DNA from: Citrobacter youngae ATCC 29220
GTDB taxonomy: Bacteria > Pseudomonadota > Gammaproteobacteria > Enterobacterales > Enterobacteriaceae
DNA length: 64,000 nucleotides
Assembly: GCF_000155975.1 (NCBI RefSeq)
Contig: NZ_GG730302.1
Coordinates: 26,599 to 90,598 of the forward strand
Reading direction: 5' to 3'
The notes beneath the pieces were generated by a model. It saw only the letters and a list, made by a program, of their open reading frames with translations, searched no databases and had not been told where the DNA came from. Shown here one piece after another: positions 1 through 64,000 of the stretch. Positions within the stretch are counted from its first letter, which is position 1. Every line of letters starts with the position of its first letter. A program made the position numbers and the translations under genes.

Positions 1-2609
<2,609 letters not shown>

Positions 2610-2624
2610 TTATCTTTTAGGCGT

Positions 2625-2693
2625 TCAATTTAAGTAGCCCAAAGCGGGCTGCTTACTGGAAGCGCCCGCCTGGTGACTAAAACTCCGAAGGGA
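2625..2693 (-). pseudogene. Untranslated relic of the K-12-type S7 C-terminal extension
   Basis: In frame after the rpsG TAA stop, 22 sense codons read SLRSFSHQAGASSKQPALGY then LN, followed by TGA. This is the C-terminal tail I remember for E. coli K-12 S7, where codon 157 is a Leu codon. It would be translated only by readthrough of the TAA. It occupies most of the rpsG-fusA spacer, so it may also persist because of fusA translation signals. Confidence 0.7.
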
Positions 2694-3737
<1,044 letters not shown>

Positions 3738-3759
3738 GAAATATACAACGATCCCACAA

Positions 3760-4047
3760 TTACCAGGACATCTGGTTGGGATGCTTCACCGTAAGTCTGA
3801 CGAAGTCAGTATAGCTAACCCTGACGACACTGTCTGAAATTTGACCACTCAACCCGCGAGCTTTAATGTCGTCTTCCAGTACATAGACCTTAATGGAGGC
3901 ATTTTGCAGACTTTCAAGGAAACGGCTTCCTTCTATTGCCGCCGTCACGCCATCCTGGAGCAGTAAAAGCTCATCGTCTTTTTCAATCAGGCGAAGCAGA
4001 GAGGAGAAATCGGTAAGCCACGCGGAGCGGTGTAGTGTATGCAGCAT
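3760..4047 (-). CDS. tusB: Sulfur relay protein TusB
   Basis: TusB belongs to the TusBCD complex, which takes persulfide sulfur from TusA and passes it through TusE to MnmA for 2-thiouridine formation at the tRNA wobble position. The protein is 95 aa, the K-12 length. It follows tusC with a 6-base gap and is the last gene of yheO-tusDCB, just upstream of the str promoter. TusB is a structural subunit without the active cysteine found in TusD. Confidence 0.96.
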
Positions 4048-4053
4048 GGTGTC

Positions 4054-4413
4054 TCAAAACCTTAAAATGACGTCATAGTTGCCTAGCTCACGACGTAAGT
4101 CTTCTGGTTCCAGCGCGGTGGCGTCAACCACAAAGTTAACACCCTGATGAAGACCCCGCTCGCGTAATGAGGCGGCACAAAGCCAACATTGGTCGATATC
4201 GTACAGCCCCAACAGCTTGAAGGTTGCGATATAGTCTCGTGCCAGAATGACATCCGGTTGTTGACCCTGGAGGATCTGGAAGACGCCATCGCCGATAAAA
4301 AACACGCCGAGACCTTCCGTGAGCGCGGATGTCGCTAGTAATGCATCTAACCCTTCACGACCAGATGCGCTACCGTGCGGTACGGTAGAAAAGACAAAAG
4401 CAACACGTTTCAT
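4054..4413 (-). CDS. tusC: Sulfur relay protein TusC
   Basis: TusC is a subunit of the TusBCD heterohexamer for tRNA 2-thiolation. The protein is 119 aa and has the DsrE/DsrF-like fold start [20 protein letters not shown]. Its ATG overlaps the tusD stop by one base at 4413, so the two are likely translationally coupled. Confidence 0.97.
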
Positions 4414-4799
4414 TAAAACTGCACCACGCGATCGCAGGTCAGGGACGCTTCAGCCAGCGAGCCAAGCCCGCTGAGGTTAAACCCCGATTGTAAATTAGCG
4501 CCTGCCAGCCCAAGCCGCTTTGCTTCAGCTTCATCAACAACGCCGCGACGCAGCGCTGCCGCAACGCAGATATTCAGCATCACGCCATATTGTTGGTTCA
4601 GTTGTTGCCACGCCCGTACCAAATCATACTCATCGCTGGCGGGCGAAGTCAGGAAGTTGGCGTTATACACACCTTCACGATAGAAGAAGACGCTGCATAA
4701 CTCATGCCCTTCGGTAAGTAGCGCGTGAGCAAATTGCAGCGCGCTACTCGCCTGCTGGGTACCATAAGCAGGGCCCGTCACCATAATGGTAAAGCGCAT
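4413..4799 (-). CDS. tusD: Sulfurtransferase TusD
   Basis: TusD is the sulfur-accepting subunit of TusBCD. The protein is 128 aa. The active-site cysteine Cys78 is present in [11 protein letters not shown]. The gene overlaps yheO by one base upstream and tusC by one base downstream, which points to a tightly coupled operon. Confidence 0.97.
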
Positions 4800-5521
4800 T
4801 ACTTGTCTTGCCCCTGGAAATCGCCGCTTTTGAACTGGCGAATATAGAGGTAGACCGTGTGCTTGGAGATATTCAGCCGATCGGCGACCTGGTTAATCGC
4901 ATCTTTAATATCGAAGATACCTTTCTCGTACAGATTCAGGACAATCTGACGATTTTTCGCATTGTTGGAAACATTGCGATCGGCATTCACTTCTTCGATG
5001 GTGAATTCCAGCGTCTGGGTGACCAGATCTTCCACCGAAGAAGCAAAGTTCACGGCAGAACCCACTTCCGGGGTTTCCGGTGGGATAAAAGTATTCATTA
5101 TCTGCGAGAATGGCACATCAAGATTCATGTTGATGCACAGCAGACCAATCACGCGATGCTCTCGGTTGCGAATGGCAATCGTCACCGACTTCATCAAGAC
5201 ACCGCTTTTCGCCCGTGTGAAGTAACACTTCGACACGCTGCTATCCGCACCCGTCATATCATGCAGCATGCGCAATGCAAGGTCGGTTATCGGTGAGCCG
5301 ATTTTACGGCCCGTGTGTTCACCGTTCGCGATGCGGATAGCCGAGCATTTCAAATCCTGCAAAGAGTGCAATACGATTTCACAATGGGAACCAATGAGCA
5401 TCGCCAACCCGTCCACAACCGCTTCGTAGGATTTGAGGATATCGAAGTCAGTTTGATCGAAAGGACGTTGATCCAGTAAATCTAGCTCACTGGTTTCGTT
5501 GGTTAAAAGCGACCTGGACAT
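4799..5521 (-). CDS. yheO: YheO/DauR-type predicted transcriptional regulator
   Basis: The product is a predicted DNA-binding regulator whose target is unknown. The protein is 240 aa from the ATG at 5519-5521. An N-terminal PAS-like YheO domain spans roughly residues 20-130. The C-terminal helix-turn-helix lies near residues 195-230 ([20 protein letters not shown]). A GTG 12 bases upstream is possible but rejected, because it abuts the GGAG Shine-Dalgarno. The gene heads the operon with tusDCB, from which it is separated by no spacer. Confidence 0.95.
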
Positions 5522-5654
5522 GAAAAAAAGCACTCCTTTTCAGGAGCCTGTCGTTATGTTGTCAGGGCAGGCTCATCACAATTATAGGGGCATCTAAAGT
5601 AATACAGCGCACAAGGCGCTTTCCAGTATTAATTATATCCTGTCGATAATAAAA

Positions 5655-5679
5655 AACCGCCGCCCTGTGGGCGGCGGTT
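5655..5679 (-). terminator. fkpA Rho-independent terminator
   Basis: A perfect 11-bp inverted repeat (aaccgccgccc / gggcggcggtt, 3-base loop) lies 10 bases after the fkpA stop. On the minus strand it is followed by a T-rich run at 5646-5656. Confidence 0.9.
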
Positions 5680-5688
5680 GCTGTACGC

Positions 5689-6531
5689 TTACTTTTTGCT
5701 GCTGTCTGCAGCTTTATCGGCCGGTGCGGCTTCTGGCTGCGCATCGGCTTTCGGTGCCGGTTTGATGTCTAACAGTTCAACATCAAACACCAGCGTAGAG
5801 TTGGCCGGAATACCCGGAACGCCGGTTTTGCCGTAAGCCAGATCCGGTGGGATAACCAGCTGAATTTTACCGCCTTTCTTGATGTTTTTCAGGCCTTCTG
5901 TCCAGCCAGGGATAACGCCATCAAGACGGAAAGAGAGCGGCTCACCGCGGGTGTAGGAGTTATCAAACTCTTTACCATCAATCAGCGTGCCTTTGTAGTT
6001 TACAACCACGGTATCGCTGTCTTTCGGTGCTGCGCCAGTACCTTCTTTCTCTACTTTGTAGACCAGGCCAGTAGCAGAGGTTTTCACGCCTTTCTCTTTG
6101 GCAAATTTCTCGCGGTAAACTTTACCTTTGGCTTCATTGTCAGCCGCGTCTTTTTCCATTTTCGCCTGAGCGGAGCTCTTCACGCGCGCTTCAAACGTCT
6201 GCAGAGTTTGTTCGATTTCCTGGTCGGACAGCTTGCTCTTGTCTGCGAACGCATCCTGAACGCCAGCAATCAGCTGATCTTTATCCAGCTTGATGCCCAG
6301 TTTTTCCTGCTCTTTCAGAGAGTTTTCCATATAACGACCCAGGGAGGCGCCCAGCGCGTAAGCGGCTTTTTGGTCGTCATTCTTGAATGCGGCTTTGCTG
6401 TCAGCAGTAGCGGCTGGCTTTGCTGCGTCAGCAGCTGCTGGTTTCGCAGCATCAGCAGCGAAAGTGATCGGGGCATGCAGAGCAACAGCCATTGTGGTCG
6501 CTAGCAGCGTTACTTTAAACAGTGATTTCAT
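5689..6531 (-). CDS. fkpA: Periplasmic FKBP-type peptidyl-prolyl isomerase FkpA
   Basis: FkpA is a periplasmic prolyl isomerase and chaperone. The protein is 280 aa against about 270 in K-12. A signal peptide covers residues 1-25, ending PITFAA. An octapeptide ADAAKPAA is then present twice in tandem (residues 26-33 and 34-41), which accounts for the extra N-terminal length. A helical dimerisation domain follows, then the FKBP domain (about 150-255) with YKGTLIDGKEFDNSY and IPPDLAYG. The Lys/Ala-rich tail is usual. The gene is monocistronic, with its own terminator. Confidence 0.98.
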   Translation of the reverse strand: MKSLFKVTLLATTMAVALHAPITFAADAAKPAAADAAKPAATADSKAAFKNDDQKAAYALGASLGRYMENSLKEQEKLGIKLDKDQLIAGVQDAFADKSKLSDQEIEQTLQTFEARVKSSAQAKMEKDAADNEAKGKVYREKFAKEKGVKTSATGLVYKVEKEGTGAAPKDSDTVVVNYKGTLIDGKEFDNSYTRGEPLSFRLDGVIPGWTEGLKNIKKGGKIQLVIPPDLAYGKTGVPGIPANSTLVFDVELLDIKPAPKADAQPEAAPADKAADSSKK

Positions 6532-6763
6532 CCATCTCTCCAGGGCCGGGGCATCTCACCCCAGGGTTATCTAACATAAAAATGTACTATAAAGCGTTGC
6601 AGAACAAATCAATATACAGGCACGCCCTATTATCACCACTTTTCAGACTCTTTTTGTTTAAATTAGTTTCGTGATCAAAGATTGAGTGCTGTGCAAACAG
6701 ACAAAGTTAAGTAGAATTCGCCGCAGTCCGCGATCTGCCGGAGAAAAAAGAAAGAGGTGAATC

Positions 6764-6982
6764 ATGCAGGATACAACAATGGAAACTCGCCTGGCTGAAC
6801 TGGAAAGTCGCCTGGCATTTCAGGAGATAACCATTGAAGAGCTCAACGTGACGGTGACCGCGCATGAACTGGAAATGGCCAAACTCCGCGACCACCTGCG
6901 TCTACTGACGGAGAAGCTCAAAGCAACGCAGCCATCCCATCTCGCGTCGCAGTCCGAAGAGACCCCGCCGCCGCATTATTAA
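6764..6982 (+). CDS. slyX: SlyX coiled-coil protein
   Basis: The product is a 72-aa cytoplasmic protein of unknown biochemical role. Residues 5-50 form an uninterrupted heptad-like coiled coil ([14 protein letters not shown] onward), followed by a Pro-rich end PPPHY. An AAGAGGTG Shine-Dalgarno precedes the ATG. It is convergent with slyD across a shared terminator. Confidence 0.96.
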
Positions 6983-6987
6983 GACGT

Positions 6988-7016
6988 AAAAAAAGCGGGG
7001 ATATCCCGCTTTTTTT
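6988..7016. terminator. slyX/slyD bidirectional terminator
   Basis: The stem aaaaaaagcggg / cccgcttttttt encloses a 5-base loop. A T-run follows the stem on either strand, so it should stop both slyX and any transcript leaving slyD and the REP on the minus strand. Confidence 0.9.
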
Positions 7017-7017
7017 G

Positions 7018-7086
7018 TGCCGGATGTCGACGAAAACGTCTTATCCGGCCTACCGTAGGCCTGATAAGCGTAGCGCCATCAGGCAA
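7018..7086. repeat. REP/BIME element, slyX-slyD
   Basis: Two REP-like units lie head to tail: gccggatg...cttatccggcctac and gtaggcctgataagcg...gccatcaggc. The element lies 3' of slyD and slyX. Confidence 0.85.
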
Positions 7087-7095
7087 ACATACGGC

Positions 7096-7698
7096 TTAGT
7101 GGCAACCGCAGCCGCCGTTACCTTTACCGCCACCGCCGCAGCAACCTTCGCCGCCGTGCTCGTGACCATGGTCGTGGCCGTGACCACCGCAGCAACCGTC
7201 ATGGCCGTGGTCATGATCGTGGTCGTGACCGTGCGCGCCGTGAACGTGGCCATGAGCCAGTTCTTCTTCGGTCGCTTCGCGGATTGCAACAACTTCTACG
7301 TTGAATTTCAGGTTCTGGCCAGCCAGCATGTGGTTACCGTCAACCACCACGTGGTCGTCTTCCACTTCGGTAATTTCTACCGGTACTGGACCCTGGTCAG
7401 TTTCAGCCAGGAAACGCATGCCAACCTGCAGTTCGTCAACGCCCATGAAGACGTCTTTAGGAACGCGCTGTACCAGGTTTTCGTCATACTGACCGTATGC
7501 GTCGTTTGCGCCCACAGCAACATCGAATTTATCGCCAACTTCATGACCGTCCAGCGCTGTTTCCAGGCCAGAAATCAGGGAACCGTGACCATGCAGGTAG
7601 TCCAGCGGTGCACTCACCGGAGACTCATCAACCAACACACCGTCTTCTGTACGTACCTGATAGGCCAGGCTGACCACCAGGTCCTTTGCTACTTTCAT
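7096..7698 (-). CDS. slyD: FKBP-type prolyl isomerase and metallochaperone SlyD
   Basis: SlyD is a cytoplasmic prolyl isomerase that delivers nickel to hydrogenase maturation. The protein is 200 aa (K-12: 196). The FKBP domain spans about 1-70 and 130-150 with an IF chaperone insert between. From residue 150 the tail is almost only His, Gly, Asp and Cys, with HDHDHDHGHD, two CCGG motifs and a final GGCGCH. This is the known metal-binding tail, slightly longer here. Confidence 0.98.
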   Translation of the reverse strand: MKVAKDLVVSLAYQVRTEDGVLVDESPVSAPLDYLHGHGSLISGLETALDGHEVGDKFDVAVGANDAYGQYDENLVQRVPKDVFMGVDELQVGMRFLAETDQGPVPVEITEVEDDHVVVDGNHMLAGQNLKFNVEVVAIREATEEELAHGHVHGAHGHDHDHDHGHDGCCGGHGHDHGHEHGGEGCCGGGGKGNGGCGCH

Positions 7699-7792
7699 GA
7701 TATCTCCTGAGCATGGAAAGAATAGTGGCGCAGATTGTAGCGGAATTCTGCACCCGTGTACCCTCTAGCTTAAAAAAAGCTGCGCCATATCG

Positions 7793-7993
7793 CTAGTCCG
7801 GATGAAAAATCCCGATCACTTGCTCTTCTTTGCGAACGTGCTCGCGCGCCTCTTTATCCGCTTCCCGCATCTGATGACCGCACTTAACACACTCAACAAT
7901 ATCAATATTATTTTCGCGCCACATCGCCAGCGAATCCTGCGCCTGGCAGGACGGACATTTTGCGCCTGCAATAAAACGTTTACGAATTGCCAT
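7793..7993 (-). CDS. yheV: YheV zinc-ribbon protein
   Basis: The product is a 66-aa protein of unknown role. Two CxxC pairs (CPSC near residue 14, CVKC near 36) suggest a zinc ribbon. It follows kefB by 8 bases, so it is probably co-transcribed with kefGB. No enzymatic motif is seen. Confidence 0.95.
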   Translation of the reverse strand: MAIRKRFIAGAKCPSCQAQDSLAMWRENNIDIVECVKCGHQMREADKEAREHVRKEEQVIGIFHPD

Positions 7994-8001
7994 GATTACC
8001 T

Positions 8002-9807
8002 CTACTCAAATTCATCCCAGCCATCCAACTGACGTCGCTCTTGCTGCATCTCGCGCTGGAAGATCTCCTCCAGTTCACGCCGGGCTTCCCGGGCACGCGA
8101 GATTTGTACCGTGTCTGTATGCATGGGAATCAGTTCCCGCAACATGCGCATATCCAGCCGCCGAAAATGCAGCTGGGCGCGCTGAGCCTGATGCGGATGC
8201 ATCCCCAACGTGACCAGCGTTTTGCGCCCCAATTCCAGCGCGCTGGAGAACGTTTCGCGGGTAAACTGCGTCACACCCGCCTGTAATAACTCATGCGCCT
8301 CTACACGTCCGCGCGCCCGCGCAAGAATATGCAAATGCGGGAAATACTGTTGGCACAGTTCCACCAGTTTCATGGTGTCTTCAGGCTCATTACAGGTGAT
8401 AACAATAGACTGCGCCGCTTCCGCCCCCGCAGAACGCAACAGATCCACCTGCGTGGCATCTCCGTAATAAACCTTATAGCCATATTTGCGCATCAGATTC
8501 ACTGCGCTGATATCCCGCTCCAGGACGGTAATGCGCATTTTATTGGCCATCAACAGGCGACCGATAACCTGACCAAAGCGTCCAAACCCCACCACAATGA
8601 CCTGCGGTTTATCATCTTCCACCCAGGGCTTTTCATCTTCTTCATCCGGGCCGTTAAACTGGCGGGAGAGCCATTTATCAATCATCTTCATCACCAGCGG
8701 CGTGGTCATCATCGACAACGTGACGGTCACCAGCAGCAGCGCCATTTGGTCGCCCTGAAACAGCCGTTGCGAGGATGCCGTTGAAAACAGCACGAAAGCG
8801 AATTCACCGCCCTGGCTTAACACGCCGGCAAACTGCATGCGTTCAGAGCTTCTCATGCCGTTCAGTCGCGCCAGCACATACAGCACCAGCATTTTGACTA
8901 CCACCAGCACTATCACGCTCGCCGCCACCCACAGGATATGGGTATAGAGCACGCCAAGATTGAGCGACATCCCAACGGAGATAAAAAACAGGCCGAGCAA
9001 CAGCCCTTTAAACGGGTCGATTGCCGTTTCCAGCTCATGGCGGTATTCGCTTTCCGCCAACAGCACGCCCGCGATAAAGGTCCCCAGCGCCATCGACAGT
9101 CCCAGCGCATCCATAAATAAAGCAGAACCGAGCACCAGCAGCAGCGTGGCGGCGGTAAACACTTCCCGCACGCCAGAATCCGCGATAAAGCGAAAAACAG
9201 GGCGCAGCAAATAACGTCCGCCAATCAACATGCCGGCAAAGGCCAGCACCTTCATGCCCACTTTGATCCAGTCGAAATGTTCATCAGCAGACCCCGCCAA
9301 CAGCGGCACCAGCGCCAACGCAGGGATCACCGCCAGATCCTGAAACAGCAGTACCGAAAAACCCAGCTGTCCGGATTCACTGCGATTCATCCCTTTCTCG
9401 CGCATCAACTGTAGCGCCATCGCGGTCGATGACATCGCCAGGCCAATACCGCCGACCACCGCCGCTTGCCAGGAGAAGGCGGTGAGCATCAGTAATCCGG
9501 CCAGCACCACCGCGCTCAATATCACCTGCGCGGCGCCGACGCCAAAAATTGAACGCCGCAATTGCCATAACTTGGCCGGATTAAGTTCCAGCCCAATGAT
9601 GAACATCAGAAAGACGACGCCCAGCTCGGAAAAGTGCAGGATTTCATCCACATCGCTAATGAATCCCAACCCCCACGGGCCGATAGCGATCCCCGCCAGT
9701 AAGTACCCTAAAACCGGGCCAATACCCAGCCGCGATGCCAATGGCACCGCAGCCACCGCCGCAAAGAGGAACAGCACTCCCGCGGTTAATAAATCAGAAC
9801 CTTCCAT
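8002..9807 (-). CDS. kefB: Glutathione-gated K+/H+ antiporter KefB
   Basis: KefB is an inner-membrane K+ efflux system that acidifies the cytoplasm and protects against electrophiles. The protein is 601 aa. A CPA2 membrane domain with about 12-13 helices spans residues 5-380, and an RCK/KTN domain with [17 protein letters not shown] begins near 403. Glutathione holds it closed and its S-adducts open it. The start ATG overlaps the kefG stop by one base (TGATG), so it is coupled to its activator. Confidence 0.98.
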
Positions 9808-10361
9808 CAGCGACCTCCCACAGGAATCGGATTCGCCAGCCAGTCACCATACGCTTTAGCATGGCTGTCCAGCTCCTGCTTCGTTTGTCGTCTGGCCCAG
9901 TAAACGATGATGGGACTCATCCAGTGCATGCGACACATACCGGCCGTTAGCTCAAAAGGGCGCAATACATCGCTCATTGGATAACGGTTCAGCGCGTCAT
10001 AACGATACGCACTTTCCGGTTCGCCGGTGGTGATAACGCTCCGCCAGTACTTTCCCGCCAGTTGATTCCCTCCGGGACCGCTGGCAAATCCGCGGCTCAA
10101 CACGCGGTCCAGCCACTCCTTTAACAGCGCCGGACAGCTATAGGTATACAGCGGATGCTGAAAAACAATCACCTCATGCTCGCGCAGCAGCGCCTGCTCA
10201 TGCGGAATGTCGATAAAAAAATCAGGATAGTGCGCGTAAAGATCGTGCACGGTAACGTTGCTGAGCTGCATGGCCGGTTTAAGCAGAACCCGGTTCGCGA
10301 CCGAGTCCTGAGATTCCGGATGGGCATACAGCAGCAACACTTTCGCTGGCTGGGACATCAT
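9807..10361 (-). CDS. kefG: KefB ancillary flavoprotein KefG
   Basis: KefG is a quinone-reductase-like flavoprotein that KefB needs for full activity. The protein is 184 aa with a flavodoxin-like fold: [12 protein letters not shown] near the N-terminus and [15 protein letters not shown] mid-protein. The start MMSQPAK matches the K-12 start. It leads the kefG-kefB-yheV operon and diverges from yheS. Confidence 0.97.
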
Positions 10362-10446
10362 CCCCCTCCCGGTTTTGTCTTTTGTCTATTTTCGGCGTTT
10401 TGGGCTACCATTGCGCCTCGGTGCGGCAAACGGCCCACACATTACA

Positions 10447-10461
10447 TTATCATAATGATAA
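10447..10461. promoter_or_regulatory. 7-1-7 AT-rich palindrome in the kefG/yheS divergent region
   Basis: TTATCAT-A-ATGATAA is a perfect 7-bp inverted repeat 29 bases before yheS. It looks somewhat like a Fur site, but its hexamers are in the opposite orientation. It could be an operator or chance in AT-rich DNA. Confidence 0.3.
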
Positions 10462-10490
10462 ATTAACATAGTCTGAACATACGGCGCCTT

Positions 10491-12392
10491 ATGATTGTTT
10501 TCTCATCGTTACAAATTCGTCGCGGCGTGCGCGTCTTACTGGACAATGCCACGGCCACCATTAATCCAGGGCAGAAAGTTGGTCTGGTGGGCAAAAATGG
10601 CTGCGGTAAATCTACCCTGCTGGCATTGCTGAAAAATGAACTCAGCGCCGATGCCGGAGGATTTACCTATCCAGGAAACTGGCAGCTCGCGTGGGTGAAT
10701 CAGGAAACGCCAGCATTGCCACAGCCCGCGCTGGAGTACGTGATTGACGGCGACCGCGAGTATCGACAGCTGGAAGCGCAGTTGAACGATGCCAACGAAC
10801 GTAACGATGGACACGCTATTGCCACCGTGCATGGCAAGCTGGATGCCATTGACGCCTGGACCATTCGTTCACGCGCGGCAAGCCTGCTGCATGGCCTCGG
10901 CTTCACGAACGAGCAGCTTGAACGTCCGGTTAGCGATTTTTCCGGCGGCTGGCGTATGCGTCTCAACCTGGCCCAGGCGCTGATTTGCCGTTCAGATCTG
11001 CTGCTGCTCGATGAACCGACCAACCACCTCGATCTCGACGCGGTGATCTGGCTGGAAAGATGGCTGAAAAGCTATCAGGGCACGCTGATTTTGATCTCCC
11101 ATGACCGCGACTTCCTCGATCCGGTGGTGGATAAAATTATTCATATCGAACAGCAAACCATGTTCGAGTACACCGGCAACTACAGCGCGTTTGAAATCCA
11201 GCGGGCGACCCGCCTCGCACAGCAACAGGCGCTGTACGAAAGTCAGCAGGAACGCGTGGCGCATCTGCAAAGCTATATCGATCGTTTCCGCGCCAAAGCG
11301 ACCAAAGCGAAACAAGCGCAAAGCCGTATCAAAATGCTGGAACGCATGGAGCTGATTGCCCCTGCGCACGTGGATAATCCGTTCCACTTCAGCTTCCGTG
11401 AACCGGAAAGCCTGCCAAACCCGCTGTTAAAGATGGAAAAGGTCAGCGCTGGCTATGGCGATCGCGTCATTCTCGATTCGATCAAACTGAATCTGGTGCC
11501 GGGCTCGCGCATCGGGCTGCTCGGTCGTAACGGTGCGGGTAAATCAACCCTGATTAAGCTGCTGGCTGGCGAACTGGCCCCTGTCAGCGGCGAAATTGGT
11601 CTGGCGAAAGGCATTAAGCTGGGTTACTTCGCGCAGCATCAGCTGGAGTTTTTACGTGCCGATGAATCGCCAATCCAGCACCTGGCGCGCATGGCGCCGC
11701 AGGAACTGGAGCAGAAACTGCGCGACTACCTCGGCGGGTTCGGTTTCCAGGGGGATAAAGTCAGCGAAGAAACTCGTCGTTTCTCCGGGGGTGAAAAGGC
11801 GCGTCTGGTGCTGGCGTTAATCGTCTGGCAGCGCCCGAATCTGCTGCTGCTCGATGAACCGACTAACCACCTGGATTTGGATATGCGTCAGGCGCTCACC
11901 GAAGCGCTGATCGATTTCGAAGGCGCGCTGGTCGTGGTCTCGCACGACCGTCATCTGATCCGCTCCACCACCGACGATCTCTATCTGGTGCACGACAAGA
12001 AAGTCGAACCGTTTGACGGCGATCTGGAGGATTATCAGCAGTGGCTAAGCGATGTGCAGAAGCAGGAAAACCAAAGCGACGAACCGGTAAAAGAGAGCGT
12101 GAACAGCGCCCAGGCGCGGAAAGACCAGAAGCGCCGCGAAGCTGAACTACGCACCCTGACGCAGCCGCTGCGCAAAGAGATCACCCGTCTGGAAAAAGAG
12201 ATGGAGAAACTGCACGCCCAGCTGGCGCAGGCGGAAGAGAAACTTGGCGACAGCGAACTGTATGACCAAAGCCGCAAAGCCGAACTCACGGCCTGTTTGC
12301 AGCAGCAGGCCAGCGCAAAATCCGGGCTGGAAGAGTGTGAAATGGCGTGGCTGGATGCACAAGAGCAGCTTGAGCAGATGCTGGGCGGGTGA
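10491..12392 (+). CDS. yheS: ABC-F family ATPase YheS
   Basis: YheS is a soluble ABC-F protein; members act on the ribosome, often on stalled nascent chains. The protein is 633 aa (K-12: 637). It has two ABC domains with Walker A GKNGCGKST (near residue 34) and GRNGAGKST (near 345), signatures FSGGWRMRL and FSGGEKARL, and two LLLLDEPTNHLDL Walker B stretches. The C-terminal 90 residues form a charged coiled coil. There are no membrane segments, so it is not a transporter. Confidence 0.97.
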   Translation: MIVFSSLQIRRGVRVLLDNATATINPGQKVGLVGKNGCGKSTLLALLKNELSADAGGFTYPGNWQLAWVNQETPALPQPALEYVIDGDREYRQLEAQLNDANERNDGHAIATVHGKLDAIDAWTIRSRAASLLHGLGFTNEQLERPVSDFSGGWRMRLNLAQALICRSDLLLLDEPTNHLDLDAVIWLERWLKSYQGTLILISHDRDFLDPVVDKIIHIEQQTMFEYTGNYSAFEIQRATRLAQQQALYESQQERVAHLQSYIDRFRAKATKAKQAQSRIKMLERMELIAPAHVDNPFHFSFREPESLPNPLLKMEKVSAGYGDRVILDSIKLNLVPGSRIGLLGRNGAGKSTLIKLLAGELAPVSGEIGLAKGIKLGYFAQHQLEFLRADESPIQHLARMAPQELEQKLRDYLGGFGFQGDKVSEETRRFSGGEKARLVLALIVWQRPNLLLLDEPTNHLDLDMRQALTEALIDFEGALVVVSHDRHLIRSTTDDLYLVHDKKVEPFDGDLEDYQQWLSDVQKQENQSDEPVKESVNSAQARKDQKRREAELRTLTQPLRKEITRLEKEMEKLHAQLAQAEEKLGDSELYDQSRKAELTACLQQQASAKSGLEECEMAWLDAQEQLEQMLGG

Positions 12393-12396
12393 GGTT

Positions 12397-12451
12397 TTGC
12401 CGGATAGCGACGCTGGCGCGTCTTATCCGGCCTACATAAAGCGTCCGGCAA
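12397..12451. repeat. REP element, yheS-nadV
   Basis: A gccggatagcg...cttatccggcctac hairpin is followed by a partial gtccggca unit. It lies between the convergent yheS and nadV, at the left edge of the accessory cassette. Confidence 0.8.
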
Positions 12452-12460
12452 AAGCACAGC

Positions 12461-13951
12461 TTAACGTTGCGCCGCCAGGCGCTGGCGGATCTGTTCGAAG
12501 TGCTCACGGTTAAACAACTTCCCGTTGAGAAAACGGGTTTTTAGCTCCCCTTCCTGCTCCTGCGCCCAGCTTTGTTCATCATGCAGGCGCAATTCCCCTT
12601 GCTCATCACGCGTTACGCGCAGCAGACCACGGGCGGAGCGCTTTAAGCCGTTATCGGTTTTTGGCTCTTTAAAAATCGTCCTACCTTCGCCGTCAACTTC
12701 TCCCCACGTTGCCTTCATGGCAAAACCGAAGGTGTCACGCGTGTTGTACTGATAGGTAAAGGAACCGACGCCAAACACCACGTTTGAACTGGCAAATCCT
12801 TTCGCTTCCAGACGACGCAGGATCTCATTCGCCCGCTCAAGGGTGATGGAATCGCCATAAATCAGCCCCACATGTGGGTCGAGCACCTTGTAGCCTTTGG
12901 CGTTAACCGTGCCGCCAAATATTTCCCACAGCACCTCCACAGAACCTTTCTCCTGTGCCGTACGATCGGCCCGCGTATCCTCATCCGCGCCGGTACCGCA
13001 CAGGATCTCAACCGGATTGCCGCTGTCCGGGCGGAAAACCACTCGTCCTTCACGCGCCAGAATGATGCTCTTCAGCTCGCGGGTGTACTCCGTCAGGACC
13101 TGCCAGTAGTCCCAGGTATCAGAGACAATCGACACAAACCCCTGCGGGTAGATATCGGCAATCAGCCGACGGAAGGTTTCAATCTCATGCTCACGCTCGC
13201 CCATGCACATCACGCTGTGCTCGGTAGCCGGAATGCTGGCGCCGATAAAATACGCGTCTCCGTCAGTGTAGTAATCACGGGCGTAGAGAAGCGACGGAAT
13301 GCTGTCAGTGCCTTTAAAACTCAACAAGTGGCCGCTGCCCGCCTGCATGGTATCCTGCAGGCCGGACATGCCGCGGAAGGAAAAGTCATGGCACTGGAAG
13401 TCAAGGTGCGTCATGTCGCTGCAGGTTTTCTCTGCCCAACGTTCGCAGATTTTGCGGTAGTGGTGGGCAATCGTGGCGTTCGTTGATGCTTTCCACAATT
13501 CCGCTGACAGCACCGTCTCCAGGTAATTCACCAGCCAGAAAAATTCAGGCTGGGTATTGATGATAGTTAAAACCGGCACAGCCATCGGCACTTTGCTACC
13601 TTCATCCAGCGCTTTGATGTGCAGCGGCAGATAGCCCAATTGATGCAGGGCGCGGATATGATCAACCGCTACCGCATCTTTGCCGAGATAGCTGTCCATG
13701 ACCTGTTTGTATTCGCTGACAACCTCATCTTCCGCACGGGCAAAGAACGCCTCATTAAACAGATCAACCAGAAACCACTGCAGAAAACCTTGCAGGCCAA
13801 AAAACACCAGTTTGCCATCCGGCAGCGGTGACGAGAAAAAGCGATCGCTGCGCGGGGTAAAGTTGGAATACACGCGGCTGGTTCCTTGCGGATACTGTAC
13901 GCGGTGAGAAACTTTGTAGCCGTCGATAGCCAGAATCGGGTTCATTTTCAT
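12461..13951 (-). CDS. nadV: Nicotinamide phosphoribosyltransferase (NAMPT/NadV)
   Basis: NadV joins nicotinamide to PRPP to give NMN, the non-deamidating NAD salvage route. The protein is 496 aa, like human NAMPT. Motifs align with NAMPT: HDFSFRG (188-194), PATEHSV with the catalytic-type His245, IVSDTWDY with Asp278, FRPDSGNP with Arg307 and Asp309, then YGDSIT and FGVGS. GGGAGAT lies 7 bases before the ATG. It is 14 bases after the prs-like gene, so the two form one operon. K-12 lacks it at this locus. No NMN adenylyltransferase is in the cassette, so NadR or another enzyme elsewhere must finish NAD synthesis. Confidence 0.95.
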   Translation of the reverse strand: MKMNPILAIDGYKVSHRVQYPQGTSRVYSNFTPRSDRFFSSPLPDGKLVFFGLQGFLQWFLVDLFNEAFFARAEDEVVSEYKQVMDSYLGKDAVAVDHIRALHQLGYLPLHIKALDEGSKVPMAVPVLTIINTQPEFFWLVNYLETVLSAELWKASTNATIAHHYRKICERWAEKTCSDMTHLDFQCHDFSFRGMSGLQDTMQAGSGHLLSFKGTDSIPSLLYARDYYTDGDAYFIGASIPATEHSVMCMGEREHEIETFRRLIADIYPQGFVSIVSDTWDYWQVLTEYTRELKSIILAREGRVVFRPDSGNPVEILCGTGADEDTRADRTAQEKGSVEVLWEIFGGTVNAKGYKVLDPHVGLIYGDSITLERANEILRRLEAKGFASSNVVFGVGSFTYQYNTRDTFGFAMKATWGEVDGEGRTIFKEPKTDNGLKRSARGLLRVTRDEQGELRLHDEQSWAQEQEGELKTRFLNGKLFNREHFEQIRQRLAAQR

Positions 13952-13965
13952 AATCAGTATCTCCC

Positions 13966-14829
13966 TCAGGCGCGGTAAATCGCGTCAATGTCGATAAGCT
14001 CAAGCTGCGGATGTTCCAGCGTCGGGGCAGCGAAAGAGGTGGTGGTGTAGATAGCATCAATACCGTTCGCAAACAGGTGTTCGACGCCCTTAGAAAAAAT
14101 ACCGTGGGTGACATACAGGCTGACGCTGCGCGCTCCGGCATCACGGAGTACCTGCGCAGAACCAATGAACGTACCGCCAGCGTCACACAGGTCGTCAACA
14201 ATCAGCAGATCCTTGCCGCGGACATCACCCGTTACCAGCGCGAATCCCGTCAGCTTGCCGCTTGCTACATCCCGTTTCTTACTCAGGATGGCGTACTGCG
14301 CAGCACCGGTTGCTCTGGCAACGGCATCAATCTTCTTCAGCGACCCGGCATCGGGGGCGACCAGCATTAGCGCTTTTTGCTGGAACTGGCGTTGCAGGGT
14401 CGCGCTGTGCAGCAGGCAAGTCTCTTGCGAAATCGCCACAAAATTATCGATAGCTGCCGCCGCCGCGTCGCTGTGCGGATCGAGCACCTTCACCTTATCG
14501 AAGCGCAGCGTATTGAGCTGGCTGGCAAAGACTTTCAGCGCAAAGCTGTCACCCGCCACCATATGGCGGTCCTGACGTGCCCACGGCAACCAGGGAAGTT
14601 CGAGATGGCTGACCAGCACATCCGTTTGATGGCGAACCGCCTCCACCAGCTGCGCCAGCAGCATAAAGTCGTTCATGTCGCGCATCGCCGCCGCACGAAT
14701 GCGCATCAGGCGAGCAAAGGGTGGCAATGCTTCAGTCACCTTCAACCAGACGGCGCCATCAGGAAAAATACCATCGACAACCGCGTATGACTGGTCGTCC
14801 AACGTTAATGTCAATTTTACGCTCATCAT
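13966..14829 (-). CDS. Divergent ribose-phosphate pyrophosphokinase (PRPP synthetase-like)
   Basis: The protein probably makes PRPP from ribose 5-phosphate and ATP for the NadV encoded next to it. It is 287 aa, shorter than housekeeping Prs (315). It keeps ARQDR (84-88), a counterpart of the Prs ATP-site motif; DPHSD (117-121) in place of DxH; and the PRPP loop VDDLCDAGGT (211-220). The N-terminal 75 residues are not Prs-like by eye. The start is ATG-ATG; I took the first. It heads the operon, and the NrtR-type operators lie directly upstream. Only its divergence makes the exact activity uncertain. Confidence 0.88.
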   Translation of the reverse strand: MMSVKLTLTLDDQSYAVVDGIFPDGAVWLKVTEALPPFARLMRIRAAAMRDMNDFMLLAQLVEAVRHQTDVLVSHLELPWLPWARQDRHMVAGDSFALKVFASQLNTLRFDKVKVLDPHSDAAAAAIDNFVAISQETCLLHSATLQRQFQQKALMLVAPDAGSLKKIDAVARATGAAQYAILSKKRDVASGKLTGFALVTGDVRGKDLLIVDDLCDAGGTFIGSAQVLRDAGARSVSLYVTHGIFSKGVEHLFANGIDAIYTTTSFAAPTLEHPQLELIDIDAIYRA

Positions 14830-14839
14830 GCTTCCCCTC

Positions 14840-14864
14840 TAATTGTGTCCCTTCGACACAATTA
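14840..14864. promoter_or_regulatory. Probable NrtR operator, site 1
   Basis: A perfect 10-bp-arm palindrome TAATTGTGTC-CCTTC-GACACAATTA is centred at 14852, 11 bases upstream of the prs-like start codon. The core TGTCCCTnnGACA is repeated at 14869 (site 2). GTC...GAC palindromes in the nrtR/target spacer are typical of NrtR autoregulated divergons. Binding is inferred. Confidence 0.75.
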
Positions 14865-14868
14865 ATAA

Positions 14869-14881
14869 TGTCCCTAAGACA
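14869..14881. promoter_or_regulatory. Probable NrtR operator, site 2
   Basis: The sequence TGTCCCTAAGACA is a second copy of the 13-base core, in the same orientation and 23 bp from the first. Its dyad is weaker, with 4-bp arms TGTC/GACA. Two in-phase copies suggest that two dimers bind cooperatively. A possible minus-strand promoter with -35 TTGCTT and -10 CATTAT, spaced 17 bases, would place it in the spacer; that promoter call is weak. Confidence 0.65.
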
Positions 14882-15017
14882 CATATTAAGCAAGCACAAA
14901 ATGCATTATTTTTAGACTGCGACATAATCAACTGATAAATAATAAGAAAAAACGAACCTTGCCCCCCGGTATTGGGCTGGTACACTTGTGAGCGTTGCAA
15001 ATCATCGTGAGTACTTT

Positions 15018-15737
15018 ATGACCACCGAAGCCGACTACCTGAATCAATACGATGCCCGCCGCTTTCCCTCACCTCTGGTGACGGTAGATAGCGTGTTGTT
15101 TACCCTGCATCAACAGGCGCTGTGCGTATTACTGGTTGAACGTGCAAACCAGCCGCAAAAAGGTCGTTGGGGATTACCAGGTGGCTTCATTGATATCGAA
15201 CACGATGACTCAACCCGCGCCACGGCGCTGCGCAAGCTCACAGAAAAAACAGGCGTTTTGCCTTCGTGGCTGGAACAGCTGGATACCTTTTCCGGCCCGG
15301 ATCGCGACCCGCGCGGCTGGAGCCTGACGGTCACCTGGTTTGCGCTTATCGCCTGGGTAGACTGCGAGCCACATATCGCCAGCGTCAGCAATGCCCGTTG
15401 GGTACCGGTTGATAAGCTGGCAGAATATTCGCTCGCCTTCGACCATGAGAAAATCATTGCCGCCGCCCTGCACCGCCTGCGGCAAAAAACAATGTATTCA
15501 TTGCTGCCGGTTTACTGCTTGCCCGAGACGTTTACCCATGGGCAACTACTGGAAGCCACCGAGGTGATCCTCGGCCAGTCTATCCAGCGTAAAAGTCTGA
15601 TTCGCCGCTTTGAGGCATCAGGTATGTTCGAAGATACCGGAGAGAGTGTGGCGACAGGCACGCGCAAAGCCCGTCTGTGGCGGCGTAAGCCCGATGTCGA
15701 TATACATCTTTTCTCGCGTAACCTGCTAACTGACTAG
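15018..15737 (+). CDS. nrtR: Nudix-related transcriptional regulator NrtR
   Basis: NrtR regulators repress NAD biosynthesis or salvage genes and sense ADP-ribose through a Nudix domain. The protein is 239 aa from ATG 15018; a GTG at 14988 would add 10 residues, and neither start has a strong Shine-Dalgarno. The Nudix domain covers about 18-145 and a winged helix about 155-235 (RKSLIRRFEASGMF). The Nudix box is broken: RKLTEKTGV (72-80) replaces REUxEExGU, so two catalytic Glu are Lys. That fits a sensor, not a hydrolase. It is divergent from prs-like/nadV, its likely targets. Confidence 0.9.
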   Translation: MTTEADYLNQYDARRFPSPLVTVDSVLFTLHQQALCVLLVERANQPQKGRWGLPGGFIDIEHDDSTRATALRKLTEKTGVLPSWLEQLDTFSGPDRDPRGWSLTVTWFALIAWVDCEPHIASVSNARWVPVDKLAEYSLAFDHEKIIAAALHRLRQKTMYSLLPVYCLPETFTHGQLLEATEVILGQSIQRKSLIRRFEASGMFEDTGESVATGTRKARLWRRKPDVDIHLFSRNLLTD

Positions 15738-15818
15738 CGACAAAATCACATATTGGCTAACCCGCAAACGCTGCGCGCGGTATAGTTATTCTTTCCGATT
15801 ATTAATTGCTCTGGTGTT

Positions 15819-16841
15819 ATGGTTGAAATCACGTCCACAGAAATGATCCCGCCTACTGATGATTCGCGAGAGTTCCGCCCGATGCGCGGCATCAGTAACC
15901 GCCATCTGCAGACGATGCTGCCGCGTTTAATTCGCCGCAAGGTGAAGTTCGACGCCTACTGGCAGCGTCTGGAATTACCTGACGGTGACTTTGTCGATCT
16001 GGCATGGAGTGAAGATCCGCAACAGGCGAAGCACAAACCGCGCCTGGTCGTTTTTCATGGTCTGGAAGGCAGTCTGAACAGCCCGTACGCACATGGCCTG
16101 ATCGAAGCGGCGCAAAAGCGCGGCTGGCTGGGCGTGGTGATGCATTTTCGCGGCTGCAGCGGCGAACCCAATCGTCTGAACCGTATTTATCACTCCGGTG
16201 AAACGGAAGATGGCACCTGGTTTTTACATTGGCTGGAGCGCGAGTTCGGTCGTGTGCCAACCGCAGCGGTAGGCTATTCGCTCGGCGGAAACATGCTGGC
16301 CTGTCTGCTGGCTAAAGAAGGTAACGACATTCCAATTGATGCGGCGGTTATCGTCTCTGCACCTTTCGTGCTGGAAGCCTGTAGTTACCATATGGACAAG
16401 GGATTCTCCCGGGTTTATCAGCGCTACCTGCTAAACCTGTTGAAAGCCAACGCCTCGCGTAAGCTACAGGCCTATCCCGGCTCGCTGCCGGTGAGCCTGG
16501 CCCAGTTGAAATCCCTGCGTCGCATTCGTGATTTTGACGATCTGATCACCGCCAAAATCCACGGTTTCGCCGATGCTATAGACTATTACCGTCAGTGTAG
16601 CGCCATGCCATTGCTCAATCAGATCGCCAAACCCACGCTGATTATCCATGCCAAGGACGATCCGTTTATGGATCACCACGTGATCCCTGAACCGGAAAAC
16701 CTGCCCGCACAGGTGGAATATCAGCTGACTGAGCACGGTGGACACGTCGGATTTATTGGCGGCACGGTGCGCCGCCCAGAGATGTGGCTGGAATCCCGAA
16801 TCCCCGACTGGCTGACAACGTATCTGGAGGTGTCATCATGA
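15819..16841 (+). CDS. yheT: Alpha/beta hydrolase YheT
   Basis: YheT is a predicted esterase or hydrolase with unknown substrate. The protein is 340 aa. The nucleophile elbow GYSLG places Ser154, the oxyanion region reads [13 protein letters not shown], and a late HGGHVGF supplies the catalytic His. Its TGA overlaps the yheU ATG (ATGA at 16838-16841), so it is coupled to yheU. In K-12 it follows yheS directly; here the nrtR cassette separates them. Confidence 0.96.
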
Positions 16842-17056
16842 TTATCCCCTGGCAAGAGATCTCCCCGGACGCGCTGGATAATCTGATTGAAAGCTTTGTC
16901 TTGCGCGAAGGTACCGATTATGGTGAACATGAACGTTCGCTCGAACAAAAAGTCGCCGACGTCAAACGCCAACTACAATCAGGTGAAGCCGTGCTGGTGT
17001 GGTCCGAACTGCATGAAACGGTCAATATTATGCCGAGGAAGCAGCTTCACGAGTAA
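16838..17056 (+). CDS. yheU: YheU family protein
   Basis: The product is a 72-aa protein of unknown function from ATG 16838, beginning [20 protein letters not shown]. An upstream in-frame start at 16784 is rejected, as it would lie inside yheT and break the family start. The GGAGG at 16827-16831 is a good Shine-Dalgarno. The fold is reported small and acidic; no catalytic motif is seen. Confidence 0.96.
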
Positions 17057-17108
17057 TCCGTAGCCGCCGGTCGACTTTACACAAAACCAATCTATCCATG
17101 GAGTTGTT

Positions 17109-17978
17109 ATGTCTGCCAAACATCCGGTGATTGCGGTAACAGGATCCAGCGGCGCGGGGACCACCACCACCAGCCTCGCGTTTCGTAAAATTTTCGCGCA
17201 GCTAAATCTACGCGCCGCCGAGGTGGAAGGTGACAGTTTTCATCGCTATACCCGTCCGGAAATGGACATGGCAATTCGCAAAGCGCGCGATGCCGGGCGG
17301 CATATCAGCTACTTCGGTCCCGAAGCCAATGACTTCGGCCTGCTGGAGCAAACCTTTATCGAGTACGGTCACACGGGCAAAGGTCAGTCGCGTAAATATC
17401 TGCATACCTACGATGAAGCCGTGCCATGGAATCAGGTTCCGGGGACGTTTACGCCCTGGCAGCCATTGCCTGAACCGACGGACATACTGTTCTATGAAGG
17501 GCTACACGGCGGCGTCGTCACGCCACAGCAAAATGTGGCCCGGCATGTCGACCTGTTAGTTGGCGTAGTGCCGATCGTTAACCTGGAATGGATCCAGAAG
17601 CTAATCCGCGATACCAGCGAGCGCGGGCACTCGCGTGAGGCGGTGATGGACTCGGTGGTGCGCTCAATGGACGATTACATCAATTACATCACGCCGCAGT
17701 TTTCCCGTACGCATATTAACTTCCAGCGCGTCCCCACCGTCGATACTTCGAATCCCTTTGCCGCCAGGAGCATACCGTCACTGGATGAAAGCTTTGTGGT
17801 GATTCATTTTCGTAATCTGGAAGGGATCGATTTCCCGTGGCTGCTGGCCATGCTGCAGGGCTCATTCATTTCCCATATCAATACATTGGTCGTGCCTGGC
17901 GGCAAAATGGGTCTGGCGATGGAATTGATTATGCTGCCATTGGTGCAGAGGCTGATGGAAGGCAAAAAGATAGAGTGA
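17109..17978 (+). CDS. prkB: Phosphoribulokinase-like protein PrkB
   Basis: PrkB is a P-loop kinase related to phosphoribulokinase. Its role in non-autotrophs is unclear. The protein is 289 aa with P-loop GSSGAGTTTTS (residues 12-22) and an EGDSFHRY region downstream. No RuBisCO or other Calvin-cycle gene is nearby. It closes the yheT-yheU-prkB cluster next to crp, as in K-12. Confidence 0.95.
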   Translation: MSAKHPVIAVTGSSGAGTTTTSLAFRKIFAQLNLRAAEVEGDSFHRYTRPEMDMAIRKARDAGRHISYFGPEANDFGLLEQTFIEYGHTGKGQSRKYLHTYDEAVPWNQVPGTFTPWQPLPEPTDILFYEGLHGGVVTPQQNVARHVDLLVGVVPIVNLEWIQKLIRDTSERGHSREAVMDSVVRSMDDYINYITPQFSRTHINFQRVPTVDTSNPFAARSIPSLDESFVVIHFRNLEGIDFPWLLAMLQGSFISHINTLVVPGGKMGLAMELIMLPLVQRLMEGKKIE

Positions 17979-17988
17979 TGTACGGGGT

Positions 17989-18068
17989 GTGCCCGATGGC
18001 GCTACGCTTATCGGGCCTACGAATCGGTATCGTCCTGAAGGCCCGATAAGGCAAAGCCGCCATCCGGC
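17989..18068. repeat. REP/BIME element, prkB-yhfA
   Basis: Two facing units, gcccgatggcg...cttatcgggcctac and aggcccgataaggc...gccatccggc, lie between convergent prkB and yhfA. The first carries cccgat/atcggg in place of the usual ccggat/atccgg, a compensated variant. Confidence 0.85.
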
Positions 18069-18076
18069 GTCATGTG

Positions 18077-18481
18077 TTACGCAGCAACCACTTCATAGGA
18101 GTGGGTAATGTTCACCGCCTTTTCCAGCATCAGCGCCACGGAGCAATATTTCTCCGCCGAGAGATCGACGGCGCGGGAAACGGACGCCTCTTTCAGATCG
18201 TTGCCGGTGACGATGAAATGCAGATTGATGTGGGTAAACAAACGCGGCGCTTCTTCGCGGCGCTCAGAGGTGAGCTTCACTTCGCAGTTGGTCACATCCT
18301 GACGACCCTTTTGCAGGATCGACACCACATCGATCGCGCTACAACCGCCTGCCGCCATTAATACCATTTCCATCGGGCTCGGCGCTTTATCACCGGAGTT
18401 ACCGTCCATCAAAATTTGGTGGCCGGAGGCGGACTCACCGAGGAAGGTTAACCCCTCTACCCACTTTACACGCGCTTGCAT
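18077..18481 (-). CDS. yhfA: OsmC-like protein YhfA
   Basis: YhfA belongs to the OsmC/Ohr family, whose members reduce organic hydroperoxides with two cysteines. The protein is 134 aa from ATG 18481 (MQARVKWVEGL); five extra upstream residues are rejected by family length. The two expected cysteines are present, Cys47 in AAGGCSAIDV and one in KYCSVALML near 111. Divergent from crp. Confidence 0.96.
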   Translation of the reverse strand: MQARVKWVEGLTFLGESASGHQILMDGNSGDKAPSPMEMVLMAAGGCSAIDVVSILQKGRQDVTNCEVKLTSERREEAPRLFTHINLHFIVTGNDLKEASVSRAVDLSAEKYCSVALMLEKAVNITHSYEVVAA

Positions 18482-18650
18482 ATTTCGTAACTCCAATGTT
18501 TCAATTTTCCTGACAGATTACGCGTACATAACAATTCTCGCAACGGAAGGCGACCTGCGTCATGCTGAAGCGAGACACCAGGAGACACACGGCGAAAGCT
18601 ATGCTAAAACAGTCGGGATGCTACAGTAATACATTGACGTACTGCATGTA

Positions 18651-18666
18651 TGCAGAGGACATCACA
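18651..18666. promoter_or_regulatory. CRP site in the crp leader (autoregulation)
   Basis: TGCAG-AGGACA-TCACA fits the CRP core TGTGA-N6-TCACA with two changes in the left half. It lies about 45 bases downstream of a -10-like TATGCT at 18600-18605, as the repressing CRP site of E. coli crp does. The surrounding 308-base yhfA-crp spacer (18482-18789) holds no gene I can support. Confidence 0.65.
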
Positions 18667-18789
18667 TTACAGGCTGCAGTTTATTTTTGACAGCCCCTTT
18701 CCCAGGTAGCGGGAAGCATATTTTTGCAACCCCAGAGGCAGCGTCGTTTTCTGGCTCTGGAGACAGCTTATAACAGAGGATAACCGCGC

Positions 18790-19422
18790 ATGGTGCTTGG
18801 CAAACCGCAAACAGACCCGACTCTCGAATGGTTCTTGTCTCATTGCCATATTCATAAGTACCCATCGAAGAGCACGCTGATTCACCAGGGTGAAAAAGCG
18901 GAAACGTTGTATTACATCGTTAAAGGCTCAGTGGCAGTGCTGATCAAAGACGAAGAAGGGAAAGAGATGATCCTTTCTTATCTGAATCAGGGCGATTTTA
19001 TTGGTGAATTAGGCCTCTTCGAAGAAGGCCAGGAACGTAGCGCCTGGGTACGTGCCAAAACCGCATGTGAAGTCGCTGAAATTTCCTACAAAAAATTTCG
19101 CCAATTAATCCAGGTCAACCCGGATATTCTGATGCGCCTGTCTTCACAGATGGCTCGTCGCCTGCAGGTCACGTCTGAAAAAGTAGGCAACCTTGCCTTC
19201 CTCGACGTTACTGGTCGTATCGCTCAGACTCTGCTGAATCTGGCGAAACAGCCTGACGCGATGACCCACCCGGACGGCATGCAGATTAAAATCACCCGTC
19301 AGGAAATCGGCCAGATCGTTGGCTGCTCCCGTGAGACCGTCGGTCGTATTCTGAAGATGCTGGAAGATCAAAACCTGATCTCCGCACACGGTAAGACCAT
19401 CGTCGTCTACGGCACTCGTTAA
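18790..19422 (+). CDS. crp: cAMP receptor protein
   Basis: CRP is the global cAMP-dependent activator and repressor. The protein is 210 aa and looks identical to the K-12 protein as I recall it. The cAMP-binding beta-barrel spans about 20-110 with [15 protein letters not shown]. The dimerisation helix follows, and the helix-turn-helix is at 169-190 ([18 protein letters not shown]). Likely targets within this window are crp itself, ppiA/tsgA and pckA. Confidence 0.99.
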
Positions 19423-19430
19423 CCCCATCG

Positions 19431-19465
19431 AAGTGGCGCATTACCCAGTAATGCGCCACTTTTGT
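19431..19465 (+). terminator. crp terminator
   Basis: The arms aagtggcgcatta (19431-19443) and taatgcgccactt (19449-19461) pair over 13 bp with a 5-base loop, followed by tttgttt. It ends just before the yhfK start at 19474. Confidence 0.9.
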
Positions 19466-19473
19466 TTACACTG

Positions 19474-21561
19474 ATGTGGCGAAGACTGATATACCACCCA
19501 GAGATCAACTACGCACTACGGCAGACGCTGGTGCTATGTTTACCTGTGGCTGTCGGTCTTATCATTGGTCAGCTTCATCTGGGCCTCCTGTTTTCCCTCG
19601 TCCCTGCCTGCTGCAACATTGCCGGTCTTGATACCCCGCATAAGCGCTTTTTCAAACGCTTAGCTATTGGCGCGTCGCTGTTTGCCGGATGCAGTCTGAT
19701 CATGCAGTTGCTGCTGGCAAAAGATATACCGCTACCGCTTATCCTCACCGGCCTGACGCTGATCCTTGGCGTAACCGCCGAGCTTAGTCCTTTGCATGCG
19801 CGACTGCTGCCAGCCTCGCTTATCGCGGCGATTTTCACGCTAAGCCTTGCCGGGAACATGCCCGTCTGGGAGCCATTGCTGATCTACGCGCTGGGCACGT
19901 TATGGTACGGCCTGTTCAACTGGTTCTGGTTCTGGATGTGGCGTGAACAGCCGTTGCGTGAATCGCTCAGCCTGTTGTACCGCGAATTAGCCGATTACTG
20001 TGAGGCCAAGTACAGCCTGCTGACCCAGCATGCCGACCCGGAAAAAGCGCTGCCTCCCCTGCTGGTCCGCCAGCAAAAAGCGGTGGATCTCATCACCCAG
20101 TGCTACCAGCAAATGCATATGCTCTCGGCGCATCACAATAACGAATACAAGCGGCTGCTGCGCGCCTTTCAGGAAGCGCTCGATTTGCAGGAGCATATTT
20201 CAGTCAGCCTGCATCAGCCGGAAGAGGTGCAAAAGCTGGTCGAGCGGAGCCACGCGGAGCAGGTAATTCGCTGGAACGCACGCACCGTCGCCGCCCGCCT
20301 GCGGGTGCTGGCCGATGATATTTTGTACCACCGCCTGCCGACCCGTTTCTCGATGGAAAAACAGATTGGTACGCTGGAGAAAATCGCTAACCAACATCCG
20401 GACAATCCGGTGGGCCAATTTTGCTACTGGCACTTCAGCCGGATTGCCCGCGTGCTGCGGACCCAGCGCCCGCTGTACGCCCGTGATTTAATGGCTGACA
20501 AACAGCGTCGCTTGCCGTTGCTCCCGGCGCTGAAAAGCTATCTGTCGCTGAAATCCCCGGCGCTGCGCAATGCCGGACGTATCAGCGTGATGCTGAGTAT
20601 CGCCAGCCTGATGGGCAGCGCCCTGCACCTGCCCAAACCTTACTGGATTTTGATGACGATCCTGTTCGTCACGCAAAATGGCTATGGCGCGACCCGGGTG
20701 CGTATTTTACATCGTTCGGTGGGGACGCTCGTCGGTCTGGTGATTGCCGGCGTCACATTGCACTTTCATATTCAGGAAGGTTTCACGCTGGCGGGCATGT
20801 TGCTGATAACGCTAGGCAGCTATCTGATCATTCGCAAAAACTACGGCTGGGCTACCGTCGGCTTTACGGTCACGGCGGTATACACCCTGCAACTGCTGAC
20901 CCTGAACGGGGAACAATTTATCGTACCGCGGTTTGTCGACACGGTGATTGGCTGCTTAATCGCCTTTGGCGGCACGCTCTGGCTGTGGCCGCAGTGGCAG
21001 AGCGGGCTGTTGCGTAAGAACGCCCACGATGCGTTAGAAGCTGATCAGGAGGCTATTCGCCTGATCCTCAGCAACGATCCGCAGGCCACGCCGCTGGCGT
21101 ATCAACGTATGCGGGTCAACCAGGCGCATAACACGCTGTTTAACTCACTGAATCAGGCAATGCAGGAGCCGGGATTCAACTCACATTATCTGGCGGATAT
21201 GAAGCTGTGGGTCACGCACAGCCAGTTCATCGTCGAACACATCAACGCGATGACCACGCTGGCAAGGGAACATACGATGCTGACGCCGGATTTGGCGCAG
21301 CGATATCTGGAATCCTGTGAAATTGCGATCCAGCGCTGTCAGCAGCGGCTGGAGTATGACGGACCGGGCAGTTCGGGCGATGTGAATATTCTTGAGGCGC
21401 CTGAAATGCTGTCCCACGGTCCGTTAAGCACCCTGGAGCAACATCTACAGCGGGTACTGGGCCATCTGAATACCATGCACACCATTTCGTCGGTAGCATG
21501 GCGTCAGCGACCGCACCACGGGATCTGGCTTAGCCGTCGGCTGCGGGATATGAAAAGTTAA
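19474..21561 (+). CDS. yhfK: FUSC/YccS-like membrane protein YhfK
   Basis: YhfK is a predicted inner-membrane protein of unknown function, related to fusaric acid resistance/YccS proteins. The protein is 695 aa from ATG 19474 (MWRRLIYHPEINYALRQ); a TTG 12 bases upstream sits in the crp terminator stem-tail and is rejected. There are two blocks of hydrophobic helices (about 15-155 and 365-505), each followed by a soluble helical segment. No clear Shine-Dalgarno is visible, and the start is only 8-12 bases past the crp terminator, so translation or transcription may depend on readthrough from crp. Confidence 0.95.
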   Translation: MWRRLIYHPEINYALRQTLVLCLPVAVGLIIGQLHLGLLFSLVPACCNIAGLDTPHKRFFKRLAIGASLFAGCSLIMQLLLAKDIPLPLILTGLTLILGVTAELSPLHARLLPASLIAAIFTLSLAGNMPVWEPLLIYALGTLWYGLFNWFWFWMWREQPLRESLSLLYRELADYCEAKYSLLTQHADPEKALPPLLVRQQKAVDLITQCYQQMHMLSAHHNNEYKRLLRAFQEALDLQEHISVSLHQPEEVQKLVERSHAEQVIRWNARTVAARLRVLADDILYHRLPTRFSMEKQIGTLEKIANQHPDNPVGQFCYWHFSRIARVLRTQRPLYARDLMADKQRRLPLLPALKSYLSLKSPALRNAGRISVMLSIASLMGSALHLPKPYWILMTILFVTQNGYGATRVRILHRSVGTLVGLVIAGVTLHFHIQEGFTLAGMLLITLGSYLIIRKNYGWATVGFTVTAVYTLQLLTLNGEQFIVPRFVDTVIGCLIAFGGTLWLWPQWQSGLLRKNAHDALEADQEAIRLILSNDPQATPLAYQRMRVNQAHNTLFNSLNQAMQEPGFNSHYLADMKLWVTHSQFIVEHINAMTTLAREHTMLTPDLAQRYLESCEIAIQRCQQRLEYDGPGSSGDVNILEAPEMLSHGPLSTLEQHLQRVLGHLNTMHTISSVAWRQRPHHGIWLSRRLRDMKS

Positions 21562-21568
21562 GATTGAC

Positions 21569-21632
21569 TGCCGGATGCGCTACGCTTATCCGGCCTACGA
21601 ATCACACCCTACCCTGTACGCCGCCATCCGGC
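21569..21632. repeat. REP/BIME element, yhfK-argD
   Basis: The unit gccggatgcgctacgcttat with ccggcctac faces a second gccgccatccggca unit. The element lies between convergent yhfK and argD. Confidence 0.85.
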
Positions 21633-21642
21633 AATCAACCAA

Positions 21643-22875
<1,233 letters not shown>

Positions 22876-22945
22876 TTAAGCAGAAATGCTAGTGAAATTA
22901 TAATCACAAAATATGAATAAAAAATCACTGAATAGCAACCATAAA

Positions 22946-23509
22946 TCACCGCTTGAGGAAATTATCCAGCAGCTGATGTCCCTGCTCGCTGAGAATACTC
23001 TCCGGGTGAAACTGTACGCCTTCCAGATCCCACTCCCGGTGGCGAATGCCCATAATCTCCCGCGTTTCACTCCAGGACGTTACTTCAAAGCAGTCAGGAA
23101 GGGTTTCGGGGGCCACCACCAGAGAGTGGTAGCGAGTCACCGTGAGTGGGTTAGAGAGTCCCTGAAAAACGCCCTGCCCGTTATGCGTAACCGGCGAAGT
23201 TTTACCGTGCATCACTTTTGCCGCCCGAACCACGGTCGCGCCAAAGGTCTGTGCCATCGCCTGATGACCAAGACATACGCCCAGCAGAGGGATTTTGCCC
23301 GCATAATGGCGAATAACATCCAGCGAGATACCGGCATCATCCGGCGTGCAGGGTCCTGGAGAAATCACGATTTTTTGCGGATTCAGCGCGTCGATTTGCG
23401 ACAGCGTCAGCTCGTCGTTGCGTCTGACGAGGACATCAGCGCCCAGTTCGCAAAAGTATTGGTACAGGTTCCAGGTAAAAGAATCATAGTTATCGATAAG
23501 CAGGATCAT
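22946..23509 (-). CDS. pabA: Aminodeoxychorismate synthase glutaminase subunit PabA
   Basis: PabA releases ammonia from glutamine for PabB in p-aminobenzoate (folate) synthesis. The protein is 187 aa. The class I amidotransferase triad is intact: Cys in GVCLGHQ near 79, and His and Glu in VQFHPESI near 168-170. It lies 31 bases after fic. A TrpG paralogue is excluded by length and neighbours. Confidence 0.98.
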
Positions 23510-23540
23510 GGCGGCTCCGGTACATAAGAACCGCGCTATT

Positions 23541-24143
23541 CTACTCAGTTTCCGGGGCTTCGCTCACCACTTTACGAAATATCGCCCGCAGGGCGGTCAG
23601 GTCGCCCATCGCCCCGCTCTGATTCGCCTGATTCCACTCCTCAACCTGAATGTCATCCCAGCTCAGCACATACCCGGCATGAATCGCTAACTGTTCGAAG
23701 AAAATACGCTGCGCCAGGCCGCTGCCAATGCGAAACGGATGTAGGACGTTAATTTCGCAATAATAGTGCGCGAGGCGGTCGACGAATTTTTCTTCCGGCA
23801 ACTCCACCAGCCAGGACTCGTCTTCCAGGTCCTGCATCAGCGCATTGCCTTCTTTCTCAATATAAGCGAAATGGCAAAAGCGAGTATCGCCCTGGTAGAT
23901 ATCGACTTCCCGCAGCTGTCCCGCCCAGTCGAAAATATCCTGGTATAACTGGCGATGAATGGCGCACAGGTGTGGCAGGCCGCGTTTTAAAGGCCCCAGC
24001 GCAATCGTCGCGGCGCGCAGCGCCGTTAATTCGTATGCTGCTTGCATCAGGCGCTGGGCCTGATGAATCCCCAGGCGGTTACGCATCACATTCAGACCAG
24101 GGTATAAATAAGGGTCGCGTCCATCACCGAACTTATCGCTCAT
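23541..24143 (-). CDS. fic: Fic protein with degenerate active-site motif
   Basis: Fic domains transfer AMP or other phospho-moieties to target hydroxyls. The protein is 200 aa. The canonical HxFx(D/E)GNGRxxR loop reads [12 protein letters not shown] (135-146), so the Asp/Glu, the Asn and the first Arg are changed. K-12 Fic has nearly the same degenerate loop, so this is a family trait and not new decay. The start overlaps the 3' end of yhfG by 11 bases. YhfG is its known-type inhibitor, and the pair resembles a toxin-antitoxin unit. Confidence 0.96.
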
Positions 24144-24300
24144 AGTGCCTCCTCAACTCTTCCAGACGCGCCATTGCGTCTTCCGCGCTCAGAGTGACCC
24201 GTGGGATATCCACGCCTTCCAGGCGTCGACTTCCCTGGAAATTGGCATTACGCCGTTGCTCCCAGAGCCTGGACTTTTGTTTATCGGTGAGTTTTTTCAC
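24133..24300 (-). CDS. yhfG: Fic-inhibiting antitoxin-like protein YhfG
   Basis: YhfG is a 55-aa helical partner of Fic. I start it at GTG 24298-24300 (protein [15 protein letters not shown]), which has GGGAGG 4 bases upstream and matches the K-12 length. The Fic-inhibition motif (S/T)xxxE(G/N) is present as SRRLEG (24-29), whose Glu would block the Fic nucleotide site. The antitoxin-first order and overlap with fic fit a class I Fic toxin-antitoxin unit. Confidence 0.92.
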
Positions 24301-24407
24301 GTGACCTCCCTGAATGTAAGCGGCACTTGCCACAAGTATAAGCAGCAATTTCGGGTTACGCAGAGGAGGGGGAGAACGCGGGCAGGAACTACCCGCGCAA
24401 AATACGG

Positions 24408-24989
<582 letters not shown>

Positions 24990-25109
24990 TTAACAAGAGC
25001 AGAAATGAAGCAAGTGAAGTGATTCTAAAGAGCCTTCAAGGACAAGGCCATCCCTTTACTTAATTTTACGTACCTGAAACAAATGTAACCTCATAACCGA
25101 AAGATTCAT

Positions 25110-25125
25110 TGCGATCTAGATCACA
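25110..25125. promoter_or_regulatory. Near-consensus CRP site between ppiA and tsgA
   Basis: TGCGA-TCTAGA-TCACA differs from the ideal CRP core at one base and has the fully symmetric N6 TCTAGA. It lies 130 bases before ppiA and 120 before tsgA, and may act on either. K-12 ppiA is CRP-regulated. Confidence 0.85.
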
Positions 25126-25244
25126 TAAAAAAATGTAACGAAGCAAGTTATTGCCATTAAATATTTAAATACGTCACTAAAGCGCCTAAAATCTGCCCGC
25201 TCACGGCGCAATCAATGCGTCTTACACTTCTATACAGGCCAGTC

Positions 25245-26426
25245 ATGACTAACAGCAATCGCATTAAGCTCACATGGATTAGCTTTCTCTCCTACGCCCT
25301 GACAGGCGCGTTGGTAATTGTCACCGGGATGGTGATGGGAAATATCGCAGATTACTTCCATTTGCCCGTTTCCAGTATGAGTAACACCTTCACCTTCCTG
25401 AATGCCGGCATCCTGATTTCTATCTTTTTAAATGCCTGGCTGATGGAAATTGTGCCCCTGAAAACCCAGTTGCGCTTTGGTTTTATTCTGATGGTACTGG
25501 CGGTCGCCGGACTGATGCTCAGCCATAGCCTGGCTTTGTTCTCCGCAGCGATGTTTGTCCTGGGGCTGGTGAGCGGTATCACCATGTCGATTGGTACGTT
25601 CCTGGTCACTCAGATGTATGAAGGCCGCCAGCGTGGTTCCCGCCTGCTGTTTACCGACTCCTTCTTCAGTATGGCTGGCATGATTTTCCCGATGGTGGCT
25701 GCCTTCCTGTTAGCACGCAGCATCGAATGGTACTGGGTGTATGCCTGCATCGGCCTGGTCTATGTCGCCATTTTCCTGCTGACTTTCGGCTGCGAATTCC
25801 CGGCGCTGGGCAAACATGCGCAGCAGTCAGACGCACCGGTAGTAAAAGAAAAATGGGGCATTGGCGTACTGTTCCTGTCCATTGCGGCTTTGTGTTACAT
25901 CCTCGGCCAGTTGGGTTTTATCTCCTGGGTACCGGAATACGCCAAAAGCCTGGGCATGAGCCTGAGCGATGCGGGCAAACTGGTTAGCGATTTCTGGATG
26001 TCTTACATGGTTGGCATGTGGGCGTTTAGCTTTATTCTGCGCTTCTTCGATTTGCAGCGCATCCTGACCGTACTGGCGGGTCTGGCCACCGTCCTGATGT
26101 ATCTGTTTATCACCGGTACGCCGGAGCATATGCCGTGGTTCATTCTGACGCTGGGCTTCTTCTCCAGCGCGATTTATACCACCATTATTACCCTTGGTTC
26201 TCAGCAGACCAAAGTTGCCTCACCAAAACTGGTTAACTTCATTCTGACCTGCGGCACCATCGGTACCATGCTTACTTTCGTCGTCACCGGCCCGATCGTC
26301 GCTCACAGCGGCCCAATGGCAGCACTGCAAACGGCTAACGGCTTGTATGCCGTCGTATTCGTGATGTGCTTTATCCTTGGGTTTGTCACGCGTCATCGCC
26401 AGCATAGCGCGCCAGCAACGCATTAA
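25245..26426 (+). CDS. tsgA: MFS transporter TsgA
   Basis: TsgA is a major facilitator superfamily membrane protein with unknown substrate; the name comes from tellurite/selenite/gluconate phenotypes. The protein is 393 aa from ATG 25245 ([11 protein letters not shown]); ten extra upstream residues are rejected on family length. It has about 12 hydrophobic helices and the loop [10 protein letters not shown] between helices 4 and 5. It lies upstream of nirB but is separated by a REP and the nir promoter. Confidence 0.96.
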
Positions 26427-26431
26427 TCTCA

Positions 26432-26497
26432 GTGCCGGGGGCGCTTCCGCTTACCCGGCCTACACATTGCCGGATGGCGTCTGCGCCATCCGGCATA
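26432..26497. repeat. REP/BIME element, tsgA-nirB
   Basis: A gtgccggggg...cttacccggcctac unit is followed by gccggatggcg/cgccatccggc. It lies just after tsgA, in the 304-base spacer that also holds the nirB promoter. Confidence 0.85.
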
Positions 26498-26629
26498 TTC
26501 TCGCCCCTCTCCTTCCGCTGGCGATGCAGGCCACCTCATACAAAAACCCCTTAATTTGTACGCTATTTATACAAACACGAAAAGTCAGTTAATTCCGTAA
26601 CTTATAAAAATGCAGTTAAATCAGCGATA

Positions 26630-26645
26630 TACCTCTTAAGGAGTA
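26630..26645. promoter_or_regulatory. NarL/NarP 7-2-7 site of nirB
   Basis: TACCTCT-TA-AGGAGTA is an inverted pair of NarL heptamers with 2-base spacing. Its centre (26637.5) is 28 bases upstream of the FNR site centre. This equals the -69.5/-41.5 geometry of the E. coli nirB promoter. Confidence 0.85.
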
Positions 26646-26658
26646 TATAAAGGTGAAT

Positions 26659-26672
26659 TTGATTTGCATCAA
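26659..26672. promoter_or_regulatory. FNR site of nirB
   Basis: TTGAT-TTGC-ATCAA is a perfect FNR consensus. With the E. coli spacing it predicts transcription starting near 26707. It should activate nirBDC-cysG anaerobically, with nitrite/nitrate input through the NarL/NarP site. Confidence 0.92.
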
Positions 26673-26730
26673 TAAGTGGGGTAGCTGAATCGTTAAGGTA
26701 GGCGGTAATAGAAAAGAAATCGAGGCAAAA

Positions 26731-29274
26731 ATGAGCAAAGTCAGACTCGCTATTATCGGTAATGGTATGGTCGGCCATCGCTTTATTGAGGATCTTCTTG
26801 ATAAATCCGACGCTGCCAATTTTGATATTACCGTCTTCTGTGAAGAACCCCGCAAAGCGTACGACCGCGTACACCTGTCTTCCTACTTCTCCCACCATAC
26901 CGCCGAAGAGCTCTCTCTGGTGCGTGAAGGATTCTACGAGAAGCATGGCGTAAAAGTGCTGGTGGGCGAACGCGCTATCACCATCAACCGTCAGGAAAAA
27001 GTGATCCACTCCAGCGCCGGGCGTACGGTTTTTTACGACAAGCTGATCATGGCGACGGGCTCCTATCCGTGGATCCCGCCTATCAAAGGCTCGGAAACGC
27101 AGGATTGCTTCGTTTATCGTACCATTGAAGACCTCAACGCCATTGAATCCTGCGCCCGTCGAAGCAAGCGCGGCGCGGTGGTCGGCGGCGGACTGCTGGG
27201 TCTGGAAGCGGCTGGCGCGCTAAAAAACCTCGGCGTTGAAACCCACGTCATTGAATTTGCCCCGATGCTGATGGCTGAACAGCTGGATCATATGGGTGGG
27301 GAGCAGTTACGTCGCAAAATTGAAAGCATGGGCGTGCGCGTGCACACCAGCAAAAACACGAAAGAGATTGTCCAGGAAGGCACCGAAGCGCGAAAAACCA
27401 TGCGTTTTGCCGACGGTAGCGAACTGGAAGTCGATTTTATCGTCTTCTCGACCGGTATTCGTCCACGCGACAAACTGGCCACCCAGTGCGGCCTGGACGT
27501 TGCGCCGCGCGGTGGGATCGTGATTAACGACGCCTGCCAGACTTCTGACCCGGACATCTATGCCATCGGCGAGTGCGCCAGTTGGAACAACCGCGTATAT
27601 GGTCTGGTCGCTCCGGGCTACAAAATGGCGCAGGTCGCCGTCGACCATATTCTCGAAACCGAAAATGCTTTCGAAGGCGCAGATTTAAGCGCCAAGCTGA
27701 AGCTGCTGGGCGTAGACGTGGGCGGGATTGGCGACGCGCATGGCCGCACACCGGGTGCGCGTAGCTATGTCTATCTCGACGAGAGCAAAGAAGTCTACAA
27801 ACGCCTCATTGTCAGCGAAGATAACAAAACCCTGCTCGGCGCGGTGCTGGTAGGTGACACCAGCGATTACGGCAACCTGCTGCAGCTGGTGCTGAACGCT
27901 ATCGAACTGCCGGAAAACCCGGACTCATTGATCCTGCCAGCGCACGCGGGCAGCGGCAAGCCGTCGATCGGCGTGGATAAACTGCCGGACAGCGCGCAGA
28001 TTTGTTCCTGCTTCGACGTCACGAAAGGCATGCTGGTTGCGGCTATCAACAAAGGTTGTCATACCGTTGCGGCGCTGAAAGCGGAAACTAAAGCCGGTAC
28101 CGGCTGCGGAGGGTGTATTCCGCTGGTCACGCAGGTCCTGAACGCCGAACTGGCGAAACAGGGTATTGAAGTTAACAACAACCTGTGTGAACACTTCCCG
28201 TACTCGCGTCAGGAGCTGTTCCATCTTATTCGCGTAGAAGGCATTAAAACTTTCGAAGAGTTACTGGCAAAACACGGTAAAGGCTACGGCTGTGAAGTGT
28301 GTAAACCCACCGTCGGTTCCCTGCTGGCCTCCTGCTGGAATGAGTACATCCTTAAGCCGCAGCACACGCCGCTGCAGGACACTAACGACAACTTCCTGGC
28401 GAACATCCAGAAAGACGGCACCTACTCCGTAATCCCACGCTCCGCGGGCGGTGAAATCACCCCGGAAGGCCTGGTGGCGGTGGGGCGTATCGCGCGTGAA
28501 TTCAATCTGTATACCAAGATCACCGGTTCCCAGCGTATTGGTCTGTTCGGCGCGCAAAAAGACGACCTGCCGGAAATCTGGCGTCAGCTGATTGAAGCCG
28601 GTTTCGAAACCGGTCACGCGTACGCCAAAGCGCTGCGTATGGCGAAAACCTGCGTCGGCAGCACCTGGTGCCGCTACGGCGTGGGCGATAGCGTCGGCTT
28701 CGGTGTGGAGCTGGAAAACCGCTACAAAGGCATTCGTACCCCGCACAAAATGAAGTTTGGCGTCTCCGGCTGCACTCGTGAATGTGCGGAAGCTCAGGGC
28801 AAAGACGTCGGCATTATCGCTACGGAAAAAGGCTGGAACCTGTACGTTTGCGGTAACGGCGGGATGAAACCACGTCACGCCGATCTGCTGGCGGCGGATA
28901 TCGATCGTGAAACGCTGCTCAAGTACCTTGACCGTTTCATGATGTTCTACATCCGCACTGCCGACAAACTGACCCGTACCGCACCGTGGTTAGACAACCT
29001 GGAAGGCGGCATCGAGTATCTTAAATCGGTCATCATCGACGACAAGCTGGGCCTGAATCAGCATCTGGAAGAAGAGATGGCCCGTCTGCGTGAAGCGGTA
29101 GTCTGCGAGTGGACAGAAACCGTTAACACCCCATCCGCGCAGGTTCGCTTTAAACACTTTATCAACAGCGATAAACGCGATCCGAACGTCCAGGTTGTGC
29201 CTGAACGCGAACAACATCGTCCGGCAACGCCTTATGAGCGTATTCCGGTGACTCTGGTGGAGGAAAACGCATGA
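26731..29274 (+). CDS. nirB: NADH-dependent nitrite reductase, large subunit
   Basis: NirB reduces nitrite to ammonia in the cytoplasm using NADH, FAD, Fe-S and siroheme. The protein is 847 aa. The N-terminal FAD/NAD(P) reductase domain has IIGNGMVGHR and VVGGGLLGLEAAG. A [2Fe-2S] BFD-like region carries CSCFDV and CGGC. The siroheme-[4Fe-4S] ligands are Cys641 and Cys647 (CVGSTWC) and Cys681 and Cys685 (CTREC). Its TGA overlaps nirD (ATGA). Confidence 0.99.
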   Translation: MSKVRLAIIGNGMVGHRFIEDLLDKSDAANFDITVFCEEPRKAYDRVHLSSYFSHHTAEELSLVREGFYEKHGVKVLVGERAITINRQEKVIHSSAGRTVFYDKLIMATGSYPWIPPIKGSETQDCFVYRTIEDLNAIESCARRSKRGAVVGGGLLGLEAAGALKNLGVETHVIEFAPMLMAEQLDHMGGEQLRRKIESMGVRVHTSKNTKEIVQEGTEARKTMRFADGSELEVDFIVFSTGIRPRDKLATQCGLDVAPRGGIVINDACQTSDPDIYAIGECASWNNRVYGLVAPGYKMAQVAVDHILETENAFEGADLSAKLKLLGVDVGGIGDAHGRTPGARSYVYLDESKEVYKRLIVSEDNKTLLGAVLVGDTSDYGNLLQLVLNAIELPENPDSLILPAHAGSGKPSIGVDKLPDSAQICSCFDVTKGMLVAAINKGCHTVAALKAETKAGTGCGGCIPLVTQVLNAELAKQGIEVNNNLCEHFPYSRQELFHLIRVEGIKTFEELLAKHGKGYGCEVCKPTVGSLLASCWNEYILKPQHTPLQDTNDNFLANIQKDGTYSVIPRSAGGEITPEGLVAVGRIAREFNLYTKITGSQRIGLFGAQKDDLPEIWRQLIEAGFETGHAYAKALRMAKTCVGSTWCRYGVGDSVGFGVELENRYKGIRTPHKMKFGVSGCTRECAEAQGKDVGIIATEKGWNLYVCGNGGMKPRHADLLAADIDRETLLKYLDRFMMFYIRTADKLTRTAPWLDNLEGGIEYLKSVIIDDKLGLNQHLEEEMARLREAVVCEWTETVNTPSAQVRFKHFINSDKRDPNVQVVPEREQHRPATPYERIPVTLVEENA

Positions 29275-29597
29275 GCCAGTGGAAAAACATCTGCAAAATC
29301 GATGACATTCTGCCTGCAACGGGCGTCTGCGCTCTGTTAGGCGCTGAACAGGTCGCGATTTTCCGCCCGTATCACAGTGACCAGGTGTTTGCGATCAGCA
29401 ATATCGATCCGTTCTTTGAATCCAGCGTACTTTCTCGCGGATTGATTGCTGAACATCAGGGCGAACTGTGGGTCACCAGCCCGCTGAAAAAACAGCGCTT
29501 TCGTTTAAGCGACGGTCTGTGCATGGAAGACGAACAGTTCTCCGTGAAACATTACGAAGCGCGAGTAAAAGACGGCACGGTGCAACTGCGCGGTTAA
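29271..29597 (+). CDS. nirD: Nitrite reductase, small subunit
   Basis: NirD is the Rieske-fold small subunit needed for NirB activity. The protein is 108 aa. It lacks the CxH...CxxH ligands of true Rieske proteins, as in K-12, so it binds no Fe-S cluster. It overlaps nirB by 4 bases. Confidence 0.98.
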   Translation: MSQWKNICKIDDILPATGVCALLGAEQVAIFRPYHSDQVFAISNIDPFFESSVLSRGLIAEHQGELWVTSPLKKQRFRLSDGLCMEDEQFSVKHYEARVKDGTVQLRG

Positions 29598-29606
29598 TAA
29601 ACTTTT

Positions 29607-29632
29607 GGGAGGCGCAACGCCTCCCCTTTTTT
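29607..29632 (+). terminator. Terminator between nirD and nirC
   Basis: gggaggcg (29607-29614), loop caa, then cgcctccc (29618-29625), followed by cTTTTTT. This is a full intrinsic terminator inside what is usually drawn as one nir operon. Confidence 0.88.
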
Positions 29633-29656
29633 GACGTATTTGTAGGTCTTTTATTG

Positions 29657-29740
29657 GTAGGCCTGATAAGCGTAGCGCCATCAGGCAATTGCAAAAGCAC
29701 ATTGCCGGATGGCGGCATAAATGCCTTATCCGACCTACGG
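29657..29740. repeat. REP/BIME element, nirD-nirC
   Basis: A gtaggcctgataagcg...gccatcaggc unit is followed by gccggatggcgg...gccttatccgacctac. It lies after the nirD terminator and before nirC. Confidence 0.85.
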
Positions 29741-29780
29741 TTACGATTTCTTTTTATTTTTGTACTTCAAGGATAATCAA

Positions 29781-30590
29781 ATGTTTACTGACACTATCAA
29801 TAAGTGTGCGGCTAACGCTGCGCGCATCGCACGCCTGTCGGCGAATAACCCGCTCGGCTTCTGGGTCAGTTCGGCAATGGCGGGAGCCTACGTCGGTCTC
29901 GGCATCATTCTTATTTTCACTCTCGGTAATCTGCTCGACCCGTCCGTGCGTCCTCTGGTGATGGGGGCAACCTTTGGTATCGCCTTAACGCTGGTCATCA
30001 TTGCGGGTTCTGAACTGTTTACCGGTCACACCATGTTCCTGACGCTCGGCGTTAAAGCGGGCACCATCAGCCACGGTCAAATGTGGGCAATTTTGCCGCA
30101 AACCTGGCTGGGTAACCTGGTCGGTTCCGTGTTTGTCGCCCTGCTTTATAGCTGGGGTGGCGGCAGCTTGTTGCCGGTCGATACCAGCATTGTGCATTCG
30201 GTCGCGCTGGCGAAAACGACCGCGCCTGCAACGGTGCTGTTCTTCAAAGGCGCGCTGTGTAACTGGTTGGTTTGTCTGGCAATCTGGATGGCAATTCGTA
30301 CCGAAGGCGCGGCGAAGTTCCTCGCTATCTGGTGGTGTCTGCTGGCGTTTATTGCTTCCGGCTACGAACACTCCGTTGCCAACATGACGCTGTTTGCCCT
30401 CTCCTGGTTCGGCCACCACAGCGAAGCTTATACCCTGTCAGGAATTGGTCATAACCTGCTGTGGGTGACACTCGGTAATACTTTGTCCGGTGTCGTATTC
30501 ATGGGATTGGGTTATTGGTATGCTACGCCAAAATCGGAGCGTCCGGCTCCGGCAAAAATCAATCAGCCAGAGGCTGCTGCCAATAATTAA
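29781..30590 (+). CDS. nirC: Nitrite channel NirC
   Basis: NirC is an FNT-family pentameric channel for nitrite uptake. The protein is 269 aa from ATG 29781 ([15 protein letters not shown]), preceded by AAGGAT 6 bases upstream. A start 60 bases earlier is rejected, as it lies in the REP. Six membrane helices are apparent, with the FNT stretch [13 protein letters not shown] near residue 73. The stop is 11 bases before cysG. Confidence 0.97.
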
Positions 30591-30601
30591 GGGGTAATGT
30601 C

Positions 30602-31975
30602 GTGGATCATTTGCCTATATTTTGTCAACTACGTGACCGTGACTGCTTGATCGTCGGCGGTGGTGATGTCGCAGAACGCAAAGCGCGGTTATTGCTGGAA
30701 GCGGGCGCCCGTTTAACGGTTAATGCGCTGGCGTTTATTCCACAGTTCACCGTATGGGCAAATGAAGGCATGCTGACGCTGGTCGAGGGATCGTTCGATG
30801 AGTCCCTGCTCGATCCTTGCTGGCTGGTTATCGCCGCCACCGATGACGATGCGGTCAACCAAAGCGTCAGCAGCGCCGCAGAATCACGCCGTATTTTCTG
30901 CAACGTGGTCGATGCGCCAAAAGCGGCCAGTTTTATCATGCCCTCCATTATCGACCGCTCGCCGCTGATGGTGGCGGTCTCCTCTGGCGGTACCTCGCCG
31001 GTGCTGGCCCGTCTGCTGCGTGAAAGGCTCGAATCCATGCTGCCCCAGCATCTGGGCCAGGTCGCACAGTATGCGGGCAAACTGCGTTCCCGGGTGAAGC
31101 AGCAGTTTGCCAGTATGGGCGAACGCCGCCGCTTCTGGGAAAAATTGTTCATTAATGACCGGCTGGCGCAGTCGTTGGCAAACAACGATCGGAAAGCCGT
31201 CGAGGAAACCACCGAGCAGTTGCTCAGCGAACCGCTGGATCACCGTGGCGAAGTGGTGCTGGTTGGCGCGGGTCCTGGCGATGCCGGGCTGCTGACGCTG
31301 AAAGGCCTACAGCAGATCCAGCAAGCCGATGTTGTGGTCTATGACCGTCTGGTTTCCGACGAAATCATGAACCTCGTGCGCCGCGATGCGGACCGGGTGT
31401 TCGTCGGTAAACGCGCGGGCTACCACTGCGTACCACAGGAAGAGATCAACCAGATCCTGCTGCGTGAAGCACAACAAGGTAAGCGCGTGGTACGACTGAA
31501 AGGGGGCGACCCGTTCATCTTTGGCCGCGGCGGCGAAGAGCTGGAAACGCTTTGCCACGCCGGTATTCCATTCTCCGTTGTGCCTGGCATTACCGCGGCT
31601 TCCGGTTGTTCCGCTTATTCTGGCATTCCACTGACCCACCGTGATTACGCGCAAAGTGTTCGTCTGGTTACCGGACACCTGAAAACCGGCGGTGAGCTGG
31701 ACTGGGAAAACCTGGCGGCAGAGAAACAGACGCTGGTGTTCTATATGGGACTGAATCAGGCGGCCACAATTCAGGAAAAGCTGATCGAATTTGGTATGCA
31801 GGCAGACATGCCTGTTGCGCTGGTAGAAAACGGAACCTCCGTAAAACAGCGCGTCGTCAACGGTGTGCTGGCCCAGCTTGGTGAACTGGCACAGCAGGTT
31901 GAAAGCCCCGCGCTGATTATTGTCGGTCGCGTGGTTGGACTGCGCGATAAGCTGAACTGGTTTTCGAACCATTAA
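30602..31975 (+). CDS. cysG: Siroheme synthase CysG (trifunctional)
   Basis: CysG makes siroheme from uroporphyrinogen III by two methylations, an oxidation and ferrochelation. The protein is 457 aa with a GTG start, as in K-12. The N-terminal precorrin-2 dehydrogenase/ferrochelatase has [10 protein letters not shown], Asp104 and Ser128. The C-terminal SUMT methylase begins [14 protein letters not shown] near 223. Siroheme serves NirB upstream and sulfite reductase elsewhere. Confidence 0.99.
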
Positions 31976-31982
31976 TTGAATG

Positions 31983-32017
31983 TAAATACATGCCCTGATA
32001 TTCAGGGCATGTATTTA
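31983..32017 (+). terminator. Long hairpin after cysG
   Basis: The arms taaatacatgccctga (31983-31998) and tcagggcatgtattta (32002-32017) pair perfectly over 16 bp with a 3-base loop. Few T's follow, so part of the pairing may supply the U-tract. It ends the nir-cysG unit. The rest of the spacer to yhfL (271 bases) is AT-rich with no gene. Confidence 0.8.
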
Positions 32018-32246
32018 TCATCCTGCAGAAATAAATAATAAACGAAACACGCTGTATGCTCACTTCAGCAAACCAATTATTAATTAAAATATAACCACCC
32101 AGTAATACAATTCATTAATTATATAATTTACATAAAGCTTGTTATGTCCTTATCCGGACTACTTAAATTTTATTTTAGTTGATATCTTAACCGTCGAGAA
32201 ATGGATTTCATCCATTTTAAAATAGATATCTTACAAGGATTTTAAC

Positions 32247-32417
32247 ATGCTGAAATTTGCAAAAATCACCATCGTTGCTGGTGTTCTGGCCACGCTGACC
32301 GCGTGTACTGGCCATATCGAAAACAAAAAAAATAACTGCAGCTACGATTATTTCCTGCATCCAGCAATTTCAATTTCTAAAATTATTGGTGGCTGCGGTC
32401 CGGCTGCCGATCAGTAA
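32247..32417 (+). CDS. yhfL: Small lipoprotein YhfL
   Basis: YhfL is a 56-aa predicted outer or inner membrane lipoprotein of unknown function. The signal peptide MLKFAKITIVAGVLATLTAC ends in the lipobox LTAC, with Cys20 as the lipid site. The mature part GHIENKKNNCSYDYFLHPAI is followed by an IGGCGP end, and has two Cys that could pair. AAGGAT precedes the ATG. In K-12 the frl genes follow; here trpS follows directly. Confidence 0.92.
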   Translation: MLKFAKITIVAGVLATLTACTGHIENKKNNCSYDYFLHPAISISKIIGGCGPAADQ

Positions 32418-32439
32418 TAGTAGTTATTGCGCAGATACA

Positions 32440-32468
32440 AAAAAAACCGGGAATCTCCCGGTTTTTTT
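32440..32468. terminator. yhfL/trpS bidirectional terminator
   Basis: aaaaaaaccggga (32440-32452) pairs with tcccggttttttt (32456-32468). Both strands have a T-run, so it stops yhfL and the trpS end of the dam supraoperon. Confidence 0.92.
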
Positions 32469-32484
32469 AGCAACGTAGAAAACA

Positions 32485-33489
32485 TTACGGTCTGGCGACA
32501 AAACCAATTGCTTCATAAACCGCTTTCAGCGTAACGGACGCGCGCGCGCTGGCTTTTTCCGCACCCTCTTTCATCACTTTCTGCAGGAAGGCTTCATCGT
32601 TACGGAAACGGTGATAACGTTCCTGAAGCTCGGTCAGCATGCCGGAAACGGCCTCTGCGACTTCACCTTTCAGATGCCCATACATTTTGCCTTCGAAGTG
32701 CTGTTCCAGCTCAGGAATACTCCGGCCGGTGACGGCAGAAAGGATATCCAGCAGGTTGGAAACGCCCGCTTTTTCTTTCACGTCGTAACGAACAACAGGC
32801 GGCTCTTCGGAGTCGGTCATCGCGCGTTTGATTTTCTTAACCACCGATTTCGGATCTTCCAGCAGGCCGATCACATTGTTGCGGTTGTCATCCGACTTGG
32901 ACATTTTCTTCGTCGGCTCCAGCAGCGACATCACGCGCGCGCCGGACTTAGGAATGAACGGCTCCGGCACTTTAAAGATATCGCCGTACAAGGCGTTGAA
33001 GCGCTGGGCAATATCGCGGCTCAGTTCCAGATGCTGTTTCTGATCTTCGCCAACCGGTACCTGATTGGTTTGATACAGCAGAATGTCTGCCGCCATCAGC
33101 ACCGGGTAATCAAACAGACCGGCGTTGATGTTCTCTGCATAACGTGCAGATTTATCTTTGAACTGGGTCATGCGGCTCAGTTCGCCGAAGTAGGTGTAAC
33201 AGTTCAGCGCCCAGCCTAACTGGGCATGTTCCGGTACGTGAGACTGAACGAAAATGGTGCTTTTTTCAGGATCGATACCGCATGCCAGGTACAGCGCCAG
33301 CGTATCCAGCGTGGCTTTGCGCAGTTGTTGAGCATCCTGGCGAACGGTGATGGCATGTTGGTCAACGATGCAGTAGATGCAATGGTAGTCATCCTGCATG
33401 TTTACCCACTGACGCAGCGCACCCATATAGTTGCCAATGGTCAATTCACCTGAGGGCTGTGCGCCACTAAAAACGATGGGCTTAGTCAT
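32485..33489 (-). CDS. trpS: Tryptophanyl-tRNA synthetase
   Basis: TrpS charges tRNA-Trp. The protein is 334 aa from [17 protein letters not shown]; the open frame extends 25 codons upstream into gph, which is rejected. The class I signatures are TIGNY (HIGH counterpart) and KMSKS. It overlaps gph by 8 bases and is last in aroK-aroB-damX-dam-rpe-gph-trpS. Confidence 0.99.
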
Positions 33490-34240
33490 TTTTCGATTCC
33501 TGATTTTCGCTATGCGGAAGCCCGAGAGCGGGCAGTAGTTCATTAATGCGGTCGTACATGACATCGGGCTCGCTCAATGCGATAGATTCACCGTAGTTGT
33601 AGCCATACGTCAGGCCAACTGACGGACAGCCAGCCGCTTTTGCCGCCTGAATATCATTACGAGAATCCCCTACGAAGAGCAATTGCTCAGGCCTGATGCC
33701 AAGCTTGCTTGCTACCAGCAGCAGCGGATCCGGATGAGGCTTTTTATTCTGCACGTCGTCACCACCGATGACCACGCTGAAGTATTTGGCGATATCAAGT
33801 GCGTCGAGCAATGGCGCGACAAACGGGGTCGGTTTGTTGGTTACCAGACCCAGCGGCAACCCTTTCGCATGCAGCGCGCCCAGCGTGTCGGCAACGCCAG
33901 GGAACAAGAATGTCCCCTCTTCGGCGACATCGCCGTAGTATCTGTCGAACAGTTTACGCAAGATACGCACCTGTTCCTCGGCAGGAATATCATCATCAAC
34001 GGGGGGTTTACCCATCGTTTTACGTAATGTCGCGCGCTCCTGACGAGACCAGGCCAGCGCGCGCTCCATCAATACATCTGCACCGTTACCAATCCAGGTG
34101 ATGACGCGTTCTTCACCGGCAACCGGTAATTCCAGCGCATACAGCGCCATATCTACCGCGGCGGTTAATCCCGGCGCGCTGTCGACCAGCGTACCGTCGA
34201 GGTCAAATGCAACGCCCCGAATATCCTGAAACTTATCCAT
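33482..34240 (-). CDS. gph: Phosphoglycolate phosphatase
   Basis: Gph removes 2-phosphoglycolate formed in DNA repair. The protein is 252 aa of the HAD superfamily with [10 protein letters not shown] (motif I), TNK (motif II) and GDSRND (motif IV). It overlaps rpe by 8 bases upstream and trpS by 8 bases downstream, so the three are translationally coupled. Confidence 0.98.
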
Positions 34241-34910
34241 GACTTACCTTCGCCAGTTCATTGCGCATTTCATCAATGACTTTTTTATAGTCTGGTTGGT
34301 CGAAAATAGCGGAACCTGCAACAAACATATCTGCACCTGCCGCGGCGATTTCACCAATGTTGTTCACCTTGACGCCGCCATCCACTTCCAGACGGATATC
34401 GTAACCAGATTCATCAATGCGGCGACGCACTTCGCGCAGCTTATCCAACGTTTGCGGAATGAAAGACTGCCCGCCAAAGCCTGGGTTAACGGACATCAGC
34501 AGGATCACATCCAGCTTGTCCATAACGTAGTCCAGGTAGCTCAGCGGCGTGGCCGGGTTAAACACCAGGCCCGCTTTACAGCCATGCTCTTTGATCAGTT
34601 GCAGGGTACGATCAACGTGCTCGGAGGCTTCCGGGTGAAAGGTAATGATGCTGGCGCCGGCGGCGGCGAAGTCCGGGACAATACGATCGACCGGTTTCAC
34701 CATCAGGTGAACATCAATCGGGGCGGTGATGCCATACTTACGCAGCGATTTGAGCACCATCGGTCCGATGGTCAGGTTTGGTACGTAGTGATTGTCCATG
34801 ACGTCAAAGTGCACAACATCAGCACCGGCAGTCAGCGCTCTCGCGGTGTCCTCACCCAGGCGGGCAAAATCAGCCGACAGAATTGAGGGGGCGATCAAAT
34901 ACTGTTTCAT
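34233..34910 (-). CDS. rpe: Ribulose-phosphate 3-epimerase
   Basis: Rpe interconverts ribulose 5-phosphate and xylulose 5-phosphate in the pentose phosphate pathway. The protein is 225 aa with a TIM barrel: [11 protein letters not shown] at the N-terminus, [12 protein letters not shown] metal ligands and VNPGFGGQ. It lies 17 bases after dam. Confidence 0.99.
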
Positions 34911-34927
34911 CCGCTTCTCCTTGAGAA

Positions 34928-35764
34928 TTATTTCTTCGCAGGCGTTGCGACTCCTGGTTTATACAGTGCCAGCAGTTCGTTCACCTTTTTACGCGTGCCG
35001 CCATTGCTGCTAATGCTGCGCCGCACTTTGACCTGAAAATGTTTCGCCGCCCGGTACCATTCACGGGTATCGGGCGTATCATGGTTCGAAATTAACACCG
35101 GTATCTGCTTACTGACCAGCTTTTCCGCCATCTCAGCCAGATGCGCCTGCTCTTTCGGGCTAAAGCTGTTGGTATGATACGCGGTAAAATTTGCCGTCGC
35201 TGAAAGCGGCGCATAAGGTGGGTCACAATAGACCACAGAGTTGGTATCCGCGCGGTTCATGCACTCTTCATAAGAGAGGCAATGGAACTCCGCATTCTGC
35301 GCTTTTTCAGCAAAATGGTACAACTCCGCTTCCGGGAAGTAAGGTTTTTTATAACGCCCAAACGGTACGTTAAACTCACCGCGCAGGTTATAACGACACA
35401 GTCCGTTGTAACCGAAGCGGTTCAGATACAGGAACAGCACTGCGCGGCGGAACGGATCCTGACTGGCATTAAACTCTTCCCGGAACTGGTAGTACACCTC
35501 AGCCTGATTGGTTTCAGGCATAAACAGCTCGCGCGAAGCCTGCACGTACTCATCGGTACGGGTCTTCACGATGTTATAGAGACTGATGAGGTCGCTGTTG
35601 ATATCGGCAAGAATATAACGAGAAAAGTCGGTGTTGAGAAACACCGACCCGGCACCCACGAAGGGTTCAATCAGGCATTCACCCTGGGGTAAATGCCGTT
35701 TGATATCATCAAGCAGGGGGTATTTTCCCCCTGCCCATTTCAAAAAAGCGCGATTCTTTTTCAT
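34928..35764 (-). CDS. dam: DNA adenine methyltransferase Dam
   Basis: Dam methylates adenine in GATC and marks strands for mismatch repair, replication timing and gene control. The protein is 278 aa. It has the SAM motif [15 protein letters not shown] near residue 8 and catalytic DPPY in [10 protein letters not shown] near 181. It is the chromosomal housekeeping Dam by its place between damX and rpe, not a phage copy. Confidence 0.99.
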
Positions 35765-35881
35765 GCTGACTAACTAATTACACCTTCTCCGGCTGTGGAG
35801 AAAGCTCCGACAGCATCCTGCGCTTTAGTCTTTGTCCCGCAATTGGGCGAAACATCCAACCATTGCAGAACATATCCTATC

Positions 35882-37186
35882 TTACTTCAAATCGGCCTGA
35901 ACCTGGTGCAGCGGTTTTGCCCACGGGTTTTTCGCCTGAATATCGGCGGGTAGCGTAGACACTGCACGTTTCGCATCTTCTTTAGACGCATACACGCCCG
36001 TTACCAGAACATACCACGGTTGACCGTTGCGCGTCGTCTGATACACCACGTAGTTCTTCAGGTTTTCTTTCTTCGCCCAACCGTTCAGGTTGTCGTAGTT
36101 AGAAGAACTGCTGAGCTGCAGCGTGTAATGACTGGACGGCGCAGATTTTAACGCTCCAACATTTCCTGCACTTTTCGTTCCACCAGCAACAGGTGTAGTC
36201 GTCGTTGCCGTCGCGGTTGGCGCAGGTGTTGCGGTCTGTGCAGGCGCAGTAGTTGCGGTGGCCTTCGGCTCTGCCGTCGCTTTCGGCGCAGCGGTTACCA
36301 CAGGCGCTTTGGTTGTGGTCGTCGGCGCAGTTGCGGTTGGTTTTGCCTGAGCAACAGGTTTCGGCTCTGTCGGCGTCGCTTTCACCGTGGTTTGCAGCTT
36401 GCTTTTCGGCTCAATAACGACCTGCTTACGTCCCTGGTGCGTGGCAGCAGGACGCTCAGCAGTTTCCGTTTTCGCAGTCTGACGCACAGCATTACCATTA
36501 CGAATCGGCGCTACGGTCGCAGGTTCGGTCGGCAGCGTAGAGTTGACCACGACGTTGTTAACTTGCTCCTGACCTTGCGGTTGCGTCAGCGCATTGTTCA
36601 GATCGCCCTGCACTTCAACACGCTGCTGACCTTCAGCTGCCGCAGGCGTCTGACCCTGAGTCGGGGTAGAGGAAATTGGCGGCAGAGAAACATCCTGCTG
36701 GGTATTGCCCGCAGTCTGCTCAGCGCCCGTTGCAGGCGTAGTCGTGCTCGCCTGATCCGTCGCATTGCTGCCAGAAAGATCGATGCTCTTTTCGCCAGAG
36801 GCCGTCTGTTCACTGGAAGAAGATGAGGGGGCTTTCAGCGCAGAACCAATACCGATGATCAGCAGCAGCAGCACCAGAACGCCGACACCCATCATCATAT
36901 ACTGACGAGAGGCAGGTTTCCCGGCGGCTTTCTTACGCTTGCGCGGACGGCGTTCTACACGCTCTTCATCCACGTCATCGTCATCAGACTCATACTCTTC
37001 TTCGATGTCCCGCTCTTCTTCACGCTCTTTACGCGCGCGCGCAGGACGGCGATCGTCAGCATCCAGCTCAACATCATCAAAATTGATTTGCGGCTCATTA
37101 TCGCGCTCAGACGATTGACGAGAACGACCAGTACGACGATCGCTGGGATCGGGTTTCAGCTCGTCTTCTGGTTTGAATTCATCCAT
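35882..37186 (-). CDS. damX: Cell-division SPOR protein DamX
   Basis: DamX binds septal peptidoglycan and helps control division. The protein is 434 aa. Residues 1-90 are cytoplasmic and highly charged with Asp/Glu/Arg runs. A single membrane helix spans about 97-117. The periplasmic linker (about 120-345) is low-complexity, rich in Ala, Thr, Pro and Gln. The SPOR domain is about 350-430 ([20 protein letters not shown]). It lies between aroB and dam. Confidence 0.97.
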
Positions 37187-37282
37187 TTAACACCCCACTC
37201 AAAGGTTAATGCTTACGACTTTGCACGTAACCTGAAGCTAAAAGACCTACGTTTCGCAACGTACGTCGGACCTTTCTTGTTG

Positions 37283-38371
37283 TTACGCCTGCTGGCAATC
37301 AGCAATAGCGTTAAGAACCACCTCGTGCGACACTCCGCCGCGCACTTCACTCTTCCCTATCGCCTGCGGAAGCACTAAACGAATCTCTCCCGCTAACACT
37401 TTTTTATCTCGCAGCATGTGTGGCAAATAAGCCTCGGTGGACATTTCTCGCGGCCCATTAACCGGTAAACCTGCTCGCTGCAGCAGCGTAATGATGCGCT
37501 GCGTATCTGCGGAGGTAAACTGACCCAGACGTTCTGACGTACGGGCAGCCATTACCATACCTGCTGCGACGGCTTCACCATGTAACCAATTGCCATAACC
37601 CATTTCAGCTTCGATCGCATGGCCAAACGTGTGTCCCAGATTCAGTAAAGCACGTAAGCCCATTTCGCGCTCGTCTGCTGCGACAACTTCTGCTTTCAGC
37701 TCACAACAACGGCGAATACAGTACGCCATTGCCGGACCGTCCAGACGCAGTAACGCATCCAGATTCTCTTCCAGCCAGCTGAAAAACTCACCGTCAAGAA
37801 TAATGCCGTATTTGATGACTTCCGCCAGGCCCGATGCCAGCTCCCGCGCAGGAAGCGTTTTCAGACAATCGAGATCCACCACCACGGAGGCCGGTTGGTA
37901 AAACGCGCCAATCATGTTTTTACCGAGGGGATGGTTTACGGCGGTTTTACCGCCAACGGAGGAGTCGACCTGCGATAACAGGGTTGTCGGGACTTGAATA
38001 AAACGAACACCGCGCTGATAGCTGGCTGCCGCAAAACCGGTAAGATCGCCAATCACGCCGCCGCCAAGCGCAACCAGCGTGGTATCACGACCGTGCGGTT
38101 TTTGCAGTAACGCGGTGAAAACCGTATCCAGCACCGTCAGGCTTTTATACTGTTCGCCATCGGGAAGGATAACGCTATCCACGTTAACACCCGCCTGTTC
38201 AAGTACGCCGCGAACCTTATCGAGATAAAGGGGAGCCAGGGTTTCGTTGGTCACCAACATAACCTGATCGCCCGATTTCAGCGGTAAGAATGAAGCTGGT
38301 TCATTGAACAAACCAGCCGCGATGGTGATAGGGTAACTACGTTCCCCGAGAGTGACTGTGATCCTCTCCAT
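37283..38371 (-). CDS. aroB: 3-dehydroquinate synthase
   Basis: AroB converts DAHP to 3-dehydroquinate in the shikimate pathway. The protein is 362 aa. It has the NAD-binding [14 protein letters not shown] stretch, the phosphate/metal region [16 protein letters not shown] and the metal ligands HTFGHAIE. It is 57 bases after aroK and probably co-transcribed with it. Confidence 0.99.
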
Positions 38372-38428
38372 TACGCGACATCCACCTTAGTTACTTGTAC
38401 CCGCAGACGAGTGTGTATTCCGCCAGAA

Positions 38429-38950
38429 TTAGTTGCTTTCCAACATGTGAATAATCTGGTTTGCTACGACTTTTGCGCTCTGATCGTCGGTGCGAATGGT
38501 CACGTCGGCAATCTCTTCGTACAGAGGATTGCGTTCGTCAGCCAATGCTTCCAGAACTTCACGAGGCGGTGATTCTACCTGCAGCAGCGGGCGTTTCTTG
38601 TCGCGCTGAGTACGCGCAAGTTGTTTTTCAATTGTCGTTTCAAGATAGACCACGACGCCACGCGCGGAGAGACGGTTACGTGTTTCACGTGATTTTACAG
38701 AGCCACCGCCAGTTGCCAGCACAATACCCTGTTTTTCCGTCAACTCGTTGATGACTTTTTCTTCGCGATCACGGAAGCCGTCTTCACCTTCTACATCGAA
38801 GACCCAGCCCACATCAGCTCCGGTTCGTTTCTCAATCTCTTGATCAGAATCGTAAAATTCCATATTGAGTTGTTGAGCTAACTGCCGCCCAATAGTGCTT
38901 TTTCCGGCACCCATAGGCCCAACCAGAAAGATATTGCGTTTCTCTGCCAT
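38429..38950 (-). CDS. aroK: Shikimate kinase I
   Basis: AroK phosphorylates shikimate at O3. The protein is 173 aa with P-loop [12 protein letters not shown] (11-22), shikimate-site DSDQEIE and GGGSV. It heads the aroK-aroB-damX-dam supraoperon; promoters should lie in the 405-base region upstream. Confidence 0.99.
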
Positions 38951-39355
38951 TTTTTCGGTACTACTAAGACTATTCGTTAATGGTAAACCCGCTTCGCAGA
39001 CACCCAGCGCAGCAGGACATGAACTGAAACCTCATAAGATATTGCGAGAGTCAGACTGAAAATTATCTCAATACTCAAGCGGGTTTGGCAACTGAATAAA
39101 TCACCAAACCTCACGCATTTCTGGTCGTGGCAGGCATGCAGCCCTGCAAACATCAGACCTGGCGACATATCGCGCTGTCAAATGACTGCCAAATAAGCCT
39201 ATGACACACCACCAGAAAGGCAAAGCGTATTCATTGCCGCATAAGTAAAGAGAAGTACCGACACTCAAATCGGTACTCCTTGTATGCTAAATACACCCGC
39301 GCGTCAAATCCCTGAAACGTGTTCAGTGCAAAAACAACGGTTTTTCATGCATAAG
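38951..39355. other. 405-base hofQ-aroK intergenic region
   Basis: No credible gene is seen; one 63-codon frame on the minus strand has no family resemblance. The region must hold the aroKB promoters, but I could not pick one with confidence. An 8-bp hairpin agtaccga/tcggtact at 39254-39277, followed on the minus strand by tctctttac, could weakly end the hof transcript. Confidence 0.6.
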
Positions 39356-40603
39356 TTATTCCGTTGACACCAGTCTGGGCGTAATAAAGACCACTAACTC
39401 ACGCCGCTCATCTTCTTTTCCATCGTGGCGAAAAAGAGAGCCAAGCCAGGGAATGTCGCCTAACAACGGTACGCTGTCAGCCGCTGCTTTATTTTTATGT
39501 GAAAAAATCCCGCCCAGCGCGATCGTTTCCCCGCTTTTTACCTCAACCTGAGTTTCAATTTCCTGTTTATCAATAGCCAGAACTTCACCATCAGCTTGCT
39601 GTAATACCTGCCCGGGGACATTCTGGCTGATATGCAGTTTCAGCCTGATTCGCCCTTTCTGCAGCACGGTGGGCGTAACCTCCATTCCCAGTACCGCTTC
39701 CTTAAACTCAACGGATGTCGCCCCGCTTTCTCCGCTGGAGACCTGATACGGGATCTCGCTGCCCTGCTTAATACTGGCAGGTTGCAGATGAGAAGCCAGT
39801 AATCGCGGACTGGCGATGATATCAAGCTGCTGTTTTTGCTCCAGAGCCGACAGCTCCAGCTCCAGTAAACGAGCGTTAATACGGCCAATATTAAATCCCA
39901 CACGAGATGTGGCAGCGGACACCGAAAGATCGCTGGCGAGCGTCGTGACATTCCCCACAGCCCCCGGTTGTTGTGCGTCAGCCAGCGACCACTTCACGCC
40001 CAGCTCGCGCAAGCTTTTTTCATTAATCGTGACGATGTGCGCCGCCAGTTCAACCTGTTCAACGGGCAAATCCATTTGCGCCACCCACTTTTCCAGCGCG
40101 TTAAGTACAACGCTATTATCACGCAGCAGTATGCGGTTGGTCCGCTTATCAACCGTCATACTGCCTTTAGCGCTCAGTAGTTTCTCTCCGGCTTTAGCCA
40201 ACTCGGCGGCATCAGCGTATTGCAAAACGATGCTACGATTCTCCAGCGGCAAACTGGCCTGCATCCGCGCCTGTTCATTTTCCTGGCGGGAGGCATTTTC
40301 ACTCTGCCATTGCACAGAATGCACATGCAGAATGTTGCCCTCCTGACGCAAAACCAGCCCGGCGCTTTTCACCACCGTCTGCAATGCCTGCTTCCAGGGC
40401 ACATCGGTGAGATGCAGCGACAGCACACCGTCGACATCCGGCGAAACCACCAGGTTTTTCTTTTCCTGTTCAGCCAGCGCCTGCAAGACCTGCGCCACAG
40501 GCACATCATCCACCACCAGCGTTACGCTTCGCGGTTTTCCCGCCAGCATGCTGGGTGCCACGACCATCAGCATCATGGCTACCCATATTATCCTTCGCTT
40601 CAT
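39356..40603 (-). CDS. hofQ: Secretin-like DNA-uptake protein HofQ
   Basis: HofQ is an outer-membrane secretin (PilQ-like) needed in E. coli for using DNA as a nutrient. The protein is 415 aa. The signal peptide ends about residue 21 (MLAGK). STN/secretin N domains cover about 25-200, and the secretin pore domain follows with IASPRLLASHLQPA and a C-terminal LGGIFSHKN...LLGDIPWLGSLF. It lacks the long N-terminal AMIN repeats of full PilQ. Its 5' end overlaps hofP by 98 bases. Confidence 0.96.
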   Translation of the reverse strand: MKRRIIWVAMMLMVVAPSMLAGKPRSVTLVVDDVPVAQVLQALAEQEKKNLVVSPDVDGVLSLHLTDVPWKQALQTVVKSAGLVLRQEGNILHVHSVQWQSENASRQENEQARMQASLPLENRSIVLQYADAAELAKAGEKLLSAKGSMTVDKRTNRILLRDNSVVLNALEKWVAQMDLPVEQVELAAHIVTINEKSLRELGVKWSLADAQQPGAVGNVTTLASDLSVSAATSRVGFNIGRINARLLELELSALEQKQQLDIIASPRLLASHLQPASIKQGSEIPYQVSSGESGATSVEFKEAVLGMEVTPTVLQKGRIRLKLHISQNVPGQVLQQADGEVLAIDKQEIETQVEVKSGETIALGGIFSHKNKAAADSVPLLGDIPWLGSLFRHDGKEDERRELVVFITPRLVSTE

Positions 40604-40919
40604 TTACCGCTCCCTGTCGTTGCCACTGCCATTGTGCCGGCTCGCAGTTTTTCCCTGTGTCGAGGATTAAGCTTTCAGCCGTTATCTGTGAAATCGTCCA
40701 ACCGTTTTTCAGGACGTCATTTCGCTCAACCCGCCGCCATTTGTGCTGCCCATCCTGAACGATGCCGATCGCTCTCTCGCCCAGGCTTACCATCCCCTGA
40801 TAACGCCACGTCGACAGCGCAGCTATTTGACAATGGTCTTCCGGCGGTAAGAAGGGATTACGCATCCCCGTCAGGATCAGCACGCTGACGGACGCCAACA
40901 GCCAGCGCTTAACCGTCAT
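40506..40919 (-). CDS. hofP: PilP-like protein HofP
   Basis: HofP is the PilP-like partner of the HofQ secretin. The protein is 137 aa with an N-terminal membrane or signal segment (LLASVSVLILTG) and the PilP-type motif MRNPFLPPED. The last 33 codons overlap hofQ in another frame; K-12 has a similar overlap. The tail past WQRQG is probably unstructured. Confidence 0.9.
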   Translation of the reverse strand: MTVKRWLLASVSVLILTGMRNPFLPPEDHCQIAALSTWRYQGMVSLGERAIGIVQDGQHKWRRVERNDVLKNGWTISQITAESLILDTGKNCEPAQWQWQRQGAVNEAKDNMGSHDADGRGTQHAGGKTAKRNAGGG

Positions 40920-41364
40920 TGAGATGTTCCAGCTGTAGCGTTAACAGCAGTTCGGCACCCTCTACGCAAAGAGAAAACCGGCTGACGTTCATCCCCTGTT
41001 TCGCCAGTTGGACAAACATCGGCGGGACTGCCTCCCAGGCAGGCTTCAGCGTCATCTCTCCGCCCTTAACGGAGGGTTGCCAGTGAATAAGACGTGCAAG
41101 GGGCGTCTGAAACAGCAGCGGGGAGAACGGAGCAAACGTCTCCTCAGGCTCTGCCGACGATGACGCCAGCAGATACAAGTCTCGCCATTGCGTCTGAACG
41201 GCGGCACGTTGTTGGTTCAGCGTCTCCTGCTGCATAACCCGCTGCCGTGCGACGGGGTAAAGAGATAGCGCGACTATCATGAGCATCCCTAAAATCCAGC
41301 CGCATGCGCACATAAACCGAAAGCGCGGCGACTGCGCCAGCCAGGCATCACAAAGCGTTCTCAT
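40909..41364 (-). CDS. hofO: PilO-like protein HofO
   Basis: HofO is a bitopic inner-membrane protein, PilO-like. The protein is 151 aa with one helix at about 17-37 (FMCACGWILGMLMIVALSLY) and a small periplasmic ferredoxin-like domain. It overlaps hofN by 17 bases and hofP by 11, so the set is coupled. Confidence 0.92.
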   Translation of the reverse strand: MRTLCDAWLAQSPRFRFMCACGWILGMLMIVALSLYPVARQRVMQQETLNQQRAAVQTQWRDLYLLASSSAEPEETFAPFSPLLFQTPLARLIHWQPSVKGGEMTLKPAWEAVPPMFVQLAKQGMNVSRFSLCVEGAELLLTLQLEHLNDG

Positions 41365-41887
41365 GGGTGTCGCTCCGCGTCAGACGATAGTGGAATTGCC
41401 AGCGCCCCTGCGTATCCTGCTGCGTTTCTCCGGCGCGATTTAATTCAAACAAGGGCTGCTGGCGTAATTGCGTTTCAAGCGTCTTCAGGGCGGCAAAGTT
41501 CAGCGCATTTCCCGTCAGTTCCAGCGTGCCTTGCTGCCAGGTTATTTTTGTCAACCACGCCTGTTCCGGTAGTAATGCCGCCAGCTCTTGCAGAATCTGT
41601 TGCCAGCGTTGAGTTTGTTCACGCTGTTGGTTTCGCGCCTGAATCTGTTGCCATTGCTGCTGGCGCTGCTGCAAACGAGGCTTTAGCGACGTAAGCGCCG
41701 CTTTCCGCTTATTTTCAGCCTCTACCAGCAATAATGCGGCCCGGTTTTCCATGCTAAAAACGCGGCAGTAGATTAACGTCACGCCAATGCTAAGCAGTAG
41801 CGAAGCGCTAAAGAAGACGCCCCAGAAGCGCAAACAGGCATACCGCCGTGCCTGACGCCAGGGCAGAAGATTGATGGTCGCTATCAT
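41348..41887 (-). CDS. hofN: PilN-like protein HofN
   Basis: HofN is the PilN-like partner of HofO and HofM. The protein is 179 aa from ATG 41887; a longer frame into hofM is rejected. It carries the PilN-type start INLLPWRQ, which binds PilM-like proteins, then one membrane helix (about 20-40) and a coiled coil rich in Gln and Arg. Its ATG overlaps the hofM stop by one base (TGATG). Confidence 0.93.
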   Translation of the reverse strand: MIATINLLPWRQARRYACLRFWGVFFSASLLLSIGVTLIYCRVFSMENRAALLLVEAENKRKAALTSLKPRLQQRQQQWQQIQARNQQREQTQRWQQILQELAALLPEQAWLTKITWQQGTLELTGNALNFAALKTLETQLRQQPLFELNRAGETQQDTQGRWQFHYRLTRSDTHENAL

Positions 41888-42666
41888 CAACACGTACCTC
41901 CTATGGCCAGCCCCAATGCGATGGCGAAGCGGTGACTTTGCGGTGGAATTGGCGGTTGGCGAACGGGCACGACGCTTAAAGGATCGAAGCCGCCAGCGTC
42001 GCATAGCGCAAGGGCTGCGGAGGTAAGAGATAGCGTCGCGGCAAGCTCGTCGATACTGCTAATATCGCCCGTCAGTTTTCTCCCCCATGCCGAGCGGGTC
42101 GCCCATAGCCACTGAGCATCATCGCGCCATACCAGACACTGTTGATGTTCTGGCAGGTAAGGAATAAATCGCTGTAAGGCGCTGGCGTCCGGCGTTATCG
42201 CTGTAACCTGCACTTTCAGCGTTTGTATCAGCGTCAGAAGCGTTGAAATCTCTTTGCTTTGCGCGGCAGTGACGTTAAACGCCGGGCTCAACGTGTCTTC
42301 GCTATAATCAAAAAGCAGCGCATCCGGCGACATATCCAGTTCACGCGCCATCGAACCGGACAACCATGCAGTTTGCTCTGGCTCACGCAGGGACATTGCC
42401 GGACGAGGGAACTTTTTTTGTAACGTCCTGTTGGCGGGAAAGGAGAGATGAATATGGTGTCGGCGAGGAAGCTCGCGGCTCCACGGTAGTAGCGCTGCGA
42501 CAAGCTGTTCAGGCTCGCGAATGTGGCCGTCGACAATCACCTGTGGCGCCAGCGGCACGCGCCACCAGCGCTGTAGAAACCAACCGGTCGCGTCACGAAC
42601 GACAGCGACTGCCAGCGCCTCATGTTGCTGAATATGCAGACCAATTTTCCAGATATTGAAAGCCAT
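41887..42666 (-). CDS. hofM: PilM-like protein HofM
   Basis: HofM is a cytoplasmic actin-like PilM homologue that should bind HofN. The protein is 259 aa from MAFNIWKIGLH; 15 upstream codons are rejected. It is the first gene of hofMNOPQ and diverges from mrcA. K-12 needs hof genes to catabolise external DNA; natural transformation is not established. Confidence 0.93.
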   Translation of the reverse strand: MAFNIWKIGLHIQQHEALAVAVVRDATGWFLQRWWRVPLAPQVIVDGHIREPEQLVAALLPWSRELPRRHHIHLSFPANRTLQKKFPRPAMSLREPEQTAWLSGSMARELDMSPDALLFDYSEDTLSPAFNVTAAQSKEISTLLTLIQTLKVQVTAITPDASALQRFIPYLPEHQQCLVWRDDAQWLWATRSAWGRKLTGDISSIDELAATLSLTSAALALCDAGGFDPLSVVPVRQPPIPPQSHRFAIALGLAIGGTC

Positions 42667-42786
42667 TGCTGATGATCTCCGTATCACCCGTAGCTTTAAC
42701 GGGTATATCAATGCGTCTGGCTTGCCTTTATACTACCGCGCGTTTGTTTATAAACTGCCCAAATGCCACTAAATGGGAAATCTCCA

Positions 42787-45339
42787 GTGAAGTTCGTAAA
42801 GTATTTATTAATCCTTGCAGTATGTTGCATCCTGCTGGGAGCAGGCTCGATTTATGGCCTCTATCGCTATATTGAGCCGCAATTACCTGACGTCGCGACG
42901 CTTAAAGATGTGCGTTTGCAGATCCCGATGCAGGTTTACAGCGCTGACGGCGAGCTGATCGCGCAATATGGCGAGAAACGTCGAATCCCCGTCACGCTGG
43001 CTCAGATGCCGCCGGAAATGGTCAAAGCCTTTATCGCCACAGAAGACAGCCGCTTTTATGAGCACCACGGGGTAGACCCGGTGGGGATCTTCCGTGCGGC
43101 CAGCGTCGCGTTGTTCTCCGGTCACGCCTCGCAAGGGGCGAGTACCATTACCCAACAGTTGGCGAGAAACTTCTTCCTGAGCCCGGAACGTACGCTGATG
43201 CGTAAGATCAAAGAAGTGTTTCTGGCAATCCGCATTGAACAGTTGCTGAGTAAAGATGAGATCCTCGAGCTGTATCTGAACAAGATCTACCTGGGGTATC
43301 GCGCCTATGGCGTGGGTGCTGCCGCGCAGGTCTATTTCGGTAAGACGGTTGATCAGCTCAGCTTAAGTGAGATTGCGGTGATTGCCGGTCTGCCAAAAGC
43401 GCCGTCAACCTTCAACCCCCTCTATTCGATAGACCGGGCTACCGCGCGACGTAACGTCGTGCTGTCACGTATGTTGAGCGAAAACTACATCACGCAGGCC
43501 CAGTACGATCAGGCGCGCGGCGAAGCCATTGACGCCAACTACCATGCCCCGGAAATCGCCTTCTCTGCGCCATATCTGTCTGAAATGGTACGCCAGGAGA
43601 TGTACAACCGTTACGGCGAGAAAGCCTATGAAGACGGGTATCGCATCACCACCACCATTACGCGCAAAGTACAGCAGGCGGCTCAGCAAGCAGTGCGTAA
43701 CAACGTGATGGATTACGATATGCGCCACGGCTACCGCGGCCCGTCAAACGTGCTGTGGAAAGTGGGTGAAAGCAGCTGGGACAGCAAGAAAATCACCGAT
43801 ACGCTGAAAGCGTTGCCAACATATGGGCCACTGCTGCCGGCCGTTGTCACCAGCGCCAATCCGCAGGAAGCCATTGCCGCGCTGGCGGATGGCACGTCCG
43901 TGTCATTACGGATGGATGGCATGCGCTGGGCGCGTCCTTACCGCTCGGATACCCAGCAAGGTCCGACGCCGCGTAAAGTGACAGATGTGGTACAGACCGG
44001 GCAGCAAATCTGGGTACGCCAGGTTGGCGACGCCTGGTGGCTGGCGCAAGTGCCGGACGTCAACTCCGCACTGGTTTCCATCAATCCGCAAAACGGTGCG
44101 GTGCTAGCGCTGGTGGGGGGTTTTGACTTTAACCAGAGCAAATTTAACCGTGCAACCCAGGCACTACGCCAGGTGGGGTCCAATATCAAACCATTCCTGT
44201 ATACCGCCGCGATGGATAAAGGCCTGACGCTGGCGAGTATGCTCAATGACGTGCCGATCTCCCGCTGGGACGCTGGTGCCGGGTCCGACTGGCAGCCTAA
44301 GAACTCACCGCCGCAGTACGCTGGTCCTATCCGTTTGCGTCAGGGGTTGGGTCAGTCGAAAAACGTGGTGATGGTACGCGCCATGCGCGCCATGGGCGTG
44401 GATTACGCGGCTGAGTATCTGCAACGTTTCGGCTTCCCGGCACAGAACATTGTGCACACCGAATCGCTGGCGCTGGGTTCCGCCTCGTTCACGCCAATGC
44501 AGGTTGCCCGCGGCTACGCGGTGATGGCGAACGGCGGCTTCCTGGTCGATCCGTATTTTATCAGTAAGATAGAAAGCGATCAGGGCGGCGTTATCTTCGA
44601 AGCGAAGCCAAAAATTGCCTGCCCGGATTGTGATATCCCGGTGATTTATGGCGATACCCAGAAGTCTAACGTTCTGGAAAACACGAACGTCGAGGACGTG
44701 GCCGTTTCACAGGAACAGCAAAATGCCGCCGTGCCTATGCCGCAGCTTGAGCAGGCGAATCAGGCGTTGGTCGCGCAGAGTGGAACGCAGGAATACGCCC
44801 CCCATGTCATCAACACGCCGCTGGCGTTCCTGATTAAAAGCGCCCTGAACACCAATATCTTTGGCGAACCGGGTTGGATGGGAACCGGCTGGCGCGCGGG
44901 CCGCGACCTGAAACGTCACGATATCGGCGGTAAAACGGGAACCACCAACAGCTCAAAAGATGCCTGGTTCTCCGGCTATGGCCCTGGCGTCGTGACCTCG
45001 GTTTGGATCGGTTTTGACGACCATCGCCGCGATCTCGGACACACCACCGCCTCTGGCGCGATCAAAGACCAAATATCGGGCTATGAAGGCGGCGCGAAGA
45101 GTGCCCAGCCTGCGTGGGATGCTTACATGAAATCCGTGCTGGAAGGTGTGCCCGAGCAGCCGCTGACGCCGCCGCCGGGTATCGTGACGGTCAATATCGA
45201 TCGTAGCACCGGCCAGTTGGCAAGCGGCGGCAACAGCCGCGAAGAGTATTTCATTGAAGGTACTCAGCCAACGCAGCAGGCGGTACATGAGGTGGGAACG
45301 ACCATTATCGATAATGGTGAGACGCACGAGTTGTTCTAA
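42787..45339 (+). CDS. mrcA: Penicillin-binding protein 1A
   Basis: PBP1A is a bifunctional peptidoglycan glycosyltransferase and transpeptidase in the inner membrane. The protein is 850 aa from GTG 42787 (product MKFVKYLL...); an ATG 24 bases upstream is rejected on family length. The membrane anchor is about 5-27. The glycosyltransferase has ATEDSRFYEHHG with Glu86. The transpeptidase has Ser465 in GSNIKPF, the SKN motif, and Lys716 in GKTGTTN. Confidence 0.97.
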   Translation: MKFVKYLLILAVCCILLGAGSIYGLYRYIEPQLPDVATLKDVRLQIPMQVYSADGELIAQYGEKRRIPVTLAQMPPEMVKAFIATEDSRFYEHHGVDPVGIFRAASVALFSGHASQGASTITQQLARNFFLSPERTLMRKIKEVFLAIRIEQLLSKDEILELYLNKIYLGYRAYGVGAAAQVYFGKTVDQLSLSEIAVIAGLPKAPSTFNPLYSIDRATARRNVVLSRMLSENYITQAQYDQARGEAIDANYHAPEIAFSAPYLSEMVRQEMYNRYGEKAYEDGYRITTTITRKVQQAAQQAVRNNVMDYDMRHGYRGPSNVLWKVGESSWDSKKITDTLKALPTYGPLLPAVVTSANPQEAIAALADGTSVSLRMDGMRWARPYRSDTQQGPTPRKVTDVVQTGQQIWVRQVGDAWWLAQVPDVNSALVSINPQNGAVLALVGGFDFNQSKFNRATQALRQVGSNIKPFLYTAAMDKGLTLASMLNDVPISRWDAGAGSDWQPKNSPPQYAGPIRLRQGLGQSKNVVMVRAMRAMGVDYAAEYLQRFGFPAQNIVHTESLALGSASFTPMQVARGYAVMANGGFLVDPYFISKIESDQGGVIFEAKPKIACPDCDIPVIYGDTQKSNVLENTNVEDVAVSQEQQNAAVPMPQLEQANQALVAQSGTQEYAPHVINTPLAFLIKSALNTNIFGEPGWMGTGWRAGRDLKRHDIGGKTGTTNSSKDAWFSGYGPGVVTSVWIGFDDHRRDLGHTTASGAIKDQISGYEGGAKSAQPAWDAYMKSVLEGVPEQPLTPPPGIVTVNIDRSTGQLASGGNSREEYFIEGTQPTQQAVHEVGTTIIDNGETHELF

Positions 45340-45342
45340 TCT

Positions 45343-45453
45343 TTTGCCGGATGGTGACGCCAAGAGCGTCTTGTCCGGCCTACATTTTCGCTGCAATTAT
45401 TTGATATTGCTGGATGTTGTAGGCCGGATAAAGCATCAGCCGCCATCCGGCAA
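45343..45453. repeat. REP/BIME element, mrcA-nudE
   Basis: This is the largest REP group in the window: gccggatggtgacg...cttgtccggcctac, then gtaggccggataaagc...gccatccggc. It lies between convergent mrcA and nudE. Confidence 0.88.
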
Positions 45454-45459
45454 TCGCAA

Positions 45460-46020
45460 TTAAAGTCGCCCCTGCCCTTTCAACCATTCGCGTACGAGGA
45501 ATAACGCGCTCACGTTACGCGCTTCGTGAAAATCAGGATCTTCCAGCAGATCCATTAAATGCGCCAGCGGCCAGCGCACCTGCGGTAATGGCTCAGGCTC
45601 ATCCCCCTCCAGCGATTCAGGATACAGGTCCTCTGCCACCACAATGTTCATCTTGCTGGAGAAATAAGATGGCGCCATGCTGAGTTTCTTCAAAAACGTC
45701 AGATCCTTTGCGCCAAACCCGACTTCTTCTTTCAGCTCCCGGTTTGCCGCGTCATACACGCTTTCGCCAGGATCGATTAATCCTTTGGAAAAACCCAGTT
45801 CGTAGGATTCGGTCCCGACCGCGTATTCGCGGATAAGGATCAGGTGGTCGTCAACAATCGGCACGATCATTACCGCTTCACGCGTGGATGGACGCATACG
45901 TTCATAAACGCGACGTACGCCATTGCTGAACTCAAGGTCCACACTTTCGACTTTAAACAGCCGGGATTCGGCGACGGTTTCCACTTTTAAAATCGTGGGT
46001 TTCTGTAATGATTTGCTCAT
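45460..46020 (-). CDS. nudE: ADP-compound Nudix hydrolase NudE
   Basis: NudE hydrolyses ADP-ribose, Ap3A and NADH-type compounds. The protein is 186 aa from MSKSLQKPTILK; 20 upstream codons are rejected. The Nudix box is complete: GLIDPGESVYDAANRELKEE then VGF. This contrasts with the broken box of NrtR in this window. Divergent from igaA. Confidence 0.97.
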   Translation of the reverse strand: MSKSLQKPTILKVETVAESRLFKVESVDLEFSNGVRRVYERMRPSTREAVMIVPIVDDHLILIREYAVGTESYELGFSKGLIDPGESVYDAANRELKEEVGFGAKDLTFLKKLSMAPSYFSSKMNIVVAEDLYPESLEGDEPEPLPQVRWPLAHLMDLLEDPDFHEARNVSALFLVREWLKGQGRL

Positions 46021-46340
46021 TGTGAGATCTTTGCTGTGAAATCTGGGATCATTGTGCGATATACCGCACGGTTTCGGCAACGTGAATTGCCGTTTATTTA
46101 CATTTATGTAACGTACAAAAGTTAATCCCTATTTCAAATTAAAAGTCAATAGGTTGAAATAACTCCAGGAATTTGCTGATATTCCATTTTTAGTGATTTT
46201 GCTATGATTCGCATTTACTGGGCTGCGCTTTAAGATGCTCAAGTTCAACTCCACACTTGCCGATAGCCAACCAAAGAATCACGAATATTGAACAGGGTGC
46301 GACTGACCACGCCTGACAGACTAAGTAAGATGGGGAAAGC
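46021..46340. other. 320-base nudE-igaA divergent intergenic region
   Basis: The region is AT-rich and holds the divergent promoters. A -10-like TATGAT lies at 46203-46208 on the plus strand, but no well-spaced -35 is evident. No gene is supported. Confidence 0.5.
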
Positions 46341-48476
46341 ATGAGCACCATTCTGATTTTTTTAGCTGCTTTGCTGGCCTGCTCGTTGCTTGCAGGATGG
46401 CTACTTAGATCAAAATCCAGGCGAAAAAATTTACCCTTGAGCAACGTCTTTTCAGATGCCTCGAAGCGTAAGCTTACGCCTGAAGAACGCAGCGCGGTCG
46501 AAAACTATCTCGAAAGCCTTAGCCAAATTCAGCAAGTGCCTGGTCCAACAGGCGCCAGCTCTGCGCCAGTATCGTTAACGCTGAACGCCCAAAGTAATAG
46601 CGTTATCGTGCTTACTCATTCGATCACACGTTACGGCATTACCACCGACGATCCTAACAAATGGCGCTACTATCTTGATTCCGTTGAGGTGCATTTGCCG
46701 CCTTTCTGGGAACAATACATCAATGATGAAAACAGCGTTGAGCTGATCCACACAAATACGCTACCGCTGGTTATCTCGCTGAACGGTCACACGCTGCAGG
46801 AATATATGCAGGAAGCGCGTGGCTATGCGTTACAGCATACCACTTCTACCCAGGCTTCCATTCGCGGTGAAGAAAGCGAACAAATCGAACTGCTGAATAT
46901 TCGCCAGGAGACCCATGAAGAATATGCGCTCAGCCGCCCTTCCGGGTTACGCGAAGCGTTACTGATTGCCGCTTCATTCCTGCTGTTCTTTTTATGTTTA
47001 GTCATCCCGGACACATTTGTTCCATGGGCGGTCGGTGGCGCGGTGCTGTTGCTGGCTGCGGGTCTGTGGGGGCTGTTCGCCCCGCCGTCTAAAACCGCCC
47101 TGCGGGAAATTCATTGTCTGCGCGGCACGCCGCGTCGCTGGGGATTGTTTGGCGAGAACGACCAGGAGCAAATTAACAATATCTCTCTGGGTATTATTGA
47201 CCTGATCTATCCCTCTCACTGGCAGCCTTACATTGCGCAGGATCTCGGCCAGCAAACGGATATCGATATTTATCTCGATCGCCACGTTGTCCGTCAGGGG
47301 CGTTTTTTATCCCTGCACGATGAAGTTAAAAATTTCCCGTTGCAGCATTGGCTACGCAACGCCGTTATCGCGGGCGGGTCGTTGCTGGTGCTATTGATGC
47401 TGCTGTGTTGGATCCCGCTGGATATGCCGATAAAATTCACGCTGTCCTGGATGAAAGGCGCACAGACCATCGAAGCCACCAGCGTTAAACAGCTTGAGAA
47501 CGCAGGCGTTCGCGTGGGTGACACGCTGCACCTGAGCGGCACGGGCATGTGTAACATTCATACCCAGGGAAGCTGGAATGCACAACCCGCTACGCCGTTC
47601 ATGCCTTTTGATTGCACGCAAATTATCTGGAATGACGCGCGCGCGCTACCGCTTCCTGAATCCGATCTGGTGAATAAAGCCACCGCGCTCACGCAGGCCG
47701 TAAGCCGCCAACTGCATCCCAAACCGGATGATGATTCCCGCGTCAGCGCGTCGTTACGTTCGGCAATCCAAAAATCCGGCATGGTGTTGCTGGACGATTT
47801 TGGTGAAATTGTCCTGAAAACAGCCGATCTGTGCGCAGCCAAAGATGAATGCGTGCGCTTAAAAAATGCGCTGGTTAACCTCGGTAACAGTAAAGACTGG
47901 GCCGCTCTGGTGAAACGGGCTAACGCCGGAAAACTGGATGGCGTAAACGTGCTGCTGCGTCCGGTAAGCGCCGAGTCGCTGGATAATCTGGTCAATACCT
48001 CTACGGCGCCGTTTATTTCACGCGAGACGGCGCGAGCGGCCCAGGCGCTGAATAGCCCTGCCCCCGGCGGTTTTCTTATTATCAGCGACGAGGGCAGCGA
48101 TCTGGTCGATCAGCCCTGGCCGTCGACCTCTCTGTATGACTACCCGCCGCAAGAACAGTGGAACGCCTTCCAGCGTCTGGCCCAGATGCTAATGCAAACC
48201 CCGTTTCGCGCAGAGGGGATCGTCACCAATATCGCTACCGACGCCAACGGTACCCAGCATATTGGCCTGCACCGAATCCCGGATCGTTCAGGATTATGGC
48301 GCTACCTTGGCACCACACTGCTGATGCTCTCCATGCTGGGATGCGCTATCTATAACAGCGTTCAGGCATTCAGACGCTACCAGCGCCACCGTTCGCGCAT
48401 CGCGGAAATTCAAAGCTATTACGAAAGTTGCCTCAATCCAACGCTGATTGACGACCCGGAAAGCCTGATCCGATAA
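46341..48476 (+). CDS. igaA: Rcs phosphorelay inhibitor IgaA
   Basis: IgaA is an inner-membrane protein that restrains the Rcs envelope-stress relay; it is essential in Salmonella unless Rcs is off. The protein is 711 aa. There are hydrophobic helices at the N-terminus (about 2-20), two near 205-250, one near 337-357 and one near 652-672, with a large periplasmic domain (about 360-650) that has four Cys. K-12 calls it YrfF. Confidence 0.97.
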   Translation: MSTILIFLAALLACSLLAGWLLRSKSRRKNLPLSNVFSDASKRKLTPEERSAVENYLESLSQIQQVPGPTGASSAPVSLTLNAQSNSVIVLTHSITRYGITTDDPNKWRYYLDSVEVHLPPFWEQYINDENSVELIHTNTLPLVISLNGHTLQEYMQEARGYALQHTTSTQASIRGEESEQIELLNIRQETHEEYALSRPSGLREALLIAASFLLFFLCLVIPDTFVPWAVGGAVLLLAAGLWGLFAPPSKTALREIHCLRGTPRRWGLFGENDQEQINNISLGIIDLIYPSHWQPYIAQDLGQQTDIDIYLDRHVVRQGRFLSLHDEVKNFPLQHWLRNAVIAGGSLLVLLMLLCWIPLDMPIKFTLSWMKGAQTIEATSVKQLENAGVRVGDTLHLSGTGMCNIHTQGSWNAQPATPFMPFDCTQIIWNDARALPLPESDLVNKATALTQAVSRQLHPKPDDDSRVSASLRSAIQKSGMVLLDDFGEIVLKTADLCAAKDECVRLKNALVNLGNSKDWAALVKRANAGKLDGVNVLLRPVSAESLDNLVNTSTAPFISRETARAAQALNSPAPGGFLIISDEGSDLVDQPWPSTSLYDYPPQEQWNAFQRLAQMLMQTPFRAEGIVTNIATDANGTQHIGLHRIPDRSGLWRYLGTTLLMLSMLGCAIYNSVQAFRRYQRHRSRIAEIQSYYESCLNPTLIDDPESLIR

Positions 48477-48538
48477 CACGCTCGCGCGGCAGGATATGCT
48501 ACCCTGTCGCGCATCATGTTTTCTTCTGGGGAGTTTCC

Positions 48539-49207
48539 ATGCATATCAATATTGCCTGGCAGGATGTCGACACCGTGTTGTTAGATATGGACGGCACGCT
48601 GCTCGATCTGGCATTCGATAACTATTTCTGGCAAAAACTGGTGCCGGAAACCTACGGCGCGAAGCAGGGCATCTCTCCCCAGGAAGCCCAGGATTATATT
48701 CGTCAGCAGTATCATGCCGTGCAGCATACGCTAAACTGGTACTGCCTGGATTACTGGAGCGAGCGCCTGGATCTGGATATTTGCGCCATGACAACGGCAC
48801 AGGGGCCGCGTGCCGTTTTGCGTGAAGATACCGTACCGTTTCTTGATGCCTTAAAAGCCAGCGGCAAGCGCCGTATTTTGCTCACCAACGCGCATCCGCA
48901 TAACCTCGCGGTGAAGCTGGAGCATACCGGTCTGGCCTCGCACCTTGATTTATTACTTTCCACCCACACATTTGGTTATCCCAAAGAGGATCAGCGGTTA
49001 TGGCACGCTGTGGCTGAAGAAACGGGAATGAGTGCAGAGAAGACGCTGTTTATTGACGACAGCGAACCCATTCTCGACGCCGCTGCTCTGTTCGGCATTC
49101 GTTACTGCCTCGGCGTAACCAATCCCGACTCAGGCACTGCGGAAAAACAGTACGCACGCCATCCGTCACTGAATGACTACCGCCGACTGATCCCCTCACT
49201 GATGTGA
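48539..49207 (+). CDS. yrfG: HAD-family 5'-nucleotidase YrfG
   Basis: YrfG is a HAD phosphatase, reported for purine nucleotides such as GMP and IMP. The protein is 222 aa with LLDMDGTLLDL (motif I), LTNAHPHN (motif II) and FIDDSEPILDA (motif IV). GGGGAG lies 8 bases before the ATG. It is 10 bases upstream of hslR. Confidence 0.96.
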   Translation: MHINIAWQDVDTVLLDMDGTLLDLAFDNYFWQKLVPETYGAKQGISPQEAQDYIRQQYHAVQHTLNWYCLDYWSERLDLDICAMTTAQGPRAVLREDTVPFLDALKASGKRRILLTNAHPHNLAVKLEHTGLASHLDLLLSTHTFGYPKEDQRLWHAVAEETGMSAEKTLFIDDSEPILDAAALFGIRYCLGVTNPDSGTAEKQYARHPSLNDYRRLIPSLM

Positions 49208-49217
49208 AGGAGACGCC

Positions 49218-49619
49218 ATGAAAGAAAAGCCCTCTGCTGAAGTCAGGCTGGATAAATGGCTATGGGCTGCGCGCTTTTATAAAACGCGTGCGCTGGCCCG
49301 CGAAATGATTGAAGGCGGTAAGGTGCATTACAACGGGCAGCGCAGTAAGCCGAGCAAGATTGTCGAGCTGAACGCCACCCTCACCCTGCGCCAGGGAAAT
49401 GACGAGCGAACGGTCATTATCAAGGCCATTACCGAGCAGCGTCGTCCGGCCACAGAAGCCGTTACGCTGTATGAAGAAACCGCGGAAAGCGTGGAAAAAC
49501 GCGAAAAAATGGCGCTGGCGCGTAAACTTAACGCGTTAACCATGCCGCACCCGGACAGACGACCGGACAAGAAAGAGCGCCGCGACCTGTTACGATTTAA
49601 ACACGGCGACAGCGAGTGA
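49218..49619 (+). CDS. hslR: Heat-shock ribosome-associated protein Hsp15
   Basis: Hsp15 rescues stalled 50S subunits that carry nascent chains. The protein is 133 aa. The S4 RNA-binding domain covers about 9-70 (VRLDKWLWAARFYKTRALAR), and the basic C-terminus is RRPDKKERRDLLRFK. It is followed by hslO. Confidence 0.98.
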   Translation: MKEKPSAEVRLDKWLWAARFYKTRALAREMIEGGKVHYNGQRSKPSKIVELNATLTLRQGNDERTVIIKAITEQRRPATEAVTLYEETAESVEKREKMALARKLNALTMPHPDRRPDKKERRDLLRFKHGDSE

Positions 49620-49643
49620 CTGTCACCTGCAAGAGAGATGATT

Positions 49644-50522
49644 ATGCCGCAACATGACCAATTACATCGTTATCTGTTTGAAAACTTTGCCGTGCGCGGC
49701 GAGCTGGTAACCGTTTCGGAAACCCTGCAACAGATCCTCGAAAACCATACTTATCCGCAGCCGGTTAAAAACGTGCTGGCTGAACTGCTGGTCGCCACCA
49801 GCCTGCTCACCGCCACGCTGAAGTTTGCCGGTGATATCACCGTACAGCTGCAGGGCGATGGTCCACTGACCCTGGCCGTTATTAACGGTAATAACAACCA
49901 GCAGATGCGCGGCGTGGCCCGCATGCAGGGCGATATTCCTGAAGGCGCTGACCTGAAAACGCTGGTAGGCAACGGTTACCTGGTCATCACCATTACCCCG
50001 GAAGAAGGCGAACGTTATCAGGGCGTGGTCGGTCTGGAAGGCGACACGCTGGCCGCCTGTCTGGAAGATTACTTCATGCGTTCTGAACAGCTGCCGACAC
50101 GTCTGTTTATCCGCACTGGCGACGTCGATGGCAAACCCGCCGCTGGCGGAATGCTGCTGCAGGTGATGCCAGCGCAAAACGCGCAGGCAGATGATTTCGA
50201 TCACCTGACCGCCCTGACCGAAACCATCAAAACCGAAGAACTGTTAACGCTGCCAGCCAACGAAGTGCTGTGGCGCTTGTATCACGAAGAAGAGGTCACC
50301 CTCTACGATCCGCAGGACGTTGAGTTCAAGTGCACCTGTTCACGCGAACGCTGCGCTGGCGCACTGAAAACGCTGCCGGACGAAGAAGTGGACAGCATTC
50401 TGGCGGAAGAAGGCGAGATCGATATGCACTGCGATTACTGCGGGAGCCACTATCTGTTTAACGCCATGGATATTGCCGAGATCCGCAGCAACGCCTCCCC
50501 GGCAGACCCGCAGGTACATTAA
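49644..50522 (+). CDS. hslO: Redox-regulated chaperone Hsp33
   Basis: Hsp33 is a holdase turned on by oxidative stress. The protein is 292 aa from ATG 49644; the ATG 6 bases earlier abuts the AAGAGAG Shine-Dalgarno and is rejected. The four zinc-binding Cys are present: CTC in [10 protein letters not shown] near 231-233 and CDYC near 264-267. Confidence 0.98.
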
Positions 50523-50530
50523 TTACCGTC

Positions 50531-50605
50531 TTGCCTGATGACGCTTATCTGGCCTACGGAAAACTGTTGTAGGCCGGATAAGGCGTTCGCGCCGCCATCC
50601 GGCAA
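50531..50605. repeat. REP/BIME element, hslO-yhgE
   Basis: A ttgcctgatgacgcttatctggcctac unit faces gtaggccggataaggcg...gccatccggc between convergent hslO and yhgE. Confidence 0.85.
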
Positions 50606-50624
50606 AACGCTATCGGCAACTGAC

Positions 50625-52358
50625 TCACTCATTCTCGTAATCCATTGACAGTCTGGTGCCATCAATGGTGATATCCCGCCAGCTTCTGGGGGCTGAACCC
50701 AGTTGATGGTTCGTTACCGCCTGCAGCAGTTTCTCCTTATTGAATCCCTCCGGTAGCTGGGCTGATGCAATCGACGCCCATTTATCCTCCAGCCTGCCGA
50801 AGACCAGCCCCTCGCCATCACCAAAGGCATACAGCACCTGCTCAGGCTTACCATCCGCGTTAAGATCCTGATCAACCAGCACGCAGGCATCCTGCTCAAC
50901 GCAGGAAGAGATACGATAGCTCTGTTCTTTCACAAACGCCCAGAAGGCGTCATCCGGCATCTTACTTCCTGGCGCAATCAACACCTTCAGTGCAAGCTGT
51001 TTCGCGGTGAGTTTCTGAATCGAATCGCGCTCACCCTGCAAAATGAAGTTCAGGTCACGCCTGCGCTTGCTGTCTTTGTTGAACGCCTCGTCTTTCTGTA
51101 AGGCTTCCAGCGCCGCGTGGCCCGGTTTTCCGCTGCGAGCCAACATATACAGACTGACCTGTTCCGGCTTAATTTTCCCGCTGTAATACAGCCTCATCTG
51201 ACTGTTGACGCTAATGCGCCAGACATCGAGTACTGGCGACATCAGCAGAATCAGTAGCCCTAATCCCAGCAACGAAACGCCACGGATAACTTTTCCCTGA
51301 ATCTCAAGCGGATTACGTCCCCGGAGCAAAACGCTGACCAGATAGCCAAACGACCAGACCAGCAGCACCGCGACGACCAGCACGCCATACAAACGCTCAG
51401 GCGTCCAACCGTACTGTTGAATCCGCACCCACAGCGCCCAACCGGCAATCAGCATATAGATGGGCGCCACCACCAGGGAGCATTTAATCAGGCAGCGTAA
51501 CGCGCCAGGATAGGGTAACGCCTCTTTTTGCGGCTCGCGCACGATGGCCATCAACAACAGCAGGAGCAGCGTCAGCGTTGACATCAACCCGGCCGCAGAC
51601 ACGCGCTGCGAGATAGCCTCCAGCCCGGTGAAAGGTAAGGTCAACATAAACATCAGCGCCAACAGCGCGACCAGAGGTAACAGACCGGTGGCAATAAGCG
51701 TCAGTAACTTTTGCACCGCCGCAACCAGACGCGACTGTGTGCGGGCTAAAATTACCGCGAAGGCCGTAATCAGACCTAACGCCACATAGACAAACCAGTC
51801 GCTTTCAAAGAAAAGCGTGCGGAAGAAGGTAATCCCGACCAGCTTAAACATCTCGCTCCACAGCAGGAGCACCAGCCAGAACAGGCCATTAGAAATAAAG
51901 ACGATCAGCAAGGTCAACGTATTAAGCCACAGTTGGCTATAAAAATGCGGATAACGCGGCTGCTCGCGCGAAGCATGGAGCTGGTACTGAATCCAGGGCA
52001 AGGCCAGCATCGCCATAAGAATCAAGCGCCAGCCGAAAGCAAAAAGCACCTCACCCAGCGCCCACTTGTCGCTCCCCTCAACATGCCACTTCAGCCACGC
52101 GCCCATCGCCAGCACAACAACGCAAATCAGCGCCATCCAGTACCACAACGCACGCTGTTTAAAAGAAACGACGGTAAACAGAAGTGCCGAAGAGAGCGCA
52201 ATAGTGGCAGGCATGCCATAAAACAGCCAGTTGCCATTCTGGGGCACAAGGTACGTCATCAGCAGGTAACACATGCCCCCCTGTATCAGGCCGATAAATA
52301 TCATACCCCTACGAGTGGTATGTGAAAGTTCAACACTATCCATGGCGTTATCCAGCAT
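50625..52358 (-). CDS. yhgE: YhgE polytopic membrane protein
   Basis: The product is an inner-membrane protein of unknown function. The protein is 577 aa with about 11-12 hydrophobic helices from 18 to 405 and a soluble C-terminal domain (about 410-577) that includes a DQDLNADGKPE calcium-loop-like stretch. Neither ATG 52358 nor the internal ATG at 52343 (MDSVELSHTTRRG) has a clear Shine-Dalgarno, so the start is uncertain by 5 codons. Divergent from pckA. Confidence 0.93.
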   Translation of the reverse strand: MLDNAMDSVELSHTTRRGMIFIGLIQGGMCYLLMTYLVPQNGNWLFYGMPATIALSSALLFTVVSFKQRALWYWMALICVVVLAMGAWLKWHVEGSDKWALGEVLFAFGWRLILMAMLALPWIQYQLHASREQPRYPHFYSQLWLNTLTLLIVFISNGLFWLVLLLWSEMFKLVGITFFRTLFFESDWFVYVALGLITAFAVILARTQSRLVAAVQKLLTLIATGLLPLVALLALMFMLTLPFTGLEAISQRVSAAGLMSTLTLLLLLLMAIVREPQKEALPYPGALRCLIKCSLVVAPIYMLIAGWALWVRIQQYGWTPERLYGVLVVAVLLVWSFGYLVSVLLRGRNPLEIQGKVIRGVSLLGLGLLILLMSPVLDVWRISVNSQMRLYYSGKIKPEQVSLYMLARSGKPGHAALEALQKDEAFNKDSKRRRDLNFILQGERDSIQKLTAKQLALKVLIAPGSKMPDDAFWAFVKEQSYRISSCVEQDACVLVDQDLNADGKPEQVLYAFGDGEGLVFGRLEDKWASIASAQLPEGFNKEKLLQAVTNHQLGSAPRSWRDITIDGTRLSMDYENE

Positions 52359-52484
52359 GAAGAGAAAGACGCATTATTGCATCAACTTCACAAATTTGAG
52401 TATTGACTGACCGTTTTTGGACTATTACGACGGGAAGTGAATCGATATTGTTTATGTATGAGTTACGTTATTTTCTTACGTGAA

Positions 52485-52500
52485 TGCGATTACACTCACA
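52485..52500. promoter_or_regulatory. CRP site upstream of pckA
   Basis: TGCGA-TTACAC-TCACA fits the CRP core with one change in the half-sites. It lies 222 bases before pckA in the 363-base yhgE-pckA spacer (52359-52721), which has no gene. K-12 pckA is catabolite-controlled. Confidence 0.65.
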
Positions 52501-52721
52501 AGATTCCCGCCAAAAACACTCTCTATTAACGTTTTAAGAACATTTTCCACAACAAAAAAGGGTTTCCTGCCATAATATCTGCCTCTTTGTGACAGGAGTC
52601 GCAGCGCATTCGGTCGGCCATGATTTTTCCGGATGCGTAAATCTATGAGCCTTGTCGCGGTTAGCAATCCCAAAAAAACCTTACTATTCCAGGTAATACA
52701 TATTGGCTAAGGAGCAGTGAA

Positions 52722-54344
52722 ATGCGTGTGAACACCAGTTTAACCCCGCAAGATCTCAAGGCTTATGGTATCAATGACGTTCAGGATATCGTTTACAATC
52801 CCAGCTACGACCTGTTGTATCAGGAAGAACTTGATCCAAATCTGGAAGGTTATGAGCGTGGCGTGTTAACGGATCTGGGCGCCGTTGCTGTTGATACCGG
52901 TATCTTTACCGGGCGTTCGCCGAAGGATAAGTACATTGTCCGCGACGACACCACGCGAGATACGCTGTGGTGGTCCGACAAAGGTAAAGGCAAGAACGAC
53001 AACAAACCGCTCTCCCCGGAAACCTGGCAACATCTGAAAGGGTTAGTCACCCAGCAGCTCTCTGGCAAACGCCTGTTTATCGTTGACGCGTTTTGCGGCG
53101 CTAACGCCGATACCCGTCTTTCCGTGCGCTTTATTACCGAAGTGGCCTGGCAGGCGCATTTTGTCAAAAACATGTTCATCCGCCCAAGCGACGAAGAACT
53201 GGTTGATTTTAAACCTGATTTCATCGTGATGAACGGCGCTAAATGCACCAACCCGCAGTGGAAAGAACAGGGGCTGAACTCCGAAAACTTCGTGGCATTC
53301 AACCTGACTGAACGCATTCAGTTGATTGGCGGAACCTGGTACGGCGGCGAAATGAAAAAAGGTATGTTCTCCGTCATGAACTACCTCCTGCCGCTGAAGG
53401 GCATCGCCTCCATGCACTGCTCGGCAAACGTCGGGGAAAAAGGTGATGTCGCGGTCTTCTTTGGCTTGTCCGGCACCGGTAAAACCACGCTGTCCACCGA
53501 CCCTAAACGCCGCCTGATTGGCGATGACGAGCACGGCTGGGATGACGATGGCGTGTTTAACTTCGAAGGGGGTTGCTACGCCAAGACCATCAAACTGTCT
53601 AAAGAGGCCGAGCCGGAAATCTACAACGCGATCCGTCGTGACGCGCTGCTGGAAAACGTCACCGTGCGCGGAGATGGTTCCATCGATTTCGACGACGGTT
53701 CCAAAACCGAGAACACCCGCGTTTCCTACCCGATTTATCACATCGAGAATATCGTTAAGCCGGTGTCAAAAGCGGGTCATGCCACTAAGGTTATCTTCCT
53801 GACCGCTGACGCGTTTGGCGTGCTGCCGCCGGTTTCTCGCCTGACCGCCGATCAAACGCAGTACCACTTCCTGTCCGGCTTTACCGCTAAACTGGCCGGT
53901 ACCGAGCGCGGCGTCACTGAACCTACCCCAACCTTCTCCGCCTGCTTTGGCGCAGCATTTCTGACGCTGCACCCAACGCAATACGCAGAGGTGCTGGTGA
54001 AACGTATGCAGGCGGCAGGTGCGCAGGCGTATCTGGTTAACACCGGCTGGAACGGTACCGGCAAGCGTATCTCAATCAAAGATACCCGTGCGATTATCGA
54101 CGCCATCCTGAACGGTTCACTGGACGACGCAGAAACATTCCGTCTGCCGATGTTTGACCTGGCTATCCCGACCGAGCTGCCGGGCGTGGATACTCGCATT
54201 CTCGATCCGCGTAATACCTACGCGTCACCGGAGCAGTGGCAGGAAAAAGCCAACGCACTGGCGAAACTGTTTATCGAGAACTTCGAGAAGTACACCGACA
54301 CCCCGGCAGGCGAAGCGCTGGTTAGCGCCGGACCGAAGCTGTAA
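52722..54344 (+). CDS. pckA: Phosphoenolpyruvate carboxykinase (ATP)
   Basis: PckA converts oxaloacetate and ATP to PEP in gluconeogenesis. The protein is 540 aa. The kinase loop [11 protein letters not shown] lies near residues 248-258, with [10 protein letters not shown] metal/ATP residues just after and [10 protein letters not shown] near 63. AAGGAG lies 7 bases before the ATG. Confidence 0.99.
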
Positions 54345-54390
54345 ATCAGGTTGCAGGTTGGCGGCGTAAACAGGTCTACGGTCATAACGC

Positions 54391-54422
54391 TGTAGGCCTG
54401 ATAAGCTAAGCGCCATCAGGCA
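54391..54422. repeat. Single REP unit, pckA-envZ
   Basis: A single gtaggcctgataagctaagc...gccatcaggc unit lies between convergent pckA and envZ. Confidence 0.75.
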
Positions 54423-54435
54423 TCTAAAAAACAAC

Positions 54436-54458
54436 AAGGGAGGCATTTCGCCTCCCTT
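54436..54458. terminator. pckA/envZ terminator
   Basis: aagggaggc (54436-54444) pairs with gcctccctt (54450-54458) around a 5-base loop. On the minus strand, ttgttgtttttt follows, so it stops envZ; on the plus strand ttcttatg gives a weaker tail for pckA. Confidence 0.82.
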
Positions 54459-54460
54459 TC

Positions 54461-56529
<2,069 letters not shown>

Positions 56530-56754
56530 TGTTATTACTCCCAAAGGTTCGCAACAATTAAGTGTATATTCTTAAGAAAGCTCACGTGAGTCACCAGCGA
56601 ATTCTGGTATGAATTCCAGGCTAAATTGTTACAAAGCATATTAAACAGCAGCTTAAGTATACAATGTTTCTCGCAATACATTATTTATTCTGTTGATATG
56701 CTCACGTAATACTAATTGTGCGCATCATCACAGAGTCGAAGGTAAAACAATAAG

Positions 56755-57228
56755 ATGAAAACGCCCCTGATAACCCGTGAAGGGTATGAAAAACTCAAAC
56801 AAGAGCTGAATTATCTCTGGCGTGAAGAGCGCCCGGAAGTCACCAAAAAGGTTACCTGGGCCGCAAGTCTGGGTGACCGCAGCGAAAATGCCGACTACCA
56901 GTATAATAAAAAGCGCCTGCGCGAGATCGACCGCCGCGTCCGTTATTTGACCAAGTGCATGGAAAATCTGAAAATCGTCGATTACTCCCCGCAGCAGGAA
57001 GGCAAAGTCTTCTTTGGCGCGTGGGTCGAGATTGAAAATGACGATGGCGACATCCGCAAATTCCGCATTGTCGGCTACGATGAGATCTTCGGCCGTAAAG
57101 ATTACATCTCTATCGACTCGCCAATGGCGCGGGCGCTGCTGAAAAAAGAGGTCGGCGATCTCGCGGTAGTCAACACCCCTGGCGGCGAAGCCAGTTGGTA
57201 TGTGAACGAGATTGAATACGTGAAGTGA
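56755..57228 (+). CDS. greB: Transcript cleavage factor GreB
   Basis: GreB rescues backtracked RNA polymerase by stimulating RNA cleavage. The protein is 157 aa (K-12: 158). The N-terminal coiled-coil finger (1-75) has GDRSENADYQYNKK at its tip, with the catalytic acidic residues, and the C-terminal domain is FKBP-like. An imperfect Shine-Dalgarno AAGGTAAA precedes the ATG. Confidence 0.99.
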   Translation: MKTPLITREGYEKLKQELNYLWREERPEVTKKVTWAASLGDRSENADYQYNKKRLREIDRRVRYLTKCMENLKIVDYSPQQEGKVFFGAWVEIENDDGDIRKFRIVGYDEIFGRKDYISIDSPMARALLKKEVGDLAVVNTPGGEASWYVNEIEYVK

Positions 57229-57256
57229 GACCGGAACAATCCGAAGCCCCTGTAGA

Positions 57257-57278
57257 TGACTGGCATTTTTGCCAGTCA
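57257..57278. other. Inverted repeat between greB and yhgF
   Basis: tgactggca (57257-57265) pairs with tgccagtca (57270-57278) around tttt. There is no U-tract, so it is not a clear terminator. It may be an attenuating or stabilising stem between greB and yhgF. Confidence 0.4.
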
Positions 57279-57327
57279 ATCCGTATAACTATCCCCTGAT
57301 TTTTTTATCCTATAGACGAAGCTATCC

Positions 57328-59661
57328 ATGATGAATGATTCTTTCTGCCGCATTATCGCAGGTGAAATTCAGGCTCGTGCTGAACAGGTAGAAGCTGCCG
57401 TTCGCCTGCTTGATGAAGGGAACACCGTGCCGTTTATCGCACGTTATCGTAAGGAAATCACCGGCGGTCTGGACGATACGCAACTGCGTAATCTGGAGAC
57501 CCGTCTGGGATATCTGCGTGAACTGGAAGACCGCCGTCAGGCAATCCTGAAATCTATCGGCGAGCAAGGCAAACTGACCGACGACCTGGCGAATGCGATC
57601 AACGGCACGTTAAGTAAGACCGAACTCGAAGATCTCTATCTGCCGTACAAACCGAAGCGCCGCACCCGTGGGCAAATCGCCATTGAAGCCGGGCTGGAGC
57701 CGCTGGCTGAGCTGCTGTGGAACGAACCCTCCCACGATCCGGAAACGGAAGCCGCCAAATACCTCAACGCCGAAAACGGCGTGGCGGACACCAAAGCGGC
57801 TCTCGACGGCGCGCGCTACATTCTGATGGAGCGTTTCGCAGAAGACGCTACGCTGCTGGCGAAAGTACGTGATTATCTGTGGAAAAACGCCCATCTGGTC
57901 GCTACCGTGGTCAGCGGTAAAGAAGAGGAAGGGGCTAAGTTCCGCGACTACTTCGATCACCATGAACCGATTTCAACCGTACCGTCCCACCGCGCGCTGG
58001 CCATGTTCCGCGGGCGTAACGAAGGCGTGTTACAGCTTTCGCTGAATGCCGATCCGCAATTCGATGAGCCGCCGAAAGAGAGCCACGGCGAGCAGATCAT
58101 CCAGGATCACCTGGGACTGCGCCTGAACAACGCCCCCGCCGACAGCTGGCGTAAAGGCGTTGTCAGTTGGACGTGGCGGATCAAAGTGCTGATGCACCTC
58201 GAAACCGAGCTGATGGGTACCGTGCGCGAACGTGCGGAAGATGAAGCCATCAACGTCTTCGCCCGTAACCTGCACGACCTGCTGATGGCCGCCCCAGCCG
58301 GACTGCGCGCCACCATGGGTCTCGATCCGGGTCTGCGTACCGGGGTAAAAGTGGCTGTCGTTGACGGTACCGGCAAACTGGTGGCTACCGACACCATTTA
58401 TCCGCATACCGGGCAGGCCGCTAAAGCCGCCGTTGCCGTTGCGGCGCTGTGTGAAAAATACAACGTCGAGCTGGTGGCGATTGGTAACGGTACGGCTTCT
58501 CGCGAAACCGAGCGTTTCTTCCTGGATGTGCAGAAGCAGTTCCCGCAAGTCACCGCGCAGAAAGTGATCGTCAGCGAAGCGGGCGCATCCGTCTATTCCG
58601 CTTCCGAGCTGGCGGCGCAGGAGTTCCCGGACCTTGATGTTTCGCTGCGTGGGGCGGTGTCTATCGCCCGTCGTCTGCAGGATCCGCTGGCTGAGCTGGT
58701 GAAAATCGATCCCAAATCCATCGGCGTGGGCCAGTATCAACACGACGTCAGCCAGACTCAACTGGCCCGCAAGCTGGACGCGGTGGTCGAAGACTGCGTA
58801 AACGCCGTCGGCGTGGATCTGAATACCGCCTCCGTGCCGCTGCTGACCCGCGTGGCGGGCCTGACGCGGATGATGGCGCAAAACATCGTTGCCTGGCGCG
58901 ATGAGAACGGTCAGTTCCAGAACCGTCAGCAACTGCTCAAAGTCAGCCGCCTGGGGCCAAAAGCGTTTGAACAGTGCGCAGGCTTCCTGCGTATCAACCA
59001 CGGCGATAACCCGCTGGATGCTTCCACCGTTCACCCGGAAGCGTATCCGATTGTAGAACGCATTCTGGCCGCGACCGAACAATCGCTGCGTGACCTGATG
59101 GGCAACAGCAGCGAACTGCGTAATCTGAAAGCGTCCGACTTTACCGACGAACGTTTCGGGGTACCGACCGTCACCGACATCATCAAAGAGCTGGAAAAAC
59201 CGGGCCGTGACCCGCGTCCTGAATTCAAAACCGCGCAGTTTGCGGATGGCGTAGAAACCATGAACGATCTGCTGCCGGGAATGATTCTGGAAGGCGCTGT
59301 TACCAACGTCACCAACTTCGGCGCGTTTGTGGATATCGGCGTACACCAGGACGGTCTGGTGCATATCTCTTCACTGTCAAATAAGTTCGTCGAAGATCCA
59401 CACACCGTGGTGAAAGCGGGCGACATTGTGAAGGTGAAAGTGCTGGAAGTGGATCTGCCGCGTAAGCGTATCGCGCTGACCATGCGTCTGGATGAGCAGC
59501 CTGGTGAAACCAACGCCCGCCGCAGCGGCGGAAATAACGATCGCAATCAGGGCAATCGCCCGGCGCCGAAAGCCGCAAAACCACGCGGCCGTGACGCGCA
59601 GCCTGCCGGCAACAGCGCCATGATGGATGCGCTGGCAGCGGCAATGGGTAAAAAACGCTAG
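57328..59661 (+). CDS. yhgF: Tex-family RNA-binding protein YhgF
   Basis: YhgF is a Tex-like protein thought to act in transcription or translation quality control. The protein is 777 aa (K-12: 773). Tex N-terminal helices are followed by a YqgF-like domain near 325-450 ([18 protein letters not shown]), helix-hairpin-helix motifs near 500-560 and an S1 domain near 650-720 ([20 protein letters not shown]). A basic, Asn/Arg/Pro-rich tail ends it. Confidence 0.98.
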
Positions 59662-59671
59662 TGTGACTTTT

Positions 59672-59706
59672 GTGCCGGATAGCGGTGTAAACACCTTATC
59701 CGGCAT
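59672..59706. repeat. Single REP-like hairpin after yhgF
   Basis: tgccggatagcggtgt and acaccttatccggca form one unit. It is probably the transcript end structure of yhgF. Confidence 0.75.
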
Positions 59707-59832
59707 ATTTACTCTATTTCTCGTTATCCACCACAATATATTTATCACTTCATTAACAGATGAAACCTTAATTAAACATTAAGGATCTGCGTAATTACTG
59801 CCGTGAATCATTCATTCCAGATGGAATAAATG

Positions 59833-59846
59833 TTGAGGCATATCAA
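59833..59846. promoter_or_regulatory. Probable FNR site upstream of feoA
   Basis: TTGAG-GCAT-ATCAA differs from the FNR consensus TTGAT-N4-ATCAA at one base. It lies 189 bases before feoA in the 373-base yhgF-feoA spacer (59662-60034). It would activate feo under anoxia, when ferrous iron is available. Confidence 0.65.
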
Positions 59847-59908
59847 AATTGGCGCAAATTATTATCCAATTCCACATTCCGTCACACTTATTCTATTGAT
59901 GATAGAAA

Positions 59909-59927
59909 CCATTCTCATTATCATTGG
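59909..59927. promoter_or_regulatory. Probable Fur box upstream of feoA
   Basis: On the minus strand the hexamers read CCAATG-ATAATG-AGAATG, matching Fur-type GATAAT repeats in the ATTCTC-ATTATC-ATTGG stretch. It lies 108 bases before feoA and about 70 bases downstream of the FNR site, a place where Fur could block transcription. Confidence 0.55.
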
Positions 59928-60028
59928 TTTGTTGATTATTTACTCTTTCCTTACGTTGGCTAATCACCTGGTCTCATGCCGCCCTATCGCCCCATGAGGT
60001 AATCATCCAGTTAGCGAGATATAAGTAG

Positions 60029-60262
<234 letters not shown>

Positions 60263-60280
60263 TACAGTGAGTCTATAAAA

Positions 60281-62599
60281 ATGAAAAAACTAACCATTGG
60301 TTTAATTGGTAATCCTAATTCCGGCAAGACAACCTTATTCAACCAGCTCACCGGCGCGCGCCAGCGTGTAGGCAACTGGGCTGGCGTAACCGTTGAACGT
60401 AAAGAAGGCCATTTCGCCACGACGGACCATCAGGTCACGCTGGTCGATTTACCCGGCACCTATTCGCTGACGACAATCTCATCGCAGACCTCTCTTGATG
60501 AGCAAATTGCCTGCCACTACATTTTAAGCGGCGATGCGGATCTGTTGATCAACGTGGTCGATGCCTCAAACCTTGAGCGCAACCTCTACCTGACGTTGCA
60601 GCTGCTTGAGCTGGGTATCCCCTGTATCGTCGCCCTGAACATGCTGGATATTGCTGAAAAACAGCAAATTCGTATTGATATCGATGCCCTCTCCGCCCGC
60701 CTTGGCTGTCCGGTGGTTCCGCTGGTCTCCACCCGCGCCCGCGGCATTGAAGCGTTGAAGCTGGCGATCGATCGCTACAAGGAAAATGACACCGTCGAGC
60801 TGGTTCATTATGCCCAGCCGCTGCTGCAGGAAGCAGAATCCCTCGCTGACGCGATGGCCAAAGACATGCCGCTAAAACAGCGCCGCTGGCTGGGTCTGCA
60901 AATGCTGGAAGGCGATATCTACAGCCGCGCCTACGCCGGTGACGCCGCGCAAAATCTCGATGCCGCCGTTGCGCGTCTGAGCGAGACAATGGACGATCCG
61001 GCGCTGCATATCGCCGATGCGCGTTATCAGTGCATCGCCGCTATCTGCGATACCGTCAGTAACACCCTGACGGCGGAGCCGAGCCGTTTCACCACCGCGG
61101 TGGATAAAATCGTCCTCAACCGCTTTCTCGGGCTGCCGATTTTCCTGTTCGTGATGTACCTGATGTTCCTGCTGGCTATCAACATCGGCGGCGCGCTGCA
61201 GCCGTTGTTTGACGTGGGTTCCGTGGCGCTGTTTATTCATGGTATTCAGTGGATTGGCTATACGCTGCACTTCCCGGACTGGCTGACCATCTTCCTGGCG
61301 CAAGGTCTTGGCGGCGGGATTAACACCGTGCTGCCGCTGGTGCCGCAAATCGGCATGATGTACCTGTTCCTCTCCTTCCTTGAAGACTCCGGCTACATGG
61401 CGCGCGCTGCGTTTGTGATGGACCGTCTGATGCAGGCGTTGGGACTGCCGGGCAAATCGTTTGTCCCGCTGATTGTCGGTTTTGGCTGCAACGTACCGTC
61501 GGTGATGGGCGCACGTACGCTGGATGCCCCGCGTGAGCGTCTGATGACCATCATGATGGCGCCATTTATGTCCTGCGGCGCACGTCTGGCGATTTTCGCC
61601 GTCTTTGCCGCGGCTTTCTTTGGTCAGAACGGCGCGCTGGCGGTCTTCTCGCTGTACGTACTGGGTATCATCATGGCGGTATTGACCGGTCTGATGCTCA
61701 AACACACCATCATGCGTGGCGAAGCAACGCCGTTCGTCATGGAGCTGCCGGTGTATCATGTGCCGCACATCAAGAGCCTGATCATTCAGACCTGGCAACG
61801 TCTGAAAGGCTTCGTACTACGTGCCGGTAAGGTCATCATCATCGTCAGTATTTTCCTCAGCGCGTTTAACAGCTTCTCGCTGAGCGGGAAAATCGTCGAC
61901 AACATCAACGATTCTGCTCTGGCTTCCGTCAGCCGCGTCATCACACCAGTCTTCAAACCGATCGGCGTACATGAAGATAACTGGCAGGCAACCGTAGGCC
62001 TGTTCACCGGTGCGATGGCAAAAGAAGTGGTTGTCGGGACGCTGAACACGCTTTACACCGCAGAAAACATTCAGGAAGAAGAGTTCAATCCGGCAGATTT
62101 CCACCTCGGTGATGAGCTGCTCAGCGCAGTGGATGAAACCTGGCAAAGCCTGAAAGACACCTTCAGCCTGAGCGTACTGGCTAACCCTATCGAAGCCAGC
62201 AAAGGCGATGGCGAGATGGCGACAGGCGCAATGGGCGTGATGGGCGAGAAATTTGGCGGTGCCGCCGCCGCGTACAGCTACCTGATTTTCGTCCTGCTGT
62301 ATGTCCCGTGCATTTCAGTGATGGGCGCTATCGCACGTGAATCCAGCCGTGGCTGGATGGGCTTCTCCATTCTTTGGGGCCTGAATATCGCGTACTCGCT
62401 GTCTACGCTGTTTTATCAGACCGTCAGCTACAAAGCGCATCCGACTTACAGCCTGGTGTGCATCTTAGCGGTCATCTTGTTTAACATTGTATTGCTGGGT
62501 CTGCTGCGCCGTGCCCGCAGCCGGGTGGATCTCTCACTGCTGTCAACCAACAGAACGGCTAGTTCCTGCTGTTCCAGCACCACTGGCGATTGCCATTAA
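60281..62599 (+). CDS. feoB: Ferrous iron transporter FeoB
   Basis: FeoB is the inner-membrane Fe(II) transporter with an N-terminal GTPase. The protein is 772 aa. The G domain has GNPNSGKTT (10-18), DLPGTYSL and NMLD. The membrane region starts near 280 with Gate motifs ([13 protein letters not shown] near 405, PCISVMG near 680). The C-terminus ends with [12 protein letters not shown], a Cys-rich tail also known in K-12. Confidence 0.99.
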
Positions 62600-62610
62600 G
62601 GCTGAAAACG

Positions 62611-62847
62611 ATGGCATCGCTTATTCAGGTTCGTGATTTACTGGCGCTGCGGGGGCGCATGGAGGCAAAGCAAATCAGCCACACGCTGCATACCCCGCAG
62701 CCCATGATTGACGCCATGCTGAATCAGTTAGAACAGATGGGCAAAGCAGTGAGGATTCAGGAAGATGCCGATGGGTGTCTTTCCGGAAGCTGCAAGAGTT
62801 GCCCGGAAGGCAAAGCCTGCCTGCGCGAGTGGTGGGCTTTGCGCTAA
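62611..62847 (+). CDS. feoC: Fe-S-containing FeoB regulator FeoC
   Basis: FeoC protects FeoB from proteolysis at low oxygen. The protein is 78 aa from ATG 62611; seven codons upstream are rejected. A winged helix (1-50) is followed by four Cys at 56, 61, 64 and 70 that can bind an Fe-S cluster. It is 11 bases after feoB. Confidence 0.97.
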
Positions 62848-62858
62848 TCAGATGCTCT

Positions 62859-62945
62859 TTGCCGGATGGCGCTACGCTTATCCGGCCTACAAATGACTGC
62901 AAACGTTCAGGCCGGATATGGCGTTTAAGCTTATATCCGGCTTTT
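62859..62945. repeat. REP/BIME element after feoC
   Basis: A gccggatggcgctacgcttat...ccggcctac unit is followed by an aggccggatatggcg...atatccggc unit. The second unit doubles as the feo terminator. Confidence 0.85.
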
Positions 62946-62946
62946 T
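62911..62946 (+). terminator. REP-derived terminator of feoABC
   Basis: gccggatat (62911-62919) pairs with atatccggc (62933-62941), directly followed by TTTTT. A REP unit here has the form of an intrinsic terminator. Confidence 0.75.
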
Positions 62947-63093
62947 GCGTAATGGGTTCCACAAAGACCTCTTTGTTTTCAGCAAAACAGATCTATCCTT
63001 CCGCCTTCTGCGCAGAACTATCAACTCGCGGATGATTACTGTCGATCGGGCAAGTAGAGTTTCGTCATCTTATTTCTCAGGTGACGGATCGCC

Positions 63094-64000
63094 ATGAATA
63101 CTGACACGACAGCTACGCCGCATGACGCGATTTTCAAAACGTTTTTGAACCACCCTGCGACCGCCCGCGATTTTCTGCAGCTTCATCTACCCGACTCTTT
63201 GCGTGCACTTTGCGACCTGAACACGCTGCAACTGGAATCGGGCAGCTTTATTGAAGACGATTTGCGCGCGTACTATTCCGATGTATTGTGGTCGCTGAAA
63301 ACTCGCGAAGGCGATGGTTACATTTACACCATTATTGAACACCAGAGTACCGCGGATGCTCATATGGCATTTCGCCTCATGCGCTATGCCATCGCCGTAA
63401 TGCAGCGTCATCTGGACGCAGGCCATAAGAAACTACCGTTGGTGATCCCCATACTTTTTTATCATGGCACCGTCACCCCATATCCATATTCACTCTGCTG
63501 GCTGGACGAATTTGACGACCCGGAGTCAGCCAGACCACTTTATGCCGCAGCGTTTCCACTGGTCGATATCACCATTGTGCCCGATGACGAGATCATGCAG
63601 CACCGCCGGATGGCGCTGTTGGAGCTCATCCAAAAGCATATTCGTAAACGCGATTTGATGGGGCTGGTAGAAAAACTGTCCATCCTGCTTGTTAAAGGAC
63701 ATGCTAATGACAGCCAGTTGAAAGCCCTGTTTAATTACCTGATACAGGCCGGGGATACCGCTCGTTTTAGCGAATTTATTCACCAGGTTGCCGAACGTTT
63801 ACCTCAACACAAGGACAAGTTGATGACTATTGCCGAAAGATTACGTCAGGAAGGGCATTTCAAGGGCCTTCAGGAGGGCCATAAAAACGGGTTACAAGAG
63901 GGGTTACGAGAGGGCTTGCAACAAGGCAAACGAGAGGAAGCTCTACGCATTGCAACAACCATGCTGGCTGATGGTATAGACCCTCTGACCATCTGCAGAA
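63094..64000 (+). CDS. rpnA: Rpn-family PD-(D/E)XK nuclease RpnA (3' end outside window)
   Basis: Rpn proteins are DNA nucleases once annotated as transposases; in E. coli they promote recombination and can act in phage defence. Some 302 codons are visible from ATG 63094 ([18 protein letters not shown]). Active-site residues are Asp63, Glu82 and Gln84 (IIEHQST). The visible C-terminus is Gly/Glu/Gln-rich with repeated GLQEG units (about 253-280). The gene is open to the window end. An internal start at 63823 may yield a short C-terminal protein. Confidence 0.93.
63823..64000 (+). CDS. Possible intragenic RpnA-S start (C-terminal short form, partial)
   Basis: In frame with rpnA, ATG 63823 (Met244, [12 protein letters not shown]) is preceded by AAGGA at 63811-63815 with a 7-base spacer, an ideal ribosome site. 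E. coli Rpn genes are reported to make a C-terminal short protein that inhibits the long form. A candidate -35 TTGAAA (63718-63723) with a poor -10 GATACA 17 bases on could drive it. Expression is inference. Confidence 0.5.

Follow-up and report, generated by a model that had tools for sequence, protein, structure and literature searches.

Which reactions are carried out by a prs-like and a nadV-like gene that stand side by side between yheS and yheT of Citrobacter youngae, divergent from a gene for an NrtR-type regulator? We addressed this question in a stretch of 64,000 nucleotides of strain ATCC 29220 (contig NZ_GG730302.1), referred to as the window. An earlier note had read the locus as a PRPP synthetase–NAMPT pair with a direct nicotinamide-to-NMN route. 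The open reading frames confirmed the three genes it had described and their arrangement (Table 1), with a GTG at 14988 as a possible earlier start of nrtR. Pfam assigned NAPRTase and NAMPT_N to the namat product, Pribosyltran and Pribosyl_synth to the adps product, and NUDIX (PF00293) and NrtR_WHD (PF21906), both above cut-off, to the nrtR product, which bears out the claimed divergent regulator. The genes are absent from K-12, as the note had held: there, yheS and yheT share a single base, and a megablast search of the E. coli collection (20,395 records, 5,426 genomes) gave no match to the cassette. Promoter and terminator scans found nothing, and PADLOC returned only weak matches, all to domains of other systems.

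Table 1 Features of the three-gene cassette, in window positions.
Feature	Position	Strand	Remarks
namat (nadV-like), predicted nicotinamide ADP-ribose transferase	12461..13951	-	496 aa; clamp GSFTYQYNTRD = residues 396-406
adps (prs-like), predicted ADP-ribose pyrophosphate synthetase	13966..14829	-	287 aa; upstream of namat with a 14-base gap
Predicted NrtR operator, adps-proximal copy	14846..14858	.	TGTC-N5-GACA
Predicted NrtR operator, second copy	14869..14881	.	23 bp from the first
nrtR, Nudix sensor and winged-helix repressor	15018..15737	+	239 aa; divergent from adps; 49% identity to Shewanella NrtR (3GZ5)
Last 25 bases of nrtR	15713..15737	+	scar remnant in some cassette-free genomes of the genus

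The ligase looks like a Namat, which would yield NAD+ directly, and not like a NAMPT, which would yield NMN. It scored 560 bits against the SPbetaL1 Namat (structures 9W5X/9W5W; PMC12774641) compared with 232 bits against human Nampt (6E68). The Namat clamp helix has the consensus GSX-phi-X-phi-X-phi-TRD with aromatics at positions 3 and 7 (PMC12774641), and the window clamp fits this consensus, including both aromatics. Furthermore, 19/20 NAD+ contacts of the crystallised SPbetaL1 enzyme are kept; at the twentieth, A362 is replaced by S, which is also found in 17/24 other Namat-type proteins. The clamp-loop stacking residue (Arg, or Lys/Tyr and then the next residue) is likewise present, with R37 of the window aligning to R40 of SPbetaL1. 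Fold and catalytic core (F190, R193, D216, R307, D309) are common to the window ligase, Nampt proper (human 6E68 and the phage ValKK3 type) and the H. ducreyi-type NadV, and this match is not discriminating because Namat carries the core as well. The clamp residues of the Nampt-type and H. ducreyi-type proteins, however, are unlike those of the window ligase, which lies outside the Nampt clade with its clamp-equivalent residues (G/A/E at 3, K/Q at 7).

The prs-like gene, correspondingly, looks like an Adps acting on ADP-ribose rather than a PRPP synthetase. Its product shares features of 29 aligned Adps-like proteins that are absent from the genome's own PrsA: it has DDLCDAGGT and DPHSDAAAAAI where PrsA has the DDMIDTGGT loop and the QIQGFF stretch (DLHxxQIQGFF). 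By BLAST, the window protein scored 155 bits against the Adps of Bas63, 123 against that of ICP1, 98 against that of SPbetaL1, 89 against its own PrsA and 83 against a Staphylococcus phage Adps, and is thus only slightly closer to the SPbetaL1 protein than to PrsA. We consider it quite unlikely that the operon is, after all, an NrtR-regulated PRPP synthetase and NAMPT turning nicotinamide into NMN. The database labels agree with such a pathway: a curated NCBI model names the ligase a nicotinate phosphoribosyltransferase (619 bits, cut-off 405), and the prs-like product passes the NCBI subfamily model for ribose-phosphate diphosphokinase, TIGR01251, with 126 bits (cut-off 113; own PrsA 422). 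The SPbetaL1 Namat also retains activity on PRPP in vitro, even with its clamp mutated (PMC12774641), and NMN in E. coli was reportedly raised by the NadV of S. oneidensis, of H. ducreyi and of mouse, and likewise by one from B. velezensis. A B. velezensis plasmid homologue has both the clamp and an Adps neighbour. Against the NMN route stand the Namat-type clamp, the missing PrsA signatures and the gene content of the genome, which already encodes a housekeeping Prs. Together with a PncA-family gene above cut-off and a second, stronger NAPRTase-family gene, this Prs makes a PRPP-supply rationale weak. The earlier claim that a donor-making and a donor-using enzyme are encoded together was upheld, though the substrates are probably others than PRPP and NMN.

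The clamp and the Adps gene also occur together across the wider family. Among 103 NadV-like proteins, an Adps-like gene was found in the stretch examined around 69/69 proteins whose clamp has aromatics at positions 3 and 7, of which 46 are from Enterobacterales and several are near-identical, and near 0/28 proteins missing both aromatics. These counts were made after removal of L048 and L070 (stop within the match) and of L002, L053, L108 and L071 (duplicates or fragment). In the 295 genomes of the window's family, Adps matches at E < 1e-45 occurred in 30, comprising 29 with an intact Namat and one with a broken Namat, and all four genomes with a 36–38% Nampt were without Adps, which again argues against a PRPP-based pair. 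As an absolute rule the association was rejected, since 13/77 clamp-bearing loci on viral contigs had no Adps match in the flank examined. For phylogeny, further near-copies were removed, leaving 78/103 rows for a first tree and, with L104 also left out, 77 rows for a second analysis. The first tree (quick method, SH-aLRT only, with 23/75 inner branches open) placed the H. ducreyi-type NadV within the Namat side. With the clamp columns excluded, a single clade of the H. ducreyi-type group and Nampt was not rejected (p-AU 0.497), and the tree required two changes of Adps and five of the clamp. The link between clamp and Adps comes down to one or two independent contrasts on the tree. In view of this p-AU and the few contrasts, a reversion of the H. 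ducreyi-type NadV from the Namat side was rejected as proven; in these alignments it is a possibility.

The regulator points to ADP-ribose as the signal. Shewanella oneidensis NrtR (SoNrtR; structures 3GZ5, 3GZ6, 3GZ8) has reportedly been studied in Rodionov 2008 and Huang 2009. The window protein resembles it over its full length, with the same sensor-repressor architecture, and R42 aligns with the ADP-ribose-contacting (phosphate-contacting) Arg41 of SoNrtR. The Nudix box is altered alike in both proteins (RKLTEK in the window, RKLAEK in SoNrtR). According to PMC4666351, ADP-ribose suppresses DNA binding by SoNrtR. In two genomes, NrtR genes 93–94% identical to SoNrtR lie directly before an Adps–Namat pair with the operator core of the window, TGTC-N5-GACA, and the adjoining ligase carries the clamp; the operators are 86 bp apart at these two loci, in contrast to the closer spacing in the window. 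It is unlikely that the same enzymes are controlled by NAD+ or another metabolite instead of ADP-ribose. Ligands do differ within the NrtR family (NAD in Corynebacterium NdnR and L-arabinose in Bacteroides AraR), and the window protein scored 224.7 bits, below the cut-off of 400, in the NCBI equivalog model for the ADPR-responsive repressor. Both the likeness to SoNrtR, including the kept arginine and the similarly altered Nudix box, and the position of SoNrtR-like genes beside Adps–Namat speak for ADP-ribose.

The predicted operators form two tandem palindromes ahead of adps. Single matches to the pattern were rejected as evidence in their own right, as the two found in the window, compared with 0.78 expected, were reached in 20/100 shuffles. 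The pair is unique genome-wide at up to two mismatches, although a reversed control pattern also occurred at only two places per strand. The tandem arrangement is kept in 39/40 Enterobacterales loci; the eight core letters were set by the search pattern in this comparison, and their conservation therefore proves nothing. What speaks for these predicted sites is their occurrence as a pair, the distance between the two and the conservation of the arrangement. NrtR was present at 46/47 bacterial loci, 0/80 viral-contig loci and 0/13 phage or plasmid loci.

Because of the Namat clamp, the NAD+ contacts and the Adps signatures unlike those of the genome's own Prs, the enzyme pair is most likely NARP1, and we consider it probable that the operon is a chromosomal, substrate-inducible form of this pathway, that is, ADP-ribose-gated NAD rebuilding. 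In such a circuit, NAD+ would be split to nicotinamide and ADP-ribose; ADP-ribose would bind NrtR at its impaired Nudix domain, and the repressor would then leave its two operators. Adps would transfer pyrophosphate from ATP to ADP-ribose, giving ADPR-PP, and Namat would join ADPR-PP and nicotinamide to NAD+, in two steps overall and without an NMN step. ADP-ribose would be both inducer and substrate, and therefore the operon should silence itself as ADP-ribose is consumed. The physiological trigger would be glycohydrolytic loss of NAD+ through defence, toxins or ADP-ribosylation. The guess that the cassette matters when NAD is consumed was, on this reading, right; NARP1 would rebuild NAD+ from its breakdown products. 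An overlapping possibility, to which we assign a clearly lower probability, is dual use: in resting cells the ligase would take PRPP to make NMN, and it would take ADPR-PP to make NAD+ once ADP-ribose increases. The PRPP activity that survives clamp mutation in SPbetaL1 and the NMN raised by S. oneidensis NadV, taken with the clamp-bearing ligase beside SoNrtR-like genes, are compatible with it; overexpression yields say little on normal levels, however, and the operators and the strict Adps pairing argue for the ADP-ribose role as the selected function.

With the NARP1 pairs of two phages, SPbetaL1 and Bas63, and with the NrsA–NrsB pair of ICP1, which PMC11559045 likens to NARP1, the window shares the adps–namat order, clamp, NAD+ contacts and Adps features. 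It differs in being chromosomal and vertically inherited and in having a divergent NrtR with tandem operators, NrtR being absent from the phage loci examined. A bacterial Adps–Namat pair, the chromosomal NARP1 of Paenibacillus foliorum, is active in vitro and in vivo (PMC12774641, which also cites a survey). Chromosomal NARP1 is thus already published, and the new part would be that a sensor of the pathway's own substrate gates it: the word NrtR is absent from PMC12774641, and such gating was not found in the literature searched. We slightly favour the broader view that proteobacterial operons described as nrtR–prs–nadV nicotinamide salvage are host NARP1 circuits induced by their own substrate, that the gated version belongs to bacteria and phages carry these two enzymes ungated, and that in some bacteria, namely the H. 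ducreyi group, a plain Nampt may be what was left after loss of Adps and the clamp. If true, a routine vitamin salvage label would become a host-owned, signal-controlled pathway in Citrobacter, Kosakonia, Klebsiella, Serratia, Erwinia and others, whose chemistry has until now been examined chiefly as phage counter-defence against bacterial immunity. One would then also understand why the best-studied NrtR has ADP-ribose for its ligand, which would be an odd signal in PRPP-based salvage. Recovery from glycohydrolytic NAD+ loss, induced by ADP-ribose, would be a testable answer to the question raised in PMC12774641 on the role of bacterial NARP1.

The evidence favours an old presence of the cassette in this lineage, with losses. 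Among 40 Enterobacterales three-gene loci (window included), yheS was nearby in 28 and yheT in 32, and at least one of them in 39/40, the exception being a 5.9 kb contig (L035) with neither. In the 28/40 loci with all six genes, cassette distances track those of yheS, kefB and kefG (r 0.70 to 0.94), comparable to the flanking genes among themselves (r 0.79 to 0.94). A recent phage-derived counter-defence pair captured by the chromosome is accordingly highly improbable. Such pairs are widespread in phages (1,937/50,697 records match the ligase, and 1,484 match Adps, perhaps including plain Prs), but only one of the 1,937 falls in the 60–80% band of ligase identity, the remainder and all 52 plasmid records being lower, and the lack of NrtR in the phage loci examined likewise speaks against a capture. 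The nearest kin are other Enterobacterales contigs, and neither phages nor Pasteurellaceae, which the earlier note had proposed to check. Its wording that the cassette was inserted between yheS and yheT did not hold in the sense of a recent event, which was rejected from the shared neighbours, the distances and the nrtR tails left in cassette-free genomes. The note had also set an ancestral and universal cassette against its own reading; an old presence is favoured, while universality was rejected, with carriers amounting to 13/17 genomes of the genus and 29/295 of the family. Of the four cassette-free genomes of the genus, one (L116) shows no scar, its sequence being unrelated, two retain the 25-base end of nrtR at 23/25 and 20/25, and another keeps about 15 bases of this tail (16/25 over the whole stretch); the three scar-bearing genomes may share one loss.

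The cassette between yheS and yheT is probably an operon for Adps and Namat that is controlled by a repressor of the ADP-ribose type, with open frames at the places the earlier note had given for its three genes and Pfam domains that agree with the assignments.

Features of the cassette and its predicted regulatory sites
Feature	Position	Strand	Basis or remark
namat (ligase)	12461-13951	minus	open frame
adps (partner, 287 aa)	13966-14829	minus	open frame, 14 bases from namat
nrtR	15018-15737	plus, divergent	open frame
predicted operator TGTCTTAGGGACA	40 bases before adps start	adps strand	sequence only
predicted operator TGTCGAAGGGACA	17 bases before adps start	adps strand	sequence only

The NAMPT label that the ligase had received is probably wrong. 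In the comparison with solved structures, it scored 560 bits to 9W5X/9W5W and 459 to 9KE8/9KEO, whereas human Nampt (6E68) gave 232 and the Xanthomonas enzyme (7YQO) 221. The first pair of structures is the Namat of phage SPbetaL1. Two features define Namat (PMC12774641): a clamp helix of the form GSX-phi-X-phi-X-phi-TRD in which residues 3 and 7 are aromatic, and a stacking residue in the clamp loop. The window ligase reads GSFTYQYNTRD, the same as SPbetaL1, and has R37 at the position of SPbetaL1 R40. Furthermore, 19 of the 20 NAD+ contacts listed for SPbetaL1 Namat (PMC12774641) are identical; the differing one, A362, is S in the window and in 17/24 other Namat-type proteins. A ligase using PRPP only, as a classical NAMPT, is improbable. 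Position 3 is G, A, E or S in the 19 Nampt-type proteins, and position 7 is K or Q in 16/19. H. ducreyi-type NadV (n = 9; one from H. ducreyi and eight taken as Pasteurellaceae) carries Q or R at the first of these positions and R, N or T at the second. The ligase may also serve both donors in vivo, a reading that overlaps with the Adps-Namat one.

The partner, described previously as PRPP-synthetase-like, scores 126 bits with the NCBI model for ribose-phosphate diphosphokinase, above the cut-off of 113 (the housekeeping Prs of the same genome has 422 bits), which speaks against an Adps. The partner shows Adps features (DDLCDAGGTF, DPHSDAAAAAI, KKRDVASG) where the housekeeping Prs has DDMIDTGGTL, DLHAEQIQGFF and DKRRPRAN. 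In all 29 aligned Adps-like proteins, S replaces A after H, QIQGFF is gone, and the loop starts with DD-I/L instead of DDM, then K-x-R-D/N-x-x-x-G; the remainder of the loop is variable, for example in ICP1, SPbetaL1 and a Staphylococcus phage. By BLAST, the partner scored 155, 123 and 98 bits to the Adps of Bas63, ICP1 and SPbetaL1, 89 to its own PrsA and 83 to the Staphylococcus phage Adps, while PrsA reached 69, 61, 56 and 42 against these four phage proteins. ADPR-PP synthetase activity is published for SPbetaL1 Adps (PMC12774641); for ICP1 Adps, it is proposed by inference in PMC11559045.

Clamp and Adps also occur together. Among 103 NadV-like proteins, retrieved by the ligase query and not by Adps, an Adps-like gene lay nearby, within the stretch covered (for some only 1.5 kb), in 69/69 with both clamp aromatics (46 from Enterobacterales, many near-copies), 0/28 with neither, 3/3 phage proteins that have just the first of the two and 1/3 without a readable motif, an association for which the tree gives one or two independent contrasts. 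Across 295 family genomes, an intact relative (at least 78% identity) was found in 29, a 36-38% Nampt in four and only broken or partial copies in two; Adps at E < 1e-45 occurred in 30, namely the 29 intact-ligase genomes and one broken-copy genome that is 49% complete. A ligase tree of 78 proteins (quick method) splits the Nampt side (19 rows, including phage ValKK3) from the remainder with support of 100; H. ducreyi-type NadV may attach on either side of this split. Phage, Shewanella/Vibrio or Pasteurellaceae proteins had been suggested as possible closest kin; instead, the window ligase falls with Citrobacter in a 25-row Enterobacterales clade (support 100), outside which all Namat-side phage proteins branch. 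Its closest named relatives are from Citrobacter portucalensis and C. werkmanii (96%).

The divergent NrtR-type regulator was correctly recognized: it is 49% identical to Shewanella oneidensis NrtR (SoNrtR) over the full length, with the Nudix box altered alike (LRKLTEK in the window, LRKLAEK in SoNrtR). According to PMC4666351, DNA binding of SoNrtR is suppressed by ADP-ribose, whose phosphate is touched by Arg41; this residue is the R of VQR in SoNrtR-like frames and corresponds to R42 of the window. In two genomes encoding an NrtR 93-94% identical to SoNrtR, Adps and a clamp-bearing Namat (GSFTYQHVTRD) follow directly after nrtR, and two GTGTC-N5-GACA sites lie between nrtR and adps. Judging from these two close relatives, the enzymes under the control of SoNrtR, the NrtR whose response to ADP-ribose is best studied, are probably of the same type as those in the window. 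The two predicted operators are 23 bp apart, and a pair with 22-23 bp spacing was present in 39/40 Enterobacterales loci (33 in the remaining one, L035). At up to two mismatches, the tandem pair occurs at this locus alone in the whole 5.15 Mb genome, which is modest evidence because a control search with the reversed pattern yields just two sites on each strand. The surroundings of the operators show no sigma-70 consensus.

NARP1, in which Adps converts ADP-ribose and ATP to ADPR-PP and Namat joins this with nicotinamide to NAD+, is already published for phages, and the chromosomal version of Paenibacillus foliorum works (PMC12774641); that paper also cites an earlier survey of chromosomal NARP1. 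The window operon is probably this pathway with a predicted ADP-ribose-type NrtR repressor. A link between NrtR and NARP1 was not found in the literature searched and may already be in print. Whereas phage NARP1 consists of the Adps-Namat pair without NrtR in the loci examined, the window adds the divergent nrtR. With profiles built from the cassette families, NrtR was detected in 46/47 bacterial loci (all 12 training proteins came from the scanned sets, and two loci are the same Acinetobacter cassette), but in 0/13 phage and plasmid loci (mostly 2.5 kb flanks; Adps in 9/13) and 0/80 viral contigs (best 80 of 582, up to 4 kb flanks; Adps in 67/80). On this distribution, the NrtR gate accompanies chromosomes. 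Outside those sets, the genome L083 (1.5 kb flank) has Adps-Namat without NrtR. The NrtR winged-helix cut-off was exceeded by each of eight NrtR proteins, from sources including Bacteroidota, Paenibacillus and Acinetobacter, and two of the eight had a Nudix score slightly below its own cut-off.

Thirteen viral contigs (L144, L149, L160, L167 and nine others) carry a clamp-type Namat without an Adps match in the flank covered; Adps may be located elsewhere, or PRPP may be used. ICP1 isolate 2019_Mat_B (L048) has an in-frame stop in namat and a shorter annotated Adps, in contrast to an intact second isolate of this phage (L099). The sequence labelled Acinetobacter phage MD-2021a (L052) looks like a chromosome piece of Acinetobacter, with fepC, AraC-type and methionine-pathway genes around Adps-Namat-NrtR. 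Pseudomonas phage PaGz-1 (L102:4394-4873) encodes a macro-domain protein two genes past the pair, possibly another ADP-ribose handler.

As noted before, the cassette is missing from E. coli K-12, where yheS and yheT overlap by one base, and no near match was found in the E. coli collection. The scan of named genomes yielded 45 loci, 39 of them in Enterobacterales and all 39 with the three genes (Citrobacter, Enterobacter, Kosakonia, Klebsiella, Superficieibacter, Pluralibacter, Phytobacter, Franconibacter, Buttiauxella, Mangrovibacter, Serratia, Entomohabitans, Erwinia and one family-level MAG). Cassette distances follow those of neighbouring genes. The nrtR tail survives in two cassette-free genomes of the genus, where 23/25 and 20/25 bases match and stay in register with the flanking sequence; about 15 bases of it are left in a third. 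Since the tail encodes RNL, found near the end of 39/45 NrtR proteins, it is an nrtR remnant and not an ancestral spacer. In a more distant genome (G207), a C-terminal ligase fragment lies 2.3 kb from yheT. The simplest account is ancient presence followed by repeated loss, favoured by the distances and scars over the insertion proposed in the earlier note.

Between the namat stop and yheS, window positions 12393-12460 look like a REP repeat, of which a 36-38 base match adjoins the scar in L113 and L115. The yheS-yheT interval accumulates additional genes. Six loci (L004, L007, L010, L017, L018, L020) have a gene run beyond namat at the yheS position, from about 7600, whose first frame in 6/6 is malonate decarboxylase alpha-like and 551 aa long (Pfam: L004 only). 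In Kosakonia (L018:1993-4113), nrtR is separated from yheT by TelA and a gene of the halogen-hydrolase family (Pfam in L018), with similar frames in L021. Serratia and Erwinia loci (L031, L032, L036) carry a taurine-type operon left of nrtR, at the yheT position, comprising TauD and a substrate-binding protein by Pfam in L032.
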